DNA of 64,000 nt. Source: Vineibacter terrae (GTDB lineage Bacteria; Pseudomonadota; Alphaproteobacteria; Reyranellales; Reyranellaceae). Every line of letters begins with the position of its first letter. The first letter of the stretch is position 1. Shown one piece after another: positions 1 to 64,000 of the stretch. The stretch covers positions 1-64,000 of the forward strand of contig NZ_VDUZ01000022.1 in NCBI RefSeq assembly GCF_008039615.1, in the 5' to 3' direction. The notes below the pieces were generated by a model that was not told the DNA's origin, did not search any database, and saw nothing but the letters and a program-made list of their open reading frames with translations. Both the position numbers and the translations under genes were made by a program.

Positions 1-146
1 AAGCGGATGTTCACCCTCGCACACGCCTGACGGGGAAAGTACCACCAAAAATCGCGACCCATGACCTCGGTGCTTTCAAAATCACTCAATCAACTACCCA
101 ATAACCTCAGTCCGACAGGCTGCTAGCGCAGGCGGCGCGCCGATTC
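1..146. other. Left edge, no gene supported
   Basis: The first 30 bases read as an open frame ending KRMFTLAHA-stop on the plus strand, which could be the tail of a gene cut by the window edge, but nine residues are not enough to identify it. The rest up to the DUF1127 gene has no recognisable structure. Confidence 0.3.
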
Positions 147-449
147 CTATCGCCCGGATCGCCAGTCGCGCGTCGGGCGCCAGAAGGGGCGACGCAGCTC
201 GTAGTCGACGAGCGTCGGCGACAGGCCGAGCTCACGCAGCGTGCGCTCGTCGACCTGCGCCAGCTCCAGCCGCTCCCGGCGGCGCGCCTGCCAGGTGCGC
301 AGCACGGCAGCGATGCGCTGCAGCGCCGAGGCCGGCGTGCCGGCCTCGGCCGCCGCATCCGGCGCCGGCATCGAAGGCGCCGCCGGTGCCTGGGCGATGC
401 TCTGGAACAGATGATCGCCGGCGTGGTGCGGGGAGCGGATGTATGACAT
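147..449 (-). CDS. DUF1127 domain small protein
   Basis: A 100-residue basic protein. Its second half (about residues 45-92) carries the DUF1127 pattern: an amphipathic stretch with WQARRRER, then LAQVDERTLRELGLS and a C-terminal RRPFWR. Proteins of this family are small, abundant in alphaproteobacteria, and linked in some species to phosphate or RNA-related regulation; the role here is not known. The first 45 residues are low-complexity Ala/Pro. The ATG at 449 is preceded by a strong AGGAGG site. It is divergent from the SDR gene, with a perfect 17-bp palindrome between them at 515-531. Confidence 0.85.
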   Translation of the reverse strand: MSYIRSPHHAGDHLFQSIAQAPAAPSMPAPDAAAEAGTPASALQRIAAVLRTWQARRRERLELAQVDERTLRELGLSPTLVDYELRRPFWRPTRDWRSGR

Positions 450-514
450 GGCTTCGTCCTCCTGTGGTCTTGAGCCTGTCGCCCTTCACGTAGGCCGTGG
501 CGGTGACGTCAGCA

Positions 515-531
515 ATTACGCGACGCGTAAT
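515..531. promoter_or_regulatory. Perfect 17-bp palindrome in divergent intergenic region
   Basis: ATTACGCG and CGCGTAAT are separated by a single A. The site lies between the DUF1127 gene (minus) and the SDR gene (plus), 66 bases from the first start and 90 from the second. A compact symmetric site in this position suits a dimeric repressor acting on either or both promoters. The regulator is unknown. Confidence 0.5.
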
Positions 532-620
532 GCTCGAGGCGCACGCGCGGCTTGCGTCGGCGGCGCCGCTCCGCTCTGCTGCCGTCATCGGTCATCACAC
601 AACCATCCGGAGCTTCGGCG

Positions 621-1385
621 ATGTCTCAGTTGTTCTCGCTGCAAGGGCGCGTCGCCGTCGTCACCGGCGCCTCGCGCGGCCTGGGCCTGGATTTCGCGCG
701 CACGCTGGCCGAGGCCGGCGCCACGGTGGTGTGCGTGGCGCGCACCACGGCGGCCCTGGAGGCGGCGGTCGAAGGCCTGCGCGCCGCCGGCGGCGCCGCG
801 GCGGCCGTCACGCTCGACATCACCGACGAGGCGGCGATCGCAGCGGCGGTGCCGGACATCATCGCGCGGCATGGCCGCATCGACGTGCTGGTCAACAATG
901 CCGGCGTCATCTACCGCGCGCCGGTTCTCGACACGGCCAGCGACGACTGGCGCCGCGTGCTCGACACCGACCTCACCGCGCCGTTCCTGCTGGCGCGCGC
1001 CGTCGGACGCCACATGCTGTCGCGCCGCTACGGGCGCATCGTCAACATCGCCTCGGTGATGGGCGTGGTGGGGCGCGCCACCGTCGGCGGCTATGTCGCT
1101 GCCAAGCACGGCCTGATCGGGCTCACCCGCACGCTGGCCGCCGAGCTCGGCCCCGACGTGACGGTGAACTGCCTGTCGCCGGGCTACATCCGCACCGAGC
1201 TCAACGTCGCGCTGCAGCAGGACCGCGCCTTCAACACGATGCTCGAGACACGCACGGCGTCGGGGCGCTGGGGCACGCCGGCCGACCTGCGCGGCGCGCT
1301 GCTGCTGCTGGCGTCCGATGCCGGCGCCTATATCACCGGCCAGTCGCTGGTGGTCGACGGCGGCCTGACCAGCATCCTGGCCTGA
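621..1385 (+). CDS. SDR family NAD(P)-dependent oxidoreductase
   Basis: A 254-residue classical short-chain dehydrogenase. The Rossmann glycine motif TGASRGLG is near residue 15, NNAG near residue 90, the catalytic Ser in NIASVMG and the YxxxK pair in GGYVAAKHG. The C-terminal ITGQSLVVDGG strand is typical of the FabG/gluconate 5-dehydrogenase branch, so the substrate is probably a hydroxy/keto compound, but the sequence does not name it. The ATG at 621 was chosen because GGAG lies 8 bases upstream and the protein then begins at the usual distance from the glycine motif; the frame is open further upstream without a better site. Confidence 0.9.
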   Translation: MSQLFSLQGRVAVVTGASRGLGLDFARTLAEAGATVVCVARTTAALEAAVEGLRAAGGAAAAVTLDITDEAAIAAAVPDIIARHGRIDVLVNNAGVIYRAPVLDTASDDWRRVLDTDLTAPFLLARAVGRHMLSRRYGRIVNIASVMGVVGRATVGGYVAAKHGLIGLTRTLAAELGPDVTVNCLSPGYIRTELNVALQQDRAFNTMLETRTASGRWGTPADLRGALLLLASDAGAYITGQSLVVDGGLTSILA

Positions 1386-1447
1386 GGTGGCCTACGGCTT
1401 GAAGCCCGGCGCCCGGCGCGCCGCATGCGCGGTGGCGATCGTCGCCG

Positions 1448-1837
<390 letters not shown>

Positions 1838-1962
1838 GAATCCCCTCCGCCGGATTGTCCGAATGGCGTCGGGCACCGTAGGCCGCCCACGGCCGGCGTC
1901 AAGCGGCGCCGGCCGTGGTGGCCGGAAGGGCGGCCGGGCGGAGCGTGGCCCGGCGGACGCCG

Positions 1963-2355
1963 CTACTTCTTGGTTGCCGGCGGCGTGGCCGGTGTCGCGG
2001 GCGCCGCCACCTGGTGGGCGATGATGTGGTCCTTGATGTCGTTGTAGACGGCTTGCGGGACGATCTTCTTGTCGACCAGCTCGTTCTTGGCGCGGTAGGG
2101 CCGGCCCTTGATGATGGCGTCGCTGCGGGCCTCGCCGATGCCCTTGAGCGTCATCAGCTGCTCCTTGGTCGCGGCGTTGATGTCGATCAGCTCGGCGGCC
2201 GGCTTGGGTGCGGGCGTCGTCGTCGAGGGCTTGGGGGCTGGGGCGGGAGCCGGGGCCGTGGTCGACGGCTTCGGCGTCTGCGCGAAGAGGGATCCCGGCG
2301 TGGCGGCGAGCGCACCCATCAGGATGGCCGCGAGCAGTCGAGAGCGTGCAGACAT
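1963..2355 (-). CDS. Exported helix-hairpin-helix (ComEA-like) protein
   Basis: A 130-residue protein with an N-terminal signal peptide (basic start, hydrophobic stretch, cleavage near SLFAQ), a Pro/Ala/Thr-rich linker, then one HhH region: [23 protein letters not shown]. HhH modules of this kind bind DNA non-specifically; in ComEA they hold incoming DNA in the periplasm. The domain end and an Ala/Pro/Lys tail follow. Start at 2355 has GAGGT upstream. No other competence gene is adjacent, so a DNA-uptake role is only a possibility; comF lies 34 kb away. Confidence 0.78.
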
Positions 2356-2490
2356 GCGCTTACCTCTTTCGTAGGCGCCGCCGGCGATGGCGACGCCGGC
2401 GCAGTCGAGCATGCAACCTGGGCGCCGGCAAGGCGCCGCGCGATGCCGATTCTGTCAGGATTTGATCAGCTTCAATGGATTGTATTGGCG

Positions 2491-2757
2491 CTAGTAGTAC
2501 AACCGGCGCCGGCGCTTGCGGCGCATGGCGAGCATCACCAGCATCCGGCCGATGACCACGGCGGCGACGCCCATCAGCAGCAGCAGGGCGGCGCCGGGCT
2601 GGACGCTGCGCGCGAAGTTCGCCTTCATCAGCACCCAGGCGGCGATCGCCAGGCAGGACACGCCGACCGCCTGGCCCAGCCACCACGCCGCCAGGGCGGC
2701 GCGCTGGTACCAGCGCAAATGCTCGCTCCACAGGATATGGGGTCGAAAGAACTCCAT
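2491..2757 (-). CDS. Small two-helix membrane protein
   Basis: An 88-residue protein of unknown function. It has an aromatic N-terminus (MEFFRPHILWSEHLRWYQR), two predicted membrane segments at about residues 22-43 and 55-78, and a strongly basic tail with six Arg/Lys in a row, consistent with a cytoplasmic C-terminus. The ATG at 2757 has GGGAG at suitable distance. The frame is open far upstream, but the codons before 2757 overlap the next gene and look like shadow sequence. Confidence 0.6.
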   Translation of the reverse strand: MEFFRPHILWSEHLRWYQRAALAAWWLGQAVGVSCLAIAAWVLMKANFARSVQPGAALLLLMGVAAVVIGRMLVMLAMRRKRRRRLYY

Positions 2758-2897
2758 ACCGCCACTCCCGGCACAACGGCGTAAGCTGCGATCAATGGCG
2801 CGTCCCACGGCGGACCGTGCAACCAACAGGCCATCGGAAAACGGCGGGAGGATGACCAAAGCAGGGCGATCCGCCGGCCGGCCGGCGGTCGCGCCGG

Positions 2898-3269
2898 TCA
2901 GATCTTCTTCAGCTTGGCGTCGAACTTGCAATAGCCGTCGAGCACGACGCCGGCGGTCGAGGCGTTGATCGTGCCCTTGACGTCCATGACGCCGCCGTCG
3001 CCGACCTGGGCCTTTGTCCTGAAGGCGCCGTTGGCGTCGGCGGTGGCCTCGAAATGGCGCTGCGGCCGGCCCTGCTGCTGGAACAGTCCCTTGACGGCGG
3101 TGCCGCTCACCGTGACGTCGATCTTCATCTTGTAGCTGCTGCAATTGGTGCTGCCGCCGACGCCACCGCCGCTGCCATATCCCGTCCAGGTGTAGCTGCC
3201 GGTGGTTTGGGCCAGGGCCGGCAGGCTCAGGGCTGCGGCAGTCGCGACCAACGCCAGGGCAAAGCGCAT
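2898..3269 (-). CDS. Secreted protein of unknown function
   Basis: A 123-residue protein with a clear signal peptide (residues 1-20, cleavage after LALALAQ-like ALAQ). The mature part is small, beta-rich and glycine/serine/threonine-rich, with two Cys (in TNCSSYK and DGYCKFD) that may form a disulfide. I do not recognise a family. The start has an ideal GGGAGG site. It is transcribed alone between the small membrane protein and the divergent LLM gene. Confidence 0.7.
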   Translation of the reverse strand: MRFALALVATAAALSLPALAQTTGSYTWTGYGSGGGVGGSTNCSSYKMKIDVTVSGTAVKGLFQQQGRPQRHFEATADANGAFRTKAQVGDGGVMDVKGTINASTAGVVLDGYCKFDAKLKKI

Positions 3270-3408
3270 GCAAGCCTCCCATTGTCGGAGGCGCGATCAT
3301 GAACCGGACGATGCCGCGATGCCAGTCACCGGCGCGCGATCACGGCGCGACGCGCTGTCCCGGCCGCAGTAAGCTCGTGCAAGGCGATCACGGCGATGGA
3401 GCGCGACG

Positions 3409-4509
3409 GTGCGGCTCGAGACACTGCTTCCCTTGGGCAAGGTGGACCCTGGCCTGCGCGCGCCGGAGACACCGCTGGACCTCCACGCCGTCGGCGCCGA
3501 CGCCCGGCTGCTCGAGGATATCGGCTACGACGGGCTGGTGGTCGAGGAGACCAAGGACGATCCGTTCGTGATCATGGCCCTGGCGGCGCAGGCCACGCGC
3601 CGGCTGCGGCTGGGCACGTCGGTGGCGATCGCCTTCCCGCGCAGCCCGACCGTCACCGCGCTCAGCGCCTGGACGATCCAGAAGCTGTCCGGCGGCCGCT
3701 TCACGCTGGGCCTGGGCACGCAGGTGAAGGCCCATATCGAGCGCCGCTACGGCATGGCCTGGTCGCCGGCGGGGCCGTGGATGCGCGAATACGTGCGCGC
3801 CGTGCGCGCGGTGTGGGATTGCTGGCAGAACGGCACGCCGCTCGACATCGCAGGGCCGCACTACACCATCAACCTGATGGTGCCGCTGTTCAATCCCGGG
3901 CCGATCGCGCATCCGGCGATCCCGATCCACATCGCCGCCGTCAACGCGCTGATGTGCCAGGTGGCGGGCGAGGTGGGCGACGGGATCCGGCCGCACCCCG
4001 TCTGCACGCCGTCCTACATCGAGACCGTGATGCTGCCGGCGGTGCGCGCCGGCGCCGCCAAGGGCGGCCGTACGCTGGACGATTTCAGGGTCTGCATGAA
4101 GCCGCTGGTGGCCGCCGCCGCCACCGAGGCCGAGCTGGTGCCCAAGGTGCGCGATGCGCGGGCGCGCATCGCCTTCTACGCCTCGACGCCGCAATACCGC
4201 GCTGCGTTCGACCATCTCGGACTGGGTGACCTCGCCGACCGGCTGAAGCTGCTGTCGCGCGCTCAGCGCTGGGAGGAGATGCCGCAGCACATCAGTGACG
4301 ACATCCTCGAGCAGTTCGTCACGATCGCGACCTACGACGACATCGCCGCCAGGCTGTGCGCGCGCTACGGCCATGTCGTCACCGACTGCGAGTTCTCGAT
4401 CGCCGTCAGGAGCGAGGCCGATCGCGAGATCCTGCGCGGCCTGGCCCGGACGATCCAGGCCGAGGGCGAGGCGCGCGCGCGGCGCACGATCCTGGGCGCG
4501 GCGGCGTAG
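3409..4509 (+). CDS. LLM class flavin-dependent oxidoreductase
   Basis: A 366-residue luciferase-like monooxygenase, most similar in pattern to the group described as F420-related (TIGR03617 type). Typical blocks are the N-terminal barrel start with GYDGLVVEETKDDPF, the strand RLGTSVAIAFPRSPT, GGRFTLGLGTQVKAHIERRYG, and PIHIAAVNALMCQVAGEVGDG. Such enzymes use reduced flavin or F420 on small organic substrates; the real substrate is unknown. The start is a GTG at 3409 with GGAG upstream. It is convergent with the nucleosidase gene and the two stops almost touch. Confidence 0.85.
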   Translation: MRLETLLPLGKVDPGLRAPETPLDLHAVGADARLLEDIGYDGLVVEETKDDPFVIMALAAQATRRLRLGTSVAIAFPRSPTVTALSAWTIQKLSGGRFTLGLGTQVKAHIERRYGMAWSPAGPWMREYVRAVRAVWDCWQNGTPLDIAGPHYTINLMVPLFNPGPIAHPAIPIHIAAVNALMCQVAGEVGDGIRPHPVCTPSYIETVMLPAVRAGAAKGGRTLDDFRVCMKPLVAAAATEAELVPKVRDARARIAFYASTPQYRAAFDHLGLGDLADRLKLLSRAQRWEEMPQHISDDILEQFVTIATYDDIAARLCARYGHVVTDCEFSIAVRSEADREILRGLARTIQAEGEARARRTILGAAA

Positions 4510-5283
4510 CTACAGCGCTGCCGCGGCGTGGCGTGTCACGGTCGCGGCCAAGTGTGCCGCCGCCGGCAGGAACGTCCTGAAGTCGAGATGGCTGGAAGCG
4601 CCGGCCAGGTCGCTGAGGCAGCGTACGTTCACGAACGGCACGTCGCCGAAGCGGCGGCAGACCTGCGCCACGGCCCCGCCTTCCATCTCGACCGCGGCGG
4701 CATCGAACGTAGCGTGCAGGCGCTGGCGCGTGGCATCGCAGTTCAGGAACGTGTCGCCCGACAGGATCGTGCCCAGCACGACGCGCGGCACGCGCCCGGC
4801 GGCGCCGGTCACGGCGGCCGGCAGCGGCGGCAGCGCCAGCGCCTCGGCGGCGGTGCCCAGGCGCGCCAGCAGGTCCGGCGGCAGGTCGTAGCCGGGTGTG
4901 CGGTCACGGCCCGACAGCCACGGCACGCCGGGCTGGTAGGTGCGGATCTCGCCGGCGACCAGGGTGCCGTAGTCGTGCTGCAGATTGCGCGCGCCGATCA
5001 CGACGTCGCCGACGCCATAGGCGGGATCGAGCCCGCCGGCGACGCCGCAGAACAGCAGCGCGCGGCAGTCGAAGCGGGTCAGCAGCAGGGTGGCGGCGAT
5101 GGCGGCGTTGACCTTGCCGATGCCGCATTCGACGAACACGGCGCTGCGGCCGGCGATGGCGCCGCGCGTGAAGGCCAGCTCGCCGATCCGGTGCGTGTCG
5201 CCGGCGGCCTCGTCGAGCTGCGCCAGCTCCTCGGGGATGGCGGAGAGGACGCCCAGCGGGGCGGTGGTCGACGGCGGGGTCAT
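4510..5283 (-). CDS. mtnN: 5'-methylthioadenosine/S-adenosylhomocysteine nucleosidase
   Basis: A 257-residue phosphorylase-superfamily enzyme that hydrolyses MTA and SAH to adenine and the thio-sugar. Motifs are AIPEEL near residue 15 (catalytic base region), ECGIGKVNAA, the GVAGGLD loop, the ribose-binding VEMEGGAVAQV, and SDLAG near the end with the catalytic Asp. It is about 25 residues longer than the E. coli protein. A futalosine hydrolase is a less likely alternative within the same superfamily. The ATG at 5283 begins right at the divergent region with cysQ. Confidence 0.85.
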   Translation of the reverse strand: MTPPSTTAPLGVLSAIPEELAQLDEAAGDTHRIGELAFTRGAIAGRSAVFVECGIGKVNAAIAATLLLTRFDCRALLFCGVAGGLDPAYGVGDVVIGARNLQHDYGTLVAGEIRTYQPGVPWLSGRDRTPGYDLPPDLLARLGTAAEALALPPLPAAVTGAAGRVPRVVLGTILSGDTFLNCDATRQRLHATFDAAAVEMEGGAVAQVCRRFGDVPFVNVRCLSDLAGASSHLDFRTFLPAAAHLAATVTRHAAAAL

Positions 5284-5353
5284 GGCATCGATGCGGGCGA
5301 TGGGGTGGTGTCACGGACCGCCTAGGCTATAACGGGCGCGCCTTGCGACCCTA

Positions 5354-6184
<831 letters not shown>

Positions 6185-6203
6185 GAGCCGCCCGCGATGC
6201 TCT

Positions 6204-6308
6204 CGGCCGGGCCGCGCCGCTCCAGCGGCGCTCGTCGCTGTGGTGTCCCCGATGGCGATGGGGAACACGATCGCAAGAGCGCCGCTGGAGCGGCGCGGCC
6301 CGACCGGC
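6204..6308. repeat. Family A palindromic repeat, copy 1
   Basis: Two 25-base inverted arms (6209-6233 and 6277-6301, core GCGCCGCTCCAGCGGCGCTC) enclose a 43-base loop. The arms are themselves palindromic around CTCCAGCGG. The right arm ends eight bases before the sua5 start codon. A second copy lies at 19938-20012 with a shorter loop. Confidence 0.85.
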
Positions 6309-7295
6309 ATGACGCCGGAGATCGTCCTGCCGACGGCCGACAACATCGCGCGGGCGGCGGCGCTGATCCAGGCCGGGGCGCTGGTCGCGTTTCCTACCGA
6401 GACGGTCTACGGCCTGGGCGGCGACGCCACCAGTGACCGGGCCGTCGCCGGCATCTTCGCGGCCAAGGGCCGGCCGCAGTTCAATCCCCTGATCGCGCAT
6501 GTGCCCGACGCCGCGGCGGCGCGCGCGCACGTGGCCTGGAGCGAGACAGCCGAGCTTCTGGCGCAGCGCTTCTGGCCCGGGCCCTTGACGCTGGTGCTGC
6601 CGCGCCGGGCCGGCTGCGCCGTGTCGCTGCTGTGCAGCGCCGGCCTCGATACGCTGGCGGTGCGCGCGCCGTCGCATCCGGTGGCGCAGGCGCTGCTGCG
6701 CGCCACCGGCCGGCCGGTGGCGGCGCCCAGCGCCAACCGCTCCGGCGCGGTGAGCCCGACCACGGCGGCGCATGTCGCGGCCACGCTCGGGCCTGACGTG
6801 GCGCTGGTGCTCGACGGCGGGCCATGCGCGGTCGGAGTCGAATCCACGGTGGTCGACCTCACGGCCGGGCGACCCACCCTGCTGCGTCCCGGCGGCGCCA
6901 CGCGCGAGGCGATCGAGGCGGTGATCGGCGCGCTGGCGCTGGGGCCTGCGATCGGCGCGCCCGGCGCCCTGCATGCCCCCGGCCAGCTCGAGAGCCACTA
7001 CGCGCCGTCGCGGCCGGTGCGCCTGGATGCCGAACGGGCCGGCAGCGACGAAGGCCTGCTGGCCTTCGGCCCGGCCGTGCCCGGCGGCGCGGCGGTGACC
7101 TTGAACCTCAGCCCGCAGGGCGACCTCGCCGAAGCCGCCGCCAACCTGTTCGCGATGCTGCGCGCGCTCGACCGCCCGGACATCGCGCGCATCGCCGTGA
7201 TGGCGATCCCCGACCACGGGCTGGGCCTGGCGATCAACGACCGCCTGCGCCGCGCCGCCGCGCCGCGCCCGCCCGGCATGCTTAAGTTGGGTTAG
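6309..7295 (+). CDS. L-threonylcarbamoyladenylate synthase (Sua5 type)
   Basis: A 328-residue protein that makes threonylcarbamoyl-AMP from threonine, bicarbonate and ATP for the t6A37 modification of ANN-decoding tRNAs. The YrdC domain (about residues 10-200) has the FPTETVYGLGGDA and PSANRSG motifs; a C-terminal Sua5 domain (HAPGQLESHYAPSRPV onward) follows, making it the long Sua5 form. The ATG at 6309 matches the family start but has no ribosome site because a family A palindrome directly abuts it. Its end overlaps the convergent vapC by 14 bases. Confidence 0.9.
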   Translation: MTPEIVLPTADNIARAAALIQAGALVAFPTETVYGLGGDATSDRAVAGIFAAKGRPQFNPLIAHVPDAAAARAHVAWSETAELLAQRFWPGPLTLVLPRRAGCAVSLLCSAGLDTLAVRAPSHPVAQALLRATGRPVAAPSANRSGAVSPTTAAHVAATLGPDVALVLDGGPCAVGVESTVVDLTAGRPTLLRPGGATREAIEAVIGALALGPAIGAPGALHAPGQLESHYAPSRPVRLDAERAGSDEGLLAFGPAVPGGAAVTLNLSPQGDLAEAAANLFAMLRALDRPDIARIAVMAIPDHGLGLAINDRLRRAAAPRPPGMLKLG

Positions 7296-7743
7296 GCCAC
7301 GCGCGAACGGCGATTCTCTCCGTTGAGGCTACGCTGGCAGTCGCATGCCACAGCTTCAACGGAGCCACCTTCGCTACGCCCGCAAAGTCCCGGTCCGTTG
7401 TCAGAAGTGTCAACGAATGGCGCACGCAAAGCTGTGCGATCAACGCGTCGATCGTCCCAACTTGCAGTCCGCTGCGCCGGCACTGGTTGCGCAACTCGGC
7501 GGCGGTGATGTGGTCGTCCCGGTCTGGAACAAGAAAGGGCAGGGACGAGAAATGCTCCAGGATTGCCTGACGCGACTTGGGCCCTGAAAACCCTTGCAGC
7601 AGTTCCTGTAGCACCAAGCCCGTCGTGATGATGGGATCGCCGCTTTCAAGGGCGCGTATGAGGGCAGCAACCTCGGCGCCGTCTTGCGGCGAATCTCGCC
7701 GCAGCGCCAGCGACCAGACGCTGGTGTCGACGAACAGGCTCAC
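7282..7743 (-). CDS. vapC: VapC-type PIN domain toxin
   Basis: A 153-residue PIN-domain ribonuclease, toxin of a type II module. Acidic residues expected for the metal site are Asp6 (FVDTSVW), Glu47 (VLQELL), Asp99 (TIDALIAQL) and Asp117/Asp119 (TTDRDF), so it looks active. VapC toxins cleave tRNA or rRNA when released from VapB. It starts with GTG inside the stop of vapB (GTGA overlap at 7740-7743), indicating coupled translation. Its last 14 bases overlap the end of sua5 on the other strand. Confidence 0.9.
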   Translation of the reverse strand: MSLFVDTSVWSLALRRDSPQDGAEVAALIRALESGDPIITTGLVLQELLQGFSGPKSRQAILEHFSSLPFLVPDRDDHITAAELRNQCRRSGLQVGTIDALIAQLCVRHSLTLLTTDRDFAGVAKVAPLKLWHATASVASTERIAVRAWPNPT

Positions 7744-7940
7744 TGCCGGGATCGCTCGGCCTTGTAGTCAAAGGACGTATCCCATTCGAGTTTTCCCATC
7801 AGCTCAAGCAGCCGCTTCTGGCGGCGACGGGCAATGAATTCTTCGAGTGCTTTCGTCACAGCGGCCTTCTTCGTGCGCTCACCGCTGACTTCCAGGGCGC
7901 GCTCGATGAGCTTGGGATCGATCGAAAGATTGGTGGCCAT
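7740..7940 (-). CDS. vapB: VapB-type antitoxin
   Basis: A 66-residue antitoxin. The N-terminal half (TNLSIDPKLIERALEVSGER, then TKKAAVTKALEEFI) is a ribbon-helix-helix DNA-binding domain of the VapB family (PF09957 type); the C-terminal part (MGKLEWDTSFDYKAERSRQ) is the acidic/aromatic segment that usually wraps the PIN toxin. The ATG at 7940 was chosen over a start 21 codons upstream because the RHH domain begins here and an inverted repeat covers the bases just before it. It heads the vapBC operon. Confidence 0.88.
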   Translation of the reverse strand: MATNLSIDPKLIERALEVSGERTKKAAVTKALEEFIARRRQKRLLELMGKLEWDTSFDYKAERSRQ

Positions 7941-7969
7941 GTGTAAGTCTCCACACAGAAGTTTACACA
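7940..7969. promoter_or_regulatory. Inverted repeat overlapping the vapB start, putative operator
   Basis: TGTGTAA at 7940-7946 and TTACACA at 7963-7969 form 7-base arms with a 16-base spacer that ends at the vapB start codon. RHH antitoxins normally repress their own operon by binding such paired half-sites, so this is a candidate VapBC operator. Confidence 0.5.
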
Positions 7970-8018
7970 ACGACCAAGGTGTCGGCAATATCGGCGACGG
8001 CACCTTGCATGGCCGCGG

Positions 8019-8618
8019 TCAGAGCCACGGCTGTTGCGCCCAGGCGATCGCAAGCTCCAGGCGGTCGTTGCCCCAGAACAGTTCCGGGCCGATCAGGAAG
8101 CTCGGGGCGCCGAAGATGCCGTGCGCGATCGCCGCGTCGACATCGGCGACCAGCCCGCGTTTGTTCGCATCGGTCAGTGCCGCGGCAAGCAGCGCGTCGG
8201 CGTCCAGACCCTGGGCCGCCACGACGTCGCGGATCACCGTTGCGTCGGAGATCTCGCGGTCGTCGACGAAGTTGGCGCGGTAGATCGCGCGCGACAATGC
8301 CGGGCGAATGTCGGGCGATGCGGCCCGCGCCAGGCGGGCGCCCAGCAGGCCGTTGCGCGGATAGCTCGTCGGCCAGCGCAGGGGCAGGCCGTATCTCGCG
8401 CATAGCCTCTCGACATCGCGGCGGCGATAGGCGCGCTGGGCCGGCGGTGCGTTCTGCAGCGGCGAGGGATTGTCGGGCCGCAGGCGCAGGATCGGCCCGA
8501 TGATGAACGGACGCCAGCGCACGGCAAGCCCGGCCGCGGCGGCGAGGCCGTCGATCCTTTCCGCCGCCATCCACGAGTAGGGACTAGCGAAATCGTACCA
8601 GAATTCCAACGTTGGCAT
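8019..8618 (-). CDS. 2-hydroxychromene-2-carboxylate isomerase family (DsbA fold)
   Basis: A 199-residue thioredoxin-fold protein. The active-site loop reads DFASPYSW, with Ser where DsbA has the CxxC motif, and the C-terminal part has GIFGAPSFLIGPELFWGNDRL, both typical of glutathione-dependent HCCA isomerases of aromatic degradation. The exact substrate is uncertain. The start at 8618 (MPTLEFWYDF) gives the family N-terminus. A second member of this family is at 52124-52756. Confidence 0.87.
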   Translation of the reverse strand: MPTLEFWYDFASPYSWMAAERIDGLAAAAGLAVRWRPFIIGPILRLRPDNPSPLQNAPPAQRAYRRRDVERLCARYGLPLRWPTSYPRNGLLGARLARAASPDIRPALSRAIYRANFVDDREISDATVIRDVVAAQGLDADALLAAALTDANKRGLVADVDAAIAHGIFGAPSFLIGPELFWGNDRLELAIAWAQQPWL

Positions 8619-8657
8619 GGGTGGCTCTCGGCCAGAGGATGCTTGCATGCTGCGCGA

Positions 8658-8674
8658 AGCGTCGGTCCGACGCT
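8658..8674. promoter_or_regulatory. Perfect 17-bp palindrome between divergent genes
   Basis: AGCGTCGG and CCGACGCT are separated by one T. The site lies 40 bases from the isomerase start and 79 bases from the GlcD-type start, so it could be an operator for either. No regulator gene is adjacent. Confidence 0.45.
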
Positions 8675-8752
8675 ACATGCATCCCACCTATTTCGCAGGG
8701 CCGTTTCGCGCCGGCACGTCTGCCGCTAGACTTCAGGCCACGGAGGAACCCG

Positions 8753-10249
8753 ATGCCCGACACGCTGATCACGACGCCTTCATCCGCCTTTCTCGGCAAG
8801 CTGCGCACCATCGTCGGCGACAAGGGCATGGTCGAGGACGCGCAGGCGCGCGCCTTCCACGAGACCGACTGGCGCGGCTTCACGATGGGCCGGGCGGCGG
8901 CGGTGGTGAAGCCGGCTTCGGTCGAGGAGGTGTCGGCGGTCGTGGCGCTGTGCAGCGAGCACGGCGTCAAGATCGTGCCGCAGGGCGGCGTCACCGGCCT
9001 GGTGGGCGCCGGCGTGCCGGTGCGCGACGGCGACGAGATCGTGCTGTCGTTGGCGCGCCTGAACCGCATCCTGGACGTCAACCCGACCGCCTACACGATG
9101 ACGGTCGAGGCCGGCGTGGTGCTGCAGACCATCCAGGAGACGGCGGCGGCGCATGACCGCTATTTCCCGATCAGCCTGGGCGCGCAGGGCTCGTGCATGA
9201 TCGGCGGCAACCTCTCGACCAATGCCGGCGGCGCCACGGTGCTGCACTACGGCAACACCCGCGCCATGGTGCTGGGGCTGGAAGTCGTGCTGCCCGACGG
9301 CCGCGTCTGGGACGGCCTGCGAGCGCTGAAGAAGGACAACACCGGCTACGACCTGAAGGACCTGTTCGTGGGCGCCGAGGGCACGCTGGGCGTCATCACC
9401 AAGGCGGTGCTGAAGATCTTCCCCAGGCCCAAGGACGTGGCCACCGCCTGGCTGGCGGTGCCCGCTCCCAAGGCGGCGCTGGAGCTGCTGGCCGGGGCCC
9501 GCATCGCCGCCGACGACAACGTCACCTCCTGCGAGCTGGTCCATGAGCTGGGGCTGGAGGGCATCATCAAGCACATCCCCGGCACGCAGCGGCCGCTGCA
9601 GGGGCGCCACACCTGGCAGATCCTGATGGAATGGTCCTCGACCCGGCCGATCCCGGAGGACGGCGAAAGCGGCATGCGGGCGCGCATGGAAGCCTATCTC
9701 GCCGGGTGCATGGAGAAGGGCCTGGTGGACGACGCGGTGATCGCCCAGAACGAGGCTCAGGCCAGGGCGTTCTGGCATATCCGCGAAAGCCATGCCGAGG
9801 CCGGCCGGCACAGCGATCCCGCCTGCTCGTTCGACATCTCGGTGGCGGTCGAGAAGATCCCGGCCTTCATCGAGGCCTGCAACGCGGCGGCCGAGACGGC
9901 CGTGCCCGGCATCCGGCCGCGGCCCATGGGCCACATGGGTGACGGCAACCTGCACTACAATTTCTCGGCGCCGGTCGGGGTCAAGGCGCGGGCCGAGTTC
10001 GCGCCCACCGTGAAGGTCCTGGACCGCATCGTGCACGACATGGTGGCCAGGTTCGACGGCTCGATCTCGGCCGAGCACGGCATCGGCTCGATCAAGCTGC
10101 TCGAGCTGGAGCACTATCGCTCGCAGACCGAGCTCGACGTGATGCGCGCCATCAAGAAGGCGCTCGACCCCAAGGGCACCATGAATCCCGGCAAGGTGAT
10201 CCGCGTCGACCCCAGCGAGGCGGTGCGCGAAGGGACGCTGATGCGGTAG
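8753..10249 (+). CDS. FAD-binding oxidase, GlcD / D-lactate dehydrogenase type (copy 1)
   Basis: A 498-residue flavoenzyme of the FAD_binding_4 plus FAD-oxidase C-terminal architecture (glycolate oxidase GlcD, D-lactate and D-2-hydroxyglutarate dehydrogenases). FAD motifs are PQGGVTGLVGAG, GGNLSTNAGG and GAEGTLGVIT; the C-terminal part has GHMGDGNLHYN and SAEHGIGSIK, the metal and substrate region. It should oxidise a 2-hydroxy acid; which one is not shown. Start at 8753 has GGAGG seven bases upstream. A close paralogue lies at 13448-14908. No GlcE or GlcF partner is next to it. Confidence 0.9.
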   Translation: MPDTLITTPSSAFLGKLRTIVGDKGMVEDAQARAFHETDWRGFTMGRAAAVVKPASVEEVSAVVALCSEHGVKIVPQGGVTGLVGAGVPVRDGDEIVLSLARLNRILDVNPTAYTMTVEAGVVLQTIQETAAAHDRYFPISLGAQGSCMIGGNLSTNAGGATVLHYGNTRAMVLGLEVVLPDGRVWDGLRALKKDNTGYDLKDLFVGAEGTLGVITKAVLKIFPRPKDVATAWLAVPAPKAALELLAGARIAADDNVTSCELVHELGLEGIIKHIPGTQRPLQGRHTWQILMEWSSTRPIPEDGESGMRARMEAYLAGCMEKGLVDDAVIAQNEAQARAFWHIRESHAEAGRHSDPACSFDISVAVEKIPAFIEACNAAAETAVPGIRPRPMGHMGDGNLHYNFSAPVGVKARAEFAPTVKVLDRIVHDMVARFDGSISAEHGIGSIKLLELEHYRSQTELDVMRAIKKALDPKGTMNPGKVIRVDPSEAVREGTLMR

Positions 10250-10279
10250 AGCAATTCTCTACTTGATCGAAGCGATCTT

Positions 10280-10403
10280 GTCGTCCCGAGCGAAGCGAAG
10301 GACCTTGCGGTGGGTCATTCAGGCAATAGCGGTGCTGATGCTCACCAGCACCTGCAGTGCCTATGATCAACACCGCAAGATCCTTCGCTTCGCTCAGGAT
10401 GAC
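10280..10403. repeat. Family B palindromic repeat, divergent copy
   Basis: Arms at 10280-10312 and 10371-10403 pair almost completely; the core is GTCCCGAGCGAAGCGAAGGA against its complement. The element resembles other family B copies at the outer ends (TCxTCCCGAGCGAAGCGA) but has GACCTTGCGGTG inward instead of GATCTCC and a longer loop. Confidence 0.75.
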
Positions 10404-10510
10404 AGCCGGGAGAACCTCGCTTCTACCTAAACGTGATAAGCTCTGGCGCGGTAGCGCCGCCTGAGACACCGCGCCTGGCCCGGCGCCAGCGGCCAAATGG
10501 AGCTGTTGTC

Positions 10511-10690
10511 ATGCGGCGCGTGACGATGCTGTGCACACTCGCGATCCTGGCGGCGGGCTGCTCGAACGATACCGGCGTGCAGCAGCTGGCGCCCGAGCCG
10601 CAGCCGCAACCGACCGCGCCGGCACCGATCGACTACGGCAAGTATTGGCAAGACCAAATGCTGTACAACATCGGTTCTTACGGGCCGTGA
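10511..10690 (+). CDS. Small lipoprotein
   Basis: A 59-residue protein with a signal sequence ending in a lipobox, LAILAAGC, so Cys17 is the predicted lipidated residue. The short mature part is Pro/Gln-rich (PEPQPQPTAPAP) and ends with an aromatic segment containing YGKYWQDQMLYNIGSYGP. Function is unknown. The ATG at 10511 has GGAG eight bases upstream, and coding from the earlier open frame would destroy the signal peptide. Confidence 0.7.
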   Translation: MRRVTMLCTLAILAAGCSNDTGVQQLAPEPQPQPTAPAPIDYGKYWQDQMLYNIGSYGP

Positions 10691-10757
10691 GCCTGGGTCG
10701 AGCCTTCGGGCACGAGGTCTGCCGGACCTCGGCTGCCGACGGGCGGAAGCTTGCGGC

Positions 10758-11750
10758 TCAGCCCTCCAGCAGCGTGCGCAGCAGGCCCTTGCGCTCCTCG
10801 GGCGCGAAGGGCAGCGGGCGGCAGATCTCGATGGCGCGCAGGCCCAGGCGCGCCAGGCGCAGGCCGCTCACGGAGCCTTCCGCGGCCTTGCCGGCCACCT
10901 TGTCGATCAGCCCGCCGCCCAGGGCGTCGGCCAGCATCTCGCCGGCCGGATCCGCGACCATCGCCGTGGCGGCGCTGACCACGGCCATGCGCGCCAGCCG
11001 CAATGACGCCAGCCCGCTGGGCCGCAGGCCGTAGATCTCGGCGATGCGCCGCACCATCGCGACGCTGCGCCAGACGACGATCGCGACATCGAGCGTGGGG
11101 TGCGGGCTGACCGCGACCGCGCCCAGGGTGGCCAGGGCCTCGCGCCGCACGGCGCGGCGCGCCTCCTGGTCCAGCGGCGCCAGCACGGCGGCGTTGAACT
11201 GGCGCACCATGGCGGCGACATCGCTCTGGCCGTCAATGCGGTGGTGCAGGGCGCGCGCCAGCTCGGGACGGCGTTCCGCCACCATGGCCAGCACCGGCGC
11301 CATCGCGGCCGCCAGGGCTGACGGCGAGTCCTGCCGTTGCGCCGCCTCGATGGCGGCGCGGAAGCGAGCGGCGTCGCGCAGCCGGCGCAGCGCGCGCAGC
11401 TCGCCTGCTGTGGCCACCGCCAGCGCCGCGAGGAAGGCCAGCGACAGCAGGCTCAGCACGGCGCCGCCGATGCTGTCGCGCTGCCACAGCCCGATCAGCG
11501 AGTCGGCCAGGCCGTAGATGCCGAAGGCGGCGACCACGAGCGCCAGCAGGCCGAACACCCAGCCCCAGCGCGAGGACGGCGGGCGCATGGGCGGCCCCGA
11601 AGCGGCGTCGCCGTCGATCGGCTCGATCGCGGCCGTGACCTCGCCCGGCGCGATCGCAACCGGCGGCGGCGCGGCAGCCGGCTCGGCGGGGACGACCACG
11701 GCGGGATCGACCTGGCCGGGCTCGGCCACGATGCGTGTCGGGCTGCTCAT
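10758..11750 (-). CDS. ycjF: YcjF-like TIGR01620 family membrane protein
   Basis: A 330-residue inner-membrane protein. After a 55-residue Pro/Ala-rich cytoplasmic start, two membrane segments lie at about residues 63-88 and 96-118, followed by a helical DUF697-like domain with ALATLGAVAVSPHPTLDVAIVVWRS and an amphipathic C-terminal part. YcjF is the standard partner of YcjX; in enterobacteria both follow the psp envelope-stress genes, which are absent here. Its ATG overlaps the ycjX stop by four bases (ATGA at 11747-11750). Confidence 0.85.
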   Translation of the reverse strand: MSSPTRIVAEPGQVDPAVVVPAEPAAAPPPVAIAPGEVTAAIEPIDGDAASGPPMRPPSSRWGWVFGLLALVVAAFGIYGLADSLIGLWQRDSIGGAVLSLLSLAFLAALAVATAGELRALRRLRDAARFRAAIEAAQRQDSPSALAAAMAPVLAMVAERRPELARALHHRIDGQSDVAAMVRQFNAAVLAPLDQEARRAVRREALATLGAVAVSPHPTLDVAIVVWRSVAMVRRIAEIYGLRPSGLASLRLARMAVVSAATAMVADPAGEMLADALGGGLIDKVAGKAAEGSVSGLRLARLGLRAIEICRPLPFAPEERKGLLRTLLEG

Positions 11751-13126
11751 GTCAGGTGATCGCCCAGCAGGTAGTTCAGCGCCTCGGGCACGCCGATATT
11801 GGGGAAGCCACTGTAGCGCCACGCGGAGTCGGCGCGCGGCTGGAAATCCCAGAAGCGGTACTTGAACGAGTCCCAGGGCGGCGGGAAGTCGAGCGGGATG
11901 GCGCCCGGATCCAGCGGCGTGTCGGCGGCGTCGCCCTGCCGCCGGCCGAGCAGGATCTCGCGCCCGGTGTCGCTGCGCCGCATGTCGTCGGTGCAACGCA
12001 CCGAAGCGATCGCCTCGACCTTCACGCCGGCAGCGGCCTTGATGCGGTTGCTTTCGTCGAGCACGTGCAGCATGCGCTGCGTCAGGTGCTCGAGATGGAT
12101 GCGATCACCACGCACGACATGGTCGGCCTTGGTGGCCGCGAACAGCACGCGGTCGATGCCGCGGCCGGTCAGCCATTGCAGCAGGCCGTTGCGGCCATGA
12201 TCGAAGCTTTGCAGGATCGCAGCCAGGGCCGCGCTCATGTCGTCGAAAACCTCGGCGCCTGCGTTGAGCGCCGTCAGCACGTCGACCAGCACGATCTGCC
12301 GGCTGATGCCGGCGAAATGGCGCTGGTAGAAGGCGCGGATCACGCTCTCCTGGTAGTCGCGGTACTTGGCGGCGAAGGCGGCATGGAGGCTGTCGCGCTT
12401 CGCGGCGCCATCGGGCGCCGGCAGCGGGCAGAAGCGCAGCACCGGCGCCCCTTTCAGCTCGGCCGGTGTCAGCAGCCGGCCGGGCTGCAGGTACCGCAGC
12501 CCGGCGGCAGCGCAGCGGCGCAGGTACTCGGTGTAGAGCGCGGCGGCCCGCGCCGCCCATTCCTCATCGTGCGGCTGGCCGCTGCCGCGCTCGCCGATGC
12601 AGGCTAGCCAATCGCGCGCCAGCGCGGCGCGAGCGCCCTGCCGGGCCTGACGCAGCATTGCGGCGGACCATGCTTCGAAGTCCTGGCCCAGCATCGGCAG
12701 GTCGACCAGCCATTCGCCGGGATAGTCGACGATGTCGAGCTGCAGCACCGCCTCGTCCAGGCCGAGCCAGCGCGCCGCGGTGCCGATCAGGCTGTCGCCG
12801 CGGCGATACCGGATGTCCAGGCGGATGCGCGAGATGCCTTCGGTGCGCGCCGGCCAGTGCGGCTGCTGGCCGGTCAATGCCGCGACGGCCTGGGTGTAGG
12901 GGAATTGCGGGACGGTGGCGTTGGTGTCGTGGCGCAAGGTCGCAGCCACCAGCCGGCCCTGGTCGAAGACATCGAAGTTGCGCAGCGGGCTGCGCTGGGC
13001 CGCCTGGTCGGCGCGCAGCAGGTTGTGCACCAGCGAGGTGATGAAGACGGTCTTGCCCGCCTGTTGCAGGCCGGTCACGCCCAGGTTGATGCGCTGCGCG
13101 AAGAGGTCTTCCAGGCGATCGATCAT
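11747..13126 (-). CDS. ycjX: YcjX family P-loop protein
   Basis: A 459-residue predicted GTPase-like ATP/GTP-binding protein. The Walker A motif is GLQQAGKT near residue 18, with the family-specific DIVDYPGEWLVDLPML block near residue 130 and AATKADHVV near residue 330 as the base-recognition NKxD-like segment. Role is poorly known; it is tied to envelope stress through linkage with psp genes in enterobacteria. The ATG at 13126 is chosen; an in-frame TTG at 13162 would add 12 residues. It is the first gene of the ycjX-ycjF operon. Confidence 0.87.
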   Translation of the reverse strand: MIDRLEDLFAQRINLGVTGLQQAGKTVFITSLVHNLLRADQAAQRSPLRNFDVFDQGRLVAATLRHDTNATVPQFPYTQAVAALTGQQPHWPARTEGISRIRLDIRYRRGDSLIGTAARWLGLDEAVLQLDIVDYPGEWLVDLPMLGQDFEAWSAAMLRQARQGARAALARDWLACIGERGSGQPHDEEWAARAAALYTEYLRRCAAAGLRYLQPGRLLTPAELKGAPVLRFCPLPAPDGAAKRDSLHAAFAAKYRDYQESVIRAFYQRHFAGISRQIVLVDVLTALNAGAEVFDDMSAALAAILQSFDHGRNGLLQWLTGRGIDRVLFAATKADHVVRGDRIHLEHLTQRMLHVLDESNRIKAAAGVKVEAIASVRCTDDMRRSDTGREILLGRRQGDAADTPLDPGAIPLDFPPPWDSFKYRFWDFQPRADSAWRYSGFPNIGVPEALNYLLGDHLT

Positions 13127-13168
13127 CGCCGCCAATGTGGCCACCCATTGTGGCGGTGACAAGATGTG

Positions 13169-13365
13169 CCCTCGCCCGCGTGCGGGCTACGGGAGTCACA
13201 CATCCAGTCTCAGAGAGTTCGCGCCCTGAAAATAGGACTGTCATCCCGAGCGCCAGCGAGGGATCTCCTGCGAATGGCGCACCCTGCGTCCTTCGCGGGA
13301 GATCCCTCGCTGGCGCTCGGGATGACAGTGCAGATGTGTGAATACCGTGGCCCGCTCGCGGGAGA
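13169..13365. repeat. F outer arms enclosing a family B repeat
   Basis: The left arm (13169-13203) and the right arm (13331-13365) are inverted copies of one about 35-base sequence with the pattern CCTCxCCCGCGxGCGGGC followed by xACGGxAxTCACACATC. Between them sits a family B palindrome. The same outer arm pattern surrounds the family C element at 41955-42098, and its inner end GATGTGTGAAT also follows the half family B copy at 19227-19254. Confidence 0.75.
13239..13327. repeat. Family B palindromic repeat
   Basis: An 89-base near-perfect inverted repeat. Outer ends are TGTCATCCCGAGCGCCAGCG and its complement, continuing inward through AGGGATCTCC, with a loop built on GCGCAC. It lies between divergent ycjX and the second GlcD-type gene. 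Confidence 0.85.
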
Positions 13366-13447
13366 GGTTATCAAACAATCGGGACAAGACCGTGCTCCCG
13401 CGGCACCGCGGGCGCCGCTACTGTGCGGGGCAACCGAGACCAGGCCG

Positions 13448-14908
13448 ATGCCCGATACCTATACGTCCGTCCCCAACGCCGTCCCCACCGCCGTGCTGGA
13501 TGCGATTCACCGTGCCGTGGGCGACAAGGGCTTCGTCGTCGATGAGCGCGAGATGGAGCCGCATGTCGTGGAGTGGCGCGACAACTATCGCGGCCGCGCC
13601 GCGGCGGTCGTGCGGCCGGCCTCGACGGAGGAGGTCGCGGCGGTTGTCAGGATCTGCGCCGAGGCAGGCGTGCCGATCGTGCCGCAAGGCGGCATGACCG
13701 GGCTGGTGGGCGCCGGCATCCCGCATGAGCATGGCGGCGAGATCGTGCTGTCGCTGCGGCGCATGAACCGCATCCTGGAGGTCAACCCCACCGCCTACAC
13801 CATGACCGTGGAAGCCGGCGCGGTGCTGAAGACGATCCAGGACGAGGCTGCCGCGCATGACCGCCTGTTCCCGCTGAGCCTGGCAGCCGAGGGCTCGTGC
13901 ACCATCGGCGGCAACCTCTCGACCAACGCCGGCGGCGTGCAGGTGCTGCACTACGGCAACGCCCGCAGCCTGGTGCTGGGGCTGGAGGCGGTGCTGCCCG
14001 ACGGGCGGGTGTGGAACGGCTTGCGGGCGCTGAAGAAGGACAACACCGGCTACGACCTGAAGCACCTGTTCATGGGCGCCGAGGGCACCCTGGGCGTGAT
14101 CACCAAGGCCGTGCTCAAGCTGTTCCCGCGGCCCAAGGACGTGGCGACCGCGTGGCTGGCGGTGCGCAATCCTGCTGCCGCCGTCGAGCTGCTGTCGCGC
14201 GCCCATGCCGCCAGCGAGGACAACGTCACTTCCTGCGAGCTGATGGGGCGGCTGGGAATCGACCTGGTGCTCAGCCACATCCCCGGCAGCGTCGATCCCC
14301 TGGCCGAGCGCCATGATTGGTATGTGCTGCTCGAATGGTCCTCGACACGGCCGGCGCCGGCGCATGGCGGCGGCATGCTGGCCAAGATGGAGGCATTCCT
14401 GGGCGACGCCATGGAAGCGGGCCTGGTGTTCGATGCCGTGCTGGCCCAGTCGTCGGCCCAGGCGCAGGCGTTCTGGAAGATCCGCGAGAGCCACTCCGAG
14501 GCGCAGAAGCTGGAAGGCCCCTCGATCAAGCACGACATCTCCGTGCCGGTGCACCGCATTCCCGAGTTCGTCGACCAGGGCATCGCCGCCATGAAGGCCG
14601 TCATGCCCGACCTGCGGCCGGTGCCGTTCGGCCATGTCGGCGACGGCAACCTGCACTTCAACGCCCAGTCGCCGACCGGCATGGACAAGGCCGCCTTCTA
14701 TGCCCGCCGCGACGACATCAACCACGCCGTGCACGACCTGGTGCGCAGCTTCGGCGGCTCGATCTCGGCCGAGCATGGCATCGGCCGCTTCAAGCTCGAG
14801 GAGCTGGAGCGCTATCGCGGCCCGGTCGAGCTCGACGCCATGCGTGCCATCAAGCGGGCGCTCGACCCCAGGAACATCATGAACCCCGGCAAGGTCGTGC
14901 GGGTGTGA
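13448..14908 (+). CDS. FAD-binding oxidase, GlcD / D-lactate dehydrogenase type (copy 2)
   Basis: A 486-residue paralogue of the enzyme at 8753-10249. Long blocks are nearly identical between them: PQGGxTGLVGAG, GGNLSTNAGG, ALKKDNTGYDLK, GAEGTLGVITKAVLK, PRPKDVATAWLAV, DDNVTSCEL and SAEHGIG. It differs in the 'xGPSIKHDISVPVHRIPEF' substrate-side region, where copy 1 has SFDISVAVEKIPAF. It should oxidise a 2-hydroxy acid, perhaps with a different preference. The ATG at 13448 (MPDTYTSV) parallels the MPDTLITT start of copy 1. Confidence 0.9.
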   Translation: MPDTYTSVPNAVPTAVLDAIHRAVGDKGFVVDEREMEPHVVEWRDNYRGRAAAVVRPASTEEVAAVVRICAEAGVPIVPQGGMTGLVGAGIPHEHGGEIVLSLRRMNRILEVNPTAYTMTVEAGAVLKTIQDEAAAHDRLFPLSLAAEGSCTIGGNLSTNAGGVQVLHYGNARSLVLGLEAVLPDGRVWNGLRALKKDNTGYDLKHLFMGAEGTLGVITKAVLKLFPRPKDVATAWLAVRNPAAAVELLSRAHAASEDNVTSCELMGRLGIDLVLSHIPGSVDPLAERHDWYVLLEWSSTRPAPAHGGGMLAKMEAFLGDAMEAGLVFDAVLAQSSAQAQAFWKIRESHSEAQKLEGPSIKHDISVPVHRIPEFVDQGIAAMKAVMPDLRPVPFGHVGDGNLHFNAQSPTGMDKAAFYARRDDINHAVHDLVRSFGGSISAEHGIGRFKLEELERYRGPVELDAMRAIKRALDPRNIMNPGKVVRV

Positions 14909-14978
14909 TGCCTGCGCGGCCTCGTTCCATAAGGGTTTAACCGACATCCCAAGCACCTGACCGTCATTCCGGGCGCCA

Positions 14979-15069
14979 ACCGTCATCCCGAGCGAAGCGA
15001 GGGATCTCCTGCGAAAGACGCACAGCGTGCAATTCGCAGGAGATCCCTCGCTCCGCTCGGGATGACGGT
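14979..15069. repeat. Family B palindromic repeat
   Basis: A 91-base inverted repeat with ends ACCGTCATCCCGAGCGAAGC and its complement, loop around GACGCACAGCGTGC. It lies between the convergent GlcD-type gene and the FAD-dependent oxidoreductase and could act as a bidirectional transcript end. Confidence 0.85.
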
Positions 15070-15114
15070 CAGATGCTCGGGACGGCGGTGCGCTGCGTTC
15101 GCGATGACAAAGCG

Positions 15115-16443
15115 TCAGCGCAGGCAGGCGCCATCGCTCTCGAGCTGGCGGCGCAGCGCGGCGATCGGCACGGCACGGACATCGGCCGGACCGTCGTCGT
15201 TGCTGCCCGGGCGCCGTCGCGTTGCCAGCGCCGCCGCCGTGCCCGCCGCCTGGCCGACCGCCATTGAAATGGTCATGACACGAATGGCCGCCAGCGCCGC
15301 ATGCGTGGCCGAGACGCCGCGGCCGACGGCGAGGGCGTTGTCGAAGGCGGTGGGGATCAGGCTGCGGTAGGGGATCTGGTAGGCGTGGTCGTCGCCCAGC
15401 GACTGGTAGTGCAGCCCGCCGCCGCGCGCGGCGTGGATGTCGATGGGGTAGGCGCCGGCGGCGATGGCGTCCTCGAACTGCGCCGGCGCCAGCAGCTCCT
15501 GCGCCGTCAGCACGTGGTCGCCTTCGATGCGCCGGGTTTCGCGCACGCCCACCTGCGTGCCGAAGGCGCGCAGCTGGCCCTGCGCGCATCCCGGCACGCT
15601 TGCCTTCAGGTAGGACGCGGCACGCCAAGCCTGGCGGCGGCCTTCGATCTCGGCGCGGCCCAGCGCCATCGGGTCGGTGGCGTCGACAGCCAGCCGGCTG
15701 ATGTTGAACCAGGCATCCGCCGAGAAGGGATCGCGGGCGCAATGCAGCGCAGCGCGCGCCAGCTGACCCTGCTCGAAGCCTTGCCGGGCGAGCGCCGCCA
15801 TCTCGTCGGGCGGCACGGCGTCGAAACGGCCGAAGTCGATCGGACCGAAGCGGAACATCATCGTGGCGGGCTGCAGCTCCTCGCCGTCCTCCAGCTCCAG
15901 GAAGCGCGCGCCGGCCCGCTTCAGCGCGTCGATGTCGCCCGTGGCGTCGATCAGCACGCGCGGCCGGACCGACACGATGCCGCCCTTGGTGAGCACGCGC
16001 ACGGCCTCGATCTGTCGGCCGGCGCACGACACGTCCAGCAGCGTGGCGTGCAGCAGCGGCTGCACGCCGGCGTCGATGACCATGTCGTCGAGCACCAGCT
16101 TGAGCGTCTCGGGCGCGTACTCGACGCGGTCCATCTTGTGGCCCGTGGACATCACGAATGTCTGGTGCGCGCCCGCCGCGCCGAGCTGCGTCAGCCGTGC
16201 CACCACCTCGTCGGCGAGGCCGGCGACGACACGCCGGCCGCCGGCAGTCTGCCAGCTGTTGAACTGCGCCACCGCGCCAGCCGTGGCATTGCCGCCAAGA
16301 AACCCGTAGCGCTCGACCAGCAGGACGGCGGCGCCATAGCGTGCCGCGGCGATCGCGGCCATCGTGCCGGCGACACCGCCGCCGCACACCAGCACGTCGG
16401 CTTGCAGCGGCGCGGCAGGCGGGGGCAGCGGCCGGGGCGACAC
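15115..16443 (-). CDS. FAD-dependent oxidoreductase (FAD_oxidored, PF12831 type)
   Basis: A 442-residue flavoprotein. The N-terminal dinucleotide motif is VLVCGGGVAGTMAAIAAARYG (CGGGVAG at about residue 20), followed by YGFLGGNATAG, and a mid-protein DATGDIDAL; the C-terminal FAD-closing region has AVGRGVSATHAALAAIRVM. This pattern marks the FAD-dependent oxidoreductase family annotated around PF12831; the substrate is unknown. It starts with GTG one base after the stop of the upstream Bug gene, so the two are almost certainly co-transcribed. Confidence 0.82.
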   Translation of the reverse strand: MSPRPLPPPAAPLQADVLVCGGGVAGTMAAIAAARYGAAVLLVERYGFLGGNATAGAVAQFNSWQTAGGRRVVAGLADEVVARLTQLGAAGAHQTFVMSTGHKMDRVEYAPETLKLVLDDMVIDAGVQPLLHATLLDVSCAGRQIEAVRVLTKGGIVSVRPRVLIDATGDIDALKRAGARFLELEDGEELQPATMMFRFGPIDFGRFDAVPPDEMAALARQGFEQGQLARAALHCARDPFSADAWFNISRLAVDATDPMALGRAEIEGRRQAWRAASYLKASVPGCAQGQLRAFGTQVGVRETRRIEGDHVLTAQELLAPAQFEDAIAAGAYPIDIHAARGGGLHYQSLGDDHAYQIPYRSLIPTAFDNALAVGRGVSATHAALAAIRVMTISMAVGQAAGTAAALATRRRPGSNDDGPADVRAVPIAALRRQLESDGACLR

Positions 16444-16444
16444 G

Positions 16445-17470
16445 TCAGTCGACCTTGATGTTGCGCGCCTTGATCACCGCGGCGTAGCGCGCCGCCTCGT
16501 CCTTGAGGAACTGCCCGGTGGCCTGGCGACCCAGCGGCGTCGGCATGACGCCCAGGGCGGCGAAGCGCTTCTGCACCGGCTCGGAGGCCAGCGCCGCGGC
16601 CAGCAGGCGCTCAAGCCGGCCCAGCCCTTCCGCGGCGATCGTGTCCTTGGGCGCCAGCATCGCCGCCCAGCCCTGCACCTCCAGGCCAGGATAGTTGAGC
16701 GCGCGGAAGGTCGGCACGCCCGGCAGGTCGGGCACGGGCTGCGGCGAGGACACCGCCAGCGCCCGCAAACGCCCCGACCGGACATGCGCGATGACGCTGG
16801 GGAGGTTGAGAAAGCCGGCCGACACGAGGCCGCCGATCAGGTCTGGCATCAGCGCGCTCTCGCCCTTGTAGGGCACGGGGGTGAGCGTGGTGCCCGTCTG
16901 CGCGGCGAAGAGCTCCGATGTCAGGTGCGCCAGCGTGCCATAGCCGCTGTTGCCGGTGCTGAGCTGTCCGGGCTTGGCCTTGGCCTCCGCCAGCAGGCCG
17001 TCCAGCGACTGGATGGAAGAGGAGGCCGGCACCACCAGCACCAGCGGCTGAGCCGAGACCATGCCCACGGCATCGAAGTCGCGCTCGACGTCGTAGCCGA
17101 TCGCCGGCTGCAGCGCCGGATTGATGACCATGCTGTTGCTGCCCATCAGCAGCGTGTGGCCATCCCGGCTCTGTGCCGCCGCGGTCACGCCGATGGCGCT
17201 CCCGGCGCCGGGGCGATTCTCGACGATCACGTTCTGCCCGAGCTGTGGCCCCATCACCTCGGCCAGCACGCGGGCCGAGCCGTCGGCACCGCCGCCGGGC
17301 GGGAAAGGGACAATGATCCGCAGCGGCCGGCTGGGCCAGGTGTCGGCGGCAGCCGCGCCCGCAGTCGCCATGCCTGCAGCGCACAGCGCGCCGCCCCATA
17401 TGGCCCGGCGCCGCGATATCACAAGGGCTGCGGTGCGCGCGGGCGCGCTGGCCATGCTGGACCGGGTCAC
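16445..17470 (-). CDS. Bug family tripartite tricarboxylate transporter substrate-binding protein
   Basis: A 341-residue periplasmic solute-binding protein. It has a signal peptide with a twin-arginine-like RRR start (ISRRRAIWGGALCAAG, cleavage near AAAAD), then the family signature WPSRPLRIIVPFPPGGGADG, VIVENRPGAGS and PYKGESALMPDL. Bug proteins bind carboxylates or similar small metabolites for TctAB permeases, which are absent here. The GTG at 17470 has an ideal GGGAGG site eight bases upstream. It precedes the FAD oxidoreductase and is divergent from the LysR gene, suggesting one regulated unit. Confidence 0.88.
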   Translation of the reverse strand: MTRSSMASAPARTAALVISRRRAIWGGALCAAGMATAGAAAADTWPSRPLRIIVPFPPGGGADGSARVLAEVMGPQLGQNVIVENRPGAGSAIGVTAAAQSRDGHTLLMGSNSMVINPALQPAIGYDVERDFDAVGMVSAQPLVLVVPASSSIQSLDGLLAEAKAKPGQLSTGNSGYGTLAHLTSELFAAQTGTTLTPVPYKGESALMPDLIGGLVSAGFLNLPSVIAHVRSGRLRALAVSSPQPVPDLPGVPTFRALNYPGLEVQGWAAMLAPKDTIAAEGLGRLERLLAAALASEPVQKRFAALGVMPTPLGRQATGQFLKDEAARYAAVIKARNIKVD

Positions 17471-17572
17471 GCCGATATCCTCCCTGAAAGCGCCGCGCGG
17501 TGGCGCGCTGTCGCTGCGCGGATCGTAGGGCGCGCGCGGCACGCCTCGGAAATACCAAGGCTGCGAACGGGC

Positions 17573-17587
17573 ATAACCTGATGTTAT
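17573..17587. promoter_or_regulatory. LysR-type T-N11-A box
   Basis: ATAAC at 17573-17577 and GTTAT at 17583-17587 flank CTGAT, giving the T-N11-A geometry (T17574, A17586) of LysR operators. It lies 60 bases upstream of the LysR start and 103 bases from the Bug gene start, as expected for an autoregulated divergent pair. Confidence 0.6.
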
Positions 17588-17647
17588 TGAAAGGCAGGAC
17601 TGCCACAGGAGCGGCAGCAGGCGCGCCATGGACGAGGGACGAGACCG

Positions 17648-18577
17648 TTGAACCTGCGCCAGATCGAGGTCTTCCGCGCCGTCATGCTGGCGGGCTCGGT
17701 GACGGGCGCGGCACGATTGCTGCGCGTATCGCAGCCGGGCATCAGCCGCATGCTCTCGCATGTCGAGCTGCAGCTGGGTGTGCGCTTGTTCGAGCGCGGC
17801 AAGGGGCGGCTCAGGCCGACGCCCGAGGCCCGCGCCCTGCACCGCGAGGTCGAGCAGGTGTATCGCGGCGTCCAGCGGATCGACGCGTGCGCCGGGGCGC
17901 TGAGGGACGGCGCACACCTGTCGCTGCGGGTGCTGGCGAGCCCGAGCACGGCGCTGGAGGTTGTCCCGCGCGCGGTATCACAGCTGGCGCTGCAGTTTCC
18001 TCAAGCACGCATCTACATGGAAACGGCCCTGGTGCGTGACATGGTCAGCCAGCTCGTCAACAACGAAGCCGATATCGCGGTATCCACCCTGGCGATCGAG
18101 CATGCCATGCTGGTGTCACAGCCGGTCGGCAGGTGGTCGCTGACCTGCGTCTTTCCTGCCGGCCATGCCCTGGCGGCGCGGCGCAGCGTGAGCCCACGTG
18201 ACATCGCAGGCGAGCGGCTGATCTCCTTCAGCAGCGACACGCCGCAGGGCCGGCTGATCAGCGACTGGCGACGCCAGCACGCCGCGTTGCCGTCGTCCCA
18301 GATCGAGGTGCGGGCGGGCCAGGTGGCATGCTCGCTGGCGGCATGCGGCGCGGGCGTCGCCATCGTCGACGACCTGACCGCGCGCGCCTGGCCCACGGAC
18401 AGGCTCGGTTTCCGGCCGATTGCCGGCAGCCCCACGTTCGAGATCTTCGCCGTGCGCAACGAGGGCGCCCCGTCGTCGTTCCTGGCGGCCGCTTTCGTCG
18501 AAAAGGTCGCGGCAGGCTTCAGGGAGCTGGCGCGCCCCGCCGGCGGACGCGCTCGCCGGCCGGCGGCGCGGCCATGA
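17648..18577 (+). CDS. LysR family transcriptional regulator
   Basis: A 309-residue regulator. The winged HTH occupies residues 1-60 (MNLRQIEVFRAVMLAGSVTGAARLLRVSQPGISRML split across helix 2 and the recognition helix), followed by a periplasmic-binding-like effector domain. The pattern resembles regulators of opine/octopine or carboxylate uptake genes. It starts with TTG at 17648 behind GAGGGACGAG. Because it is divergent from the Bug and FAD oxidoreductase genes with a T-N11-A box between, it probably controls them in response to the imported compound. The C-terminal 20 residues are Arg/Ala-rich and not conserved-looking. Confidence 0.9.
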   Translation: MNLRQIEVFRAVMLAGSVTGAARLLRVSQPGISRMLSHVELQLGVRLFERGKGRLRPTPEARALHREVEQVYRGVQRIDACAGALRDGAHLSLRVLASPSTALEVVPRAVSQLALQFPQARIYMETALVRDMVSQLVNNEADIAVSTLAIEHAMLVSQPVGRWSLTCVFPAGHALAARRSVSPRDIAGERLISFSSDTPQGRLISDWRRQHAALPSSQIEVRAGQVACSLAACGAGVAIVDDLTARAWPTDRLGFRPIAGSPTFEIFAVRNEGAPSSFLAAAFVEKVAAGFRELARPAGGRARRPAARP

Positions 18578-18748
18578 CAGGCTGCCTGGCATCGCCTCGG
18601 AGATTGGCGGGCTGGGGCATTTCGTCGTGGCGCGGCCTGTCGCCGGCCTCTTCAGTCGTCTTAAGATATTGAATCTAAATGAAATTAAGGGGATCTTTGC
18701 GATCCGGCGCCAGCCTTCTGCGAACCATTCGCGGGGGACTTCAGCAAC

Positions 18749-18777
18749 TTGACTGTGGGCGGCGCTGCCCTTACAAG
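18749..18777 (+). promoter_or_regulatory. Probable sigma-70 promoter of rpmB
   Basis: TTGACT (18749-18754) and TACAAG (18772-18777) are spaced by 17 bases, a good alphaproteobacterial housekeeping promoter. The region from the LysR stop to here (18578-18748) holds an AT-rich patch at about 18662-18690 but no gene. Confidence 0.5.
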
Positions 18778-18820
18778 AACGCCGCTTTCCGGTCCAATCG
18801 GGCCGGATACTGTTTTTATG

Positions 18821-18840
18821 GGCGCGGCGCTGGCCGCGCC
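18821..18840 (+). other. Hairpin in rpmB leader
   Basis: GGCGCGGC, loop GCTG, GCCGCGCC: a perfect 8-bp stem ending 20 bases before the rpmB start and just upstream of its GAGGA ribosome site. It may structure the mRNA leader. Confidence 0.4.
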
Positions 18841-18860
18841 ACCCGATCGAGGACTGGACC

Positions 18861-19163
18861 ATGACGCGTCGTTGCGAGCTCTCCGGCAAGACGGTGCAGG
18901 TTGGCAACAACGTCAGCCACGCCAACAACAAGACCAAGCGCCGTTTCCTGCCCAACCTGCAGGTCACGTCGGTGCTCTCGGATGCGCTGGGCCTGCCGGT
19001 GCGCCTGCGGCTGACGCCGCGCGCCATCCGCACGATCGAGCACAATGGCGGCATCGATTCCTATCTGCTCGAAACCAACGACAGCCAGCTGTCGCCCGAG
19101 ATGAAGACGCTGAAGAAGCGGGTGCGGATCGCCAAGGCCAAGCGCGAGAAGCAGGCCGCCTGA
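18861..19163 (+). CDS. rpmB: 50S ribosomal protein L28
   Basis: A 100-residue basic ribosomal protein. The start MTRRCELSGKTVQVGNNVSHANN, NKTKRRFLPNLQ and the later LRLTPRAIRTIEHNGGID block are diagnostic of the alphaproteobacterial L28 form. It binds 23S rRNA in the large subunit. GAGGA lies upstream of the ATG. It is transcribed alone, with its own promoter and a strong intrinsic terminator. Confidence 0.97.
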   Translation: MTRRCELSGKTVQVGNNVSHANNKTKRRFLPNLQVTSVLSDALGLPVRLRLTPRAIRTIEHNGGIDSYLLETNDSQLSPEMKTLKKRVRIAKAKREKQAA

Positions 19164-19190
19164 GCCTCGCCGCTTCACGTCCTTGCACAA

Positions 19191-19221
19191 GGGCCCGCGC
19201 TTGCGCGGGCCCTTCGCTTTT
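19191..19221 (+). terminator. Intrinsic terminator after rpmB
   Basis: GGGCCCGCG, short loop, CGCGGGCCC is followed by TTCGCTTTT. It starts 27 bases after the rpmB stop. Confidence 0.85.
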
Positions 19222-19226
19222 CCGGC

Positions 19227-19254
19227 GTCATCCCTCGCTGCGCTCGGGATGACA
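19227..19254. repeat. Partial family B repeat
   Basis: A 28-base half element: GTCATCCCTCGCTGCGCTCG followed by GGATGACA, in which the left end is joined directly to the right arm, as if the middle were deleted. It is followed by GATGTGTGAAT, the inner end of the F arm. Confidence 0.65.
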
Positions 19255-19285
19255 GTGAAGATGTGTGAATGAAAAGGGCGAGCCC

Positions 19286-19930
19286 ATGACGAGGGATGAT
19301 GCGCCGCTGCGCTGGCTGACATGGGCGCGGCAGCTCCAGGCCATAGCGCAGACCGGCCTGGCGTTCTCGCGGGATGTCTATGACCGCGAGCGCTACGAGG
19401 CGATCCGCGCGCTTGCCGCGCAGATCATGACCGAGCACTCCGACGCCGATCTGCGCCACGTCGAAGGGTTGTTCGCCGGCCAGGTCGGCTACGCGACGCC
19501 GAAGGTCGACGTGCGCGCCGCGGTATTCCGGGACGACGGCCGGATCCTGCTGGTGCGCGAGACCGCCGACGGCGGCCGCTGGACGCTGCCGGGCGGCTGG
19601 GCCGACGTCAATCAGTCGCCGCGCGAATCGGTCGTGCGCGAGGTGCGGGAAGAGGCCGGCGTCGAGGTCAGCGTGCGCAAGCTGGCGGCAGTCTACGATC
19701 GCGAGCGCCACCCCCACAGGCCGCCCTATCCGTTCCATATCTACAAGCTCTTCTTCGTCTGCGACCTGATCGGCGGCGATCCGCGGCCCGGCGTCGAGAC
19801 CAGCGAGGCGGCCTTCTTCGCCGACCGCGACGTGCCGGCCGACCTGTCGCTCTCGCGCGTGCTGCCGCAGCAGATCAGCCGCATGTTCGAGCACGCCGCC
19901 GCCCCCGACCTGCCGACCGATTTCGACTGA
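19286..19930 (+). CDS. NUDIX hydrolase with N-terminal NUDIX-associated domain
   Basis: A 214-residue protein. The first 60 residues match the helical domain placed before some NUDIX enzymes (RWLTWARQLQAIAQTGLAFS and YDRERYEAIRALAAQIM). The Nudix box is GGWADVNQSPRESVVREVREEAGV, with REVREEAG as its metal-binding core. Such proteins hydrolyse nucleoside-diphosphate-linked compounds such as ADP-ribose. ATG 19286 with GGGCGAG upstream is preferred over a GTG at 19265 that falls in repeat sequence. Confidence 0.88.
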   Translation: MTRDDAPLRWLTWARQLQAIAQTGLAFSRDVYDRERYEAIRALAAQIMTEHSDADLRHVEGLFAGQVGYATPKVDVRAAVFRDDGRILLVRETADGGRWTLPGGWADVNQSPRESVVREVREEAGVEVSVRKLAAVYDRERHPHRPPYPFHIYKLFFVCDLIGGDPRPGVETSEAAFFADRDVPADLSLSRVLPQQISRMFEHAAAPDLPTDFD

Positions 19931-19937
19931 GCTTGCG

Positions 19938-20012
19938 GGTCGGGCCGCGCCGCTCCAGCGGCGCTCTTCGCGCACGGGTGAAAGAGCGCCGCTGGAGCGG
20001 CGTGGCCCGACC
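19938..20012. repeat. Family A palindromic repeat, copy 2
   Basis: Arms GGTCGGGCCGCGCCGCTCCA onward and its complement surround a 17-base loop. It sits between the convergent NUDIX gene and the spermidine-synthase-like gene, and matches the copy at 6204-6308. Confidence 0.85.
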
Positions 20013-20024
20013 AGGCAGATCGCC

Positions 20025-22049
20025 TCACTTCTTCAGCACGCGCAGCAGGTCGACGTGGTCGTCGGTCCAGGGCCGCCAGTCGGGCCGGGTGACGATGGGC
20101 ACGATGATCGGCTTGATCAGCGGCCGGTCGAGCAGCGCCGGGTGGCGGGCCAGCAGCACCCAGTCGCTCTGGATGGTGCCTTCGTCGTCGAGATCGCGTG
20201 CCATGACGATCGCCAGGCCGCGCGCCTGCGCCGCCCGCTCGATCACCGGCGGCAGGTTCAGGAACTTGTTGCTGACATGCACGGCCAGCACGCCGCTGGG
20301 CGCCAGGTGCTCGAGGTAGAGGTCGATGGCTTCCAGCGTGATCAGGTGCAGCGGGATCGCGTCGCCTGAAAAAGCATCGACGGCCAGCACGTCGTAGCCC
20401 TGCCGCTTCTCGCGCTCCAGGCTCAGGCGCGCGTCGCCCAGCACCACGTCGATGGTGGCCGGCGAGTCGGACAGGAACGTGAAGTACTTGCCGGCCACGG
20501 CGACGACCGCGGGATCGATGTCGTAGAAGCGGTAGGTGTCGCCGGCGCGGCTATGGGCCGCCAGCCCGCCGGTGCCCAGGCCGATGACGCCCACCTTGCG
20601 CGGCCCCTCGGGCAGCGAGCGGATGAGGCGTCCGATCCCCGATTCGTTGCGGTAGTAGCCCACGGCCCAGCGGCGCTTGTCCGGCGCCATCATCTGGGTG
20701 CCGTGGATGATGGTGCCGTGGGTGAGCTGGCGGTAGTAGTCGGGCGTGTCCTCCTTGTCGTCCATCACCCGCAGCGTGCCGTAGAAGTTGCGCAGGATGG
20801 CGACGTCGTAGCGGGTGTTGTCATAGCGCTTCCAGCCGGCCCACCCGGCGAAGGCCATGGCGACGCTCGCCACGGCGCAGGCGCCGATCACCAGCGCCGT
20901 GTGGCCCAGGGCGACGGCGCGCAGCGCCAGCACGGCGGCGGCCACGCCCAGCACGATCTCGAGGTCGAAGGCATTGGGCAGCACGGAAGGGAACAGCAGG
21001 CCGATCACACCGCCGCCGATCGCGCCGCCGACGGCGATGCAGAGATAGTAGCCGCCCAGCCGCGACGGCGGCGGCCGCAGCGCCACTAGCTCGCCGTGGC
21101 AGAACAGCGTCACCAGAAACAGGCCGCTGCAATACACCATCAGGCTCGGCACCAGCCGGTAGGTCAGCGACGACGTCATCATGGCCATCGCCATCGCCAT
21201 GATCGCCAGCGCCGCCGTCGCCAGCCACATGGGACGGTAGTAGGGCAGGTTGCCGTCGAACCAGATCACGAAGGTCGCGAGATAGAGGACGAGCGGCGGA
21301 ATCCACAGCAGCGGCATCGGCGCCACGTCGCGCGTCAGGTACTCCGTCACGGCGATCAGCAGCGCCGACGGCACCGCTGCCAGCACGATCCACAGCCATG
21401 GCCGGCCTTCGGCCTCGCCGGCAGGCGCAGCGGCTTGCATCGCCGGCGCTGTCGCCGGAAGCGAAGCGGCCGCGCCGTCGCGCCACTGCCGCCATGCCAG
21501 CAGTCCGACCAGGGCGGCATAGGCCACATAGGCGACCGACCAGACCCAGCGCTGGCTGGTGAGGCCGAGCCAGGGCTCGACCAGGAAGGGGTAGGCCAGC
21601 AATGCCGCCAGCGATGCCAGGTTGGAGAGTGCAAACAGGCGCCACGGCACCTTCCCGCGCCGTGCCAGCCAGGCCTGCAGCAGGGGCCCGCCGGCCGCCA
21701 GCAGCACATAGGTCGGGCCGATGGTGGTGGCGAGCAGGGCCAGGATGCGTGGTGCTGGCATCGCGCTTCCGGTCGGCTTCCAGGACGGATCGGGCGATAG
21801 CGGTATCGTGATCAGGCTGGCAGCCAGCAGCGCCAGGTGCAGGCCGGCCTGGGCGCGCGGCGAGAGGCGGCGGGTGACGAAAGCGGCGTAGCCATAGCCG
21901 GCCAGCAGCGCCGTCTGGAAGAACACCAGCGACGCCGTCCAGACCGGCGCGCCGCCGCCGAACCAGGGCACGATGATGCGGCCGATCAGCGGCTGCACGA
22001 GGAACAGCAGGAAGGCGCCCAGGAACACCGCGATCGCGACCACAACCAT
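20025..22049 (-). CDS. Membrane-anchored spermidine-synthase-like protein (fused MFS/spermidine synthase)
   Basis: A 674-residue protein. About the first 420 residues form some 13-14 membrane segments, starting VFLGAFLLFLVQPLIGRIIVPWFGG, a hallmark of the fused MFS/spermidine synthase group. The C-terminal domain has the aminopropyltransferase fold: VGVIGLGTGGLAAHSRAG (cofactor site), YDIDPAVV, VLGDARLSLE and AVDAFSGDAIP. No true polyamine synthase activity can be assumed. The ATG at 22049 begins right at the first helix with GAGGAG upstream; in-frame starts at 22082 (ATG) and 22091 (GTG) would add 11-14 residues. Confidence 0.85.
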   Translation of the reverse strand: MVVVAIAVFLGAFLLFLVQPLIGRIIVPWFGGGAPVWTASLVFFQTALLAGYGYAAFVTRRLSPRAQAGLHLALLAASLITIPLSPDPSWKPTGSAMPAPRILALLATTIGPTYVLLAAGGPLLQAWLARRGKVPWRLFALSNLASLAALLAYPFLVEPWLGLTSQRWVWSVAYVAYAALVGLLAWRQWRDGAAASLPATAPAMQAAAPAGEAEGRPWLWIVLAAVPSALLIAVTEYLTRDVAPMPLLWIPPLVLYLATFVIWFDGNLPYYRPMWLATAALAIMAMAMAMMTSSLTYRLVPSLMVYCSGLFLVTLFCHGELVALRPPPSRLGGYYLCIAVGGAIGGGVIGLLFPSVLPNAFDLEIVLGVAAAVLALRAVALGHTALVIGACAVASVAMAFAGWAGWKRYDNTRYDVAILRNFYGTLRVMDDKEDTPDYYRQLTHGTIIHGTQMMAPDKRRWAVGYYRNESGIGRLIRSLPEGPRKVGVIGLGTGGLAAHSRAGDTYRFYDIDPAVVAVAGKYFTFLSDSPATIDVVLGDARLSLEREKRQGYDVLAVDAFSGDAIPLHLITLEAIDLYLEHLAPSGVLAVHVSNKFLNLPPVIERAAQARGLAIVMARDLDDEGTIQSDWVLLARHPALLDRPLIKPIIVPIVTRPDWRPWTDDHVDLLRVLKK

Positions 22050-22135
22050 GTTCGCTGCCGCTCCTCTCACTTTATCCGTCATCACGGGCACAGCGTGGAA
22101 TCCTTGGCGGCACGCATTGTGCGTCGCCTCTGAAA

Positions 22136-22160
22136 GATCCCTTGCTTCGCTCGGGATGAC
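22136..22160. repeat. Partial family B repeat
   Basis: GATCCCTTGCTTCGCTCGGG followed by ATGAC is the right arm of family B. The left arm is represented only by GTCATCACGGG at 22078-22088, so the copy is eroded and overlaps the alternative start region of the spermidine-synthase-like gene. Confidence 0.6.
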
Positions 22161-22172
22161 GGGCTGCGACCA

Positions 22173-23210
22173 TCAATCTGCCAGCGCGAAGTGCAATAGC
22201 ATCGTCTGCTGCAGAAAACTGAAATTGTCGTCCGCGATCAGCCACAGCAAGGTTTCCCCGTTGCGGCCGCGGCGGGCGGCGATGCCTTCGAGGTTTTCCG
22301 TCACCCAGGGGGTTGCCAGCCGGGCCAGCTCCTCGGCCTGCACCACGGCATCGGGGGCCAGCGCCGCCGCCCTGAGGCGCATCACGCGCACGCGCCAGCC
22401 GCCGGGCAGCCCGGCCGTCCGCTCCAGCAGGACGATGTCGCCGTCCGGCAGGGATGCCGCTGCCGTCGGCCGGAAGCCTTCGACCAGGGTGTAGTGGAAC
22501 GGACTCCAGCTCGGCACGCCGTCACGCAGCGTGCCGATCCAGCCGGTCGTCGTGCCCGGCTTCAGCTGAAGCGCCTCGGCGAGCAGAAGCAGGCGACCGT
22601 CCGGCAGCACGGCCATTGCTTCCAGGCCGGTGTTGGCCGGGGTTCCGGCCAGCGCCGCCGGGGTCGGAAACGGCCTTGGCGTGCCGGCCAGGCCACCGCC
22701 TTGCGCCTCGTCGCCGGCAGGATAGCGCAGCACGCGATGCCGACGCTCGAAGCCGACCAGCAGCGAGCCGTCCGGCAGCGTGGCCAGGCTCTCGGCATCA
22801 GCCCAGGCCTTGCTGACGAGCCAGGTGCCGTCGGGCGCCTTCAGGCGGCCCAGCTGCGCGTTGTCAAATCCCACCAGCCGTCCGGCCGGATCATAGCGCA
22901 GCTGTCCCACCAGCCACGCGCCGGCGTCGGAGACGGCCCGCACGCGGCTGCCATCGGCGCCGACTTCCAGGTCGGACCAGCCGCCGAACGCGGCATGATC
23001 GGCGCTCAGCGTTATGCCGCCGCGCCAGATCAGCCTGCCGACCCGCGTCGCGGCCGGATCCTCGAGGTTGAAGGTCGCCGGCTTGACGCGCAGCGCCAGC
23101 GCGCTGGCCTGGGTATCGGGCTGCACGCTGCGGAACGGCGCGCAGGCGATCAGCGCCACGAGAAAGACGGCGAGCGCCACGCCGCGCGCCGAACGGGCCG
23201 GGGTGCTCAT
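22173..23210 (-). CDS. Esterase-like activity of phytase family lipoprotein
   Basis: A 345-residue exported protein. The signal sequence ends in LVALIAC, a lipobox-like site, so it may be a lipoprotein. The rest shows the repeated blade pattern of the phytase-like beta-propeller (PF13449 type): ADAESLATLPDGSLLVGFERRHRVLRY, NTGLEAMAVLPDGRLLLLAEA and ENLEGIAARRGRNGETLLWLIADDNF. Members are annotated as esterase-like; no substrate is established. The ATG at 23210 has only a weak ribosome site. It is divergent from the dienelactone hydrolase homologue. Confidence 0.82.
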   Translation of the reverse strand: MSTPARSARGVALAVFLVALIACAPFRSVQPDTQASALALRVKPATFNLEDPAATRVGRLIWRGGITLSADHAAFGGWSDLEVGADGSRVRAVSDAGAWLVGQLRYDPAGRLVGFDNAQLGRLKAPDGTWLVSKAWADAESLATLPDGSLLVGFERRHRVLRYPAGDEAQGGGLAGTPRPFPTPAALAGTPANTGLEAMAVLPDGRLLLLAEALQLKPGTTTGWIGTLRDGVPSWSPFHYTLVEGFRPTAAASLPDGDIVLLERTAGLPGGWRVRVMRLRAAALAPDAVVQAEELARLATPWVTENLEGIAARRGRNGETLLWLIADDNFSFLQQTMLLHFALAD

Positions 23211-23289
23211 CAGGCTGTGGTCGGACAGCGACGCGTCACAGTCATTGTGGCATGGTAGGTCAAAGCTTCCATGCGCTGAAAGGCCTTCC

Positions 23290-24057
23290 ATGACCCGGAT
23301 GATCAGGCGTCGTGACGCACTGGCCGGCCTGCTCGCCGTGCCGGCGGTACGCACCGCATCGGCCCAGGCCACGGGTGCGCCGGGGCAGCGTGTCTCGATC
23401 ACGCTGCCGGGCAGCCGTGTCCTTGCCGGGCGCATCTTCCTGCCGGAGAAGAAGCCGGCGCCCGGTGCCGTGGTGGTGCATGACGGCTTCGGGGCCATCG
23501 CGGCTTTCGACCAGATTGCCGAGCTGCTGGCCTTCGATGGCTTCGCCGCCCTGGTCGTCGACCTGCTCGACGGCAGGACGGCGCGTGACGACGCCGAGGC
23601 CGCCGCCCTGGCGGGCGGGCTGGACCTCGCCATGGCGCGCGATGCGCTGGGCCAGTGGTTCGACTGGCTGCGTTCGCGGGACTTCTGCAATCAGAGGCTG
23701 GCCAGCGTCGGCTTCGGCATCGGTGCCGCCCTTTCCGTCACCGTCAGCTCGGGCGCGCGCGTATCGGCAACCGGCATCTATTACGGCCGCATCGAGGATC
23801 CGGTCGACCGTCTGCATGACATCGACGGCAAGATCATCGGCCATTTCGCCGAGCGCGACACCTGGGCGACGCCGATATCGCGGATCGACCTGGAGCTGCG
23901 GCTGAAGCGCACGCAGCGTGATTTCCAGTTCCACGTCTATCCCGGCGCCGGCGGCTTCGCCAATCCGCTGTCGCGCAACTATGACCGCGGCGATGCGGCG
24001 CTGGCCTGGAACCGGACCGTGGCGATGTTCAAGCCTGCCTGCGGGCTGGCCCCCTGA
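23290..24057 (+). CDS. Exported dienelactone-hydrolase-fold protein lacking the catalytic residues
   Basis: A 255-residue alpha/beta hydrolase with a signal peptide (MTRMIRRRDALAGLLAVPAV, cleavage near TASAQ). DLH features are VVHDGFGAIAAFDQIAELLAFDGF and ALVVDLLDG. The nucleophile elbow, normally GYCLGG-like, reads SVGFGIGAAL, with Gly in place of the Cys/Ser. The Asp loop HFAERDTW is kept, but the usual PGAxHGF histidine loop reads YPGAGGFANP without the His. It is therefore predicted to be inactive as a hydrolase. Its end overlaps the convergent MFS remnant by 29 bases. Confidence 0.75.
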   Translation: MTRMIRRRDALAGLLAVPAVRTASAQATGAPGQRVSITLPGSRVLAGRIFLPEKKPAPGAVVVHDGFGAIAAFDQIAELLAFDGFAALVVDLLDGRTARDDAEAAALAGGLDLAMARDALGQWFDWLRSRDFCNQRLASVGFGIGAALSVTVSSGARVSATGIYYGRIEDPVDRLHDIDGKIIGHFAERDTWATPISRIDLELRLKRTQRDFQFHVYPGAGGFANPLSRNYDRGDAALAWNRTVAMFKPACGLAP

Positions 24058-25264
24058 CCCCGGCGAGCAGGGCCGCCGCGATCAGCCCCAGCGCCCCGGC
24101 GCACAGCATGGCAACGTGGAAGCCGCCGGCCAGGGCGTGGGCGAGCAGGGCTTCGAGCCCGTCCGCGCCCATGCCGGCGCCGATACCGGCCGTCATGTCG
24201 TGCCGTGTCACAGCCGCTGCCGCAGCTTCCGGCGCCGCGTCGATGCCCGCCCGGGCAAGGGCGTTACCGAGCAGTGTCGTCGCACGGCTACTCATCAGCG
24301 TTCCCAGCAACGCGATCCCGAGCGTCATGCCGGCCTGGCGCAGGGCGTTCATGGTCGCTGACGCCATGCCCGACCGTTCCCGCGGCGCCAAGGTCAAGAT
24401 GGCCGCGCTGGTCGCGGGCACAGCCTGCCCCATGCCGACCCCGAGCACGGCGAACACCGCCGCGATGGCAAGGTAGGAGGTGTCGGGGTCGACCAGGCTC
24501 ATCGCCAGCAGCGCCGCGCCCGTGGCGCCGTAGCCGGCGACCATCAGCGTCCTGGTGTCATGGCGGGCGGCGAGGCGGCCGAAGGCGGCGGCCGTCACCG
24601 TCATGGCCGCGAATTGCGGCGCCATGCACCAGCCGGTCGCGCTCGCCGACCAGTCCTGCGCGCGCTGCAGGAAAAGCGAGAAGAAGAACAGGCTGCTGTA
24701 GCCCGAGAAGCCGAGCACAAAGGACGCCAGGTTGGTGACCGCGAAGCCGGCGTGGCCGAACAAGGCCAGCGGCAGCAATGGCCGCGGGGCGCGGCTTTCG
24801 ACGATGACGAAGAGCGCCAGCGCCGCGGCCGCAACGGCGAGCGCCGCCATCGTGACGTACGCATCCCAGCCCTGCTGCCCGGCCGCGATCAGGCCATAGG
24901 TCAGCGCGCCCAGCCACAGCACGCTCAGCGCCTGGCCGGCGGGATCGAGCGCCGCCTGATCCGGGTTCGCCGTCTCGTCGATGCCCCACGACCCGAGGCC
25001 GATCGTGAGCAGGCAGATCGGGATGTTGATCAGGAAGATGCTGGGCCATCCCGCCGAATCGACCAGCACGCCGCCCAGCACGGGACCGACGATCAACGAC
25101 AGGGCCGTGAACGAGGACCAGCCGCCGATCACATGGGCGCGCTGCGCCGGATCGGGGAAGGCCTGCGTCAGGATCGACAATGCGCCCGGGATCAGGAACG
25201 CGCCGGCAATGCCCTGGACGGCGCAGCCGGCGATCAGCACCGCCAGCGTCGGCGCCGCCGCAGC
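24029..25264 (-). pseudogene. DHA2-type MFS transporter, 5' truncated
   Basis: The reading frame encodes about 410 residues of a drug:H+ antiporter of the EmrB/QacA group but lacks the first three membrane helices (roughly 95 residues, including motif A). Homology starts abruptly at APTLAVLIAGCAVQGIAGAF, equivalent to the fourth segment, and runs to the normal end; GWPSIFLINIPICLLTIGLG is the typical family block. Directly to the right begins a TetR fragment on the other strand. Without its start and the first helices the transporter should not work. Confidence 0.8.
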
Positions 25265-25759
25265 GCCGACGTCGCCAAGGGGACTTTCTATCACTACTTC
25301 GCGGCCAAGACGGACGTGATCGCGGCGTTGCGGGACCGCTTCGCGCAGGGCTTCGTCGCGCGGGTGCAGGCGGCGGTCGACGCCTGTCCGGCGGGGGACG
25401 CCGTCGGCCGGCTATGCGCCTGGACGGCTGCCGCGGTCGGCGCGTATCTCGACCAGTTCCAGCTGCACGACATCGTCTTCCACGATTTCGGGCACGACCG
25501 GCGCCAGTCGGCCGAGCACGATGCGGTCATCGACCAGCTCATGACGATCCTGGCGGCAGGCATCCAGAAGGGCACGTGGTTGATCGAGTCGCCGCGATCC
25601 ACCGCCATCGTGATCTTCCATGGCATGCACGGTGTCGTGGACGACGCCATCGCGGCGGGAAGTCCCGACCGGGCACAGATCATCGACACGCTGTCGGCCC
25701 TGTTCCGGCGCATGCTCGGCGACGGCACCTCGCGTCGCGCCGAGAGGGACTCGGCTTGA
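25265..25759 (+). pseudogene. TetR family regulator, 5' truncated
   Basis: The frame encodes the C-terminal 165 residues of a TetR repressor. It begins at ADVAKGTFYHYFAAKTDVIA, the recognition helix of the HTH, and continues through a full ligand-binding domain. The first about 35 residues (helices 1-2 and the gene start) are missing; upstream codons in this frame are antisense to the MFS gene. Divergent MFS/TetR pairs usually have the repressor controlling the pump, so both halves belong to one former efflux locus. Confidence 0.8.
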
Positions 25760-25798
25760 TACTGCGGTTGAGGCTGACCGTCCTACGCTGCCCAGCCG

Positions 25799-26053
25799 TC
25801 AGGCTGACGGCTCATCCAGCAATCCCAGACGCCGTTCGATGCGCTCGATGCGTTCGCCGAAGCGGTCCAATCGGGCCTCGACATGTGCAACGCTTTCAGC
25901 ATCGCCAACCTGGTCGCGCCGCAGGCCGACGATCTGCCGAGCCATCTCGTTCTGCCGGTGCTTGATCTCCCTGACGTCATCGCGCACGACAGCCAAATCC
26001 GCGCGGATGACACGCAGATGTTCGAGCATCAGGTTGATCGGCTCGTCAGTCAT
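25799..26053 (-). CDS. Small coiled-coil protein
   Basis: An 84-residue highly charged protein with MTDEPINLMLEHLRVIRADL at the start and a continuous heptad-like pattern to the end (DVREIKHRQNEMARQI, then RLDRFGERIERIERRLGLL). Proteins with this MTDEPxNLxLEHLRxIR start recur in Rhizobiales without a known function. ATG 26053 was chosen over an upstream start six codons earlier. No clear ribosome site precedes it. Confidence 0.65.
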   Translation of the reverse strand: MTDEPINLMLEHLRVIRADLAVVRDDVREIKHRQNEMARQIVGLRRDQVGDAESVAHVEARLDRFGERIERIERRLGLLDEPSA

Positions 26054-26121
26054 TTGACTATCATAGCACAAGTCATGAGGGTCAGCACGAGGCCGGACCG
26101 TGCATGACGTTCACGCTGCGG

Positions 26122-26985
26122 CTATTCCGCTGCTTTCGCCGTGGCTGTGCCCACCGTAACCGGCGGCTCGTAGCGGCGATCGTGGGTCAACGACGGCACG
26201 GCAGCGCGTGCTTCGGCGACCTTGGCCATGTCGATCTCGGCCGTCACGAAGCCGGGCTGCGCGTCGCCGGCGTCGGCCAGCACCTCGCCCCACGGCGCCA
26301 CGACCAGCGAATGGCCGTAGGTCTTGCGGTTGGCGGCGTGGGTGCCGACCTGCGCCGGCGCGAATACGAAGCAGCTGGTCTCGATGGCCCGCGCCCGCAT
26401 CAGCACGTGCCAGTGGGCGCGGCCGGTAGGCACCGTGAACGACGAGGGGATCGAGAGCATCTCGGCGCCGGCATGCGCCAGGTCGCGATAGAGGTAGGGG
26501 AAGCGCAAATCGTAGCAGATCGTCATGCCCAGCTTGCCCCATGGCGTCTGCGCGATGACGGTCTTGTCGCCGGGCCTGAACGTCGACGATTCGCGATAGG
26601 TCTCGCCCGACGCGAGCTGCACGTCGAACATGTGGATCTTGTCGTAGCTGGCCACGATCTCTCCCGTGGGAGCGATCAGGTAGGAGCGGTTGGCGTTGCG
26701 CTCCGGCTCGACCTTGACGTGGATCGAGCCCAGCAGGAACCAGATGCCGCATTGGCGCGCCAGCGCCTGCATCGCCTGCAGCGATTCGTGGCTCTTCTCG
26801 GGCTGCGCCTTGGCCAGGGTGTCGGCGCGGTTGGCGCCGATCAGGGTCGAGTTCTCCGGTGTCATCACGAACTGCGCGCCGGCATCGCGCGCCAGGCGCG
26901 TCTGCTCCTCGATGAAGCGGATGTTGGGCGCCATCTCGTTGGTGGCCGTCACCTGGATCAGGCCGACGGTGAACTTCGCAGCCAT
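26122..26985 (-). CDS. Carbon-nitrogen hydrolase (nitrilase family, Nit1/Nit2 branch)
   Basis: A 287-residue amidase. The Glu-Lys-Cys triad lies in FVMTPENS, SYDKIHMFDV and GMTICYDLRFPYLYR. This branch includes the deaminated-glutathione amidase and omega-amidase that repair damaged metabolites, which suits its usual genomic place next to grxC. The ATG at 26985 has GGAG six bases upstream; another in-frame ATG at 26997 is possible. A family C palindrome separates it from grxC, which lies upstream on the same strand. Confidence 0.9.
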   Translation of the reverse strand: MAAKFTVGLIQVTATNEMAPNIRFIEEQTRLARDAGAQFVMTPENSTLIGANRADTLAKAQPEKSHESLQAMQALARQCGIWFLLGSIHVKVEPERNANRSYLIAPTGEIVASYDKIHMFDVQLASGETYRESSTFRPGDKTVIAQTPWGKLGMTICYDLRFPYLYRDLAHAGAEMLSIPSSFTVPTGRAHWHVLMRARAIETSCFVFAPAQVGTHAANRKTYGHSLVVAPWGEVLADAGDAQPGFVTAEIDMAKVAEARAAVPSLTHDRRYEPPVTVGTATAKAAE

Positions 26986-26998
26986 GCGTCGCTCCATT

Positions 26999-27173
26999 GG
27001 TTCCTTCCCCCGGAGGGGGAAGGTGCCCCGAATTGACGTTTCGACGCTTCGCGTCGAAACGTCAGAGGCGGAAGGGGGATGTTCGAACGGAGTCAGCACA
27101 TCGAATTGACACCGAATGCGTTGAAACATCCCCCTTCCGGCGCTTCGCGCCACCCTTTCGGGGGAAGGAAAAT
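26999..27173. repeat. Family C palindromic repeat with inner perfect hairpin
   Basis: Outer arms GGTTCCTTCCCCCGGAGGGG at the left and CTTTCGGGGGAAGGAA at the right enclose secondary arms GGCGGAAGGGGGATGTT and AACATCCCCCTTCCGGCG. Inside the left half is a perfect stem at 27035-27063: GACGTTTCGACGC, loop TTC, then its exact complement. The copy lies between grxC and the nitrilase gene. Confidence 0.85.
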
Positions 27174-27175
27174 GG

Positions 27176-27433
27176 CTATCCCGTCGCCAGCAGCGGGTCG
27201 AGCTTGCCGGCGGCGTCGAGCGCGGCAAGCTCGTCGCTGCCGCCGATATGCCGGCCGTCGATGAAGATCTGCGGCACTGTCGTGCGGTTGCTGCGGGCGC
27301 GCATCTCGGCGCGTGCATCGGCGTCCATCATCACGTCGCGTTCGTCATAGGCGGCACCCTTGCTGTCGAGCAGCGCCTTGGCGCGCGCGCAGTAGCCACA
27401 GAAGGGTGTCGTATAGATCTCGATCCTGGCCAC
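27176..27433 (-). CDS. grxC: Glutaredoxin 3
   Basis: An 85-residue dithiol glutaredoxin with the active site TTPFCGYCARAK (residues 8-19), the TVPQIFIDG cis-proline loop and the GGSDEL glutathione-binding turn. It reduces disulfides and glutathione mixed disulfides in the cytoplasm. The start is GTG at 27433 behind GGAGAGG. Co-direction with the nitrilase gene matches the grxC-nit order common in alphaproteobacteria. Confidence 0.95.
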   Translation of the reverse strand: MARIEIYTTPFCGYCARAKALLDSKGAAYDERDVMMDADARAEMRARSNRTTVPQIFIDGRHIGGSDELAALDAAGKLDPLLATG

Positions 27434-27501
27434 AATGCCTCTCCGGCGCGTTTGTCGCGACTATAGGTGCGACGCCATTCCTTGGCCAGGGTTGCGCCCC
27501 C

Positions 27502-28611
27502 TCAATCGCGCGCCTCCAGCCATGCGGCCAATGCCTTGTCGTCACCGCTTTCGACCGCGTCGGCGACGCGCCGGCCGATGGCGGCGCCGAACTTGTAGCC
27601 ATGGCCCGAGCAGGCCGACACCACCCAGGCGGCGCCGCGCCGCGTGCTGAAGAAACGATCGTCATGGGTGAAGGTGTAGACGCATTTGCGCACGCGCTTG
27701 ACCTGGTAGTCCGCCAGGCGCCGGAACAGCGGCCCGAACATGTCGCGCAGCTGCACGCCGGCGTCGGGCGGCAGCTCGAACGGCGTATCGGCGATCCATT
27801 CGGTGCGCGTGGCGCCGGCGCCGAATTTCAGGTCGGTGCCGGCGACCGGCGGCAGGATGTAGCCACCGATATCGCCGCCGATGCCCGGGATCGCCGGGGT
27901 GCCGGCCCAGGCGGCGCGGAACTCGGCCGGCGGGTCGAGGTAGACGACATAGGTACGCCGGCTGGCGAGCCGGTCGGCCAGGTCGGGCAACAGGCCCGTG
28001 ACCCAGGCGCCGGCGGTCACTACCACCGCGTCGGCCGATAGCCGCTCGCCGCCGGCCAGGGTCACCGATGGCGCGGCGGCGTCGATGCCGGTCACGACCG
28101 CCTGCTCGCGGATCGTGACGCCCCGGGCGCGCAGCCAGGCCACCATGTCGGCGGCGATGCGCAGGCACAGCAGCACGCCACCTTCGGGCGACAGGAAGAT
28201 GTCGGTGAAGCCCTGCGGGTCGAGATAGGGGAAGCGCGCCAGCGCGGCGTCCTTCGCCAGGGTCTCGAACGGATAGCCGCCGCGCGCCAGGCCATCGCGG
28301 TATTGGTCGGCATTGTCGCCCGGCGCGCGCACGATGCCCATGAAGCCGGCGCGCACGATGTGCTCGGCGCCGAGATCGGCCCAGAGTTCGTCCCAGGCCG
28401 CGAAAGCCTCGGTCATGCGATCGGTGTAGCCTTGGAGATCAGCGCTGTAGGCACGCCGGATGATGCGATGGTGGTCGCCCGAGGCCCCCAACGGGTTGGG
28501 GATCACGTCGCGCTCGATCAGGCTGACACGGTGCCCGCGCTTGGCCAGCGCCCAGGCGGTGCCCAAACCGGAAATGCCGGCACCGACGACAATGACATGC
28601 ATGGCGGCCAT
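27502..28611 (-). CDS. FAD-dependent amine oxidase, monomeric sarcosine oxidase type
   Basis: A 369-residue DAO-family flavoprotein. The Rossmann motif is VIVVGAGISGLGTAWALAKRG at the N-terminus. The C-terminal region RKCVYTFTHDDRFF and SACSGHGYKFG matches monomeric sarcosine and N-methyl-tryptophan oxidases, in which the Cys before YT carries FAD covalently, so covalent flavin is likely. It should oxidise a secondary or N-methyl amino acid with release of peroxide. ATG 28611 has AGGGAG upstream; an in-frame ATG three codons later is possible. Confidence 0.87.
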   Translation of the reverse strand: MAAMHVIVVGAGISGLGTAWALAKRGHRVSLIERDVIPNPLGASGDHHRIIRRAYSADLQGYTDRMTEAFAAWDELWADLGAEHIVRAGFMGIVRAPGDNADQYRDGLARGGYPFETLAKDAALARFPYLDPQGFTDIFLSPEGGVLLCLRIAADMVAWLRARGVTIREQAVVTGIDAAAPSVTLAGGERLSADAVVVTAGAWVTGLLPDLADRLASRRTYVVYLDPPAEFRAAWAGTPAIPGIGGDIGGYILPPVAGTDLKFGAGATRTEWIADTPFELPPDAGVQLRDMFGPLFRRLADYQVKRVRKCVYTFTHDDRFFSTRRGAAWVVSACSGHGYKFGAAIGRRVADAVESGDDKALAAWLEARD

Positions 28612-28743
28612 GGCGCTCCCTGCTGGAAAGACAGCCCACCTAAGCAGGATTCTGCAGGCCCAACAGCATCGTGTTTCATTTCTAATTATGCGTATTTATA
28701 ATGTAAAATAGATTAATTTCACAATGATATAAGATAAAATTTA

Positions 28744-28772
28744 TTGATTAGACACTTTTGGATTGTTTATCT
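28744..28772 (+). promoter_or_regulatory. Candidate promoter of the sulfate cluster
   Basis: TTGATT (28744-28749) and TTATCT (28767-28772) have a 17-base spacer and lie 58 bases upstream of cysH. They are at the right edge of a strikingly AT-rich stretch, about 28670-28770, in an otherwise GC-rich window. Confidence 0.45.
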
Positions 28773-28829
28773 GATCGCAGCGCCATTGCCAGCCGCGATG
28801 GCCGTTGAACCCGGGAAATGGGGGCGAGC

Positions 28830-29567
28830 ATGGCTTTCGACATCGCGTCGACCCAGGCATGGCCGGCAGCCGTCGCCGAGCCGGCGCGGCGGGCGCGGCA
28901 CGCCTCGACCCGCGAGTTCCTGCAGGCGGCCATCACCGACACCTATCGCGGGCGCATCGCGCTGGTGTCGTCGTTCGGCACCGAGGCGGCGGTGCTGCTG
29001 CACCTCGTGGCGTCGATCGACCGCGCGACGCCGGTGCTGTTCATCGATACGCTGAAGCTGTTCCCCGAGACGCTGCGCTATCGCGACCTGCTGACGGCGC
29101 GGCTGGGGCTCAGCGATGTGCGGACCATACATCCCGATGCCGCGCGCCTGGCGCAGGACGACCCCGACGGCGACCTCTGGCGCCGCGATCCCGACCATTG
29201 CTGCGCCATCCGCAAGGTCGAGCCGCTGACGCGGGCGCTGGCCGGCTTCGATGCCTGGATCAACGGCCGCAAGCGCTTCCAGGGCGGCGCACGCGCGGCG
29301 CTGTCGCCGGTCGAGCGCGCCGACGGCCGCATCAAGCTCAACCCGCTGGCCGACTGGAGCGTCGAGGATATCGACGGCTACTTCGCCGTCCACAACCTGC
29401 CGCGCCACCTGCTGGAAGCCGACGGCTTCACCTCGATCGGCTGCATGACCTGCTCCGCCCCCACCCTGCCGGGCGAGGACCGCCGCGCCGGGCGCTGGCG
29501 CGGCCAGGGCAAGACCGAATGCGGCATTCATCTGGCGCTGACGCCGCCGCCGCGTGGAGAAGAGTGA
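28830..29567 (+). CDS. cysH: Phosphoadenosine/adenosine phosphosulfate reductase, APS type
   Basis: A 245-residue reductase that turns activated sulfate into sulfite using thioredoxin. The PP-loop is SSFGTEAAVLLHL. The pairs HCCAIRKV and GCMTCSA supply four Cys for a 4Fe-4S cluster, and TECGIH near the C-terminus is the catalytic Cys, so it is the APS-using assimilatory form. GGGGGCGAG precedes ATG 28830; ATG 28818 would add four residues. It is first in the operon; its TGA overlaps the cysD ATG by one base. Confidence 0.93.
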   Translation: MAFDIASTQAWPAAVAEPARRARHASTREFLQAAITDTYRGRIALVSSFGTEAAVLLHLVASIDRATPVLFIDTLKLFPETLRYRDLLTARLGLSDVRTIHPDAARLAQDDPDGDLWRRDPDHCCAIRKVEPLTRALAGFDAWINGRKRFQGGARAALSPVERADGRIKLNPLADWSVEDIDGYFAVHNLPRHLLEADGFTSIGCMTCSAPTLPGEDRRAGRWRGQGKTECGIHLALTPPPRGEE

Positions 29568-30361
29568 TGGACGACCTGGACTGGCTCGAGGCGGAGAGCA
29601 TCTACATCCTGCGCGAGGCCTACGGCCGCATCGACCACATCGCCATGCTGTGGTCGCTGGGCAAGGACTCCAACGTCATGATCTGGCTGGCCAAGAAGGC
29701 GTTCCTCGGGCGCGTGCCGTTCCCCGTGATGCATCTCGACACCGGCCTGGAGTTCCCCGAGACCTACGCCTTCCGCGACCGCTATGTGCGCGAATGGGGG
29801 CTCGAGCTGATCAACGACGCCTGCCCGCCGATCGAGGAGATCGATCCGTCGCTGCCGCCCAACTCGCGGCTGGCGGCGCGCAAGACGGCGGGCCTGAAGC
29901 AGGCGCTGGCGAAGTACGGCTTCAACGGCATCATCGCCGGCATCCGCCGCGACGAGCAGGCCACCCGCGCCAAGGAGCGCGTCTTCAGCCCGCGCCGCAA
30001 CCAGGGCGAATGGGATTTCCGCGACCAGCCGCCGGAGTTCTGGGACCTGTACAACGCCGAGTTCCCGCCCGGCACGCATGTGCGCGTCCATCCGCTGCTG
30101 CATTGGACCGAGGTCGACATCTGGCGCTACATCAGGCGCGAGGGCATCCCGGTGGTGCCGCTCTATTTCGCGCAGGGCGGCAAGCGCTACCGCTCGCTGG
30201 GCGAGATCGGCATCACCTTCCCGATCGACAGCGACGCCGGCGACATCGACGCCATCGTCGCCGAGCTCGAGACCATCCGCACGCCCGAGCGCGCCGGCCG
30301 TGCCATGGATCACGATTCGGAGGATGCCTTCGAACGCCTGCGCGTCGCGGGGTACATGTGA
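29567..30361 (+). CDS. cysD: Sulfate adenylyltransferase subunit 2
   Basis: A 264-residue PP-loop subunit of ATP sulfurylase. The motif LWSLGKDSNVMIWLAKKAF near residue 26 is the PP-loop, and FPVMHLDTGLEFPE, IAGIRRDEQATRAKERVFS and HPLLHWTEVDIWRYI are CysD hallmarks. It makes APS from ATP and sulfate together with CysN, whose GTP hydrolysis drives the reaction. It is coupled by one-base stop/start overlaps to both cysH and cysNC. Confidence 0.96.
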   Translation: MDDLDWLEAESIYILREAYGRIDHIAMLWSLGKDSNVMIWLAKKAFLGRVPFPVMHLDTGLEFPETYAFRDRYVREWGLELINDACPPIEEIDPSLPPNSRLAARKTAGLKQALAKYGFNGIIAGIRRDEQATRAKERVFSPRRNQGEWDFRDQPPEFWDLYNAEFPPGTHVRVHPLLHWTEVDIWRYIRREGIPVVPLYFAQGGKRYRSLGEIGITFPIDSDAGDIDAIVAELETIRTPERAGRAMDHDSEDAFERLRVAGYM

Positions 30362-32265
30362 TGGGCGCCTATTCCACACGCGATGCGCGGTCCGCGAACG
30401 CGCGGGCCTTCCCGATCGTGATCGTCGGCCATGTCGACCACGGCAAGTCGACGCTGGTCGGCCGCCTGCTGCACGACACCGACTCGCTGCCCGACGGCAA
30501 GCTCGACCAGCTGCGCTCGGTGTCGGAGAAGCGCGGCCTGGAGTTCGAATGGTCGTTCCTGCTCGATGCGCTGCAGGTCGAGCGCGACCAGGGCATCACC
30601 GTCGACGTCACCCAGATCTGGTTCCACACGGCGCAGCGCCGCTACGTGATCATCGACGCGCCCGGCCACAAGGAATTCCTCAAGAACATGGTGACCGGCG
30701 CCTCGCGCGCCCATGGCGCGGTGCTGGTGGTCGACGCCAAGCTCGGCGTTTCCGAGCAGACGCGCCGCCACGCCTACCTGCTGCACCTGCTGGGTGTGGC
30801 GCAGGTCGCGGTGGCGGTCAACAAGATGGACCTGGTTGACCACGACCAGGGGCGCTTCGTCGACGTCGAGCGCGAGATCACCGCCTATCTCGGCGAGATC
30901 GGCATCCGGCCGCGCGCCGTCGTGCCCGTGTCGGCGCGTCACGGCGACAACATCGACCGGCGCAGCGGGGTCATGGACTGGTATCGCGGGCCGACCATCA
31001 CCCAGGCGCTCGACGGCTTCGCGCGGCGGCCCTCGCCGATCGATGCGGCGCTGCGCCTGCCGGTGCAGGACGTCTATCGCCTCGACGACCGGCGCGTGAT
31101 CGTGGGCCGTATCGAGAGCGGCCGCGTGTCGGTGGGTGACACGGTGCGGCTCAGCCCGACCGGCCGCCGCGCCCAGGTGGCCGGCATCGAGGACTGGAAC
31201 CGCAACCAGCCGCGCCAGACCGCGGGCGCCGGCGAGAGCGTGGCGTTGACGCTCGACGAGGACGTCTTCGCGGTGCGCGGGCACCTGCTGACGGCGCCCG
31301 AGGCGGCGCCGGCCGAAAGCCGCGCGGTCGCGGTGCGGGTGTTCTGGTTCGACGAGGAGCCGCTGCGCGCCGGCCGGCGCATGCGGGCGCGCTACGGCAC
31401 GGCCGATGTCGATGTCACCGTGGCCGCGATCGAGCGCGTGATCGATGTCGAGACCCTGGCCTCGGGTCCGGCCACGCAGGTCGACCGTAACGCCGTGGCG
31501 GAGATCGTGTTGCGCTCGACCCAGCCGCTCTATCTCGACAAGTTCGCCGACAATCCGCGCGCCGGCCGCGGCGTGCTGACGAGCGACTACCGCGTGGTGG
31601 GCGGCTTCATCGTCGAGCGGCCGCTGCACGGTGCCGGCCGCAACCTCACGGCCGTGCGCACCAGCGTCGTGCGGGCCGAGCGCGAGGCGCGCAACGGCCA
31701 TCGCGGCGCCGTCTTCTGGCTCACGGGCCTGTCGGGATCGGGCAAGTCGACCATCGCCAACGGCACCCTGCGCCGCTTGTTCGACAATGGCTGGCAGGTC
31801 CAGATGCTGGACGGCGACAATTTGCGCGACGGGCTCAACGCCGATCTCGGCTTCGCGCGCGAGGACAGGGCCGAGAATCTGCGGCGCACGGCGCATGTCG
31901 CGCGCCTGCTGGCGGAAAGCGGCGTGATCGTCCTGGCGGCGCTGATCTCGCCCTATGCCCGCGACCGCGCCGAGGCGCGCCGCATCGTCGGCGACGGCTT
32001 CTACGAAGTGCATGTGCACGCCGATGTCGAGGTCTGCCGCGAGCGCGATCCCAAGGGCCTCTACAGCCTGGCCGCCAGCGGCCAGGTGGCCTCGTTCACC
32101 GGAGTGTCGGCGCCCTACGAGATCCCGGTGCAGGCCGACCTGGTGCTCGACACGACCGGTGCGGCGCCGGAGCGCTCGATCGAGGCGCTGGTGGGCTATG
32201 TCGGCGCCAAGTGCGGCAAGGTCACGGCCGACTGCCACGGCGGCTGGGGCGCGGTGCTGACCTGA
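30361..32265 (+). CDS. cysNC: Bifunctional sulfate adenylyltransferase subunit 1 / adenylylsulfate kinase
   Basis: A 634-residue fusion. The N-terminal EF-Tu-like GTPase (about 1-430) has GHVDHGKST, DAPGH and NKMD. The C-terminal APS kinase (about 440-615) has GLSGSGKST, MLDGDNLRDGLN, ISPYARDRAEARR and RERDPKGLY, so both halves look active and the product can include PAPS. A tail of about 20 residues with two Cys (GAKCGKVTADCHGG) extends past the usual kinase end. The ATG overlaps the cysD stop by one base. Confidence 0.96.
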   Translation: MGAYSTRDARSANARAFPIVIVGHVDHGKSTLVGRLLHDTDSLPDGKLDQLRSVSEKRGLEFEWSFLLDALQVERDQGITVDVTQIWFHTAQRRYVIIDAPGHKEFLKNMVTGASRAHGAVLVVDAKLGVSEQTRRHAYLLHLLGVAQVAVAVNKMDLVDHDQGRFVDVEREITAYLGEIGIRPRAVVPVSARHGDNIDRRSGVMDWYRGPTITQALDGFARRPSPIDAALRLPVQDVYRLDDRRVIVGRIESGRVSVGDTVRLSPTGRRAQVAGIEDWNRNQPRQTAGAGESVALTLDEDVFAVRGHLLTAPEAAPAESRAVAVRVFWFDEEPLRAGRRMRARYGTADVDVTVAAIERVIDVETLASGPATQVDRNAVAEIVLRSTQPLYLDKFADNPRAGRGVLTSDYRVVGGFIVERPLHGAGRNLTAVRTSVVRAEREARNGHRGAVFWLTGLSGSGKSTIANGTLRRLFDNGWQVQMLDGDNLRDGLNADLGFAREDRAENLRRTAHVARLLAESGVIVLAALISPYARDRAEARRIVGDGFYEVHVHADVEVCRERDPKGLYSLAASGQVASFTGVSAPYEIPVQADLVLDTTGAAPERSIEALVGYVGAKCGKVTADCHGGWGAVLT

Positions 32266-32270
32266 ACATC

Positions 32271-32336
32271 CCATCATCCCGAGCGCAGCGCTGGATCCGA
32301 ACGGTTTCCCGCGACGGCCCCGTGCCCGGATGACAG
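32271..32336. repeat. Eroded family B-like repeat
   Basis: CATCATCCCGAGCGCAGCGC at the left keeps the family B end, and CCCGGATGACAGG at the right is its partner, but the inner arms no longer pair well. It separates cysNC from the sulfate-binding protein gene within the cys cluster. Confidence 0.5.
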
Positions 32337-32390
32337 GGCGGGGGTTGCGATGCGCGGCGGCGTCACGATATCGATTCGCGGAGGTGAGGC

Positions 32391-33398
32391 ATGATGCAGC
32401 GCAGGACGATCTTGCTATCGGGTGCCGCCGCTGTGGCGCTGCCGCGCGCCGCCGCCGCGCAGCAGGTGCGGTTGCTCAACGTATCGTATGACCCCACGCG
32501 CGAGCTCTACCAGGACGTGAACGCGGCCTTCGCCAAGAGCTGGAGCGCGCAGAGCAAGGGCAGCATCACCATCCAGCAGTCGCATGGCGGATCGGGCCGC
32601 CAGGCGCGGTCGGTCATCGACGGGCTGGAGGCCGATGTCGTGACCCTGGCGCTGGCCTACGACATCGACGCCATCGCCGAGCGCGGGCTGATCGCCACGG
32701 ACTGGCAGAAGCGCCTGCCTTCCAACAGCGCGCCCTACACCTCCACCATCGTGTTCCTGGTGCGCCGCGGCAATCCCAAGAAGATCAAGGACTGGAGTGA
32801 CCTGGCGCGGTCCGACATCAAGGTGATTACGCCCAACCCCAAGACCTCGGGCGGCGCGCGCTGGAACTATCTTGCGGCCTGGGGCTACGCGTTGCGGACC
32901 GAGGGCGGCGATGCCGCCAAGGCCGAGAAGTTCGTCGGCGAGATCTTCGCCAACGCGCCGGTGCTCGACACCGGCGCGCGCGGTTCGACTGTCACCTTCG
33001 TGCAACGCGGCATCGGCGACGTGCTGCTGGCGTGGGAGAACGAGGCGTTCCTCGCCATCAACGAGCTGGGCAAGGACAAGCTCGAGATCGTGGTGCCCAG
33101 CGTCAGCATCCTGGCCGAGCCGCCGGTCGCGGTCGTCGACAAGGTCGTGGATCGCCGGGGCACGCGCGCGGCGGCGCAGGCCTATCTCGAGTTCCTGTAC
33201 ACGCCCGCCGGGCAGGAGATCGCCGCCAAGCACTACTACCGGCCGCGCGATTCGCAGGCAGGTGCAAAATACACCGCCGCTTTCCCGAAGATCGACCTCT
33301 TCACCATCGACCAGGTCTTCAGCGGCTGGCAGACCGCCCAGAAGACGCACTTCGCCGACGGCGGCATCTTCGACCGCCTCTACAAGCGCAAGCGCTGA
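32391..33398 (+). CDS. sbp: Sulfate ABC transporter periplasmic binding protein
   Basis: A 335-residue solute-binding protein with a short signal peptide ([20 protein letters not shown], cleavage after AAAQ). Family motifs are [44 protein letters not shown] and [17 protein letters not shown]. It delivers sulfate or thiosulfate to CysTWA. GGAGGTGAGGC precedes the ATG. The 125-base gap after cysNC contains an eroded repeat, so a separate promoter is possible. Confidence 0.95.
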
Positions 33399-33434
33399 GC
33401 GGGCGCGCAAGTCCTTGCCACCAACACCGGCGTC

Positions 33435-34421
33435 ATGAGCTCATCGGCCCTTCTGGACCGCCCGGCCGGGCGCGGTCATGATCAGCAGCGGCGCGCCGCC
33501 GCGCGCGTGGAGACGCTCGACCTGACCCAGGCCTCGCCCCCGACGAGCGCTGACGCCTCGCCGCCATGTCTGGCGGACGCGCGGCCGAAAGCGGCGTGGC
33601 GGCCCCGCAGCATCATCCCCGGATTCGGATTGACGCTGGGGCTGACGCTGGCGTGGCTGGGGCTGATCGTGATGCTGCCGCTGGTGGCGCTGTTCGCGCG
33701 CGCCGCCAGCGTTGATCCCGGCCGCTTCATCGAGACCGTGACGTCGGAACGCGTGCTGGCGGCCCTGCAGCTGAGCTTCGGCGCGGCGCTGGCGGCCGCC
33801 CTGGCCAACGCCGTGTTCGGCACGCTGCTGGCCTGGGTGCTGGTGCGCTACCGGTTCCCCGGCAGGCGGCTGGTCGATTCCCTGGTCGATGTGCCGTTCG
33901 CGCTGCCGACCGCGGTGGCCGGCATCTCGCTGACGGCGCTCTATGCCGAGAACGGCTGGCTGGGCGCGCCGCTGGCCGAGCTGGGCATCAAGGTCGCGTT
34001 CACGCCGCTGGGCGTGTTCGTGGCGCTGGTGTTCGTCAGCCTGCCGTTCGTGGTGCGCTCGATCGAGCCCGTGCTGCAGGATCTCAGCCCGGAGATCGAG
34101 GAGGCGGCGGCCTGCCTTGGCGCCAGCCGGTGGCAGACGATCTGGCGTGTGATCGTGCCGACCCTGTTCCCGGCCCTGGCGACCGGCTTCGCCCTGGCCT
34201 TCGCGCGCGCCGTGGGCGAATACGGCTCGGTGATCTTCATCGCCGGCAACCTGCCCGGCATATCGGAGATCGCGCCGCTGCTGATCGTCATCAAGCTGGA
34301 GGAGTATGCTTACGGCGAGGCCACGGCGGTGGCAGCGGTGATGCTGCTGCTCTCCTTCGTGCTGCTGCTGGCCATCAACCTGCTGCAGCGCTGGTCGCGC
34401 AGCCACCTGGAGCGGCGCTAG
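33435..34421 (+). CDS. cysT: Sulfate ABC transporter permease CysT
   Basis: A 328-residue inner-membrane permease. A non-conserved about 55-residue cytoplasmic N-terminal extension precedes six membrane helices beginning PGFGLTLGLTLAWLGLIVMLP. The EAA loop that contacts CysA is EEAAACLGASRWQTIWRVIVP region (EEAAACLGA). GEYGSVIFIAGN is the CysT signature. It pairs with CysW two bases downstream. Confidence 0.94.
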   Translation: MSSSALLDRPAGRGHDQQRRAAARVETLDLTQASPPTSADASPPCLADARPKAAWRPRSIIPGFGLTLGLTLAWLGLIVMLPLVALFARAASVDPGRFIETVTSERVLAALQLSFGAALAAALANAVFGTLLAWVLVRYRFPGRRLVDSLVDVPFALPTAVAGISLTALYAENGWLGAPLAELGIKVAFTPLGVFVALVFVSLPFVVRSIEPVLQDLSPEIEEAAACLGASRWQTIWRVIVPTLFPALATGFALAFARAVGEYGSVIFIAGNLPGISEIAPLLIVIKLEEYAYGEATAVAAVMLLLSFVLLLAINLLQRWSRSHLERR

Positions 34422-34423
34422 CC

Positions 34424-35281
34424 ATGGCCACCCGGCCGCGATCGGCAGTCGACGCCCGCACCGAGCCGAGCCCGGTGCGCTGGCTGCTGATCACCGTGGC
34501 GCTGCTGTTCGTCGCGATCTTCATCGTGCTGCCGCTGGTGAGCGTGTTCACGGAGGCGCTGCGCCAGGGCTTCGGGGCCTATTTCGGCGCGCTGGCCGAC
34601 GCCGACGCGCGCGCCGCGATCGGCCTGACATTGACCGTGGCGGCGATCGCCGTGCCGCTGAACCTGGTGTTCGGCGTGGTCGCGGCCTGGGCCATCGCCA
34701 AGTTCGACTTCCGCGGCAAGAGCCTGCTGATCACGTTCATCGATCTGCCGTTCTCGGTCTCGCCCGTGATCTCGGGCCTGATCTACGTCCTGCTGTTCGG
34801 CCTGCAGGGATGGCTGGGGCCGTTCCTGTCGGAGCAGGGCTTCAAGATCATCTTCGCGGTGCCGGGCATCGTGCTGGCCACCATCTTCGTCACCTTCCCG
34901 TTCGTGGCGCGCGAGCTGATCCCGCTGATGCAGGAGCAGGGCACCGATGAGGAGGAGGCGGCGCTGGTGCTGGGCGCGTCGGGCTGGCAGACCTTCCGGC
35001 GCGTGACCCTGCCCAACATCCGCTGGGGCCTGCTCTACGGCGTGCTGCTGTGCAACGCGCGCGCCATGGGCGAGTTCGGCGCCGTGTCGGTGGTGTCCGG
35101 CCATATCCGCGGCCTGACCAACACCATGCCGCTGCATGTCGAGATCCTCTACAACGAGTATAATTTCGTGGCCTCGTTCGCCGTCGCCTCGCTGCTGGCC
35201 CTGCTGGCCCTGGTCACGCTGGCGGCCAAGAGCGGCATCGAGTGGAAGATCGGGCGCGGCCTGACCGGGCGGGGGCATTGA
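34424..35281 (+). CDS. cysW: Sulfate ABC transporter permease CysW
   Basis: A 285-residue permease with six predicted helices, the EAA loop [19 protein letters not shown], and the CysW blocks [20 protein letters not shown] and [16 protein letters not shown]. It forms the heterodimeric channel with CysT. The ATG lies two bases after the cysT stop; the frame is open upstream only as a shadow of cysT. Confidence 0.95.
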
Positions 35282-35282
35282 C

Positions 35283-36398
<1,116 letters not shown>

Positions 36399-36408
36399 CT
36401 TCGGCTTT

Positions 36409-36507
36409 GGACCGCGGGCGTCCACGCCCGCGATCGGCGCACAGCGCCGACAGTCTTTCGCTCTTCGCTTTGCTGCGAGCGAATGCGGGCGTGGACGCCC
36501 GCGGTCC
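36409..36507. repeat. Family D long inverted repeat
   Basis: Two perfectly complementary 23-base arms (36409-36431 and 36485-36507; core CCGCGGGCGTCCACGCCCGC) enclose a 53-base loop that itself has ATCGGCGCACAGCGCCGA. It lies between the convergent ends of cysA and comF and may serve as a bidirectional terminator, though no T-run is present. Confidence 0.85.
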
Positions 36508-36512
36508 GAATT

Positions 36513-37283
36513 CTACAACCGTAATTGCGGACGCACGACGCGGGCCAATGTCAGCACGTCGACGGCGGCGGCGCCGGCGAGCAGCAGGGCGCGGGCGCAG
36601 GCCTCGACGGTGGCGCCTGTCGTGAGCACGTCGTCGATCAGCAGCACGGTCTTGTCGCGCACCGCGTCCCGGTGGTGGGAATGGACACGGAAGGCGCCGG
36701 CGACATTGCGGCGCCGCTCGCGGGCATTCAGCGCCACCTGCGAGGGGGTGCGCCGATGCCGCACCAGCAGGTCCGGCACCACGCGCGCAGGGCCGTGTCC
36801 CGCCAGTGCGCGTGCCAGCTCGGCCGACTGGTTGTAGCGCCGCCACAGCAGGCGCCAGCGATGCAGCGGCACCGGCGCGATCAGGTCGGCGTCGGCCAGC
36901 AGCACTGCGCCGGCCTGCGCCAGCCAGCGTCCGAAGGTCGGCGCCGGATCGAGCCGGTCGGCATGCTTGAACATCAGCACCAGCCGGCGCGATTCGTCGG
37001 TGTAGGCGAAGGCGGCGCGGGCGCGGCGGTAGCGCGGCCTCTTGGCCATGCAGGCGGCGCACAGCGTGTCCGGGCCGGCGTCGACCTCGAACGGGATGCC
37101 GCAGCAGGCGCATAGCGGCGGCGTGATGAACGCGATCCTGGACCAGCAGGCCGCGCACAGCATGCCCGGCATGTCGACCGCGGCGCTGCACGACAGGCAT
37201 TGCGGCGGCAGCAGCACGTCGAGCGCCGCGCGCCCGTAGCGCTGCATCGCCGCCCGCACCGGGTTGAGATCCATATGGGCCAT
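36513..37283 (-). CDS. comF: ComF family protein
   Basis: A 256-residue protein with two N-terminal zinc ribbons (CLSCSA..CAAC and CACCGIPF..CAAC, residues 30-82) and a phosphoribosyltransferase domain with VLLIDDVLTTGAT near residue 220. ComF supports DNA uptake in competent bacteria; in others its role is open. ATG 37283 is chosen, with GGTGG upstream; another ATG three codons later fits as well. The usual neighbours grxC and nit lie 9 kb away, beyond the sulfate cluster. Confidence 0.88.
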   Translation of the reverse strand: MAHMDLNPVRAAMQRYGRAALDVLLPPQCLSCSAAVDMPGMLCAACWSRIAFITPPLCACCGIPFEVDAGPDTLCAACMAKRPRYRRARAAFAYTDESRRLVLMFKHADRLDPAPTFGRWLAQAGAVLLADADLIAPVPLHRWRLLWRRYNQSAELARALAGHGPARVVPDLLVRHRRTPSQVALNARERRRNVAGAFRVHSHHRDAVRDKTVLLIDDVLTTGATVEACARALLLAGAAAVDVLTLARVVRPQLRL

Positions 37284-37358
37284 GCCACCGGCCGATTCGG
37301 GCGAATTCGTGGCGGTAGGGCTCTCGCACATGGCACAAGGCCGCGCTGAGACACCTGC

Positions 37359-37446
37359 TGTCATCCCGAGCGCAGCGAGGGATCTCCCGCGAATTGCGCA
37401 CGGTGCGTCTTTCCGCAGGAGATCCCTCGCTGCGCTCGGGATGACA
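37359..37446. repeat. Family B palindromic repeat
   Basis: An 88-base inverted repeat with ends TGTCATCCCGAGCGCAGCGA and its complement and loop around GCGCACGGTGCGTC. It lies between the aldolase and comF genes, both on the minus strand. Confidence 0.85.
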
Positions 37447-37492
37447 GAAAGGCCATATGCGATTGCCTTAGCCTTCGCGGGGAGAAGGGATA

Positions 37493-38134
37493 TCAGTAGT
37501 CGACCTTGAACGTGCGGCGGATGTCGTCGATCTGGGCCTCGCTCAGCGGTGGCGGCGGCGCGTCGCGCAGCATCAGCCACAGCTTGGCCGTCTCCTCCAG
37601 CTCCTCCAGCGCGAAGCAGGCGGCGGACACGGTGTCGTGCCAGACCAGCGGCCCCAGCCGCTCCAGCAGCACGGCGCGCACGCGCGCCGCCTGCGCCAGC
37701 ACCAGGTCGGCGACCTCGGGGTCGCCGGGACGCCGGTAGGGGATCAGCGGCACATGGCCGACCTTCATCACGAAATAGGGCGTGATCGGTGGCAGCACGT
37801 CGTTGCGGTTCACGTCGGGCCGCAGGCTGAGCGCTACCAGGCTGGTCGAATGCGTGTGCACGATGCCGCCGGTGCCGGGCCGCGCATCGTAGACGGCGCG
37901 GTGCAGCAGGATGGTCTTGGAGGCGCGCGCGCCCGACACCTGGCGGCCCTGGGCATCGAGCTTGGCCAGGGCGGCTGGGTCGAGGAAGCCCAGACAGGCA
38001 TCGGTCGGCGTGATCAGGAAGCCGTCGTCGAGCCGGGCGCTGATGTTGCCGGCCGAGCCGACCGTGTAGCCGCGGCGGTACAGGCTCTCGCCGATGCGGC
38101 AGATTTCTTCACGGGCGCGGCTTTCAGGCGACAT
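37493..38134 (-). CDS. Class II aldolase/adducin family protein, OtnC-like
   Basis: A 213-residue zinc aldolase-fold enzyme. SAGNISAR, LITPTDACLGFLDP, IVHTHST (metal His pair) and GHVPLIPYRRPGD match the 3-oxo-tetronate 4-phosphate decarboxylase OtnC more than fuculose aldolase. Kinase and isomerase partners of that pathway are not in the window. The ATG at 38134 has GAGGACAAG upstream; the much longer open frame beyond it is antisense to the methyltransferase gene. It interrupts the usual comF-methyltransferase neighbourhood. Confidence 0.85.
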   Translation of the reverse strand: MSPESRAREEICRIGESLYRRGYTVGSAGNISARLDDGFLITPTDACLGFLDPAALAKLDAQGRQVSGARASKTILLHRAVYDARPGTGGIVHTHSTSLVALSLRPDVNRNDVLPPITPYFVMKVGHVPLIPYRRPGDPEVADLVLAQAARVRAVLLERLGPLVWHDTVSAACFALEELEETAKLWLMLRDAPPPPLSEAQIDDIRRTFKVDY

Positions 38135-38212
38135 GGGCTTGTCCTCGACGGCGGGGCGGCCAGATGTAGCATGCGGCTTGGCCAGGCGCGCGCATGCGCC
38201 TAGAACAGCGGC

Positions 38213-39145
38213 ATGGCCGCCCCGGATCCGATGCTGGTGTTCGACCGCGACGTCGTGCGGCGGCGACGCGAGCGCGCCGCCGCGTCGTGGGACGGCGCTG
38301 CCTTCCTCAAGCGCGAGGTGGCGCAGCGCCTGGTCGAGCGCCTCGACGATGTGCGCCGCCGCTTCCCGCTGACGCTCGATATCGGCTGTCATGGCGGCGA
38401 GGTCGCAGCAGCCCTGCGCCTTGCCGACGGCACGATGCGCGGCGGCGTCGAGACGCTGGTGTCGAGCGATCTGGCGCTCGGCTTCGCGCGCCGGGCCGCC
38501 GCGCACGGGCCGGCCCTGGTGGCGGACGAGGAGGCCTTGCCGCTGCGGCCGGCCAGTGTCGATCTCGTGCTCAGCGCGCTGGCGCTGCACTGGGTCAACG
38601 ACCTGCCCGGCGCGCTGGTCCAGGTCGGCCGGACGCTCAAGCCCGACGGGCTGTTCCTGGCAGCGCTGCTGGGCGGCGAGACCCTGTGGCAGCTGCGCCG
38701 GGCGCTGGCCCAGGCCGAGAGCGACGTGGAGGGCGGGCTCAGCCCGCGCGTGTCGCCGTTCGCCGATCTGCGCGATGCCGCCGGCCTGCTGCAGCGCGCC
38801 GGCTTCGCCATGCCGGTCGCCGATGCCGAGACCATCGACGTGCGCTATCCCGACGCCCTGGCCCTGATGCGCGACCTGCGGGCCATGGCCGAGAGCAACG
38901 CCGTGCGCGGCCGCCGCTCCAGCCTCGCCCGGCGCGAGACCCTGGCACGCGCGGCGGCGATCTACGCCCAGCAGCACGGCGGCGGCGATGGCCGTGTCGC
39001 CGCCACATTCGAGGTGCTCTACCTGCATGGCTGGGCGCCGCATGCAGGGCAGCCGCAGCCGCTGCGGCCGGGCACGGCGGCGGCGCGGCTCGCCGATGCC
39101 CTGGGCACGACCGAGCGGCCGGCGGGCGAGAAGGCCGGGCGCTGA
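38213..39145 (+). CDS. SAM-dependent methyltransferase, BioC/NDUFAF5-like
   Basis: A 310-residue class I methyltransferase. It starts with MLVFDRDVVRRRRERAA, typical of the NDUFAF5-like branch, and has motif I LDIGCHGGEVAAAL, then LVLSALALHWVNDLPGALVQ and a C-terminal FEVLYLHGWAPH. Eukaryotic relatives hydroxylate or modify complex I subunits; bacterial members near comF are uncharacterised. It is divergent from the aldolase gene with 78 bases between starts. Confidence 0.87.
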   Translation: MAAPDPMLVFDRDVVRRRRERAAASWDGAAFLKREVAQRLVERLDDVRRRFPLTLDIGCHGGEVAAALRLADGTMRGGVETLVSSDLALGFARRAAAHGPALVADEEALPLRPASVDLVLSALALHWVNDLPGALVQVGRTLKPDGLFLAALLGGETLWQLRRALAQAESDVEGGLSPRVSPFADLRDAAGLLQRAGFAMPVADAETIDVRYPDALALMRDLRAMAESNAVRGRRSSLARRETLARAAAIYAQQHGGGDGRVAATFEVLYLHGWAPHAGQPQPLRPGTAAARLADALGTTERPAGEKAGR

Positions 39146-39212
39146 GCGTCGCCGCCGGGTGCGACCCAGTCAGGGCTGGCGCGAGCCCCGGTCGCATCCC
39201 TATGTTGTCGCC

Positions 39213-40025
39213 ATGCAACCGCCACGCCTCATCTTCGCCGACCTGATTGCCGATGCCTTCCGTCACGTCACCAGCAACGGGCGTCTGCTGCTCGATATCG
39301 CCCTGGTGCCGACGATCATCAGCGTGGGGCTGCAGCTCGCCGGCCGGCTGCTGAGCGGCGAGCGGATGGAGCCGCTCGAGGCGATGGCGGTCAAGCTGTT
39401 CGACTTCGTCCCGACGGCGATGTTCGCGGTGGCCTGGCATCGGCTGGTGCTGCTGGGACCGGGCGCGCTTGGCGGCACGCCGGGCTTCGGCTGGACGGCG
39501 CGCGAGCGCGGCTACCTGCGGCAGCTCCTGCTGATCGCGGCCGTGCCCATCATCCTGCATGCGCTGTTCTGGATGGTGATGCCGTGGCCGATGGAGATGC
39601 CGAGCGCCGGGCCGCTGCCGCCCGACGTCGAGACGGCGATGCCGCTGGGCCTGGCGTTCACCGTGACCGCGATCATCGCGTTGCGGCTGAGCTTCGGCCT
39701 GGTGGCGCCGTCGCTGGACCTGGCGTGGACGCCGCATCTGTCGTGGCGCTACGGCAAGGGCAACGGGCCCATCGTGCTCTTCGCGCTGCTGCTGATGATG
39801 GTGATCGGCCTGATCGTGAAGGCTGTGGCCACGGCGATCCTGCTGACGATCGCGCTGGGCCTGTTCGGCGGCCCGCTGAGCCTGGGGCCGTGGCTTCTGG
39901 TGCAGGTCATCGCCGAGACCATCGCCTATGTCTCGATCGCGCCGCTGGTCACCGTGCAGGCGCTGATCTTCCGTGCCCTCACCGGCTGGTCGCCCGGCAA
40001 CCCGCTGCGCCAGCCGCCGGCGTGA
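39213..40025 (+). CDS. Integral membrane protein of unknown function
   Basis: A 270-residue protein with about six predicted membrane segments (for example residues 28-48, 103-125, 150-170 and 188-235), starting MQPPRLIFADLIADAFRHV. I do not recognise the family, though the layout resembles alphaproteobacterial DUF4013-like or glycerophosphoryl-diesterase-associated membrane proteins. ATG 39213 follows the methyltransferase by 67 bases, same strand. It is convergent with mutT. Confidence 0.65.
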   Translation: MQPPRLIFADLIADAFRHVTSNGRLLLDIALVPTIISVGLQLAGRLLSGERMEPLEAMAVKLFDFVPTAMFAVAWHRLVLLGPGALGGTPGFGWTARERGYLRQLLLIAAVPIILHALFWMVMPWPMEMPSAGPLPPDVETAMPLGLAFTVTAIIALRLSFGLVAPSLDLAWTPHLSWRYGKGNGPIVLFALLLMMVIGLIVKAVATAILLTIALGLFGGPLSLGPWLLVQVIAETIAYVSIAPLVTVQALIFRALTGWSPGNPLRQPPA

Positions 40026-40050
40026 TGCGCGCGCGCCGGCGCGCCCGGCA

Positions 40051-40509
40051 TCACAGCAGATCGCGCAGCTGGGCGATCAGCGGCAGGTCGGCCGGCGGCA
40101 TGGGATAGTCGCGCAGGGCATGCACGGCCACCCATTTCAAGGTCTGGCCTTCACGCGGCTGCGGCAGGCCGCGCCACTGGCGGCAGGCATAGAGCGGCAT
40201 CAGCAGGTGGAACGCCTCGTAGCCGTGCGAGGCAAAGGCGATCGGCGCCAGGCAGCTGCCGCGCGTCTCGATGCCGAGCTCCTCGTGCAGCTCGCGCACC
40301 AGCGCTTCCTCCGGCGTCTCGCCGGCATCGACCTTGCCGCCGGGGAACTCCCACAGGCCGGCCATCGACTTGCCGGCCGGGCGCTGCGCGATCAGCACGC
40401 GGCCGTCGGCGTCGATCAGCGCCACGGCGGCGACCAGCACCAAGCGCCGATCGCCCAGCGGCGGCGGGCCGCCAGGGCACGACTCGAAGGGATCCGATGG
40501 CGCGGCCAT
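40051..40509 (-). CDS. mutT: 8-oxo-dGTP diphosphatase MutT
   Basis: A 152-residue NUDIX enzyme with the full Nudix box GGKVDAGETPEEALVRELHEELGIE and the MutT-style LIAQRPAGKSMAGLWEFPGGK block. It removes 8-oxo-dGTP from the nucleotide pool. The ATG overlaps the argJ stop by one base (TGATG), so it is translated from the argJ message. This argJ-mutT order is conserved in alphaproteobacteria. Confidence 0.93.
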   Translation of the reverse strand: MAAPSDPFESCPGGPPPLGDRRLVLVAAVALIDADGRVLIAQRPAGKSMAGLWEFPGGKVDAGETPEEALVRELHEELGIETRGSCLAPIAFASHGYEAFHLLMPLYACRQWRGLPQPREGQTLKWVAVHALRDYPMPPADLPLIAQLRDLL

Positions 40510-41747
40510 CAGCTCCGGTAGCTGCCGTTGATGTCGATGTAGCGGTGCGTCAGATCGCAGGTCCACACCGTGCACTTGCCGCGACCCAGGCCCAGCTCGA
40601 TATCGATCACCACGTCCTGGCCCTTGATGTGCCTGACCACGGGCGTCTCGTCGTATTTCGGCACGACCTGGCCGCCATCGGTGATGCGCACGCCGCCGAT
40701 GGAGATGCGCAGCTTGTCGCGGTCGGCCTTCTCGCCGGCCTTGCCGACCGCCATCACGATGCGGCCCCAGTTGGCGTCCTCGCCGGCGATCGCGGTCTTG
40801 ACCAGCGGCGAGTTGGCGACCGCCAGGCCGATCTTGCGCGCCGCACCATTGCTGGTGGCGCCGGTCACGTTGATGGTGATGAACTTCGAGGCGCCTTCGC
40901 CGTCGCGCGCCACCAGCTGCGCCAGCTCGATCATCAGGTCGTCGAGCGCACGCTTGAACTCGACCAGCATCGGATCATCGGCTTCGTCGATGCGCGGGTG
41001 CTTGGCGCCGCCGGTAGCGGCCAGCAGCAGCGTGTCGCTGGTCGAGGTGTCGCCGTCGACGGTGATGCAGTTGAACGACTTGTCGGTGGCGTCCGACAGC
41101 AGCTTCTGCAGCACTGCCGGGGGCAGCTTCGCATCGGTGAAGGCGAAGGCCAGCATGGTGGCCATGTCGGGCGCGATCATGCCCGAGCCCTTGGCGAAGC
41201 CGTTCAGCGTCACCGTCGCGTCGCCGATGCGGCAGGTGCGGGTCGCCAGCTTGGGGAACGTGTCGGTGGTCATGATCGCGGCCGAGGCGTCGGCCCAGCC
41301 GTCCTCGCGCGCCGCCTTGATCAGCGCCGGCATGTGCTTGGCGAACGGGGCCGGATCGAGCGGCTGGCCGATCACGCCGGTCGAGGCCATGAACACCTCG
41401 TTGCGGGCGCAGCCCAGCGCCTGCGCCACGGCGCGCGTGGCCTCCTCGACCGACTTGTCGCCGGCCTTGCCGGTGAAGGCGTTGGCGTTGCCGGCGTTGG
41501 CCAGGATGGCGCGCACCTTGCCGCGCGCCAGGTTCTTGCGGCACCACTCGACCGGCGCCGAAGCGGTCTTCGACTTGGTGAGGACGCCGGCGATCACGGC
41601 GCCCGCGGGCAAGAGAGCCAGCATCACGTCCGTGCGGCCCTTGTAGCGGATGCCGGCTTCGACCGCGCCGAGCGTGATCCCGGCGATGCGGGGCAATGTC
41701 GGCGTCGTCTTGGGCGCCAGCGGCGATACGGTGTGCGAGGCGTTCAT
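40509..41747 (-). CDS. argJ: Bifunctional ornithine acetyltransferase / N-acetylglutamate synthase
   Basis: A 412-residue arginine-biosynthesis enzyme that recycles the acetyl group from N-acetylornithine to glutamate. It is made as a precursor cleaved before the Thr of GSGMIAPDMATML, and CITVDGDTSTSDT is the following conserved block. Alpha and beta parts are both intact. The ATG at 41747 was chosen at the family N-terminus; the open frame upstream runs into repeat DNA. Confidence 0.95.
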   Translation of the reverse strand: MNASHTVSPLAPKTTPTLPRIAGITLGAVEAGIRYKGRTDVMLALLPAGAVIAGVLTKSKTASAPVEWCRKNLARGKVRAILANAGNANAFTGKAGDKSVEEATRAVAQALGCARNEVFMASTGVIGQPLDPAPFAKHMPALIKAAREDGWADASAAIMTTDTFPKLATRTCRIGDATVTLNGFAKGSGMIAPDMATMLAFAFTDAKLPPAVLQKLLSDATDKSFNCITVDGDTSTSDTLLLAATGGAKHPRIDEADDPMLVEFKRALDDLMIELAQLVARDGEGASKFITINVTGATSNGAARKIGLAVANSPLVKTAIAGEDANWGRIVMAVGKAGEKADRDKLRISIGGVRITDGGQVVPKYDETPVVRHIKGQDVVIDIELGLGRGKCTVWTCDLTHRYIDINGSYRS

Positions 41748-41897
41748 CGTCGCTTCGAGGCCTTTTTCGGTAGGTGCTCTGATTGCGTGCGGACGGGGGA
41801 CCCCAAAACGGCGGCGCGCCCCGCAGGACGCGCCGCAACCGCAGGCCAGCCTACACCAAGTGACGATGAAAAGTCGCGTAGGATTCCGCCGGCCGTC

Positions 41898-42143
41898 TCC
41901 CCCACCCCGGCCGGCTACGGCATTCACACATCGCGCCCGCCGTCTGAAACGCTGCCCTTCCCCCGGAGAGGGAAGGTGGCGCGCAGCGCCGGAAGGGGGA
42001 TGTTGCAATCGCTTCGATGCTGCTGAACAGCCGCCGAATCTGTTCCAACATCCCCCTTCCGCCCCTTGCGGGGCACCTTTCCCCTCCGGGGGAAGGGACG
42101 CTTAAGGTGTGTGAGTCCGGTAGCCCCGGCCGGGGAGACCGCG
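41898..42143. repeat. F outer arms enclosing a family C repeat
   Basis: Left F arm (41898-41934: GTCTCCCCCACCCCGGCCGG then CTACGGCATTCACACATC) and right arm (42107-42143, its inverted copy) surround a family C element at 41955-42098. That element has outer arms CCCTTCCCCCGGAG / CTCCGGGGGAAGGG and inner arms CCGGAAGGGGGATGTT / AACATCCCCCTTCCG. It fills the gap between argJ and the parvulin gene. Confidence 0.8.
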
Positions 42144-42146
42144 TTG

Positions 42147-43070
42147 TCACTTCTTCCCGGGCGCGCTCGGCGGCGCCGCCGGCGGGGCGGCCGGCGCCTC
42201 GGGGATCTTCGAGCCGTCCATGTTGAACTTCTCGATTTTGGCAGTCTTGCGCAGGCCTTCCATCATCTGGCCGTAGACCTCGCGCGACAGCTCGGCACGC
42301 AGCTCGTCCTCCATGTCCTCCATCGAGGGCGGCTGGGCGGCGCGGCGATCGTCGAGACGGATGACGTGGAAGCCGAACTGGCTCTTGACCGGCGCCGGCG
42401 TCGTCTCGCCCTTCTTGAGCATGAAGGCGGCCTCGGCGAATTCCTTCACCATGTCGCCCTTCTTGAACCAGCCGAGGTCGCCGCCCTGGGCGCCCGATGC
42501 CTTGTCCGTCGACTTGTCCTTGGCGATCTTGTCGAAATCGCCGCCCTTCTGCAGCTCGTCGATGATGGCCTTGGCGGCGGCTTCGTCGACGACCAGGATA
42601 TGGCGGGCCTTGACCTCTTCCTCCGGCGGCAGGTCGCGCACCTTCTTGTCATAGAGCGCCTTGATCGCCTGCGGCGTGACGCGCTTGTCGATCTCCTGCG
42701 TCAGGAACTGCTCCTGCAGCAGGCGATCCTCCAGGCCGGCGAGGCGCTTCTTGAACGCCTCGGTGTCCTGCACGTTGGTCTTGCGGGCCTCCGCGACCTG
42801 CAGCCTGGCGTCGATGATCTGCTCGAGCAGCGCCGGGAAGATGCGTTCCAGGGGCAGCCCGCGATACTGCTGCGGCAGGTTGGCCTGCGCCGCCTGAACA
42901 TCGGTCAGACGGATCGACTGGCCGTTGACGGTTGCCACAACCGGGTCGGCCGGCGGCTTGGCGGAAGGCGCAGGCGTGGGCGCGGGTGCCGGCGCCTGGG
43001 CGAAGGATGGCGCGGCCACGGCCATTGTCAGCAGCAAGGCCGCGCACACGCCGCGCGTGAAGGACGTCAT
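42147..43070 (-). CDS. Parvulin-type peptidyl-prolyl isomerase, exported
   Basis: A 307-residue periplasmic chaperone/isomerase. It has a signal peptide (residues 1-25, ending PSFAQ), a Pro/Ala linker, an N-terminal chaperone region (VNGQSIRLTDVQAAQANLP), a rotamase domain around residues 150-245 (VKARHILVVDEAAA, GGDLGWFKKGDMVKEFAEAAF, TPAPVKSQFGFHVIRLDD) and a Pro/Ala tail. It helps fold outer-membrane or secreted proteins. In many alphaproteobacteria this gene sits between secA and argJ; secA is absent here. Confidence 0.92.
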   Translation of the reverse strand: MTSFTRGVCAALLLTMAVAAPSFAQAPAPAPTPAPSAKPPADPVVATVNGQSIRLTDVQAAQANLPQQYRGLPLERIFPALLEQIIDARLQVAEARKTNVQDTEAFKKRLAGLEDRLLQEQFLTQEIDKRVTPQAIKALYDKKVRDLPPEEEVKARHILVVDEAAAKAIIDELQKGGDFDKIAKDKSTDKASGAQGGDLGWFKKGDMVKEFAEAAFMLKKGETTPAPVKSQFGFHVIRLDDRRAAQPPSMEDMEDELRAELSREVYGQMMEGLRKTAKIEKFNMDGSKIPEAPAAPPAAPPSAPGKK

Positions 43071-43264
43071 TGGAGGGGGCTCCCGATATGCACGCGCCGG
43101 TCCGGAAGCGGTCCGGGGCGGAATCTCGGAGCATTAGCCCAGGCCCCGGCATCGGACAAGTGACGGAAATCGGACGTCCGATCACGTCCTTGCGGGGATG
43201 TGCAGGTAGGCTGCAAGCGGTCCGCGGCCAACGGCCGCAGGCCCTGTCGCCGCCACGGCCGCCG

Positions 43265-44245
43265 TCAGCCGTAGCGCCGCGCCAGCGTGCCGAGCGCAAG
43301 GTCGTGGGCGCGTTCCAGCCCGTCCAGCGACTCGGTGTAGTCGCCGAACTTCTTGCGGTTCACGGCCCGGGCCAGCTGGAACTGCAGCGCCTTGGCGCCT
43401 TCGGCAACCTGGTGGCAGGCGGCGGCGACACCATCCAGCCCGGCTTCACCCTGGCCGGCGAGCCACTGCACGTGGCTGCCCAGCAGCTCGAAATTGGCGC
43501 CGAGCTGGCGCATGATGTTGAACGCGTAGAGATGGAAATAGGCCATCGGCCGCGCCGCCAGCATGTCCAGATGGCCGGGGAACGCGGCGCGGAACGCCGC
43601 GAAGGCGCCGGCCGGACGCCGGGCGAGGTGGTCCTTCATCAGCGCCAGCACCGCATCCAGCAGTGCCCGCCCGCTCAATGCGCGGCCGTCACGCTTGACG
43701 AACTCGGCATAGGGGAACAGCACGTCCGGCCGATCCTGCTGCATCGGCAGGCGACGGAAGAGGCCGTCGAAGTCCTCGCCCGTGACCAGGTGGTAGCTGG
43801 TGTTGTGGAAATAGCCCAGAGTGCGCGCATCGATGTCGATCGCATTGATGGCGATCGTCGATTTCACATGCCCCTGCCGGTAGGCGGTGCCGCGCGTGTC
43901 GGGCAGGTAGAAGCTGTCGACCTCGACCAGCGGCATGCGCCCGCGCCGGATCTGCTCGACGGCGTGCCCCTCGACCGTGTCGTAGATGGCCAGCTCCTGC
44001 ACCGAGAGGCCGAACAGCGTGCGCAGGTCCTCGAGCGGGAACTTGAAGAAGGTGAAGTGATCGCCCTCGAAGTCCTGGCCGATGGTGAACGGCAGCGCCG
44101 CCAGCGGCTCGAGGCCGAAAGCGTGCAGCACCTCGATCCAGACATCGACATAGCAGTTGGTCTCGAGCCAGATGCGGTCAGGCGCATGCAAGGCATGCGC
44201 ACGGTACGTCGCTGGATCGAGCGCCAGCAGCCGAACGCCACTCAT
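43265..44245 (-). CDS. DUF1839 family protein, putative carrier-protein acyltransferase
   Basis: A 326-residue protein of the DUF1839 family, last gene of the carrier-protein operon. Visible motifs are WLETNCYVDVW (Cys31), QDFEGDHFTFFKFPLEDLR, VEVDSFYLPDT (Asp110) and YRQGHVKSTIAINAID (His126). Their order (Cys, VDxxYLP, then His before a hydrophobic strand) recalls the papain-like BtrH N-terminal domain, which moves an acyl group from a carrier protein to an acceptor; this link is inference. The C-terminal half is helical. It starts five bases after the ligase stop. Confidence 0.8.
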   Translation of the reverse strand: MSGVRLLALDPATYRAHALHAPDRIWLETNCYVDVWIEVLHAFGLEPLAALPFTIGQDFEGDHFTFFKFPLEDLRTLFGLSVQELAIYDTVEGHAVEQIRRGRMPLVEVDSFYLPDTRGTAYRQGHVKSTIAINAIDIDARTLGYFHNTSYHLVTGEDFDGLFRRLPMQQDRPDVLFPYAEFVKRDGRALSGRALLDAVLALMKDHLARRPAGAFAAFRAAFPGHLDMLAARPMAYFHLYAFNIMRQLGANFELLGSHVQWLAGQGEAGLDGVAAACHQVAEGAKALQFQLARAVNRKKFGDYTESLDGLERAHDLALGTLARRYG

Positions 44246-44250
44246 GATCC

Positions 44251-45177
44251 TCAGGTCCAGAGCTGATCGCGTACGGCTTGCGGCCAGGCCTTCACGTCGA
44301 AGCCGTGGTGCTTGAACAGCGCCAGCGCAATGCGCTCGACGCCGAAGCCGACGCAGGCCGTGTGGGCCGTGCCGCCATCCTGGGTGCGGATGTCCCAGAC
44401 ATGGCCGAAATGGTCCTGGTGGTAGTTGAAGCTCAGGCAGGCCGTGGGCTTCTCGCGGCTGGTGATCGGGATCAGCAGCTCGAACTTCAGCGTCTGGTCG
44501 CGCTGGTTGGCGGCCAGCATCTTGCCGGCACGCCCGAAGAACGGGTCGTTGGCGACGTCGACCTCGAGCGGCACGCCCAGGGCCGACATGATGGCCGTGC
44601 CGCGATCGACCCAGAGCTGGCGGAACGCCATCACCTGATCGGCCGTGCCGATGCGCACATACTCGCGCTGGCGGAACAGCTGCATGCGCGCCGGGTCGAT
44701 CGAGGGCTCGTGGCGGAAGCAGTAGGAATAGACGTCGACCAGCGCCCCGTCGGCGGGCAGCTTGCCGCGCGCCGCCAGCACCGGGTACAGCGGATAGCAG
44801 GCGGCCGGCGTCATCACGACCTGCGTCGCCTTCTGGCCCGCGGTCCAGTCTTCCTTCTTCAGCAGCGTCTCGATCAGCGCCTGATGGTCGCGATCATTGC
44901 CCATGAAGCTGTGAATGGTGCCGGCCAGCTGCGGGAAGCTCTTGAGGTAGCCGCTGTCCTCGAAATCGCGCCGGTTGATGGCCGGCGGGAAGCGCATCAC
45001 CTCGGCGCCGTCATTGCCGCCATGGCGGGAGACCAGCAGATTGAAGCGCTCGATGACGTCCTCGAAGACACCGCTGCGGCCGTACAGCCCGTCGACCCCC
45101 ATCGGGATCAGCAGGCGGTGCGCGATCAGCGCGTCGCGGAAGGCGGCCTGGGCCGCGCTCAGGGCATCGGCGGTCAT
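44251..45177 (-). CDS. Amino acid--[acyl-carrier-protein] ligase (seryl-tRNA synthetase-like)
   Basis: A 308-residue class II aminoacyl-tRNA synthetase homologue with no tRNA-binding arm. Members from Bradyrhizobium activate Gly or Ala and attach it to the phosphopantetheine of a small carrier protein. The zinc site appears intact: Cys128 ([10 protein letters not shown]), Glu172 (RQREYVRIG) and Cys275 ([11 protein letters not shown]). Motif 2 is YCFRHEP (Arg155) and motif 3 [12 protein letters not shown] (Arg282). The ATG overlaps the upstream dehydrogenase stop by four bases. It is an essential loading step of the operon. Confidence 0.9.
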
Positions 45178-46334
45178 GGGAACAGCCCCGGATCGTCCTT
45201 GAGGACGAGCAGCAGGTTGGCGGTGTTGGCCAGGATGCGGTCGTTGCTGACCATCAGCGCCGCCGAGTGGGCGTCACGCAGATGCCGGCCGACGCTGAAC
45301 TCGCTGTCGTTGCGGTAGCCGGAAATGCCGCAGATCAGCAGGGCGTGGTTCACCACCTGCACCGCCATCTGCGACGTGCCGATCTTGAGGTTGTTCATCG
45401 CCACCGCGAACGACAGCGCGGTGAGCCGCTCGGCCGAGCCCAGCGCCGCCTCGTACTGCCGTGCTGCCGCCACCACGTTCGACTTCATGTGCTGCAGCAG
45501 GTTCATCGACTCGGCCAGCCGCAGGGCGCCCGGCGGGGTGCTGCCCGGCTTCTTGCGCGCCTCGGCGCGCACGAAGGTGCGCGCGCGCGCCACGGCGTCG
45601 GTAGCGATGCCCAGCCACAGGCTGCTCCAGGTCAGGTGCGACGTCGGCAGCATGGTCTGGGCCGAGATGTCGGCATAGGGCAGGGGCAGGATCTGGGCCA
45701 CGTCGCCGGCCGCGTGCAGCCAGTAGCCGTTGCTGCAGGTGCCGCGCATGCCCAGCGTGTCCCACGACGAGGTCTGCTCCAGCCGGTAGTCGCCTTTCAG
45801 CACCGCGACGATCACCTGGTCGGAGGCCGGCGAGTCGGGCGTGCGCCGCGCCGTGACCAGGATGCCGTCGGCATCGGCGCCGTAGGAGATCACGGTCGCG
45901 TTCTTGCTGACCTTCAGGCGCTGGCCCTCGACCTCGACGGCGCAGACGCTGCTGCGCACGTCACCGCCGACGCCGGCCTCGGAGGTCGCCGAGGCCAGAA
46001 GCAGCTGCTCGCCAGCCAGCCGCTGCAGGAGCTGACGGTGCCAGGGGCTTTGCTGGCCATGGCGCACGATGCATGCCACCTGGATCTGGTGCATGGCATA
46101 GATCATCGCAGTCGAGGCGCAGTGCTGGCCCAGGGCATGGCACAGCGACAGGATCTCGGGGATCGAGGCGCCGGCGCCGCCGAACTCCGCCGGCACCATG
46201 ACGCCCAGCAGCTTCTCCGCCTTCAGCGCCGCGAAGGATTCGCGCGGGAAGCGGGCATCGGCGTCGACGGCGCTGGCGTGCCTGGCAGCGACCTCGGCAC
46301 CAACCCGCCGCGCCCGCTGCAGCAGATCGCTCAT
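45174..46334 (-). CDS. Acyl-CoA dehydrogenase-like flavoprotein of the carrier-protein operon
   Basis: A 386-residue protein with the acyl-CoA dehydrogenase fold: N-terminal helical domain ([17 protein letters not shown]), middle beta domain ([32 protein letters not shown]) and C-terminal helices. The segment where dehydrogenases have RDAxxxxxYEGT reads [15 protein letters not shown], so the usual catalytic Glu is missing. It may act on an aminoacyl thioester, oxidise by another base, or use oxygen. It overlaps both the carrier-protein and ligase genes by four bases. Confidence 0.85.
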
Positions 46335-46591
46335 GCGGCGGCTTTTTGGTCCAGGAGCTCGCCGACGGCGGCCTTGATGGCGTCGATGCTCTCGAAGGTC
46401 CGTCGCCGCAGCAGGCGATCCGGGAACTCAACGTCGAACTTTTCCTCCAGGCTCAGCATCAGGTTGACCGTGGCATGGGATGTCAGGCCGGCGGTGTAGA
46501 GGTCGGCCGAATCGCTGAGCGTCGCGATATCGACAGGCAAGATGCTACCTTCGCGAAAGATGTCGCGAATCATGTCGGCTACGGTCGTCAC
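46331..46591 (-). CDS. Aminoacyl carrier protein
   Basis: An 86-residue acyl-carrier-protein fold. The phosphopantetheine site is Ser38 in DLYTAGLTSHATV (canonical ACP: DSL), followed by NLMLSLEEKFDVEFPD. The GLTS-x-A-V pattern marks the carrier proteins loaded by synthetase-like ligases. The first gene of the operon, it starts with GTG at 46591 behind GGGGGA; an internal ATG at 46573 would remove six residues. A phosphopantetheinyl transferase is not in the window and must be supplied elsewhere. Confidence 0.88.
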   Translation of the reverse strand: MTTVADMIRDIFREGSILPVDIATLSDSADLYTAGLTSHATVNLMLSLEEKFDVEFPDRLLRRRTFESIDAIKAAVGELLDQKAAA

Positions 46592-46866
46592 GACGATGCG
46601 TCCCCCGAATGCGGAGTCTCAACAAGTGCTAAATATCTGAAACTAAACTATTATTTACTGCCTTTCGCTGCAATGCAAGATGCTTTTGCCCCAGCGGGGA
46701 CCAAATAATCGAAAGAGCCCTCACTATCCCAGGGTCGGTATGGCAATGCGCTTGCGGCAACGCACTGTCAACAGCGCTTCTGCGGAGACTGGTCCGGCTA
46801 TATTGGTTACCCTACCGGTGGTGCCCGCATGGCATCCCAGATGGCTATATGGTGGTGGAGGCAGTG
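46592..46866. other. Divergent region between carrier-protein operon and zinc dehydrogenase
   Basis: No gene is supported. An AT-rich stretch at about 46616-46665 contains, on the minus strand, TTGCAT followed by TAAATAAT and is the best promoter area for the carrier-protein operon. On the plus strand TATATT at about 46799-46804 may be the -10 of the dehydrogenase promoter; no good -35 is seen. Confidence 0.4.
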
Positions 46867-47946
46867 ATGCGGGCAGTAATTCTCAGGCAGGGCGATCTCG
46901 TGGTCGACACGGTGCCCGACCCGAAGCCCGGCGCCGGACAGGTGCTGGTGAAGACCCTGGCGTGCGGGATCTGCGGCTCGGACCTGCATGCCCACAAGCA
47001 CGGCCACCGGATGGTCGACGTCAGCCGGCGGGTCGGCGGGCGCGAGCCGATGGATCTCGGGCGTGACGTCATCTTCGGCCATGAGTTCTGCGCCGAGGTG
47101 CTGGACCATGGCCCCGGCACGGCCCGCACCTTGAAGCCCGGAACGCGGGTCTGCTCGGTGCCCGTCGTCGTCACCGAGCAGGGACCGCGCACCGTCGGCT
47201 ACTCGAACGACTTCCCTGGCGGGTTTGCCGAGCAGATGGTGCTGAGCGAGCCGCTGCTGATCGAAGTACCCAACGGCCTGTCGGCCGAGCACGCGGCCCT
47301 GACCGAGCCGCTCGCCGTCGGCATCCACGCCGTGGAGAAGGCGGCGGTGAAGGGTGACGAGGTGCCCCTGGTGATCGGTTGCGGCCCGGTCGGCCTGGCG
47401 GTGATCGCGGCCCTCAAGCTGAAGAAGCTGCACCCGATCATCGCGGCGGATTTCTCGCCGGCACGGCGCAAGCTGGCCGAGCAGCTGGGTGCCGACATCG
47501 TCGTCGACCCTGCCCGGACCTCGCCCTACACGACCTGGATGGACAAGGCCGCGCTCGGCGGCCCGGCGCCGGCGGTGGGTGGCCCGGTGTGGACCCCGCC
47601 GCAATACAAGCCGGCCCTGGTCTTCGAATGCGTCGGCGTGCCCGGCGTGCTGCAGAAGATCTTCGAGGGCGTGCCGCGCGGCGCCCGGGTTGTGGTCGTG
47701 GGCGTCTGCATGGAGGTCGACCAGGTCGAGCCCATGTTCGGCATCACCAAGGAGCTGAACCTGCAGTTCGTGCTGGGCTACACCCCCGAGGAGTTTGCCC
47801 GTGCGCTGCGGCTGATCGCCGAGGGCGCCGTCGATGCCGCCTCCCTGATCACGGGCAAGGTCGGCGTCGACGGCGTCAAGGCCGCCTTCGAGCAGCTCGG
47901 CAACCCCGAGCGCCATACGAAGATCCTGGTCGAGCCTTGGCGCTGA
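46867..47946 (+). CDS. Zinc-dependent alcohol dehydrogenase family protein
   Basis: A 359-residue medium-chain dehydrogenase. Catalytic zinc ligands are in CGICGSDLHAH and IFGHEFCAEV; the coenzyme motif is VIGCGPVGLAVIAALK. The four-Cys structural zinc lobe is absent. The substrate is unknown; an insertion with TSPYTTWMDKAALGG is unusual. ATG 46867 was chosen because GGAGG lies six bases upstream; ATG 46849 would add six residues without a ribosome site. Confidence 0.88.
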   Translation: MRAVILRQGDLVVDTVPDPKPGAGQVLVKTLACGICGSDLHAHKHGHRMVDVSRRVGGREPMDLGRDVIFGHEFCAEVLDHGPGTARTLKPGTRVCSVPVVVTEQGPRTVGYSNDFPGGFAEQMVLSEPLLIEVPNGLSAEHAALTEPLAVGIHAVEKAAVKGDEVPLVIGCGPVGLAVIAALKLKKLHPIIAADFSPARRKLAEQLGADIVVDPARTSPYTTWMDKAALGGPAPAVGGPVWTPPQYKPALVFECVGVPGVLQKIFEGVPRGARVVVVGVCMEVDQVEPMFGITKELNLQFVLGYTPEEFARALRLIAEGAVDAASLITGKVGVDGVKAAFEQLGNPERHTKILVEPWR

Positions 47947-48009
47947 GCCGCTGAACCGCGACAGTCACCCCGGCGCTCGCGATGATGCGGGCGCGGCGAG
48001 GGGGACGGC

Positions 48010-48525
48010 CTACCCCTGCCGGCCGGCCTCGTACAGGAACCAGACGCGGCCTTCGGCCTCGTCGATCCAGGGCTCCAGCAAGCTGGCGGTGGCGACGTCG
48101 CCGTGTTCGTTGCACAGGCCGTGCGTCTCGCGCATGCGCGCCGCGAGCTGGCTGTTGTCCTCGCGCAGCTCGGCCAGCATGTCGGACGGTGTGACGTAGT
48201 CGGCTTCGTTGTCCAGGACGCGTTGCAGGCGTGTGACATGGCCGGCTGAACGCAGGGTCATGCCCCCGAGCTTGCGCACACGTTCGGCGATCGGGTCTGC
48301 CGTCGCCAGGATCTGCGTCGCCTGCTCGTCCAGCAGCAGATGGTAGTCACGGAAGTGCGGGCCGGAGACGTGCCAGTGAAAGTTCTTCGTCTTGAAGTAC
48401 AGGGCGAACATGTCCGCGAGCAGGGCGTTGAGCGCGGCGGCGAGGTCGGCCCTGGCGTTGGATGCGAGGTCGTTCGGTGTCTGAAGCGGTGCCGTGCGCC
48501 GCTTCTGTGCATCCTTGGCCGTCAT
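48010..48525 (-). CDS. dps: Dps family DNA-binding/ferritin-like protein
   Basis: A 171-residue Dps. The ferroxidase region KNFHWHVSGPHFRDYHLLLDEQA near residue 48 holds the His and Asp/Glu ligands found at the dimer interface. The protein should form a dodecamer that stores iron and shields DNA during starvation or peroxide stress. A short basic N-terminus (MTAKDAQKRR) could bind DNA. AGGAG precedes the ATG. It is convergent with the dehydrogenase gene. Confidence 0.92.
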   Translation of the reverse strand: MTAKDAQKRRTAPLQTPNDLASNARADLAAALNALLADMFALYFKTKNFHWHVSGPHFRDYHLLLDEQATQILATADPIAERVRKLGGMTLRSAGHVTRLQRVLDNEADYVTPSDMLAELREDNSQLAARMRETHGLCNEHGDVATASLLEPWIDEAEGRVWFLYEAGRQG

Positions 48526-48553
48526 GACATGTCTCCTGGTAGCATTGACGATT

Positions 48554-49087
48554 TCAGCCCATGGACCAGAGCGCCACGAGCGGCCCGCCCGGACCGGTCA
48601 CGGGATCTGAGGCGGGGAAGGACACCTGCGCGATCTGTGCGATTGCTGCCGGCGTCGGCGCGGCCCGGCAGAGGTCCGGGCCCTGTCCCGGCGGATAGGC
48701 CCCGACCACGAGAAAATCGGCGCTGGCGTCCAATCGGCAATGGCCGGTGCCCGCCGGCAGCACGGCGACATCGCCGGCCCTGACCTCGACCTCCTGGCCG
48801 CCCGGACCGCCCAGCATCAGCCGGGCCTTGCCGCGCGCGATGCCCAGCACCTCATGCGCCGCGGTATGGTAGTGATGGTAGTCATAGACGCCGTCACGCC
48901 ATTGCGCCGGCCAGCCGGTGTGCTCGAACAAGGCCTCGAAGGCTGCCGCCGGGTCGCTGCCGGACGTGTCGACGGCGCTGCGATAGAGGAGCACCGGCAG
49001 CCGTGGGTTGTTGGGCATCCAGCCATTGGCGTCCAAACGCAGAATCTCGGGTGTCGGCGCGTCACTGCGCCGTGCTTGTGCCGGCAT
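48554..49087 (-). CDS. Cupin domain protein (YjlB-like)
   Basis: A 177-residue single-cupin protein. The metal-binding cupin motif 1 is [22 protein letters not shown], and motif 2 [18 protein letters not shown]. The layout (RLPVLLYR near the start, [12 protein letters not shown]) matches the YjlB-like cupin family, with no established reaction. GGGAGG precedes the ATG at 49087; codons before that are not part of the family. It lies 28 bases upstream of dps on the same strand, probably one unit. Confidence 0.85.
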
Positions 49088-49181
49088 GGGTATCCTCCCG
49101 CGAGTCCAAGCCAGGGAAGTATGGCACTGAACGTCGCAGGCCGTCAGGCGTTTCGTGCCACACGAAGCCAGGAGAAGCACC

Positions 49182-49856
49182 ATGCGCATCGAACCCGTCT
49201 TCCTGTTCGACCTCGACGGCACGCTGGTGGACAGCGTGTACCAGCACGTGCTGGCCTGGAAGGAGGCGCTCGATGCCGAGGGTATCGAGCTGGCGGTCTG
49301 GCGCATCCACCGCAAGATCGGCATGAGCGGCGGGCTGTTCACCAACCAGCTCCTGCGCGAGACCGGTCTTGAGATCAGCACCGAACGGGTCGAGCGATTG
49401 CGTCGCGGCCACGCCGAGGCCTATCAGCGGCAATCGGCGCAGATCCGGCCGTTGCCGGGCGCGCCCGAGCTGCTGGCATGGCTGTCGCAGGCCGGTGTTC
49501 CCTGGGCGATCGCCACGAGCGGCCGCATGGAGACCGCGGCCGTCAACCTTGCCGCGCTGGGCGTCGATCCCGACCGCACGCCGGTGGTGACGCGCGACCA
49601 GGTCAAGTACGCCAAGCCGGATCCCGACCTGTTCGTCGCCGCCGCCGAGCGGTTGGGTGCGCCGATCGAAACGGCCGTGGTCGTCGGCGACAGCATCTGG
49701 GACATGCTGGCGGCAGTGCGCTGCCGCGCATTGGGGGTGGGCCTGCTGAGCGGTGGCTACGGTCCGGACGAGCTGCGGCAATCCGGCGCCTACCGCGTGT
49801 ACGAGGACCCCGCCGACCTGCTGCGGCATGTCGACGAGGTCGGCGGCCGGCGCTGA
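49182..49856 (+). CDS. HAD family hydrolase
   Basis: A 224-residue haloacid-dehalogenase-type phosphatase, phosphoglycolate phosphatase/beta-phosphoglucomutase-like. Motif I is [12 protein letters not shown], motif II IATSGR, the Lys motif YAKPDPDLF and motif [15 protein letters not shown]. Substrate is likely a small phosphate ester. ATG 49182 has GGAGAAG upstream and begins right before motif I. It is divergent from the cupin gene and convergent with the amidase, whose stop is five bases away. Confidence 0.9.
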
Positions 49857-49860
49857 CGCA

Positions 49861-51285
49861 TCACAGCGCCGGCCGCCGGTCAGCCCAGGGGCATGCCTGC
49901 TCGAACAGCGCCGCGACGCGCAGCACGTCGGCATCGGCCCACCAGCGGCCAACGATCTGCAGCGCCGTGGGCAGGCCGTCGCGTGCCCAGCCGGACGGCA
50001 CCGAGATCGCAGGGTGGCCGGTGAGGTTGAACGGGTACTGGTAGGCGGTCCAGCTTTGGCGGGTGAGGCCGCAAGGCTGGTTGTTGATGATCACCTGCTG
50101 CGCGGCGTCGAAGGTGGCGTCCAGGGCGGTCCGTGCCGTCGTCGGCGATACCAGGAAATCGAAGCGCTTGAACAGCCGCTGCATGGCCTGGAACAGATTG
50201 GTGCGCGCATACTCCGCGTTGCGCACGTCGGTCATGCTGAAGCCGCTACCCCATTCGGCGAAGGCGATCAGTGACTTGTCCATCTTGTCGCGCCATTGCG
50301 GGAAGCGCGGCAGCATCTTGGCCGCGATCGCCGACTGGTAGAGCACGCGCCCTTCATATTCGATCCAGTCGATGGCCTCGCTGACCGGCTCGATCTCGGC
50401 GCCCAGCGCTGCCAGCGCCGCCAGGGCGGCCTCGGTATTGGTCCGCACCTCGTCGTCGACCTGCGTGTTGGCCATCTTCTCGATGTAGCCGATGCGGATG
50501 CCGGCCAGGCGCTGACCCGCCAGCAGCGGCGTGATCGGCCGCAGGCCGGGATTGGCCAGCGACCAGGGATCGCGCTCGTCCGGTCCCACCATGGCCGACA
50601 GCATCAGGGCGGCGTCGGCCACGGTGCGGGTCATCGGCCCGGCATAGGCGTTGTTGGCGAAGACGTCGCTGGCGGTCTCCATCGGCACCGCGCCCAGCGT
50701 CGGCTTCAGCCCGACGATGCCGCACGATGCGGCCGGTCCGCGGATCGAGCCGGCGCCGTCGGTGCCGACGGCCAGCGGCCCAAGGCCGGCGGCGACGGCG
50801 GCTGCCGCGCCGCCGCTCGATCCGCCGGGCGTGCGGTCCGGCGCCCAGGGATTGCGGGTGACGCCCTGCAGCGGGCTGTCCGTGAGGCCCTTGTGGCCGA
50901 ACTCGGGTGTCGTGGTCTTGCCGATGATGATGGCGCCGGCCGCCTTCAGCCGCGCCGGCGTGACGCCGTCCGCCGCCGCCACGTGGTCGGCGAAGATGTG
51001 CGAGCCGTGGGTGGTGCGCACGCCCGCGACGTCGATCAGGTCCTTGATGCTCACCGGCACGCCATGCAGCGGGCCGAGCGCGGCGCCGGCGGCGACGGCC
51101 GCTTCGGCGGCGCGGGCAGCCGCGCGCGCCGGCTCCGCCATCACCGTGACGAAGGCATTGAGCGTGGGCTGCGTGCGCGCGATGGCGGCCAGGACGGCAT
51201 CGGTGTACTCGACCGGCGACAGCTTGCGGCGGCGTATCAGGCTGGCGGCATCGATGGCCGACAGGAAGAGAAGATCATCGTTCAT
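49861..51285 (-). CDS. Amidase (amidase signature family)
   Basis: A 474-residue amidase. The Ser-cisSer-Lys triad is visible: Lys81 in VPVSIKDLI, and the Ser residues in TPGGSSGGAAAAVAAG and GTDGAGSIRGPAA. The C-terminal TGHPAISVPSGWARDGLPTALQIVG is characteristic. It hydrolyses carboxamides; GatA is excluded because gatB and gatC are absent and the length and C-terminus differ. It is preceded by 270 bases without a gene that hold a family B repeat. Confidence 0.9.
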   Translation of the reverse strand: MNDDLLFLSAIDAASLIRRRKLSPVEYTDAVLAAIARTQPTLNAFVTVMAEPARAAARAAEAAVAAGAALGPLHGVPVSIKDLIDVAGVRTTHGSHIFADHVAAADGVTPARLKAAGAIIIGKTTTPEFGHKGLTDSPLQGVTRNPWAPDRTPGGSSGGAAAAVAAGLGPLAVGTDGAGSIRGPAASCGIVGLKPTLGAVPMETASDVFANNAYAGPMTRTVADAALMLSAMVGPDERDPWSLANPGLRPITPLLAGQRLAGIRIGYIEKMANTQVDDEVRTNTEAALAALAALGAEIEPVSEAIDWIEYEGRVLYQSAIAAKMLPRFPQWRDKMDKSLIAFAEWGSGFSMTDVRNAEYARTNLFQAMQRLFKRFDFLVSPTTARTALDATFDAAQQVIINNQPCGLTRQSWTAYQYPFNLTGHPAISVPSGWARDGLPTALQIVGRWWADADVLRVAALFEQACPWADRRPAL

Positions 51286-51435
51286 GGATGGAGCGCACTC
51301 GCTTTCGTGCTTTCGATTCGACGGGCACGTGCTTCCGAGCGCAAGGAGGAAACTTCCCGCGAACAGGAGATGTTCGCTGCGCTCGATATGACATAGCGTT
51401 GTTGGCTACCTGGAATCGCTGGTCGCTGATACACC

Positions 51436-51523
51436 TGTCATCCCGAGCGCAGCGAGGGATCTCCTGCGGCAAGGCGCACGGTGCGCCATTCGCGGGAGAT
51501 CCCTCGCTGCGCTCGGGATGACA
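51436..51523. repeat. Family B palindromic repeat
   Basis: An 88-base inverted repeat with ends TGTCATCCCGAGCGCAGCGA and its complement and loop around GGCGCACGGTGCGCC. It lies between greB and the amidase gene, both on the minus strand; the flanking bases (51286-51435) contain no gene. Confidence 0.85.
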
Positions 51524-51555
51524 GTCATGACTCACCTTTTGCCAATAGCCGGTTA

Positions 51556-52113
51556 CTAGCTCGCATCCGGGTAGCGGATCGCGATCACCTCGATGCTGTC
51601 CGGGCCGGCCGGGGTGCGCACCTCCACGGAGTCGCCCTCCTGGGCTTTCAGCAGCGCACGCGCCACGGGCGAGATCCAGCTCACATGGCCGCGGTCGAGG
51701 TCGACCTCGTCGACGCCGACGATCGTGATGGTGTGCTCCTCGTCACGGCCGTTCACGTAGGTGACGGTGGCGCCGAAGAACACCTGATCGCGGTTCGGCT
51801 GCCTGGCCGGGTCGACGACCTGGGCGGCCGACAGCCGCTTGCTCAGGAAGCGGATGCGGCGGTCGATCTCGCGCAGCCGCTTCTTGCCGTAGAGATAGTC
51901 GCCGTTCTCCGAGCGGTCGCCGTTGGCGGCAGCCCATGACACGACCTTCACCACCTCGGGCCGTTCGACATCCATCAGGTTCATCAGCTCGGCGCGCAGG
52001 CGCGCGAAGCCCGACGGCGTGATGTAGTTCTTGACGCCGGTCGGCAGCGACGACGCATCGGGCGGATCGTCGTCGATGTCGCCGTCGGTCTCCTTGGTGA
52101 AAGCCTTGCTCAT
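51556..52113 (-). CDS. greB: Transcription elongation factor GreB
   Basis: A 185-residue Gre factor. The N-terminus MSKAFTKE and the coiled-coil with the acidic tip ANGDRSENGDYLYGKKRLREIDRR are GreB hallmarks; the C-terminal FKBP-like domain follows (FGATVTYVNG, IVGVDEVD, SPVARALLKAQEGD). It rescues backtracked RNA polymerase by stimulating transcript cleavage. An acidic insertion (DGDIDDDPPDASS) follows the start. It begins ten bases after the DsbA-family gene and probably shares its message. Confidence 0.93.
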   Translation of the reverse strand: MSKAFTKETDGDIDDDPPDASSLPTGVKNYITPSGFARLRAELMNLMDVERPEVVKVVSWAAANGDRSENGDYLYGKKRLREIDRRIRFLSKRLSAAQVVDPARQPNRDQVFFGATVTYVNGRDEEHTITIVGVDEVDLDRGHVSWISPVARALLKAQEGDSVEVRTPAGPDSIEVIAIRYPDAS

Positions 52114-52123
52114 GACAGTCGTT

Positions 52124-52756
52124 CTACCATCCTTGACGGGCACGCAGCGAATCCAGCGCCCGGTCGACGAAGTCAAGCCGGTCCTGGCCCCAGAAACGTT
52201 CACCCTCGATGACGAAGGTCGGTGCGCCGAACACGCCCAGCGCCTCGGCCTCGTCGCTGTACTGCTTGTACAACGCCTGTACTGCCGGGCTGGTTTCAGC
52301 CTGCACCAGGGCAGCGCCGTCGAAGCCATTCTCGTCGCCGATCTGGCGCCGCACGTCGGGGGCGGCAGTGTCGCGCTCCTCGGCCCAGAGCGCGCGCAGC
52401 AGCGCGTGCGACAAGCGGAAAGCGTCGAGGCCGGCATTCTGGGCTGCGATCACCATCCATCCCGGCCGCTTGTTCCAATCGGGATCGGTGACCACCTGCG
52501 GATAATGCCGCGGCTCCAGGTTCAGGGGCATGCTGAGATGACGGCGCCAGCGGTCGAGCTCCAGGGCGTGGTAGGTGCGGCGCGGCTGCGGGCGGGTGCG
52601 CAGCGGCACGCCGCCGGTCCGGGGCACGACGGCTTGGAAATCATAGGGCTTCAGCACCAGCTTGACGCGGTGCCGGCGCACGATGTCCTGCAGCCGCGGC
52701 CCGGCGAAGTAGGCCCACGGCGAGGACAGGCTGTAGAAGCATGGCAGTTCGATCAT
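52124..52756 (-). CDS. DsbA-family / HCCA isomerase-like protein
   Basis: A 210-residue thioredoxin-fold protein with YSLSSPWAYFAGPRL at the active site, Ser instead of CxxC, and GVFGAPTFVIEGERFWGQDRLDFV near the C-terminus. This is the 2-hydroxychromene-2-carboxylate isomerase / glutathione S-transferase kappa branch. It is a distant paralogue of the gene at 8019-8618. The ATG at 52756 lies 49 bases from the divergent FAD oxidoreductase start. Confidence 0.85.
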   Translation of the reverse strand: MIELPCFYSLSSPWAYFAGPRLQDIVRRHRVKLVLKPYDFQAVVPRTGGVPLRTRPQPRRTYHALELDRWRRHLSMPLNLEPRHYPQVVTDPDWNKRPGWMVIAAQNAGLDAFRLSHALLRALWAEERDTAAPDVRRQIGDENGFDGAALVQAETSPAVQALYKQYSDEAEALGVFGAPTFVIEGERFWGQDRLDFVDRALDSLRARQGW

Positions 52757-52805
52757 CACGTCGGACTCTGCTAAGAGGGCGCTGTCGCAGGGCAGGGGCG
52801 CTCGG

Positions 52806-54311
52806 ATGGACAAGATCCTCGACACGGTCGAGGCCCGCAAGGGTGGTGGCGCGGCGGCGCCGAAGGGCCTGGCGGCGCTGGAGCGCGCGGCCCGGCATGA
52901 CCTCGACCGGCTCAACTATCCGGCGGCGGACTGGGTGCTGCCCGCCATCGGCCCCGACGGCGGCCCGGCGCTGGACGTGCTGGTCGTCGGCGGTGGCATG
53001 TGCGGCCAGACGGCAGCCTTCGCCCTGCGCCGCGAAGGCGTGCGCAATATCCGCGTCGTCGACCGCAATCCGCAGGGCCGCGAGGGTCCGTGGGGGACGT
53101 TCGCGCGCATGGAAACGCTGCGCTCGCCCAAGCAGCTCACCGGCCCCGACCTGGGCGTGGCGACGCTCACCTATCGCGCCTGGTACGAGGCGCATCACGG
53201 CATCGACGGCTGGCAGGCCTTGCACAAGGCGCCGCGGCTGGACTGGCTCGACTACCTGCTGTGGGTGCGCCGCGTCGCCGAGCTGCCGATCGAGAACGAT
53301 ACGGCCATGACATCGCTGGACGCCGACGGCGCGTTCCTGCGGGTGAGCCTGCAGGGGCCGCGCGGCCGCGAGGTCATCTTCGCGCGCAAGGTCGTGCTGG
53401 CGCTGGGCCGCGACGGCAGCGGCGCGCCGCGCTGGCCGGCCTTCGCGTCGTTCGATCCCGCCGGCGCCGCCGCGCGCGGCCGCGTGTTTCATTCGTCCGA
53501 TTCCATTGATTTCGCGGCGCTGGCCGGGCGTCGTGTCGGCGTGCTGGGCGCCGGCGCCTCGGCATTCGACAATGCCGGCGCCGCCCTGGAGGCGGGTGCC
53601 CGCGGGGTGATCATGTTCACGCGCCGGCGCTTCCTGCCGCAGGTCAACAAGTCCAAGGGTGCGTCCTTCCCTGGCTTCCAGCGCGGCTTCGCAGCGCTCG
53701 ACGACGACCGGCGCTGGCGGTTCATGACCTACATCTTCGACGAGCAGGCGCCGCCGCCGCATGAATCGGTGCTGCGCTGCGATCGTCATGCCGGCTTTGC
53801 GATCCGTTTCAGCGAGCCGTGGATGGACCTCGCCGTCGACGCCGATGGTGTTGCGGTGACGACGCGCACCGGCCGGCATCGCTTCGATGCCGTCATCATC
53901 GCGACCGGTTTCGATGTCGACCTCACCGAGCGCCCCGAGCTGGCATCGCTGCGCGACGAGGTCCTGCTGTGGGCCGATCGCCGCGCACCGGCGGAGATCG
54001 CCGCCGAGCCGGAGGCGGCGCGCTTTCCCTATCTCGGTGACGGCTTCCAGCTTTGTCCGCGCGACGCCGGCGCGACACCGCGGCTGGCCGATATCCACGT
54101 CTTCAATTGGGGCTGCACCATGAGCCACGGACCGCTGGCGGGCGATATCCCGGGACTGGGGATCGGTGCTGCGCGGCTGGCGCAGGCGATCGTGCGCGAT
54201 CTGTTCGTAGCCGATGCCGATCGCCATTTCGAAGCCCTGGTCGCCCACGAGGAGCCGGAACTGGCGCCGACCCGATATTTCGTGCCGCGCGAGCAGCGCG
54301 GCATCGAATAG
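52806..54311 (+). CDS. NAD(P)/FAD-dependent monooxygenase-like protein
   Basis: A 501-residue two-nucleotide-fold flavoprotein. The FAD motif is VLVVGGGMCGQTAAFALRREG near residue 58 and the second, NADPH-type motif GVLGAGASAFDNAG near residue 245; IIATGFDVDL is the ATG-type motif of flavin monooxygenases. It resembles FMO/lysine N-hydroxylase-like enzymes, but the substrate is unknown. A PhyH-family gene follows 78 bases later on the same strand, so the two may modify the same compound. Confidence 0.85.
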   Translation: MDKILDTVEARKGGGAAAPKGLAALERAARHDLDRLNYPAADWVLPAIGPDGGPALDVLVVGGGMCGQTAAFALRREGVRNIRVVDRNPQGREGPWGTFARMETLRSPKQLTGPDLGVATLTYRAWYEAHHGIDGWQALHKAPRLDWLDYLLWVRRVAELPIENDTAMTSLDADGAFLRVSLQGPRGREVIFARKVVLALGRDGSGAPRWPAFASFDPAGAAARGRVFHSSDSIDFAALAGRRVGVLGAGASAFDNAGAALEAGARGVIMFTRRRFLPQVNKSKGASFPGFQRGFAALDDDRRWRFMTYIFDEQAPPPHESVLRCDRHAGFAIRFSEPWMDLAVDADGVAVTTRTGRHRFDAVIIATGFDVDLTERPELASLRDEVLLWADRRAPAEIAAEPEAARFPYLGDGFQLCPRDAGATPRLADIHVFNWGCTMSHGPLAGDIPGLGIGAARLAQAIVRDLFVADADRHFEALVAHEEPELAPTRYFVPREQRGIE

Positions 54312-54389
54312 CTGCTGCGCGCCGCAGGCCATGCCCGGCGGCCGCAGAACCTTGCACGCTTGCGAAAGCCGTTTCGGGAGGTCGCCGCC

Positions 54390-55295
54390 ATGAAAGCCCA
54401 TGATGTGCTCAAGCACCCGCTCAACGTGCTGACCCGCGAGCAGCGCGACCTCTTCCTCCAGAACGGCTTCCTCGTGCTGCCGGACTATGTGCCGCAGGCC
54501 TGGCTGACGCGCTTGCGGGATGCGATGTCGACGCTCCTGGACCGCAGCCGCGCCGTGCGCGAGTCCGATGCGATCTATGTGCTGGAGGAGGGGCACTCGC
54601 CGCAGACGCCACGGCTGCACCGCATCAGCAGCCCGCAGGACCAGCATCCGGTGTTCTGGGATTTCATGACCGACCCGGTCATGACCGACCTGGCGGCCGA
54701 CGTCGTGGGTCCCGATGTGAAATTCCATCATGCCAAGCTCAATGTGAAGTCGGGCAAGGGCAGCCAGGGCTTCGGCTGGCACCAGGACATTCCCGCATGG
54801 CCCCACACGGATTTCAGCCCGGTGACCATCGGCGTCTATATCGACGGCTGCCGTGATGACCAGGGGCCGCTGACCGTCGCCCGCGGCAGCCATGAGGGCC
54901 CGCTGTTCTCGATGTATGACGGCGAAGGCAACTTTGTCGTCAAGATCCGGCCGCAGGACCTGGGCTGGCTCAAGGACGACATGATCGACAGCCTGACCGG
55001 CGGACCGGGAACCACGGTGCTGCTCAACTGCCGCATCGTCCACGGCTCGGCGCCCAACCGTGCGCCGGAGGCACGTCCGCTGCTGCTGCCGGTGTACTCG
55101 TCGGCTGATTCGTTTGCCTACACGCCCAGCCCCATCCCCAGCCCGCACCAGGGTGACATCGTGCGCGGCAAGGCCGCACGGTTCGCCAGCTTCGACACCC
55201 GTCCCGTCGAAATGCCGCCCGATTGGCGCGGCGGCTACAAGCCGGTATGGGCGCACAAGAAGCCGGACGCGACGGAGCGCGCGGTCGGCTATTAG
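54390..55295 (+). CDS. Phytanoyl-CoA dioxygenase family protein
   Basis: A 301-residue Fe(II)/2-oxoglutarate oxygenase. The iron triad is visible: His and Asp in GFGWHQDIPAWPH and the distal His in NCRIVHGSAPN, with the 2-oxoglutarate Arg probably in APEARPLLLPVY. The start at 54390 has a strong GGGAGG; an open frame reaches ten codons further upstream without support. Substrate unknown. The pairing with a flavin monooxygenase suggests a two-step oxidation. Confidence 0.9.
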   Translation: MKAHDVLKHPLNVLTREQRDLFLQNGFLVLPDYVPQAWLTRLRDAMSTLLDRSRAVRESDAIYVLEEGHSPQTPRLHRISSPQDQHPVFWDFMTDPVMTDLAADVVGPDVKFHHAKLNVKSGKGSQGFGWHQDIPAWPHTDFSPVTIGVYIDGCRDDQGPLTVARGSHEGPLFSMYDGEGNFVVKIRPQDLGWLKDDMIDSLTGGPGTTVLLNCRIVHGSAPNRAPEARPLLLPVYSSADSFAYTPSPIPSPHQGDIVRGKAARFASFDTRPVEMPPDWRGGYKPVWAHKKPDATERAVGY

Positions 55296-55311
55296 GGAGG
55301 CACATACACGT

Positions 55312-55336
55312 CCTCCCCCAACGCAGTTGGGGGAGG
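55312..55336. terminator. Perfect hairpin between convergent genes (half family C)
   Basis: CCTCCCCCAAC, loop GCA, GTTGGGGGAGG, followed by AAAA on the plus strand (TTTT before it on the minus). An 11-bp perfect stem between the convergent PhyH and Bug genes fits a terminator, better for the minus-strand gene geometry if read with flanking bases. The sequence resembles the outer arm of family C. Confidence 0.55.
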
Positions 55337-55345
55337 AAAAGACCG

Positions 55346-56326
55346 TCAATCGATCGTAGCCCCCACGGCCTTCACGACCTCGGCCCATTTGGCGCGGTTG
55401 GCCTTCACGGTAGCGCGGAACTGCTCGACCGTCTCAATGCGCGGCGCCGTGCCGGTCTCGAGGAACTTGTGGCGCAGCGCCGGCATTTCCAGGGTCGTGC
55501 GCACGGCCGTGTTGATCCGGGCGGTGATCTTGGGGTCGAGGTCCTTGGACCCGAACAGGCCGAACCACGTGTAGCTCTCGTAGCCTGGCACGCCTGCTTC
55601 ATCAATGGTGGGGATGTCGGCCACCGCGGCCACACGTGTCTTCGTCGTCACGCCCAGCAGGCGCACGTTGCCGGCGCGCCACTGGGCCAGCACGGTCTGC
55701 ACCTGATTGAAGATGCAGCAGACGTCGCCCTTGAGAACACCCTGAAGCGCTTCGGGACCGCCCTTGTAGGGCACATGCACCATGTCGAGGCCAGCCCGGG
55801 CGACGAACTCGGCGAAGGCGAGATGCGTGCCGGTGCCGTTGCCCGTCGAGGCGTAGTTGTACTTTCCGGGGCTCGCTTTCACCGTTTCGATGAAAGCCTT
55901 CACCGACGTCACGTCGATGATGTCGGGGTTGATCGTCAGCACGTTCGACACGTCGACAAGCGGCGCGATCGGCGTGAAGTCAGCCTCGACATCGAACGGC
56001 AGGCGCTTGTAGAGCGCGGCGTTGACGCCGTGCGTCGCGGCGGTGCCCAGCAGGAGCGTGTAGCCGTCTGCCCGGGCGTGGGCCACGGCCTCGGATGCGA
56101 CATTGCCGCCGGCGCCGGGCCGGTAGTCGATCACGAGCTTGGCGCCGAGCGCCTTCTCCAGAGGCTCTTGCAGGGTGCGGGCCACGACATCGGTGCCGGA
56201 GCCGGCGGGGAAGCCCATCAGGATCGTGATCGGCCTGGCCGTCGGCCATTCCTGCGCCTGGGCCTGGGCAGCCAGCGCCGCGACGGCGAGGCCGATCAGC
56301 GTCGCTCGTGCAAGGATCGACAGCAT
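55346..56326 (-). CDS. Bug family tripartite tricarboxylate transporter substrate-binding protein
   Basis: A 326-residue periplasmic binding protein with a signal peptide (residues 1-24, cleavage after AQAQ). Family motifs are WPTARPITILMGFPAGSGTD, VIDYRPGAGGNVAS, GTGTHLAFAEF and VPYKGGPEALQGVLKGDV. It probably binds a carboxylate; TctA and TctB are absent, as for the other Bug gene at 16445-17470. The ATG at 56326 has GAGGTGG upstream. Confidence 0.9.
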   Translation of the reverse strand: MLSILARATLIGLAVAALAAQAQAQEWPTARPITILMGFPAGSGTDVVARTLQEPLEKALGAKLVIDYRPGAGGNVASEAVAHARADGYTLLLGTAATHGVNAALYKRLPFDVEADFTPIAPLVDVSNVLTINPDIIDVTSVKAFIETVKASPGKYNYASTGNGTGTHLAFAEFVARAGLDMVHVPYKGGPEALQGVLKGDVCCIFNQVQTVLAQWRAGNVRLLGVTTKTRVAAVADIPTIDEAGVPGYESYTWFGLFGSKDLDPKITARINTAVRTTLEMPALRHKFLETGTAPRIETVEQFRATVKANRAKWAEVVKAVGATID

Positions 56327-56426
56327 CGACACCACCTCGGTGGTTCCAGGGACCGCGCCAGCATACGCGAATCGCCGGCAGGCGGGCATCAATGTAGCCC
56401 GCCGAGAGGGGCAGCGCGCAACCCGC

Positions 56427-57620
56427 CTAAGCCACCATGCCAGGCGGCAGCTTCTTCCAATGATAGCCCTGCTGTGCCTGATTGTAGCCGTACTGGTAGA
56501 GGGATCCCATGTAGCCCGAGTTGAACGGCCCGACATAGGGCGTGGTGAAATCCTGGTCGATATAGGCGAGGTTGAAATCGACGCCGTCACGCTTGGTCGT
56601 GGTGTAGATCCGGTACATGTCGCCGACGCCGTTGCTGGCCAGCAGCATGGAGATCGCGCGGCCGGCGATCGTCAGGGTTTGCCGCGACACGTCTTCCCAT
56701 GGTGCGCCCAGCTTCGAGTTGCGGATGATGTAGGCGGTGCGCTTGCGCTGGATGCCGGACGCCTTGACCGAGAGGCTCGGCGGATAGAGGAACACCTGGG
56801 CCACGGCGCCGCCATCGACATGCATCTCCTGGTACTTCTTGCCGTTGACCTCGACGTCGAGCATCACTGGCGGGAAGGCGCCCGGCACCGATGCCGAGGC
56901 GATCAGGATGCGGCGGATCACCTCGAGCGCCTCCGGCGAATCGGTCTTGGCGATGGCGCCGATGTTCCAGATGACCGGCTTCGCCGCATCGAACTGGGTC
57001 GTGGAGATCAACAGCAAGCGACCCTTGTCGTACTCGGCACCGATCTTGCGCATCATGTCCATCGTCAGGTACTTGGACATGGTCGTGTAAAGCGGCGCCG
57101 TGTCGCTGAGCGCGTCGCTGGTGATCGCCGCCATGAACGAGCGCTTGGTGAAGATCTTGTCGGCGGATGTCCTGGTATACACCTCGGTCAGCGCATCGTC
57201 GTAGTCAGGGCCCAGGAAGGCGAACGGCGCCGTGAGGGCACCGGTGCTGATGCCGGTCACCAGCTTGAACTCCGGGCGATTGCCTCGCTTGGTCCAGCCG
57301 GTCAGCAGGCCGGCACCGAACGCGCCGTCGTCGCCGCCACCGGAGATGGCGAGGAAATAGGCCGGGGGCAGCGGGCCGGTGTGGCCCTGGCTTCGCCACA
57401 ATGCGAGCTCGCGCGCATAGGCGGCCTCGCCCTCCGCGGTCAGACCGGCAGTACCCGTGTCGATGTAGAAGCGGCCGTTGGTGATGCCGGCCACCTTGAC
57501 CTGATCCAGCGCTTCGACGGGCACCGTGTTGACCCGCTCGAGCGGGCCGCACGCGGTTGTCGTCAGGCCGGCGGCCAGTCCGCCATGAATCAGCAACCGT
57601 CGCCGCATGTTCGCAACCAT
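56427..57620 (-). CDS. Patatin-like phospholipase, exported
   Basis: A 397-residue patatin-family lipase. The oxyanion motif is GGGDDGAFGAG near residue 93, the nucleophile GISTGAL near residue 123 and the Asp in DGGAVAQVF near residue 265, so the Ser-Asp dyad is complete. The N-terminus (MRRRLLIHGGLAAGLTTTAC) is a signal peptide with a weak lipobox, suggesting a lipid anchor. GGGGGAGAG precedes ATG 57620; a further in-frame start at 57638 has no site. Confidence 0.9.
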   Translation of the reverse strand: MVANMRRRLLIHGGLAAGLTTTACGPLERVNTVPVEALDQVKVAGITNGRFYIDTGTAGLTAEGEAAYARELALWRSQGHTGPLPPAYFLAISGGGDDGAFGAGLLTGWTKRGNRPEFKLVTGISTGALTAPFAFLGPDYDDALTEVYTRTSADKIFTKRSFMAAITSDALSDTAPLYTTMSKYLTMDMMRKIGAEYDKGRLLLISTTQFDAAKPVIWNIGAIAKTDSPEALEVIRRILIASASVPGAFPPVMLDVEVNGKKYQEMHVDGGAVAQVFLYPPSLSVKASGIQRKRTAYIIRNSKLGAPWEDVSRQTLTIAGRAISMLLASNGVGDMYRIYTTTKRDGVDFNLAYIDQDFTTPYVGPFNSGYMGSLYQYGYNQAQQGYHWKKLPPGMVA

Positions 57621-57845
57621 GCTCTCCCCCAAAGTCACGACTACGCCTGTGCGTAATATTTGCCCGCCGGGAATGCCAAGTCATCGGCTGTCGGCGATGG
57701 CGCGGCAAATAAATCTTCCATGCCGCGCGCGCGAAGTTCGTCTTTCGGCTAGTCGTGGCTCGCGAATCGTGCCCGCTGCCGCGCACGTACCGCGCGTGAC
57801 CCTGCGCAGCTCCGTGCTCGCGGGGCGGGAAGACGTGGCCGTGCC

Positions 57846-58646
57846 TCAGCCGACGCGCACGCTCGAGCCGCCGTCCACCGGCAGGGCGACGCCGGTGATG
57901 AAGTTGGCTTCATCGGAGGCCAGGAACAGCGCCGCGTTGGCGACATCCCATGCCGTGCCCATCTTGCGCCGCAGCGGCACCTTGGCATCGCGCTCGGCAG
58001 CCACATCGGCGCGGCTGCGGTTGCCGGTGCGGGCGCGCGTGTCGACGGCCATGGGCGTGTCCATCAGGCCGGGCAGGATGACATTGGCGCGCACGCCGTA
58101 CGGGGCGTTCTGGATCGCGAGCTGCTCTGTGAAGGCGATCATCGCCGACTTCGTGGCCTTGTAGGCGACGAAGGGATAATCGGTCCACGCCGCCATGGAC
58201 GAGATGTTGATGATCACGCCGGCCTGCTGCTGGCGCATGATCGGCAGGACGTGCTTGCACGCCATCACGGTGCCGCGAAGGTTGATGGCCACCACCCGGT
58301 CGAAGGCTTCCTCGGTGATCTCGGTGGGCGGCGCGTCGCCGCCTGATATGCTGACGCCGACATTGTTGTGCAGGATGTCGATGCGGCCCCAGCGGCGCTG
58401 CGCGTCGGCCACCATCGCTGCCAGCATCGCTTCCTTGGTCACGTCGGCCTCGAAGGCGGCCGCCGTGCCGCCCGCCTTGGCGATCATGTCGGCGGTTTCC
58501 TGCGCCGAGGCAAGGCTGCGGTCGACCGACAGCACCTTGGCGCCTTCCTGGGCAAAGCGCAGCGCGGTGGCGCGGCCATTGCCCATGCCTTCGCCGGGTC
58601 CCTGGCCGGCACCGACGACGATCGCGATCTTGTTGGCCAAACGCAT
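57846..58646 (-). CDS. SDR family oxidoreductase
   Basis: A 266-residue short-chain dehydrogenase. The glycine motif is VVGAGQGPGEGMGNG, longer than usual (GxGxGxGxG-like with an insertion, as in many SDRs near SMP-30 genes), followed by HNNVG, NISSMA and YKATK (Tyr-Lys pair). The ending FITGVALPVDGG is typical. It is the last gene of a five-gene catabolic operon, 16 bases after the carboxymuconolactone-decarboxylase-like gene. Confidence 0.9.
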   Translation of the reverse strand: MRLANKIAIVVGAGQGPGEGMGNGRATALRFAQEGAKVLSVDRSLASAQETADMIAKAGGTAAAFEADVTKEAMLAAMVADAQRRWGRIDILHNNVGVSISGGDAPPTEITEEAFDRVVAINLRGTVMACKHVLPIMRQQQAGVIINISSMAAWTDYPFVAYKATKSAMIAFTEQLAIQNAPYGVRANVILPGLMDTPMAVDTRARTGNRSRADVAAERDAKVPLRRKMGTAWDVANAALFLASDEANFITGVALPVDGGSSVRVG

Positions 58647-58662
58647 GACGGTCCTCTTTCCT

Positions 58663-59214
58663 TCAGGCCGCGGGCAGTGGGAACTGGTCGAGATACTTCC
58701 GGTACTCGGGCTCGAGGTCGATCTGCATCGTGGCGAGCAGCCGCACGACCCCGTTGTAGAAGCTGATGGTCATCACGAGGTCCAGCAGATGCTCCTCGCT
58801 CAGATGCCGGCGCAGCTCGGCGAAGGTGGCGTCCGACATCGCCAGATCCGTGGTCATCTCGCGTGCGCCACGCAGCACGGCCTGGGCCAGCGGCTCCAGC
58901 GACGAGGCCTGTCCGTCGGACTCGGCGATCAGGCCTCTTATGTCGTCGGGGGAGACACCGAAGTCGAAGCCGATCTTGATGTGATGCGCATACTCGTAGG
59001 CCGAGCGCGTCAGGTAGCCGACCTGCAGGATCGCCAGCTCGCGCAGCCGCGCGTCGAGCTTGCTGCCGAAGCGGATATAACCGCCCAGCCCCGTGAAAGC
59101 GCGCGAGCCGCCGGGGCTGTAGGCAAGGATCTGAAACAGCGGCAGGTCGCGCGCCAGCAGATCCTGGTTCTCGGGCGCCAGGTCGGCCTTGGTGAGATAC
59201 TTCAGACGCGCCAT
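58663..59214 (-). CDS. Carboxymuconolactone decarboxylase family protein
   Basis: A 183-residue all-helical protein of the CMD/AhpD-like superfamily. The conserved helix LRELAILQVGYLTRSAYEYAHHIKIGF lacks the CxxC of AhpD peroxidases but keeps the Glu and His of the CMD branch. Relatives act in aromatic or lactone breakdown, with many uncharacterised. It lies nine bases after one SDR gene and 16 bases before another. Confidence 0.87.
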   Translation of the reverse strand: MARLKYLTKADLAPENQDLLARDLPLFQILAYSPGGSRAFTGLGGYIRFGSKLDARLRELAILQVGYLTRSAYEYAHHIKIGFDFGVSPDDIRGLIAESDGQASSLEPLAQAVLRGAREMTTDLAMSDATFAELRRHLSEEHLLDLVMTISFYNGVVRLLATMQIDLEPEYRKYLDQFPLPAA

Positions 59215-59223
59215 CGCTGCTCC

Positions 59224-60048
59224 TCAATGCTCGGGCTGGGAGTCACGGGACGGCCCGACCAGGGTCGTGCCGCCGTCGACCACCAGGGTCTGGCCAGTGA
59301 TGTAGCGGGCGTGGTCGGACAACAGGAAGCGCACGGCGTGGCCGATGTCCCAGCCCGTGCCTTCGCGGCGCAGCACCGAGGCCTGCTGGCGCTGCCGGCG
59401 CGCCTGGTCGGTCATGCCGCCAGCATAGACCATGGGCGTGTAGACCGGCCCCGGCGCCACGCAGTTGACGCGGATGCCGTCCGGCCCATGGTCGACCGCC
59501 ATGGCGCGCGTCAGCGCGATCACGGCGCCCTTGGAGGTGCTGTAGGCCGTGAGGCCGCGCGGCCGCAGGGCCGAGATCGACGAGACGTTGATGATGGCGC
59601 CGCCGCCTGCGGTGCGCATCATGGCGGGGATCGCATGGCGTGCGGCCAGGTACATGGTGTCGACATTGACCTGCATGACCCGGCGCCAGACTTCCGGCTT
59701 CTCGTCGACGACGCTGCCGCGGCTGCCGATGCCGACGTTGTTGTCGAGGAAGTCCAGCCGGCCGAAGCGAGACACGGCCTCGGCAACCATCGCGGCGCAT
59801 TGCGCATCGTCGGCGACGTCGGCGGCGAACGCCGCCGCGGTGCCGCCGTCGCCCGCGATCATCTCGACCGTGCGCTGGGCGAGGTCGTGCTGGCGGTCGA
59901 CCACCAGCACGCGTGTGCCGGCGCGCGCCAGAAGGATCGCGGCGGCACGGCCGTTGCCGATGCCGTCGCCTGCCGCGCCGCCGCCGGTGACGATGGCGAC
60001 CTTGCCGTCCAGGCCGGCGTCGCTCTGGCGCAGGATGTCCTTGGCCAT
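59224..60048 (-). CDS. SDR family oxidoreductase
   Basis: A 274-residue short-chain dehydrogenase related to the one at 57846-58646. It has VTGGGAAGDGIGNG as the cofactor motif, LDNNVG, NVSSIS and AYSTSKG (Tyr-Lys). The ending YITGQTLVVDGG is classical. TGAGGTGACC precedes ATG 60048. The two SDRs in one operon, separated by the CMD gene, may catalyse successive oxidations. Confidence 0.9.
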   Translation of the reverse strand: MAKDILRQSDAGLDGKVAIVTGGGAAGDGIGNGRAAAILLARAGTRVLVVDRQHDLAQRTVEMIAGDGGTAAAFAADVADDAQCAAMVAEAVSRFGRLDFLDNNVGIGSRGSVVDEKPEVWRRVMQVNVDTMYLAARHAIPAMMRTAGGGAIINVSSISALRPRGLTAYSTSKGAVIALTRAMAVDHGPDGIRVNCVAPGPVYTPMVYAGGMTDQARRQRQQASVLRREGTGWDIGHAVRFLLSDHARYITGQTLVVDGGTTLVGPSRDSQPEH

Positions 60049-60058
60049 ATCGGTCACC

Positions 60059-60904
60059 TCAGGGCCAGCCGGCGCCGGGAACGTCCACCCGCAGGGTTTC
60101 GATGCGGCCGTCGCGCTTGTCGGCGATCGACGGTCCGCTGCCGGAGTTGGTGCACACGAAGAGCGTGCGCCGGTCATCGCCGCCCAGCATGCAGGCATAG
60201 GCGCCGCGCGGCGCCAGCGGGATCTCGCGCGCGATGCGGCCGCCTTCGAACACGCGCAGCAGCCGGTGCCCGAAGGGGTCGGACACCCAGATCGCGCCTT
60301 CGGCATCCAGGCAGATGCCGTCCGGGTAGCAGCCCTCGACCCGCGCCCACAGGCGCGGGTTCGACAGCGTGCCGTCGGCAGCGACGTCGAATGCCGTCAG
60401 CCGGTGCGCGAAGGTCTCGCCCACGATCAGGGTCTTGCCGTCCGGCGTGATCACGGTGCCGTTGGGAAACAGCAGGTCATCGGCGGCCTTGGTGACGGTT
60501 CCGTCCGGATCGACGCGCACGATGCAGGTCGTGCGCTGCGCCTCGCCCTTGTGCCGGTCGAAGCCGAAATTGCCGACATAGGCGCGGCCCTGGCTGTCGA
60601 CCACCATGTCGTTGCACGGACCGCTCGCCAGCGCCGAGAGGTCCGCCACGGGCGTCAGCGTCGTGCCGTCCAGCCCCAGCAGCTTGCGGTCGAGCATCGA
60701 CACGATCAGCAACCTGCCGTCGCGCGTCCAGCCCAGGCCCGAGGGTCGCTGCGGCACCTCGACGATGGTTTCGAGCTTGCCGCCGGCATCGACGGCCAGC
60801 ACGCTATACGAGTAGAAATCCGAGAACCACAATCGTCCGTCGTGCCAGCGCGGCCCTTCGGGAAAGGTCAGGCCATCGACCAGGACATCGAGTGCATCAG
60901 GCAT
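60059..60904 (-). CDS. SMP-30/gluconolactonase/LRE family protein
   Basis: A 281-residue six-bladed beta-propeller lactonase. FPEGPRW near residue 14 supplies the metal Glu, and PCNDMVVD, FPNGTVITPDG and YPDGICLDAEGAIWVSD hold the Asn and Asp ligands. It should open a sugar- or organic-acid lactone. AAGGAGCG precedes the ATG at 60904. It is second in the operon, with a family C repeat between it and the MBL gene. Confidence 0.9.
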   Translation of the reverse strand: MPDALDVLVDGLTFPEGPRWHDGRLWFSDFYSYSVLAVDAGGKLETIVEVPQRPSGLGWTRDGRLLIVSMLDRKLLGLDGTTLTPVADLSALASGPCNDMVVDSQGRAYVGNFGFDRHKGEAQRTTCIVRVDPDGTVTKAADDLLFPNGTVITPDGKTLIVGETFAHRLTAFDVAADGTLSNPRLWARVEGCYPDGICLDAEGAIWVSDPFGHRLLRVFEGGRIAREIPLAPRGAYACMLGGDDRRTLFVCTNSGSGPSIADKRDGRIETLRVDVPGAGWP

Positions 60905-60920
60905 CTCACGCTCCTTGTTT

Positions 60921-61043
60921 TTCCTTCCCCGCTTGCGGGGAAGGTGGCCGAAGGCCGGATGGGGAGCCGACGTGGTCTTCGTGACTGAGACCATGTCAGG
61001 TCCCCTCCGCCCCTTCGGGGCACCTCCCCACTTCGTGGGGAGG
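60921..61043. repeat. Family C-like palindromic repeat
   Basis: Left module CCTTCCCCGCTTGCGGGGAAGG and right module CCTCCCCACTTCGTGGGGAGG are each hairpins, joined by GGCCGGATGGGGA and TCCCCTCCGCCCC, which also pair. The layout copies family C at 27 kb and 42 kb with different bases. It interrupts the operon between the MBL and SMP-30 genes. Confidence 0.75.
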
Positions 61044-61048
61044 ACGAT

Positions 61049-61930
61049 TCACCGCCGATCCCATTCGATGCGGAAGGCGTCGCGCTCGCGATGGATGTAG
61101 CCGGCGTTGGCGCCAGGGAAATGCGCCGGGCACAGCAGGCTGCGGTGCTCGGCGCAGTGCTCCAGCACCTGGCGCCGCGAGCGTGCGGACATGTCCTGGT
61201 CCCAGCAGAACTGGCTCGACCACTCGGGGTAATAGACCTGTATCGGATGATGCATGATGTCGCCGCTGAACACGGCCTCCTGGCCGCCGTCGGCAAGATG
61301 GATGGTGATCGAGCCTGGCGTGTGCCCGGGGGCGTCACGGATCGTCAGCAGCGAATCGGGCTGGTGGTCGATGTCGACGAAGACGGCCTGCCTGGCCTCG
61401 ACGACCGGCAGCACGCTGTCGTCGAACGAGCCGCCATTGACCTCCTCGCCCGTCTTGTGTCGCCGCTCGTCCTCCCAATGGGCATACTCCTTGCGCGCGA
61501 ACAGATAGCGCGCGTTGGGGAAGGTCGGTACCCAGCGGCCGTTCTCCAGCTTCGTGTTCCAGCCGACATGGTCGACGTGCAGATGGGTGCACATGACCAT
61601 GTCGACGCTTTCGGGCGGCACGCCGGCAGCCCGCAGCCGCTCCAGGAAAGGAGTGTCGAGATTGTTCCAGGCCGGCGCGCTGCGCGTCTTGTGATTGCCC
61701 AGGCAGGTGTCGATCAGGATCGTGTGCCGCGGCGTGCGCACGATCCAGGTGTGGAGGCTGCCCACCAGCCGATCGCTGCCGGCCTCGACATGCTCGGGCA
61801 CCATCCAGTGCTTGTGGGCGTCGAAAGCCTCCTGGTTGAACCGCGGGAACATGCGGTTGGGCTTGAACCCTGCGGCGCAGAGCTCCTCCACCTTGGCGAT
61901 CGACGCCTGGCCGATGGTGCGTGCCGTCAT
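61049..61930 (-). CDS. MBL fold metallo-hydrolase
   Basis: A 293-residue metallo-beta-lactamase-fold hydrolase. The metal motif is THLHVDHVGW (HxHxDH) near residue 109, with DAPGHTPGS and FSGDIMHHP supplying the further His and Asp. This branch resembles quorum-type N-acyl homoserine lactonases and related lactonases. It starts with ATG 61930 behind GGGGAGGAAG and heads the five-gene operon, divergent from the HU gene. Confidence 0.9.
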   Translation of the reverse strand: MTARTIGQASIAKVEELCAAGFKPNRMFPRFNQEAFDAHKHWMVPEHVEAGSDRLVGSLHTWIVRTPRHTILIDTCLGNHKTRSAPAWNNLDTPFLERLRAAGVPPESVDMVMCTHLHVDHVGWNTKLENGRWVPTFPNARYLFARKEYAHWEDERRHKTGEEVNGGSFDDSVLPVVEARQAVFVDIDHQPDSLLTIRDAPGHTPGSITIHLADGGQEAVFSGDIMHHPIQVYYPEWSSQFCWDQDMSARSRRQVLEHCAEHRSLLCPAHFPGANAGYIHRERDAFRIEWDRR

Positions 61931-62099
61931 ATCCGTCTTCCTCCCCGATATCCGTCCGTAGTCGTGGTGGCGCAGTCTATAGCGGGCACGCCGGCCGGGA
62001 ACCCGCGCCGCGCGAAGGGGAGCGTTGACGAAACCGGGCGAGGTGCACGGTCCCGGAAACCCCGCCAATTCGGCCATTTTGTTCGTACACCGTCCATCC

Positions 62100-62129
62100 A
62101 AGCGCGGAAAAACGGGCTTTTCCGCGCTT
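62100..62129. repeat. Perfect 12-bp inverted repeat upstream of the HU gene
   Basis: AAGCGCGGAAAA, loop ACGGGC, TTTTCCGCGCTT. It lies about 70 bases upstream of the presumed HU -35 box. Read on the plus strand it ends in GCTTG without a T-run, so an operator or structured site is more likely than a terminator. Confidence 0.6.
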
Positions 62130-62198
62130 GCCGGCGTCTGAATCCCCAGAAAACGGCCTAAATCCGGTGTTTTTGGCCTCCGAAACCCACCATATCCA

Positions 62199-62226
62199 TT
62201 GCGCAACGGATGATTCTTCGTATTCT
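62199..62226 (+). promoter_or_regulatory. Candidate promoter of the HU gene
   Basis: TTGCGC (62199-62204) and TATTCT (62221-62226) are spaced by 16 bases and lie 75 bases upstream of the start codon. Confidence 0.4.
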
Positions 62227-62301
62227 AGGTTCGCTTCGCCGGTCGTGTCTTTAAGGGGGTGCGGCCGGGCGGAGGCCCCCCTGAAGAGAAGGAAAAAACC
62301 C

Positions 62302-62601
62302 ATGGCTGCTGCGAAGGCTTCTGTCACCACCGTTCCGCTGTCGAAGCTCCTCGCCGAGCTGGCGGAAAAGCATGAAATGTCGAAAAAGTCGGTCGGTGCC
62401 CTGTTCGACGACTTCGTCGGCCTGACAGTCAAGAATCTCAAGAAGGGCAACAAGGTCCGCATCACCGGCCTGGGGATCATGCAGGTCCGCAGCCGGCCGG
62501 CGCGCATGGGCCGCAACCCGGCCACCGGTGAGCCGATCAAGATCAAGGCCTCGAAGAAGGTTGCCTTCCGGGTCGCCAAGGATCTCAAGGAAGCCATCTG
62601 A
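62302..62601 (+). CDS. HU-family DNA-binding protein
   Basis: A 99-residue histone-like protein. The DNA-binding arm is GLGIMQVRSRPARMGRNPATGEPIKIKASK, and the N-terminal helices carry LSKLLAELAEKHEMSKKSV. It bends and compacts DNA as a dimer. AGAAGGAAAAAACCC precedes the ATG. An extra Ala/Ser-rich start of about six residues precedes the usual HU N-terminus. It is transcribed alone and followed by a strong terminator. Confidence 0.93.
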   Translation: MAAAKASVTTVPLSKLLAELAEKHEMSKKSVGALFDDFVGLTVKNLKKGNKVRITGLGIMQVRSRPARMGRNPATGEPIKIKASKKVAFRVAKDLKEAI

Positions 62602-62629
62602 TCCGGCACGAGCCGCATCGACACGAAAG

Positions 62630-62657
62630 CGCCCGGTTGAGCAGACCGGGCGTTTTT
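62630..62657 (+). terminator. Intrinsic terminator after the HU gene
   Basis: CGCCCGGT, loop TGAGCAG, ACCGGGCG, then TTTTT. It begins 29 bases after the stop codon. Confidence 0.88.
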
Positions 62658-62678
62658 CGTTTCTCCTCGGACATTCCA

Positions 62679-62764
62679 TGTCATCCCGAGCGTAGCGAGG
62701 GATCTCCCGCGAATGGCGCATGGTGCGTCTTTCGCTGAAGATCCCTCGCTGCGCTCGGGATGAT
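62679..62764. repeat. Family B palindromic repeat
   Basis: An 86-base inverted repeat with ends TGTCATCCCGAGCGTAGCGA and its near-complement (GGATGATGG at the right, slightly degenerate) and loop around GCGCATGGTGCGTC. It lies between the convergent HU and TauD-family genes. Confidence 0.85.
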
Positions 62765-62795
62765 GGTGGTGCTCGCGGATGGTGATGATAACACG

Positions 62796-63662
62796 CTACG
62801 CGGCGTAAGCCACCGGCCTGGCGCTGCCCTTGATCTGCGTGCGATGCATCACGCGCCTGGCGGTGGAGTCGAAGGGATCACGCCGGTGCATGGTGGTGCG
62901 GTTGTCCCACAGCACCAGGTCACCGACCCGCCAGCGATGGGCGTAGGTGAACTGCGGCTGGGTGGCGTGCGCCCATAGCGCATCGAGCAGCGCTTCGGAC
63001 TCCGCGGGCGTGCAGCCCTCGACATAGGAGTTGCGGCGGCGGCCGAGATACAGGGCCGGCGCCCCGGTGGCCGGGTGCACGCACACCGCCGGATGCCAGG
63101 CGCCGGGCGCCTGGTGCGGATCATCGGTGGGTGTCACGCCCTGACGCAGATAGCCGCCGGAATTGTAGGTGCCGTCGTGCTTGATGCGCCGGCCGCGGAT
63201 CCTCGCCTTGAGCGTCTCGGGCATGGCCGCGAAGGCGGCCTGCATGCCGCAGAACCAGGTGTCACCCCCGCTGGGCGGCAGCTCCAGCGCATAGAGCATC
63301 GAGGCGTCGGGCGGCGCTTCCAGGTAGCTCATGTCGGTGTGCCACACGGCCTCGCCGGCGCCCAGCGCGCCGATCGGCTGGCCCTTGTCGTCGAGCACAT
63401 TGGAGACGACGTAGATGTCGGGATAGCCGGGCGGGCTCATGCGCCCGTTCTCCTGGTTGGGCGGCGGATCGAGCTCGCCCAGCCGGCGGCTGAAGGCCAG
63501 CAGGTCGTCGTCGCAGAGCGTCTGGTTGCGGAACAGCACGAAAGCGCCGCGGTGCCAGGCCTGCTCGACGGCGGCGAAATCCGCGTCGCTCAGCCGCGCC
63601 ACATCAACGCCCGAGATCTCGGCGCCGACGGCCGGCGTGACGGGGGTGACCACAAGCGCCAT
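62796..63662 (-). CDS. TauD/TfdA family dioxygenase
   Basis: A 288-residue Fe(II)/2-oxoglutarate oxygenase. The iron His and Asp are in AVWHTDMSY, the distal His in NRTTMHRRDPF, and the 2-oxoglutarate Arg in ARRVMHRTQI. Relatives cleave taurine, alkyl sulfates or aryloxy acids; the substrate here is unknown. AGGAGCACG precedes ATG 63662. It follows the LLM gene on the same strand with a short hairpin between them (63686-63706). Confidence 0.9.
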   Translation of the reverse strand: MALVVTPVTPAVGAEISGVDVARLSDADFAAVEQAWHRGAFVLFRNQTLCDDDLLAFSRRLGELDPPPNQENGRMSPPGYPDIYVVSNVLDDKGQPIGALGAGEAVWHTDMSYLEAPPDASMLYALELPPSGGDTWFCGMQAAFAAMPETLKARIRGRRIKHDGTYNSGGYLRQGVTPTDDPHQAPGAWHPAVCVHPATGAPALYLGRRRNSYVEGCTPAESEALLDALWAHATQPQFTYAHRWRVGDLVLWDNRTTMHRRDPFDSTARRVMHRTQIKGSARPVAYAA

Positions 63663-63685
63663 GGCGTGCTCCTGTTGACGTCGGG

Positions 63686-63706
63686 AGCGCCGGCTTCCAG
63701 CCGGCG
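63686..63706. repeat. Hairpin between LLM and TauD genes
   Basis: CGCCGGC, TTCCA, GCCGGCG, extended outward by GGGAG and TTCCC-like bases. No T-run follows on the minus strand, so it is a processing or stability structure rather than a clear terminator. Confidence 0.4.
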
Positions 63707-63735
63707 TTCCCTGCAGCATTTTGCAGCAGCGCGTC

Positions 63736-64000
63736 TCAGCCTGCCAGCGTCGCGAACACTTCCTCGATGGCCTGGCGCTGCCGGCCCGTGGCGGAGGAGG
63801 CCACGATGATGGGCGTGCGCACGCCCGCGGCGTACCATGCCGCCAGCTCCTCGCGCACCCGGGCGGGCGGCCCGAACAGGGTGACGTCGGCCAGCCATTT
63901 GTCGCTCATCAGCCTGGGCAGGTCCTGGATGCGCTGCTCGGCGATGGCGCGCTCGACGGCGGCCATCTCCTCGACATAGCCGCACTCCTTCCAGTAGTTG
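63736..64000 (-). CDS. LLM class flavin-dependent oxidoreductase, C-terminal part (cut by window edge)
   Basis: The last 87 codons of a luciferase-like monooxygenase. The frame enters the window at NYWKECGYVEEMAAVERAIA and continues with MSDKWLADVTLFGPPARVREELAAWYAAGVRTPIIV, the usual C-terminal block of these enzymes, ending ATLAG. The 5' part lies outside the window. It is co-directional with the TauD gene and may form an operon with it, both being oxygenase-type enzymes. Confidence 0.85.
   Translation of the reverse strand, partial: NYWKECGYVEEMAAVERAIAEQRIQDLPRLMSDKWLADVTLFGPPARVREELAAWYAAGVRTPIIVASSATGRQRQAIEEVFATLAG

Follow-up and report, generated by a model that had tools for sequence, protein, structure and literature searches.

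We report here a structural match between a DUF1839 protein of Vineibacter terrae and carrier-using condensing enzymes, together with two partner genes that are co-inherited with DUF1839. The protein is encoded with three others in the window, a stretch of 64,000 nucleotides of contig NZ_VDUZ01000022.1. The reading that we put forward, to which we give about even confidence, is a carrier-protein-based aminoacyl transfer in which glycine or alanine would be loaded, oxidised, moved onto the DUF1839 cysteine and then passed to an amine, probably that of a sugar. According to the accessible part of a 2022 review, carrier aminoacylation by such ligases has no known biological role (PMC9437257), in keeping with the initial annotation, for which the pathway product was not known. 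The structural match and the two partner genes narrow this role to the questions of which donor, which oxidation and which amine.

The four-gene locus and its conservation

The genes lie on the minus strand in the order carrier protein (CP), acyl-CoA-dehydrogenase-fold flavoenzyme (ACAD), amino acid:carrier-protein ligase and DUF1839 (Table 1). Four bases are shared at the CP/ACAD junction and again at the ACAD/ligase junction, and 5 bases separate the ligase from DUF1839; coordinates, overlaps, gap and family matches all agree with the four coupled genes, in this order, of the initial annotation. The G+C content at third codon positions is 79-93% across the four frames.

Table 1. Positions of the four genes of the window and of the GH2 gene located elsewhere in the genome
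Feature	Coordinates	Strand	Remarks
Carrier protein (CP), 86 aa	46331..46591	minus	GTG start; PF00550, NF005480
Acyl-CoA-dehydrogenase-fold flavoenzyme (ACAD), 386 aa	45174..46334	minus	PF02771, PF00441
Amino acid:carrier-protein ligase, 308 aa	44251..45177	minus	NF005479
DUF1839 protein, 326 aa	43265..44245	minus	PF08893
GH2 glycosidase	G000:C20:42968-45460		

The ligase is present in one copy in the genome. Its relatives were compared at the best 80 of 454 confirmed matches, and 76 of these 80 carry CP, ACAD, ligase and DUF1839 together on one strand in the same order. The co-occurrence of the four families in one order was thus borne out among the ligase homologues, and since order and strand are kept to this extent the arrangement is not due to chance. 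The exceptions are L042, L074, L057 and L065. L042 and L074 start at contig ends, immediately before the ligase on its upstream side. The L057 genome has one ligase, beside a CP, with ACAD-DUF1839-GH2 about 31 kb off on the same contig and a divergent hydrolase. L065 is an extra ligase in a genome that carries, on a contig other than that of L065, a CP-ACAD-ligase-DUF1839-GH2 set together with the hydrolase. L066, in which ACAD and DUF1839 are each in two frame pieces, is included in the gene-order count; its pieces were left unjoined, are below the length limit and so stand outside the residue counts. For the latter, rows shorter than 85% of the query or containing a stop were excluded, which kept 65/77 CPs, 75/76 ACADs, 79/80 ligases and 69/78 DUF1839 proteins, each plus the protein of the window.

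In a sample of 299 genomes of the phylum, the ligase is directly upstream of DUF1839 in 12 of the 12 genomes that bear DUF1839. Nine genomes have an over-cut-off ligase without DUF1839, and the surroundings were read in seven of them, all but G240 and G334; in 16 genomes of the sample the ligase match is below the cut-off. Ligases without DUF1839, such as Bll0957, are sister variants. A homologous set missing the carrier or the ligase, which the initial annotation had named as evidence against its reading, was encountered once: G427 has a second copy of DUF1839 that stands alone, with ligase, ACAD and CP absent from the 9 kb read.

Two further co-inherited genes and the genomic surroundings

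Of the 299 sampled genomes, those with strong matches to a GH2 (beta-mannosidase-like) glycosidase and to a tandem alpha/beta hydrolase are precisely the 12 with DUF1839, and five more distinct DUF1839 genomes have such matches as well. In V. terrae both genes are outside the window, on another contig and unlinked to the four. We therefore abandon the earlier view of the four genes as a complete small pathway. The GH2 protein matches beta-mannosidases at 1e-52, with two Glu, taken as catalytic, aligned; the alignment of GH2 proteins has 72 rows, its own and those of 71/75 loci. Its sequence has no obvious signal peptide and it is probably cytosolic. The tandem hydrolase, whose alignment is ragged, resembles exosortase-A-associated hydrolases 1 and 2 (TIGR03100 and TIGR03101), one per half, but at 99 vs 168 and 107 vs 203 bits it is far below both curated cut-offs. 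Because no glycosyltransferase or aminosugar gene was found among the six co-inherited genes, a sugar acceptor is a guess. No flavin reductase or electron-transfer protein was found among these six either.

Flippase and Wzz-type polysaccharide genes flank the cassette in some relatives, and an MDR-family MFS transporter is directly upstream of it in Phyllobacterium. The cassette also occurs on plasmids of root and nodule Azospirillum, Rhizobium and Phyllobacterium and of an endofungal betaproteobacterium (94 plasmid records match the ligase; 30 of them were listed and four loci read). For two of these four annotated plasmid loci the gene tables, which are incomplete, list no other polysaccharide-biosynthesis genes nearby. 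Since the same cassette is found on plasmids from roots, nodules and an endofungal bacterium, its product could matter for host-associated life.

The probable loading pair

The CP scores 27.6 against PF00550 (cut-off 20.8) and 104 against NF005480 (cut-off 72), and its closest solved relative is Atu2571 (PDB 4h2w_C and 2jq4, E ~5e-20). Its phosphopantetheine site, Ser38, lies within a GLTS motif and is present in 66/66 aligned rows, an alignment in which Glu49 and Glu55 are invariant as well. The ligase reaches 520 bits against NF005479, 'amino acid--[acyl-carrier-protein] ligase' (curated cut-off 357), and 21.6 against PF00587, below the cut-off of 29.3; its PDB matches are 4h2w (E 7e-97) and 3mey, which is Bll0957 (E 3e-93). 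The solved relatives of ligase and CP are chains A and C of one entry, 4h2w. Residues C127, E172 and C275 of the ligase are invariant in 80/80 rows and align to the same residues of 3mey; from the Bll0957 literature we take them to be the zinc ligands Cys, Glu and Cys. These sequence matches assign the loading pair to the same kind as Atu2571/Bll0957. Glycine is among the reported substrates of the studied ligases in a table of PMC9437257, as far as the accessible part of that review goes.

Charging of tRNA by the ligase was also considered. The protein has a class II SerRS-like core, which aligns only to positions 303-504 of the 518-position archaeal SerRS models, and the N-terminal half of archaeal SerRS is absent from it. 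As it consists of the catalytic core only and passes the carrier-ligase cut-off, this reading was set aside.

The flavoenzyme

The ACAD scores 54.5 against PF02771 (cut-off 22.9) and 29.1 against PF00441 (cut-off 22.4), and its middle domain gives 20.3 against PF02770, below the cut-off of 33.3. The fold is supported by the predicted model (pLDDT 91.7; Foldseek E 4e-18), which matches both dehydrogenases and the DszC/TdsC monooxygenases. In acyl-CoA dehydrogenases a Glu at the MCAD position of the C-terminal motif is catalytic, but this column is Val/Ile in 76/76 ACAD rows. In isovaleryl-CoA dehydrogenase the alternative catalytic Glu is in helix G; in the presumed corresponding region, 223-261, the ACAD rows have no conserved acid, but all 76 carry Asp or Glu at residue 222, where the helix begins, which the sister ACADs do not. 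Residue 365, three past the usual Glu column, is Asp/Glu in 76/76 rows and Asp in 7/8 sister ACADs, and His233 is found in 76/76 rows and in 8/8 ACADs of the sister variants.

The predicted role of the ACAD is oxidation of the aminoacyl group on the carrier. As it lacks the usual Glu base, desaturation and an N- or C-alpha-oxygenation or oxidase reaction are equally likely; for the same reason the ordinary acyl-CoA dehydrogenase reading was downgraded, and the conserved acids 365 and 222 keep it in play. For this second step only, it is possible, though doubtful, that the ACAD is a true alpha,beta-dehydrogenase that would give dehydroalanyl-CP or similar with another base, the invariant His233 or the conserved acid 365. 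Acyl-CoA dehydrogenases are indeed its best sequence-profile matches, and the prolyl-carrier dehydrogenase model RedW matches it weakly. Against this stand the Val/Ile of the usual Glu column, the tie of DszC/TdsC monooxygenases with TcsD (acyl-ACP/acyl-CoA dehydrogenase) for the top query TM-scores among the 50 matches listed, and glycine, the substrate noted above (PMC9437257, accessible part), which has no beta carbon. Such a dehydrogenase is compatible with any reading of DUF1839.

The DUF1839 protein

This protein matches PF08893 with 428 bits (curated cut-off 22.5), and its predicted model (pLDDT 94.3) has a papain-like fold. When the model was compared with the PDB by Foldseek, the 16 chains at E <= 0.001 were of AziU2-U3 (best, 1.9e-7), CtaG (2.9e-5) and CcbD (2.2e-4) only, at TM-scores of just 0.45-0.61; other papain-type enzymes, e.g. 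phytochelatin synthase, are far behind (E ~0.08). AziU2-U3 is part of azinomycin biosynthesis. CtaG is proposed, in the accessible part of PMC6772006, to move a hydroxybenzoyl group from its carrier to a beta-alanine chain that is itself carrier-bound, and for CcbD the accessible part of PMC12945683 describes a CP-tethered proline, a Cys thioester, attack by a thiooctose amine and CP-docking arginines.

Helix 31-42 opens with Cys31, in line with the Cys that heads the central helix in papain-like condensing enzymes. Cys31, His126, Lys128 and His147 are present in 70/70 rows, and residue 130 is Thr or Ser in 69/70; we propose that Cys31 and His147 are catalytic. Lys285, Gln288 and Arg293 are conserved and lie on a late helix of the model. 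A Cys-Thr/Ser-His arrangement with swapped His and Thr/Ser was described for DUF1839 (PMC10318531), so that the triad is not the canonical Cys-His-Glu/Asp, and for want of this canonical triad we did not file the protein with the papain-like carrier-dependent condensing enzymes of the CcbD, CtaG and BtrH kind. Sequence and profile searches of PDB chains gave no sequence link to CcbD, CtaG or BtrH. DUF1839 is predicted to be a carrier-dependent acyl or amide transferase.

The papain-like fold would also suit a hydrolase, be it a thioesterase, an amidase or a cell-wall enzyme; rather than form a bond, DUF1839 would then release or trim the product. Acyl-CoA-dependent cell-wall glycan processing was suggested for DUF1839 from genome context (PMC10318531). 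We consider this improbable: the amide-forming CcbD is among the full-length structural matches, with phytochelatin synthase far behind, and by eye the sequence has no obvious signal peptide.

In another reading DUF1839 is a transferase, but the amine that receives the (oxidised) aminoacyl group is not on a sugar, or a small metabolite resembling a dipeptide is built; the GH2 and the hydrolase would then process a glycosylated, protected precursor in natural-product style. That CtaG, with its carrier-bound proposed acceptor, and AziU2-U3 rank above or beside CcbD would fit, as would the Phyllobacterium transporter and the GH2 without obvious signal peptide. The beta-mannosidase-like nature of this co-inherited glycosidase, the flippase and Wzz-type genes in the flanks and the tie to liposaccharide genes in the accessible part of PMC2922099 speak against it, and we think it unlikely.

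Proposed pathway

In the transfer pathway that we prefer, the ligase would use ATP to activate a small amino acid, which judging from the relatives studied would be Gly or Ala, and, as its family suggests, load it on the CP phosphopantetheine. The ACAD-fold flavoenzyme would then oxidise the carrier-bound aminoacyl group. Cys31 of DUF1839 would accept the acyl group and pass it to an amine, for which a sugar amine is the likeliest candidate; the model for this step, drawn from fold, conserved residues and context, is CcbD with its prolyl-CP and thiooctose amine. Finally, the GH2 and the tandem hydrolase, whose co-inheritance is observed, may process the same intermediate, be it the glycoside or the acyl one. 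The route would end in an N-aminoacylated compound, which could be a sugar, a glycoside or a surface glycan. The scheme of the initial annotation (load an amino acid, alter it, pass it on) is compatible with the loading pair and with the likeness of the DUF1839 model to carrier-using papain-fold enzymes, the amide-forming CcbD included, but it is not complete with four genes.

Besides the gene order, the co-inheritance and the structural matches given above, we counted for this pathway the Lys285/Gln288/Arg293 helix of DUF1839 with Glu49 and Glu55 of the CP, and the fact that ligation to a surface sugar through an amide had been predicted before and independently (PMC2922099, accessible part). 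Counted against it were the low TM-scores, swapped triad and missing sequence link to CcbD, CtaG or BtrH, the solitary DUF1839 copy, the two plasmid loci whose incomplete gene tables list no other polysaccharide-biosynthesis genes nearby, and the lack of a glycosyltransferase, aminosugar, flavin reductase or electron-transfer gene among the six.

A bolder version, which we offer tentatively and think rather unlikely to hold in full, is a horizontally mobile six-gene pathway that combines lincosamide condensing logic with a tRNA-synthetase-derived loader and yields a mannoside or amino-sugar glycoside bearing an oxidised glycyl or alanyl amide, a product not seen so far; the flavoenzyme would act as a carrier-dependent aminoacyl oxygenase and DUF1839, its active site permuted, as a novel amide synthase of papain fold.

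Comparison with known systems

The initial annotation had regarded the system as undescribed. However, in a note in proof, Iyer et al. (2010; PMC2922099, accessible part) presented the same neighbourhood around a SerRS paralogue of Agrobacterium tumefaciens, with Atu2574 and partners, linked it to liposaccharide genes and predicted that Atu2574, which we infer to be a DUF1839 protein, couples an amino acid to the amine of a sugar. Its SerRS paralogue, ACP, redox enzyme, conserved uncharacterised protein and glycosidase follow the same proposed logic, and the V. terrae genome holds the ligase, ACP, redox enzyme and Atu2574-like protein in the window and a glycosidase elsewhere. The two differ in that this glycosidase is on another contig in V. 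terrae, and the part of PMC2922099 consulted assigns no fold to Atu2574. Our literature search, over best-ranked matches that covered few subscription papers, recognised no experimental paper on the four-gene type.

The Bradyrhizobium ligase, cited earlier as precedent, serves as such for the kind of loading pair, but belongs to a sister arrangement without DUF1839. Bll0957 (amino acid:CP ligase 1, PDB 3mey, 4h2s) and Bll0958 likewise pair adjacent ligase and ACAD families (sister locus L137), and bll0957 and bll0958 acd are listed in a table of PMC10888616. In this arrangement, as read in the close relative G217, the CP is divergently transcribed and there is neither DUF1839 nor a strong GH2. 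Unlike Bll0957, the ligase of the window has a loop as in the 4h2w chain, opposite an Atu2571-like CP.

D-alanylation (Dlt), too, relies on a ligase of its own that charges a small carrier with an amino acid, and our CP weakly matches DltC, below the cut-off; the Dlt ligase is of another superfamily, and no MBOAT DltB-type transferase is among the co-inherited genes. CtaG and AziU2-U3, the top structural matches of DUF1839, belong to other pathways and share 10-18% identity with it in structural alignment. The lincosamide condensing enzymes CcbD/LmbD share with DUF1839 the fold of its model, a carrier-bound amino acid donor and basic CP-docking residues (from the CcbD literature; for DUF1839, a residue pattern only), but there is no detectable sequence similarity and the catalytic His of DUF1839 is apparently swapped. 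The loaders differ as well, an adenylation domain in the CcbD/LmbD system and an aminoacyl-tRNA-synthetase-like ligase in the window.

A conserved four-gene operon

The window carries, on the minus strand and in head-to-tail order, genes for a carrier protein (CP), an acyl-CoA-dehydrogenase-like flavoenzyme (ACAD), an amino acid:CP ligase and a DUF1839 protein, with 4-base overlaps at the CP/ACAD and ACAD/ligase junctions and a 5-base gap between ligase and DUF1839. G+C at third codon positions is 79-93% in the four genes, and the ligase is single-copy in this genome (8.76 Mb). The second minus-strand gene downstream of the operon, named from its sequence, is presumably argJ; between it and the parvulin gene we observed two imperfect inverted-repeat pairs (41955-42097; arms of 31 and 32 nt). 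Frames near 36286-37467 and 51430-51936 give short protein-level matches to contig C20 of the same genome, a hint that these may be further dispersed repeats.

Genes of the operon, its neighbours and the two unlinked partner genes
Feature	Contig	Positions	Strand	Remarks
CP	window	46331-46591	minus	PF00550, NF005480 over cut-off
ACAD	window	45174-46334	minus	PF02771, PF00441 over cut-off; middle-domain match below cut-off
Ligase	window	44251-45177	minus	NF005479 'amino acid--[acyl-carrier-protein] ligase' over cut-off
DUF1839	window	43265-44245	minus	PF08893 over cut-off
Alcohol-dehydrogenase-like gene	window	46849-47946	plus	oriented away from operon
Parvulin-type isomerase	window	42147-43070	minus	downstream of DUF1839
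GH2 of window genome (G000)	C20	42968-45460		other contig than operon
Tandem hydrolase of window genome	C20	41184-43100		beside GH2

Scanning for the ligase, with each species represented by a single genome, yielded 454 confirmed relatives; we retained the 80 best together with their flanking regions. By operon locus, the closest named relatives are Reyranella sp. CPCC 100927 and Rhodospirillaceae bacterium SYSU D60007. The four families proposed as an operon in the initial annotation indeed co-occur in the same order and on the same strand in 76 of these 80 loci, a set made up of the nearest relatives rather than drawn at random; in one of the 76 (L066) ACAD and DUF1839 are each split in two frame pieces. 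The exceptions are two contig ends (L042, L074), L057 and L065. The L057 genome has two groups on a single contig, CP-ligase and ACAD-DUF1839-GH2, separated by ~31 kb. The L065 genome (loci L065 and G473:C175:11693-12601) has a full cluster plus an extra ligase at L065, beside which, near a contig end, neither ACAD nor DUF1839 was found. Another ligase match (G370:C23:92354-93265) contains one in-frame TAA.

The 80 loci are mostly alphaproteobacterial, with two MAGs named Myxococcaceae and one Steroidobacter. Large plasmids carry the cluster in Azospirillum, Rhizobium, Phyllobacterium (near repABC) and the betaproteobacterium Mycetohabitans (L149-L152), which suggests horizontal spread. In an even phylum draw of 299 genomes, DUF1839 was found in 12 (13 copies); in each of the 12 an over-cut-off ligase immediately precedes DUF1839 in the same orientation. 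The thirteenth copy, a second one in its genome (L155 118-1044; G427:C159), lies at a contig end with no ligase, ACAD or CP within the 9 kb examined; a tandem hydrolase is nearby. A further draw at class level covered 190 genomes, of which 5 had an over-cut-off ligase (10 any ligase match) and 2 DUF1839. The operon is real and widely conserved.

Two further genes are co-inherited with the operon

Downstream of DUF1839, on the same strand and starting within ~1.3 kb, 75 of the 80 relatives carry a GH2-annotated gene of ~830 codons (beta-mannosidase-like glycoside hydrolase). A tandem alpha/beta hydrolase lies in the fetched flank of 67 (48 have it directly behind GH2, the other 19 at another place) and was not found in the R. 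leguminosarum plasmid stretch. Neither gene adjoins the window operon. Their unlinked pair on C20 is adjoined by genes for an FMN-dependent dehydrogenase, a TPP-dependent enzyme and a TauD-type dioxygenase (L093 8035-13019).

With the best few candidates per genome scored, 22 of the 299 phylum-draw genomes had a GH2 match of any strength and 107 had such a match to the hydrolase. Strong matches, with limits placed at score gaps after the lists were inspected, are present for GH2 (813-1906 bits; the rest at most 189) and for the hydrolase (at least 188 bits; best other genome 80) in all 12 DUF1839 genomes and in no others. A plain count puts the chance of a perfect 12-in-299 match at ~1e-21, whose real weight is much smaller given shared ancestry and linkage. 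The 12 genomes cover 5 families and 9 genera; within genus g168, both DUF1839 and GH2 are present in G211 and G318, and neither in G326, G341 and G443. DUF1839, GH2 and tandem hydrolase are all present in 5/5 distinct genomes comprising the unlinked cases (L002, L003 = G186, L004) and the exceptions L057 and L065. Since co-inheritance holds even where the genes are unlinked, the functional unit seems to comprise six genes, divided between two places in the window clade. The earlier reading of the four genes as a complete small pathway is not supported.

GH2 matches Bacteroides-type beta-mannosidase chains at 1e-52. Its E419 (GGSE) and E500 (SEC), which we take to be acid/base and nucleophile, align with Glu of these chains, and at least 97% of the 72 aligned rows retain them. 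No signal peptide is apparent in its sequence. The tandem hydrolase halves resemble exosortase-A-associated hydrolases 2 and 1, far below both cut-offs.

Sister variants of the ligase and the ACAD reaction

DUF1839 is absent from 9 of the 21 phylum-draw genomes with an over-cut-off ligase. Surroundings were covered for 7 of these, and for G140 and G131 of the class draw. A same-family ACAD lies directly upstream of the ligase in 7/7 and in G140, and a divergently transcribed CP is present in 6/7 and in G140 (43-51 bits, own CP profile); no CP was found beside the G070 ligase. In G131 the 19 kb examined contain CP and ligase but neither ACAD nor DUF1839, possibly a third variant; a tandem-hydrolase homologue lies near this pair (L145 5650-7452). 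The G217 ligase is nearly identical (642 bits over 287 residues) to Bll0957, the crystallised Bradyrhizobium ligase. Because of this near-identity, and of the listing of bll0957 and bll0958 'acd' in a table of PMC10888616, crystallised Bll0957 belongs to a sister variant.

The ACAD fold is clear from model and structural matches. At the position where ACADs usually have their catalytic Glu, located by profile alignments, 76/76 rows have Val or Ile, and residues 223-261, the expected place of an isovaleryl-type Glu, include no conserved acidic residue in these rows. Residue 365 is Asp/Glu in 76/76 (Asp in 7 of 8 sister-variant ACADs) and residue 222 is Asp/Glu in 76/76 (not conserved in the 8); these acids weigh against a firm conclusion from the missing Glu. 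His233, Asn364 and Arg366 are invariant in both sets. In the list of 50 structural matches, DszC/TdsC monooxygenases and TcsD rank first by query TM-score (0.84-0.85); the best sequence matches are dehydrogenases. Monooxygenation was proposed for the redox enzyme in PMC2922099. Gene order, family assignment, co-inheritance, residue conservation and the predicted fold are results of the analysis, whereas we infer donor amino acid, oxidation, acceptor and product; for carrier-bound Gly or Ala, desaturation seems no more likely than oxygenation or an oxidase reaction.

DUF1839 and comparison with known systems

In the literature searched, only PMC10318531 names DUF1839; that paper assigns it to the papain-like superfamily, gives it a Cys-Thr/Ser-His arrangement and proposes that it processes cell-wall glycans. 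Against our model (43 sequences; pLDDT 94.3), the 16 PDB chains at E <= 0.001 are AziU2-U3 (best 1.9e-7), CtaG (2.9e-5) and CcbD (2.2e-4), the last also as a complex that includes the carrier domain; the match to phytochelatin synthase is much weaker (~0.08). Sequence searches alone gave no link to these three, so the predicted likeness is one of fold, perhaps of chemistry, rather than demonstrated membership. CcbD, as outlined in PMC12945683, passes carrier-bound proline via its own cysteine to a thiooctose amine, the carrier being docked by an arginine set. In DUF1839, Cys31, Thr117, His126, Lys128, His147 and Asn148 are unchanged in 70/70 rows, and residue 130 is Thr/Ser in 69/70. The Thr130-His147 spacing (17) is near that of His128-Asp144 in CtaG (16, from variant names), which agrees with the swapped triad reported in PMC10318531. 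A late helix carries Lys285 and Arg293 (70/70) and Gln288 (69/70); CP Glu49 and Glu55 are invariant in 66/66 rows.

The window operon belongs with the variant described for Agrobacterium, because its CP matches Atu2571 (PDB 2jq4, 4h2w_C; 5e-20) far better than aminoacyl carrier protein 1 of 4h2s (5e-5). The 14-residue ligase loop, reportedly shown in a 2013 Structure paper to recognise the carrier, is close to the 4h2w chain loop and unlike that of 3mey. Among the top-ranked matches of our literature search, we recognised no experimental work on the four- or six-gene type. The system had been considered undescribed; its kind was in fact described in 2010, in the note in proof of PMC2922099, where a SerRS paralogue is linked to ACP, redox enzyme, the conserved uncharacterised protein Atu2574, glycosidase and liposaccharide genes; Atu2574 is predicted there to join an amino acid to a sugar amine. 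The window operon is a member of this kind, to which we add the likeness in fold between DUF1839 and CcbD-type enzymes, the joint inheritance of GH2 and tandem hydrolase with the operon, also in genomes that lack linkage, the split in the window clade, and the missing catalytic Glu of ACAD.
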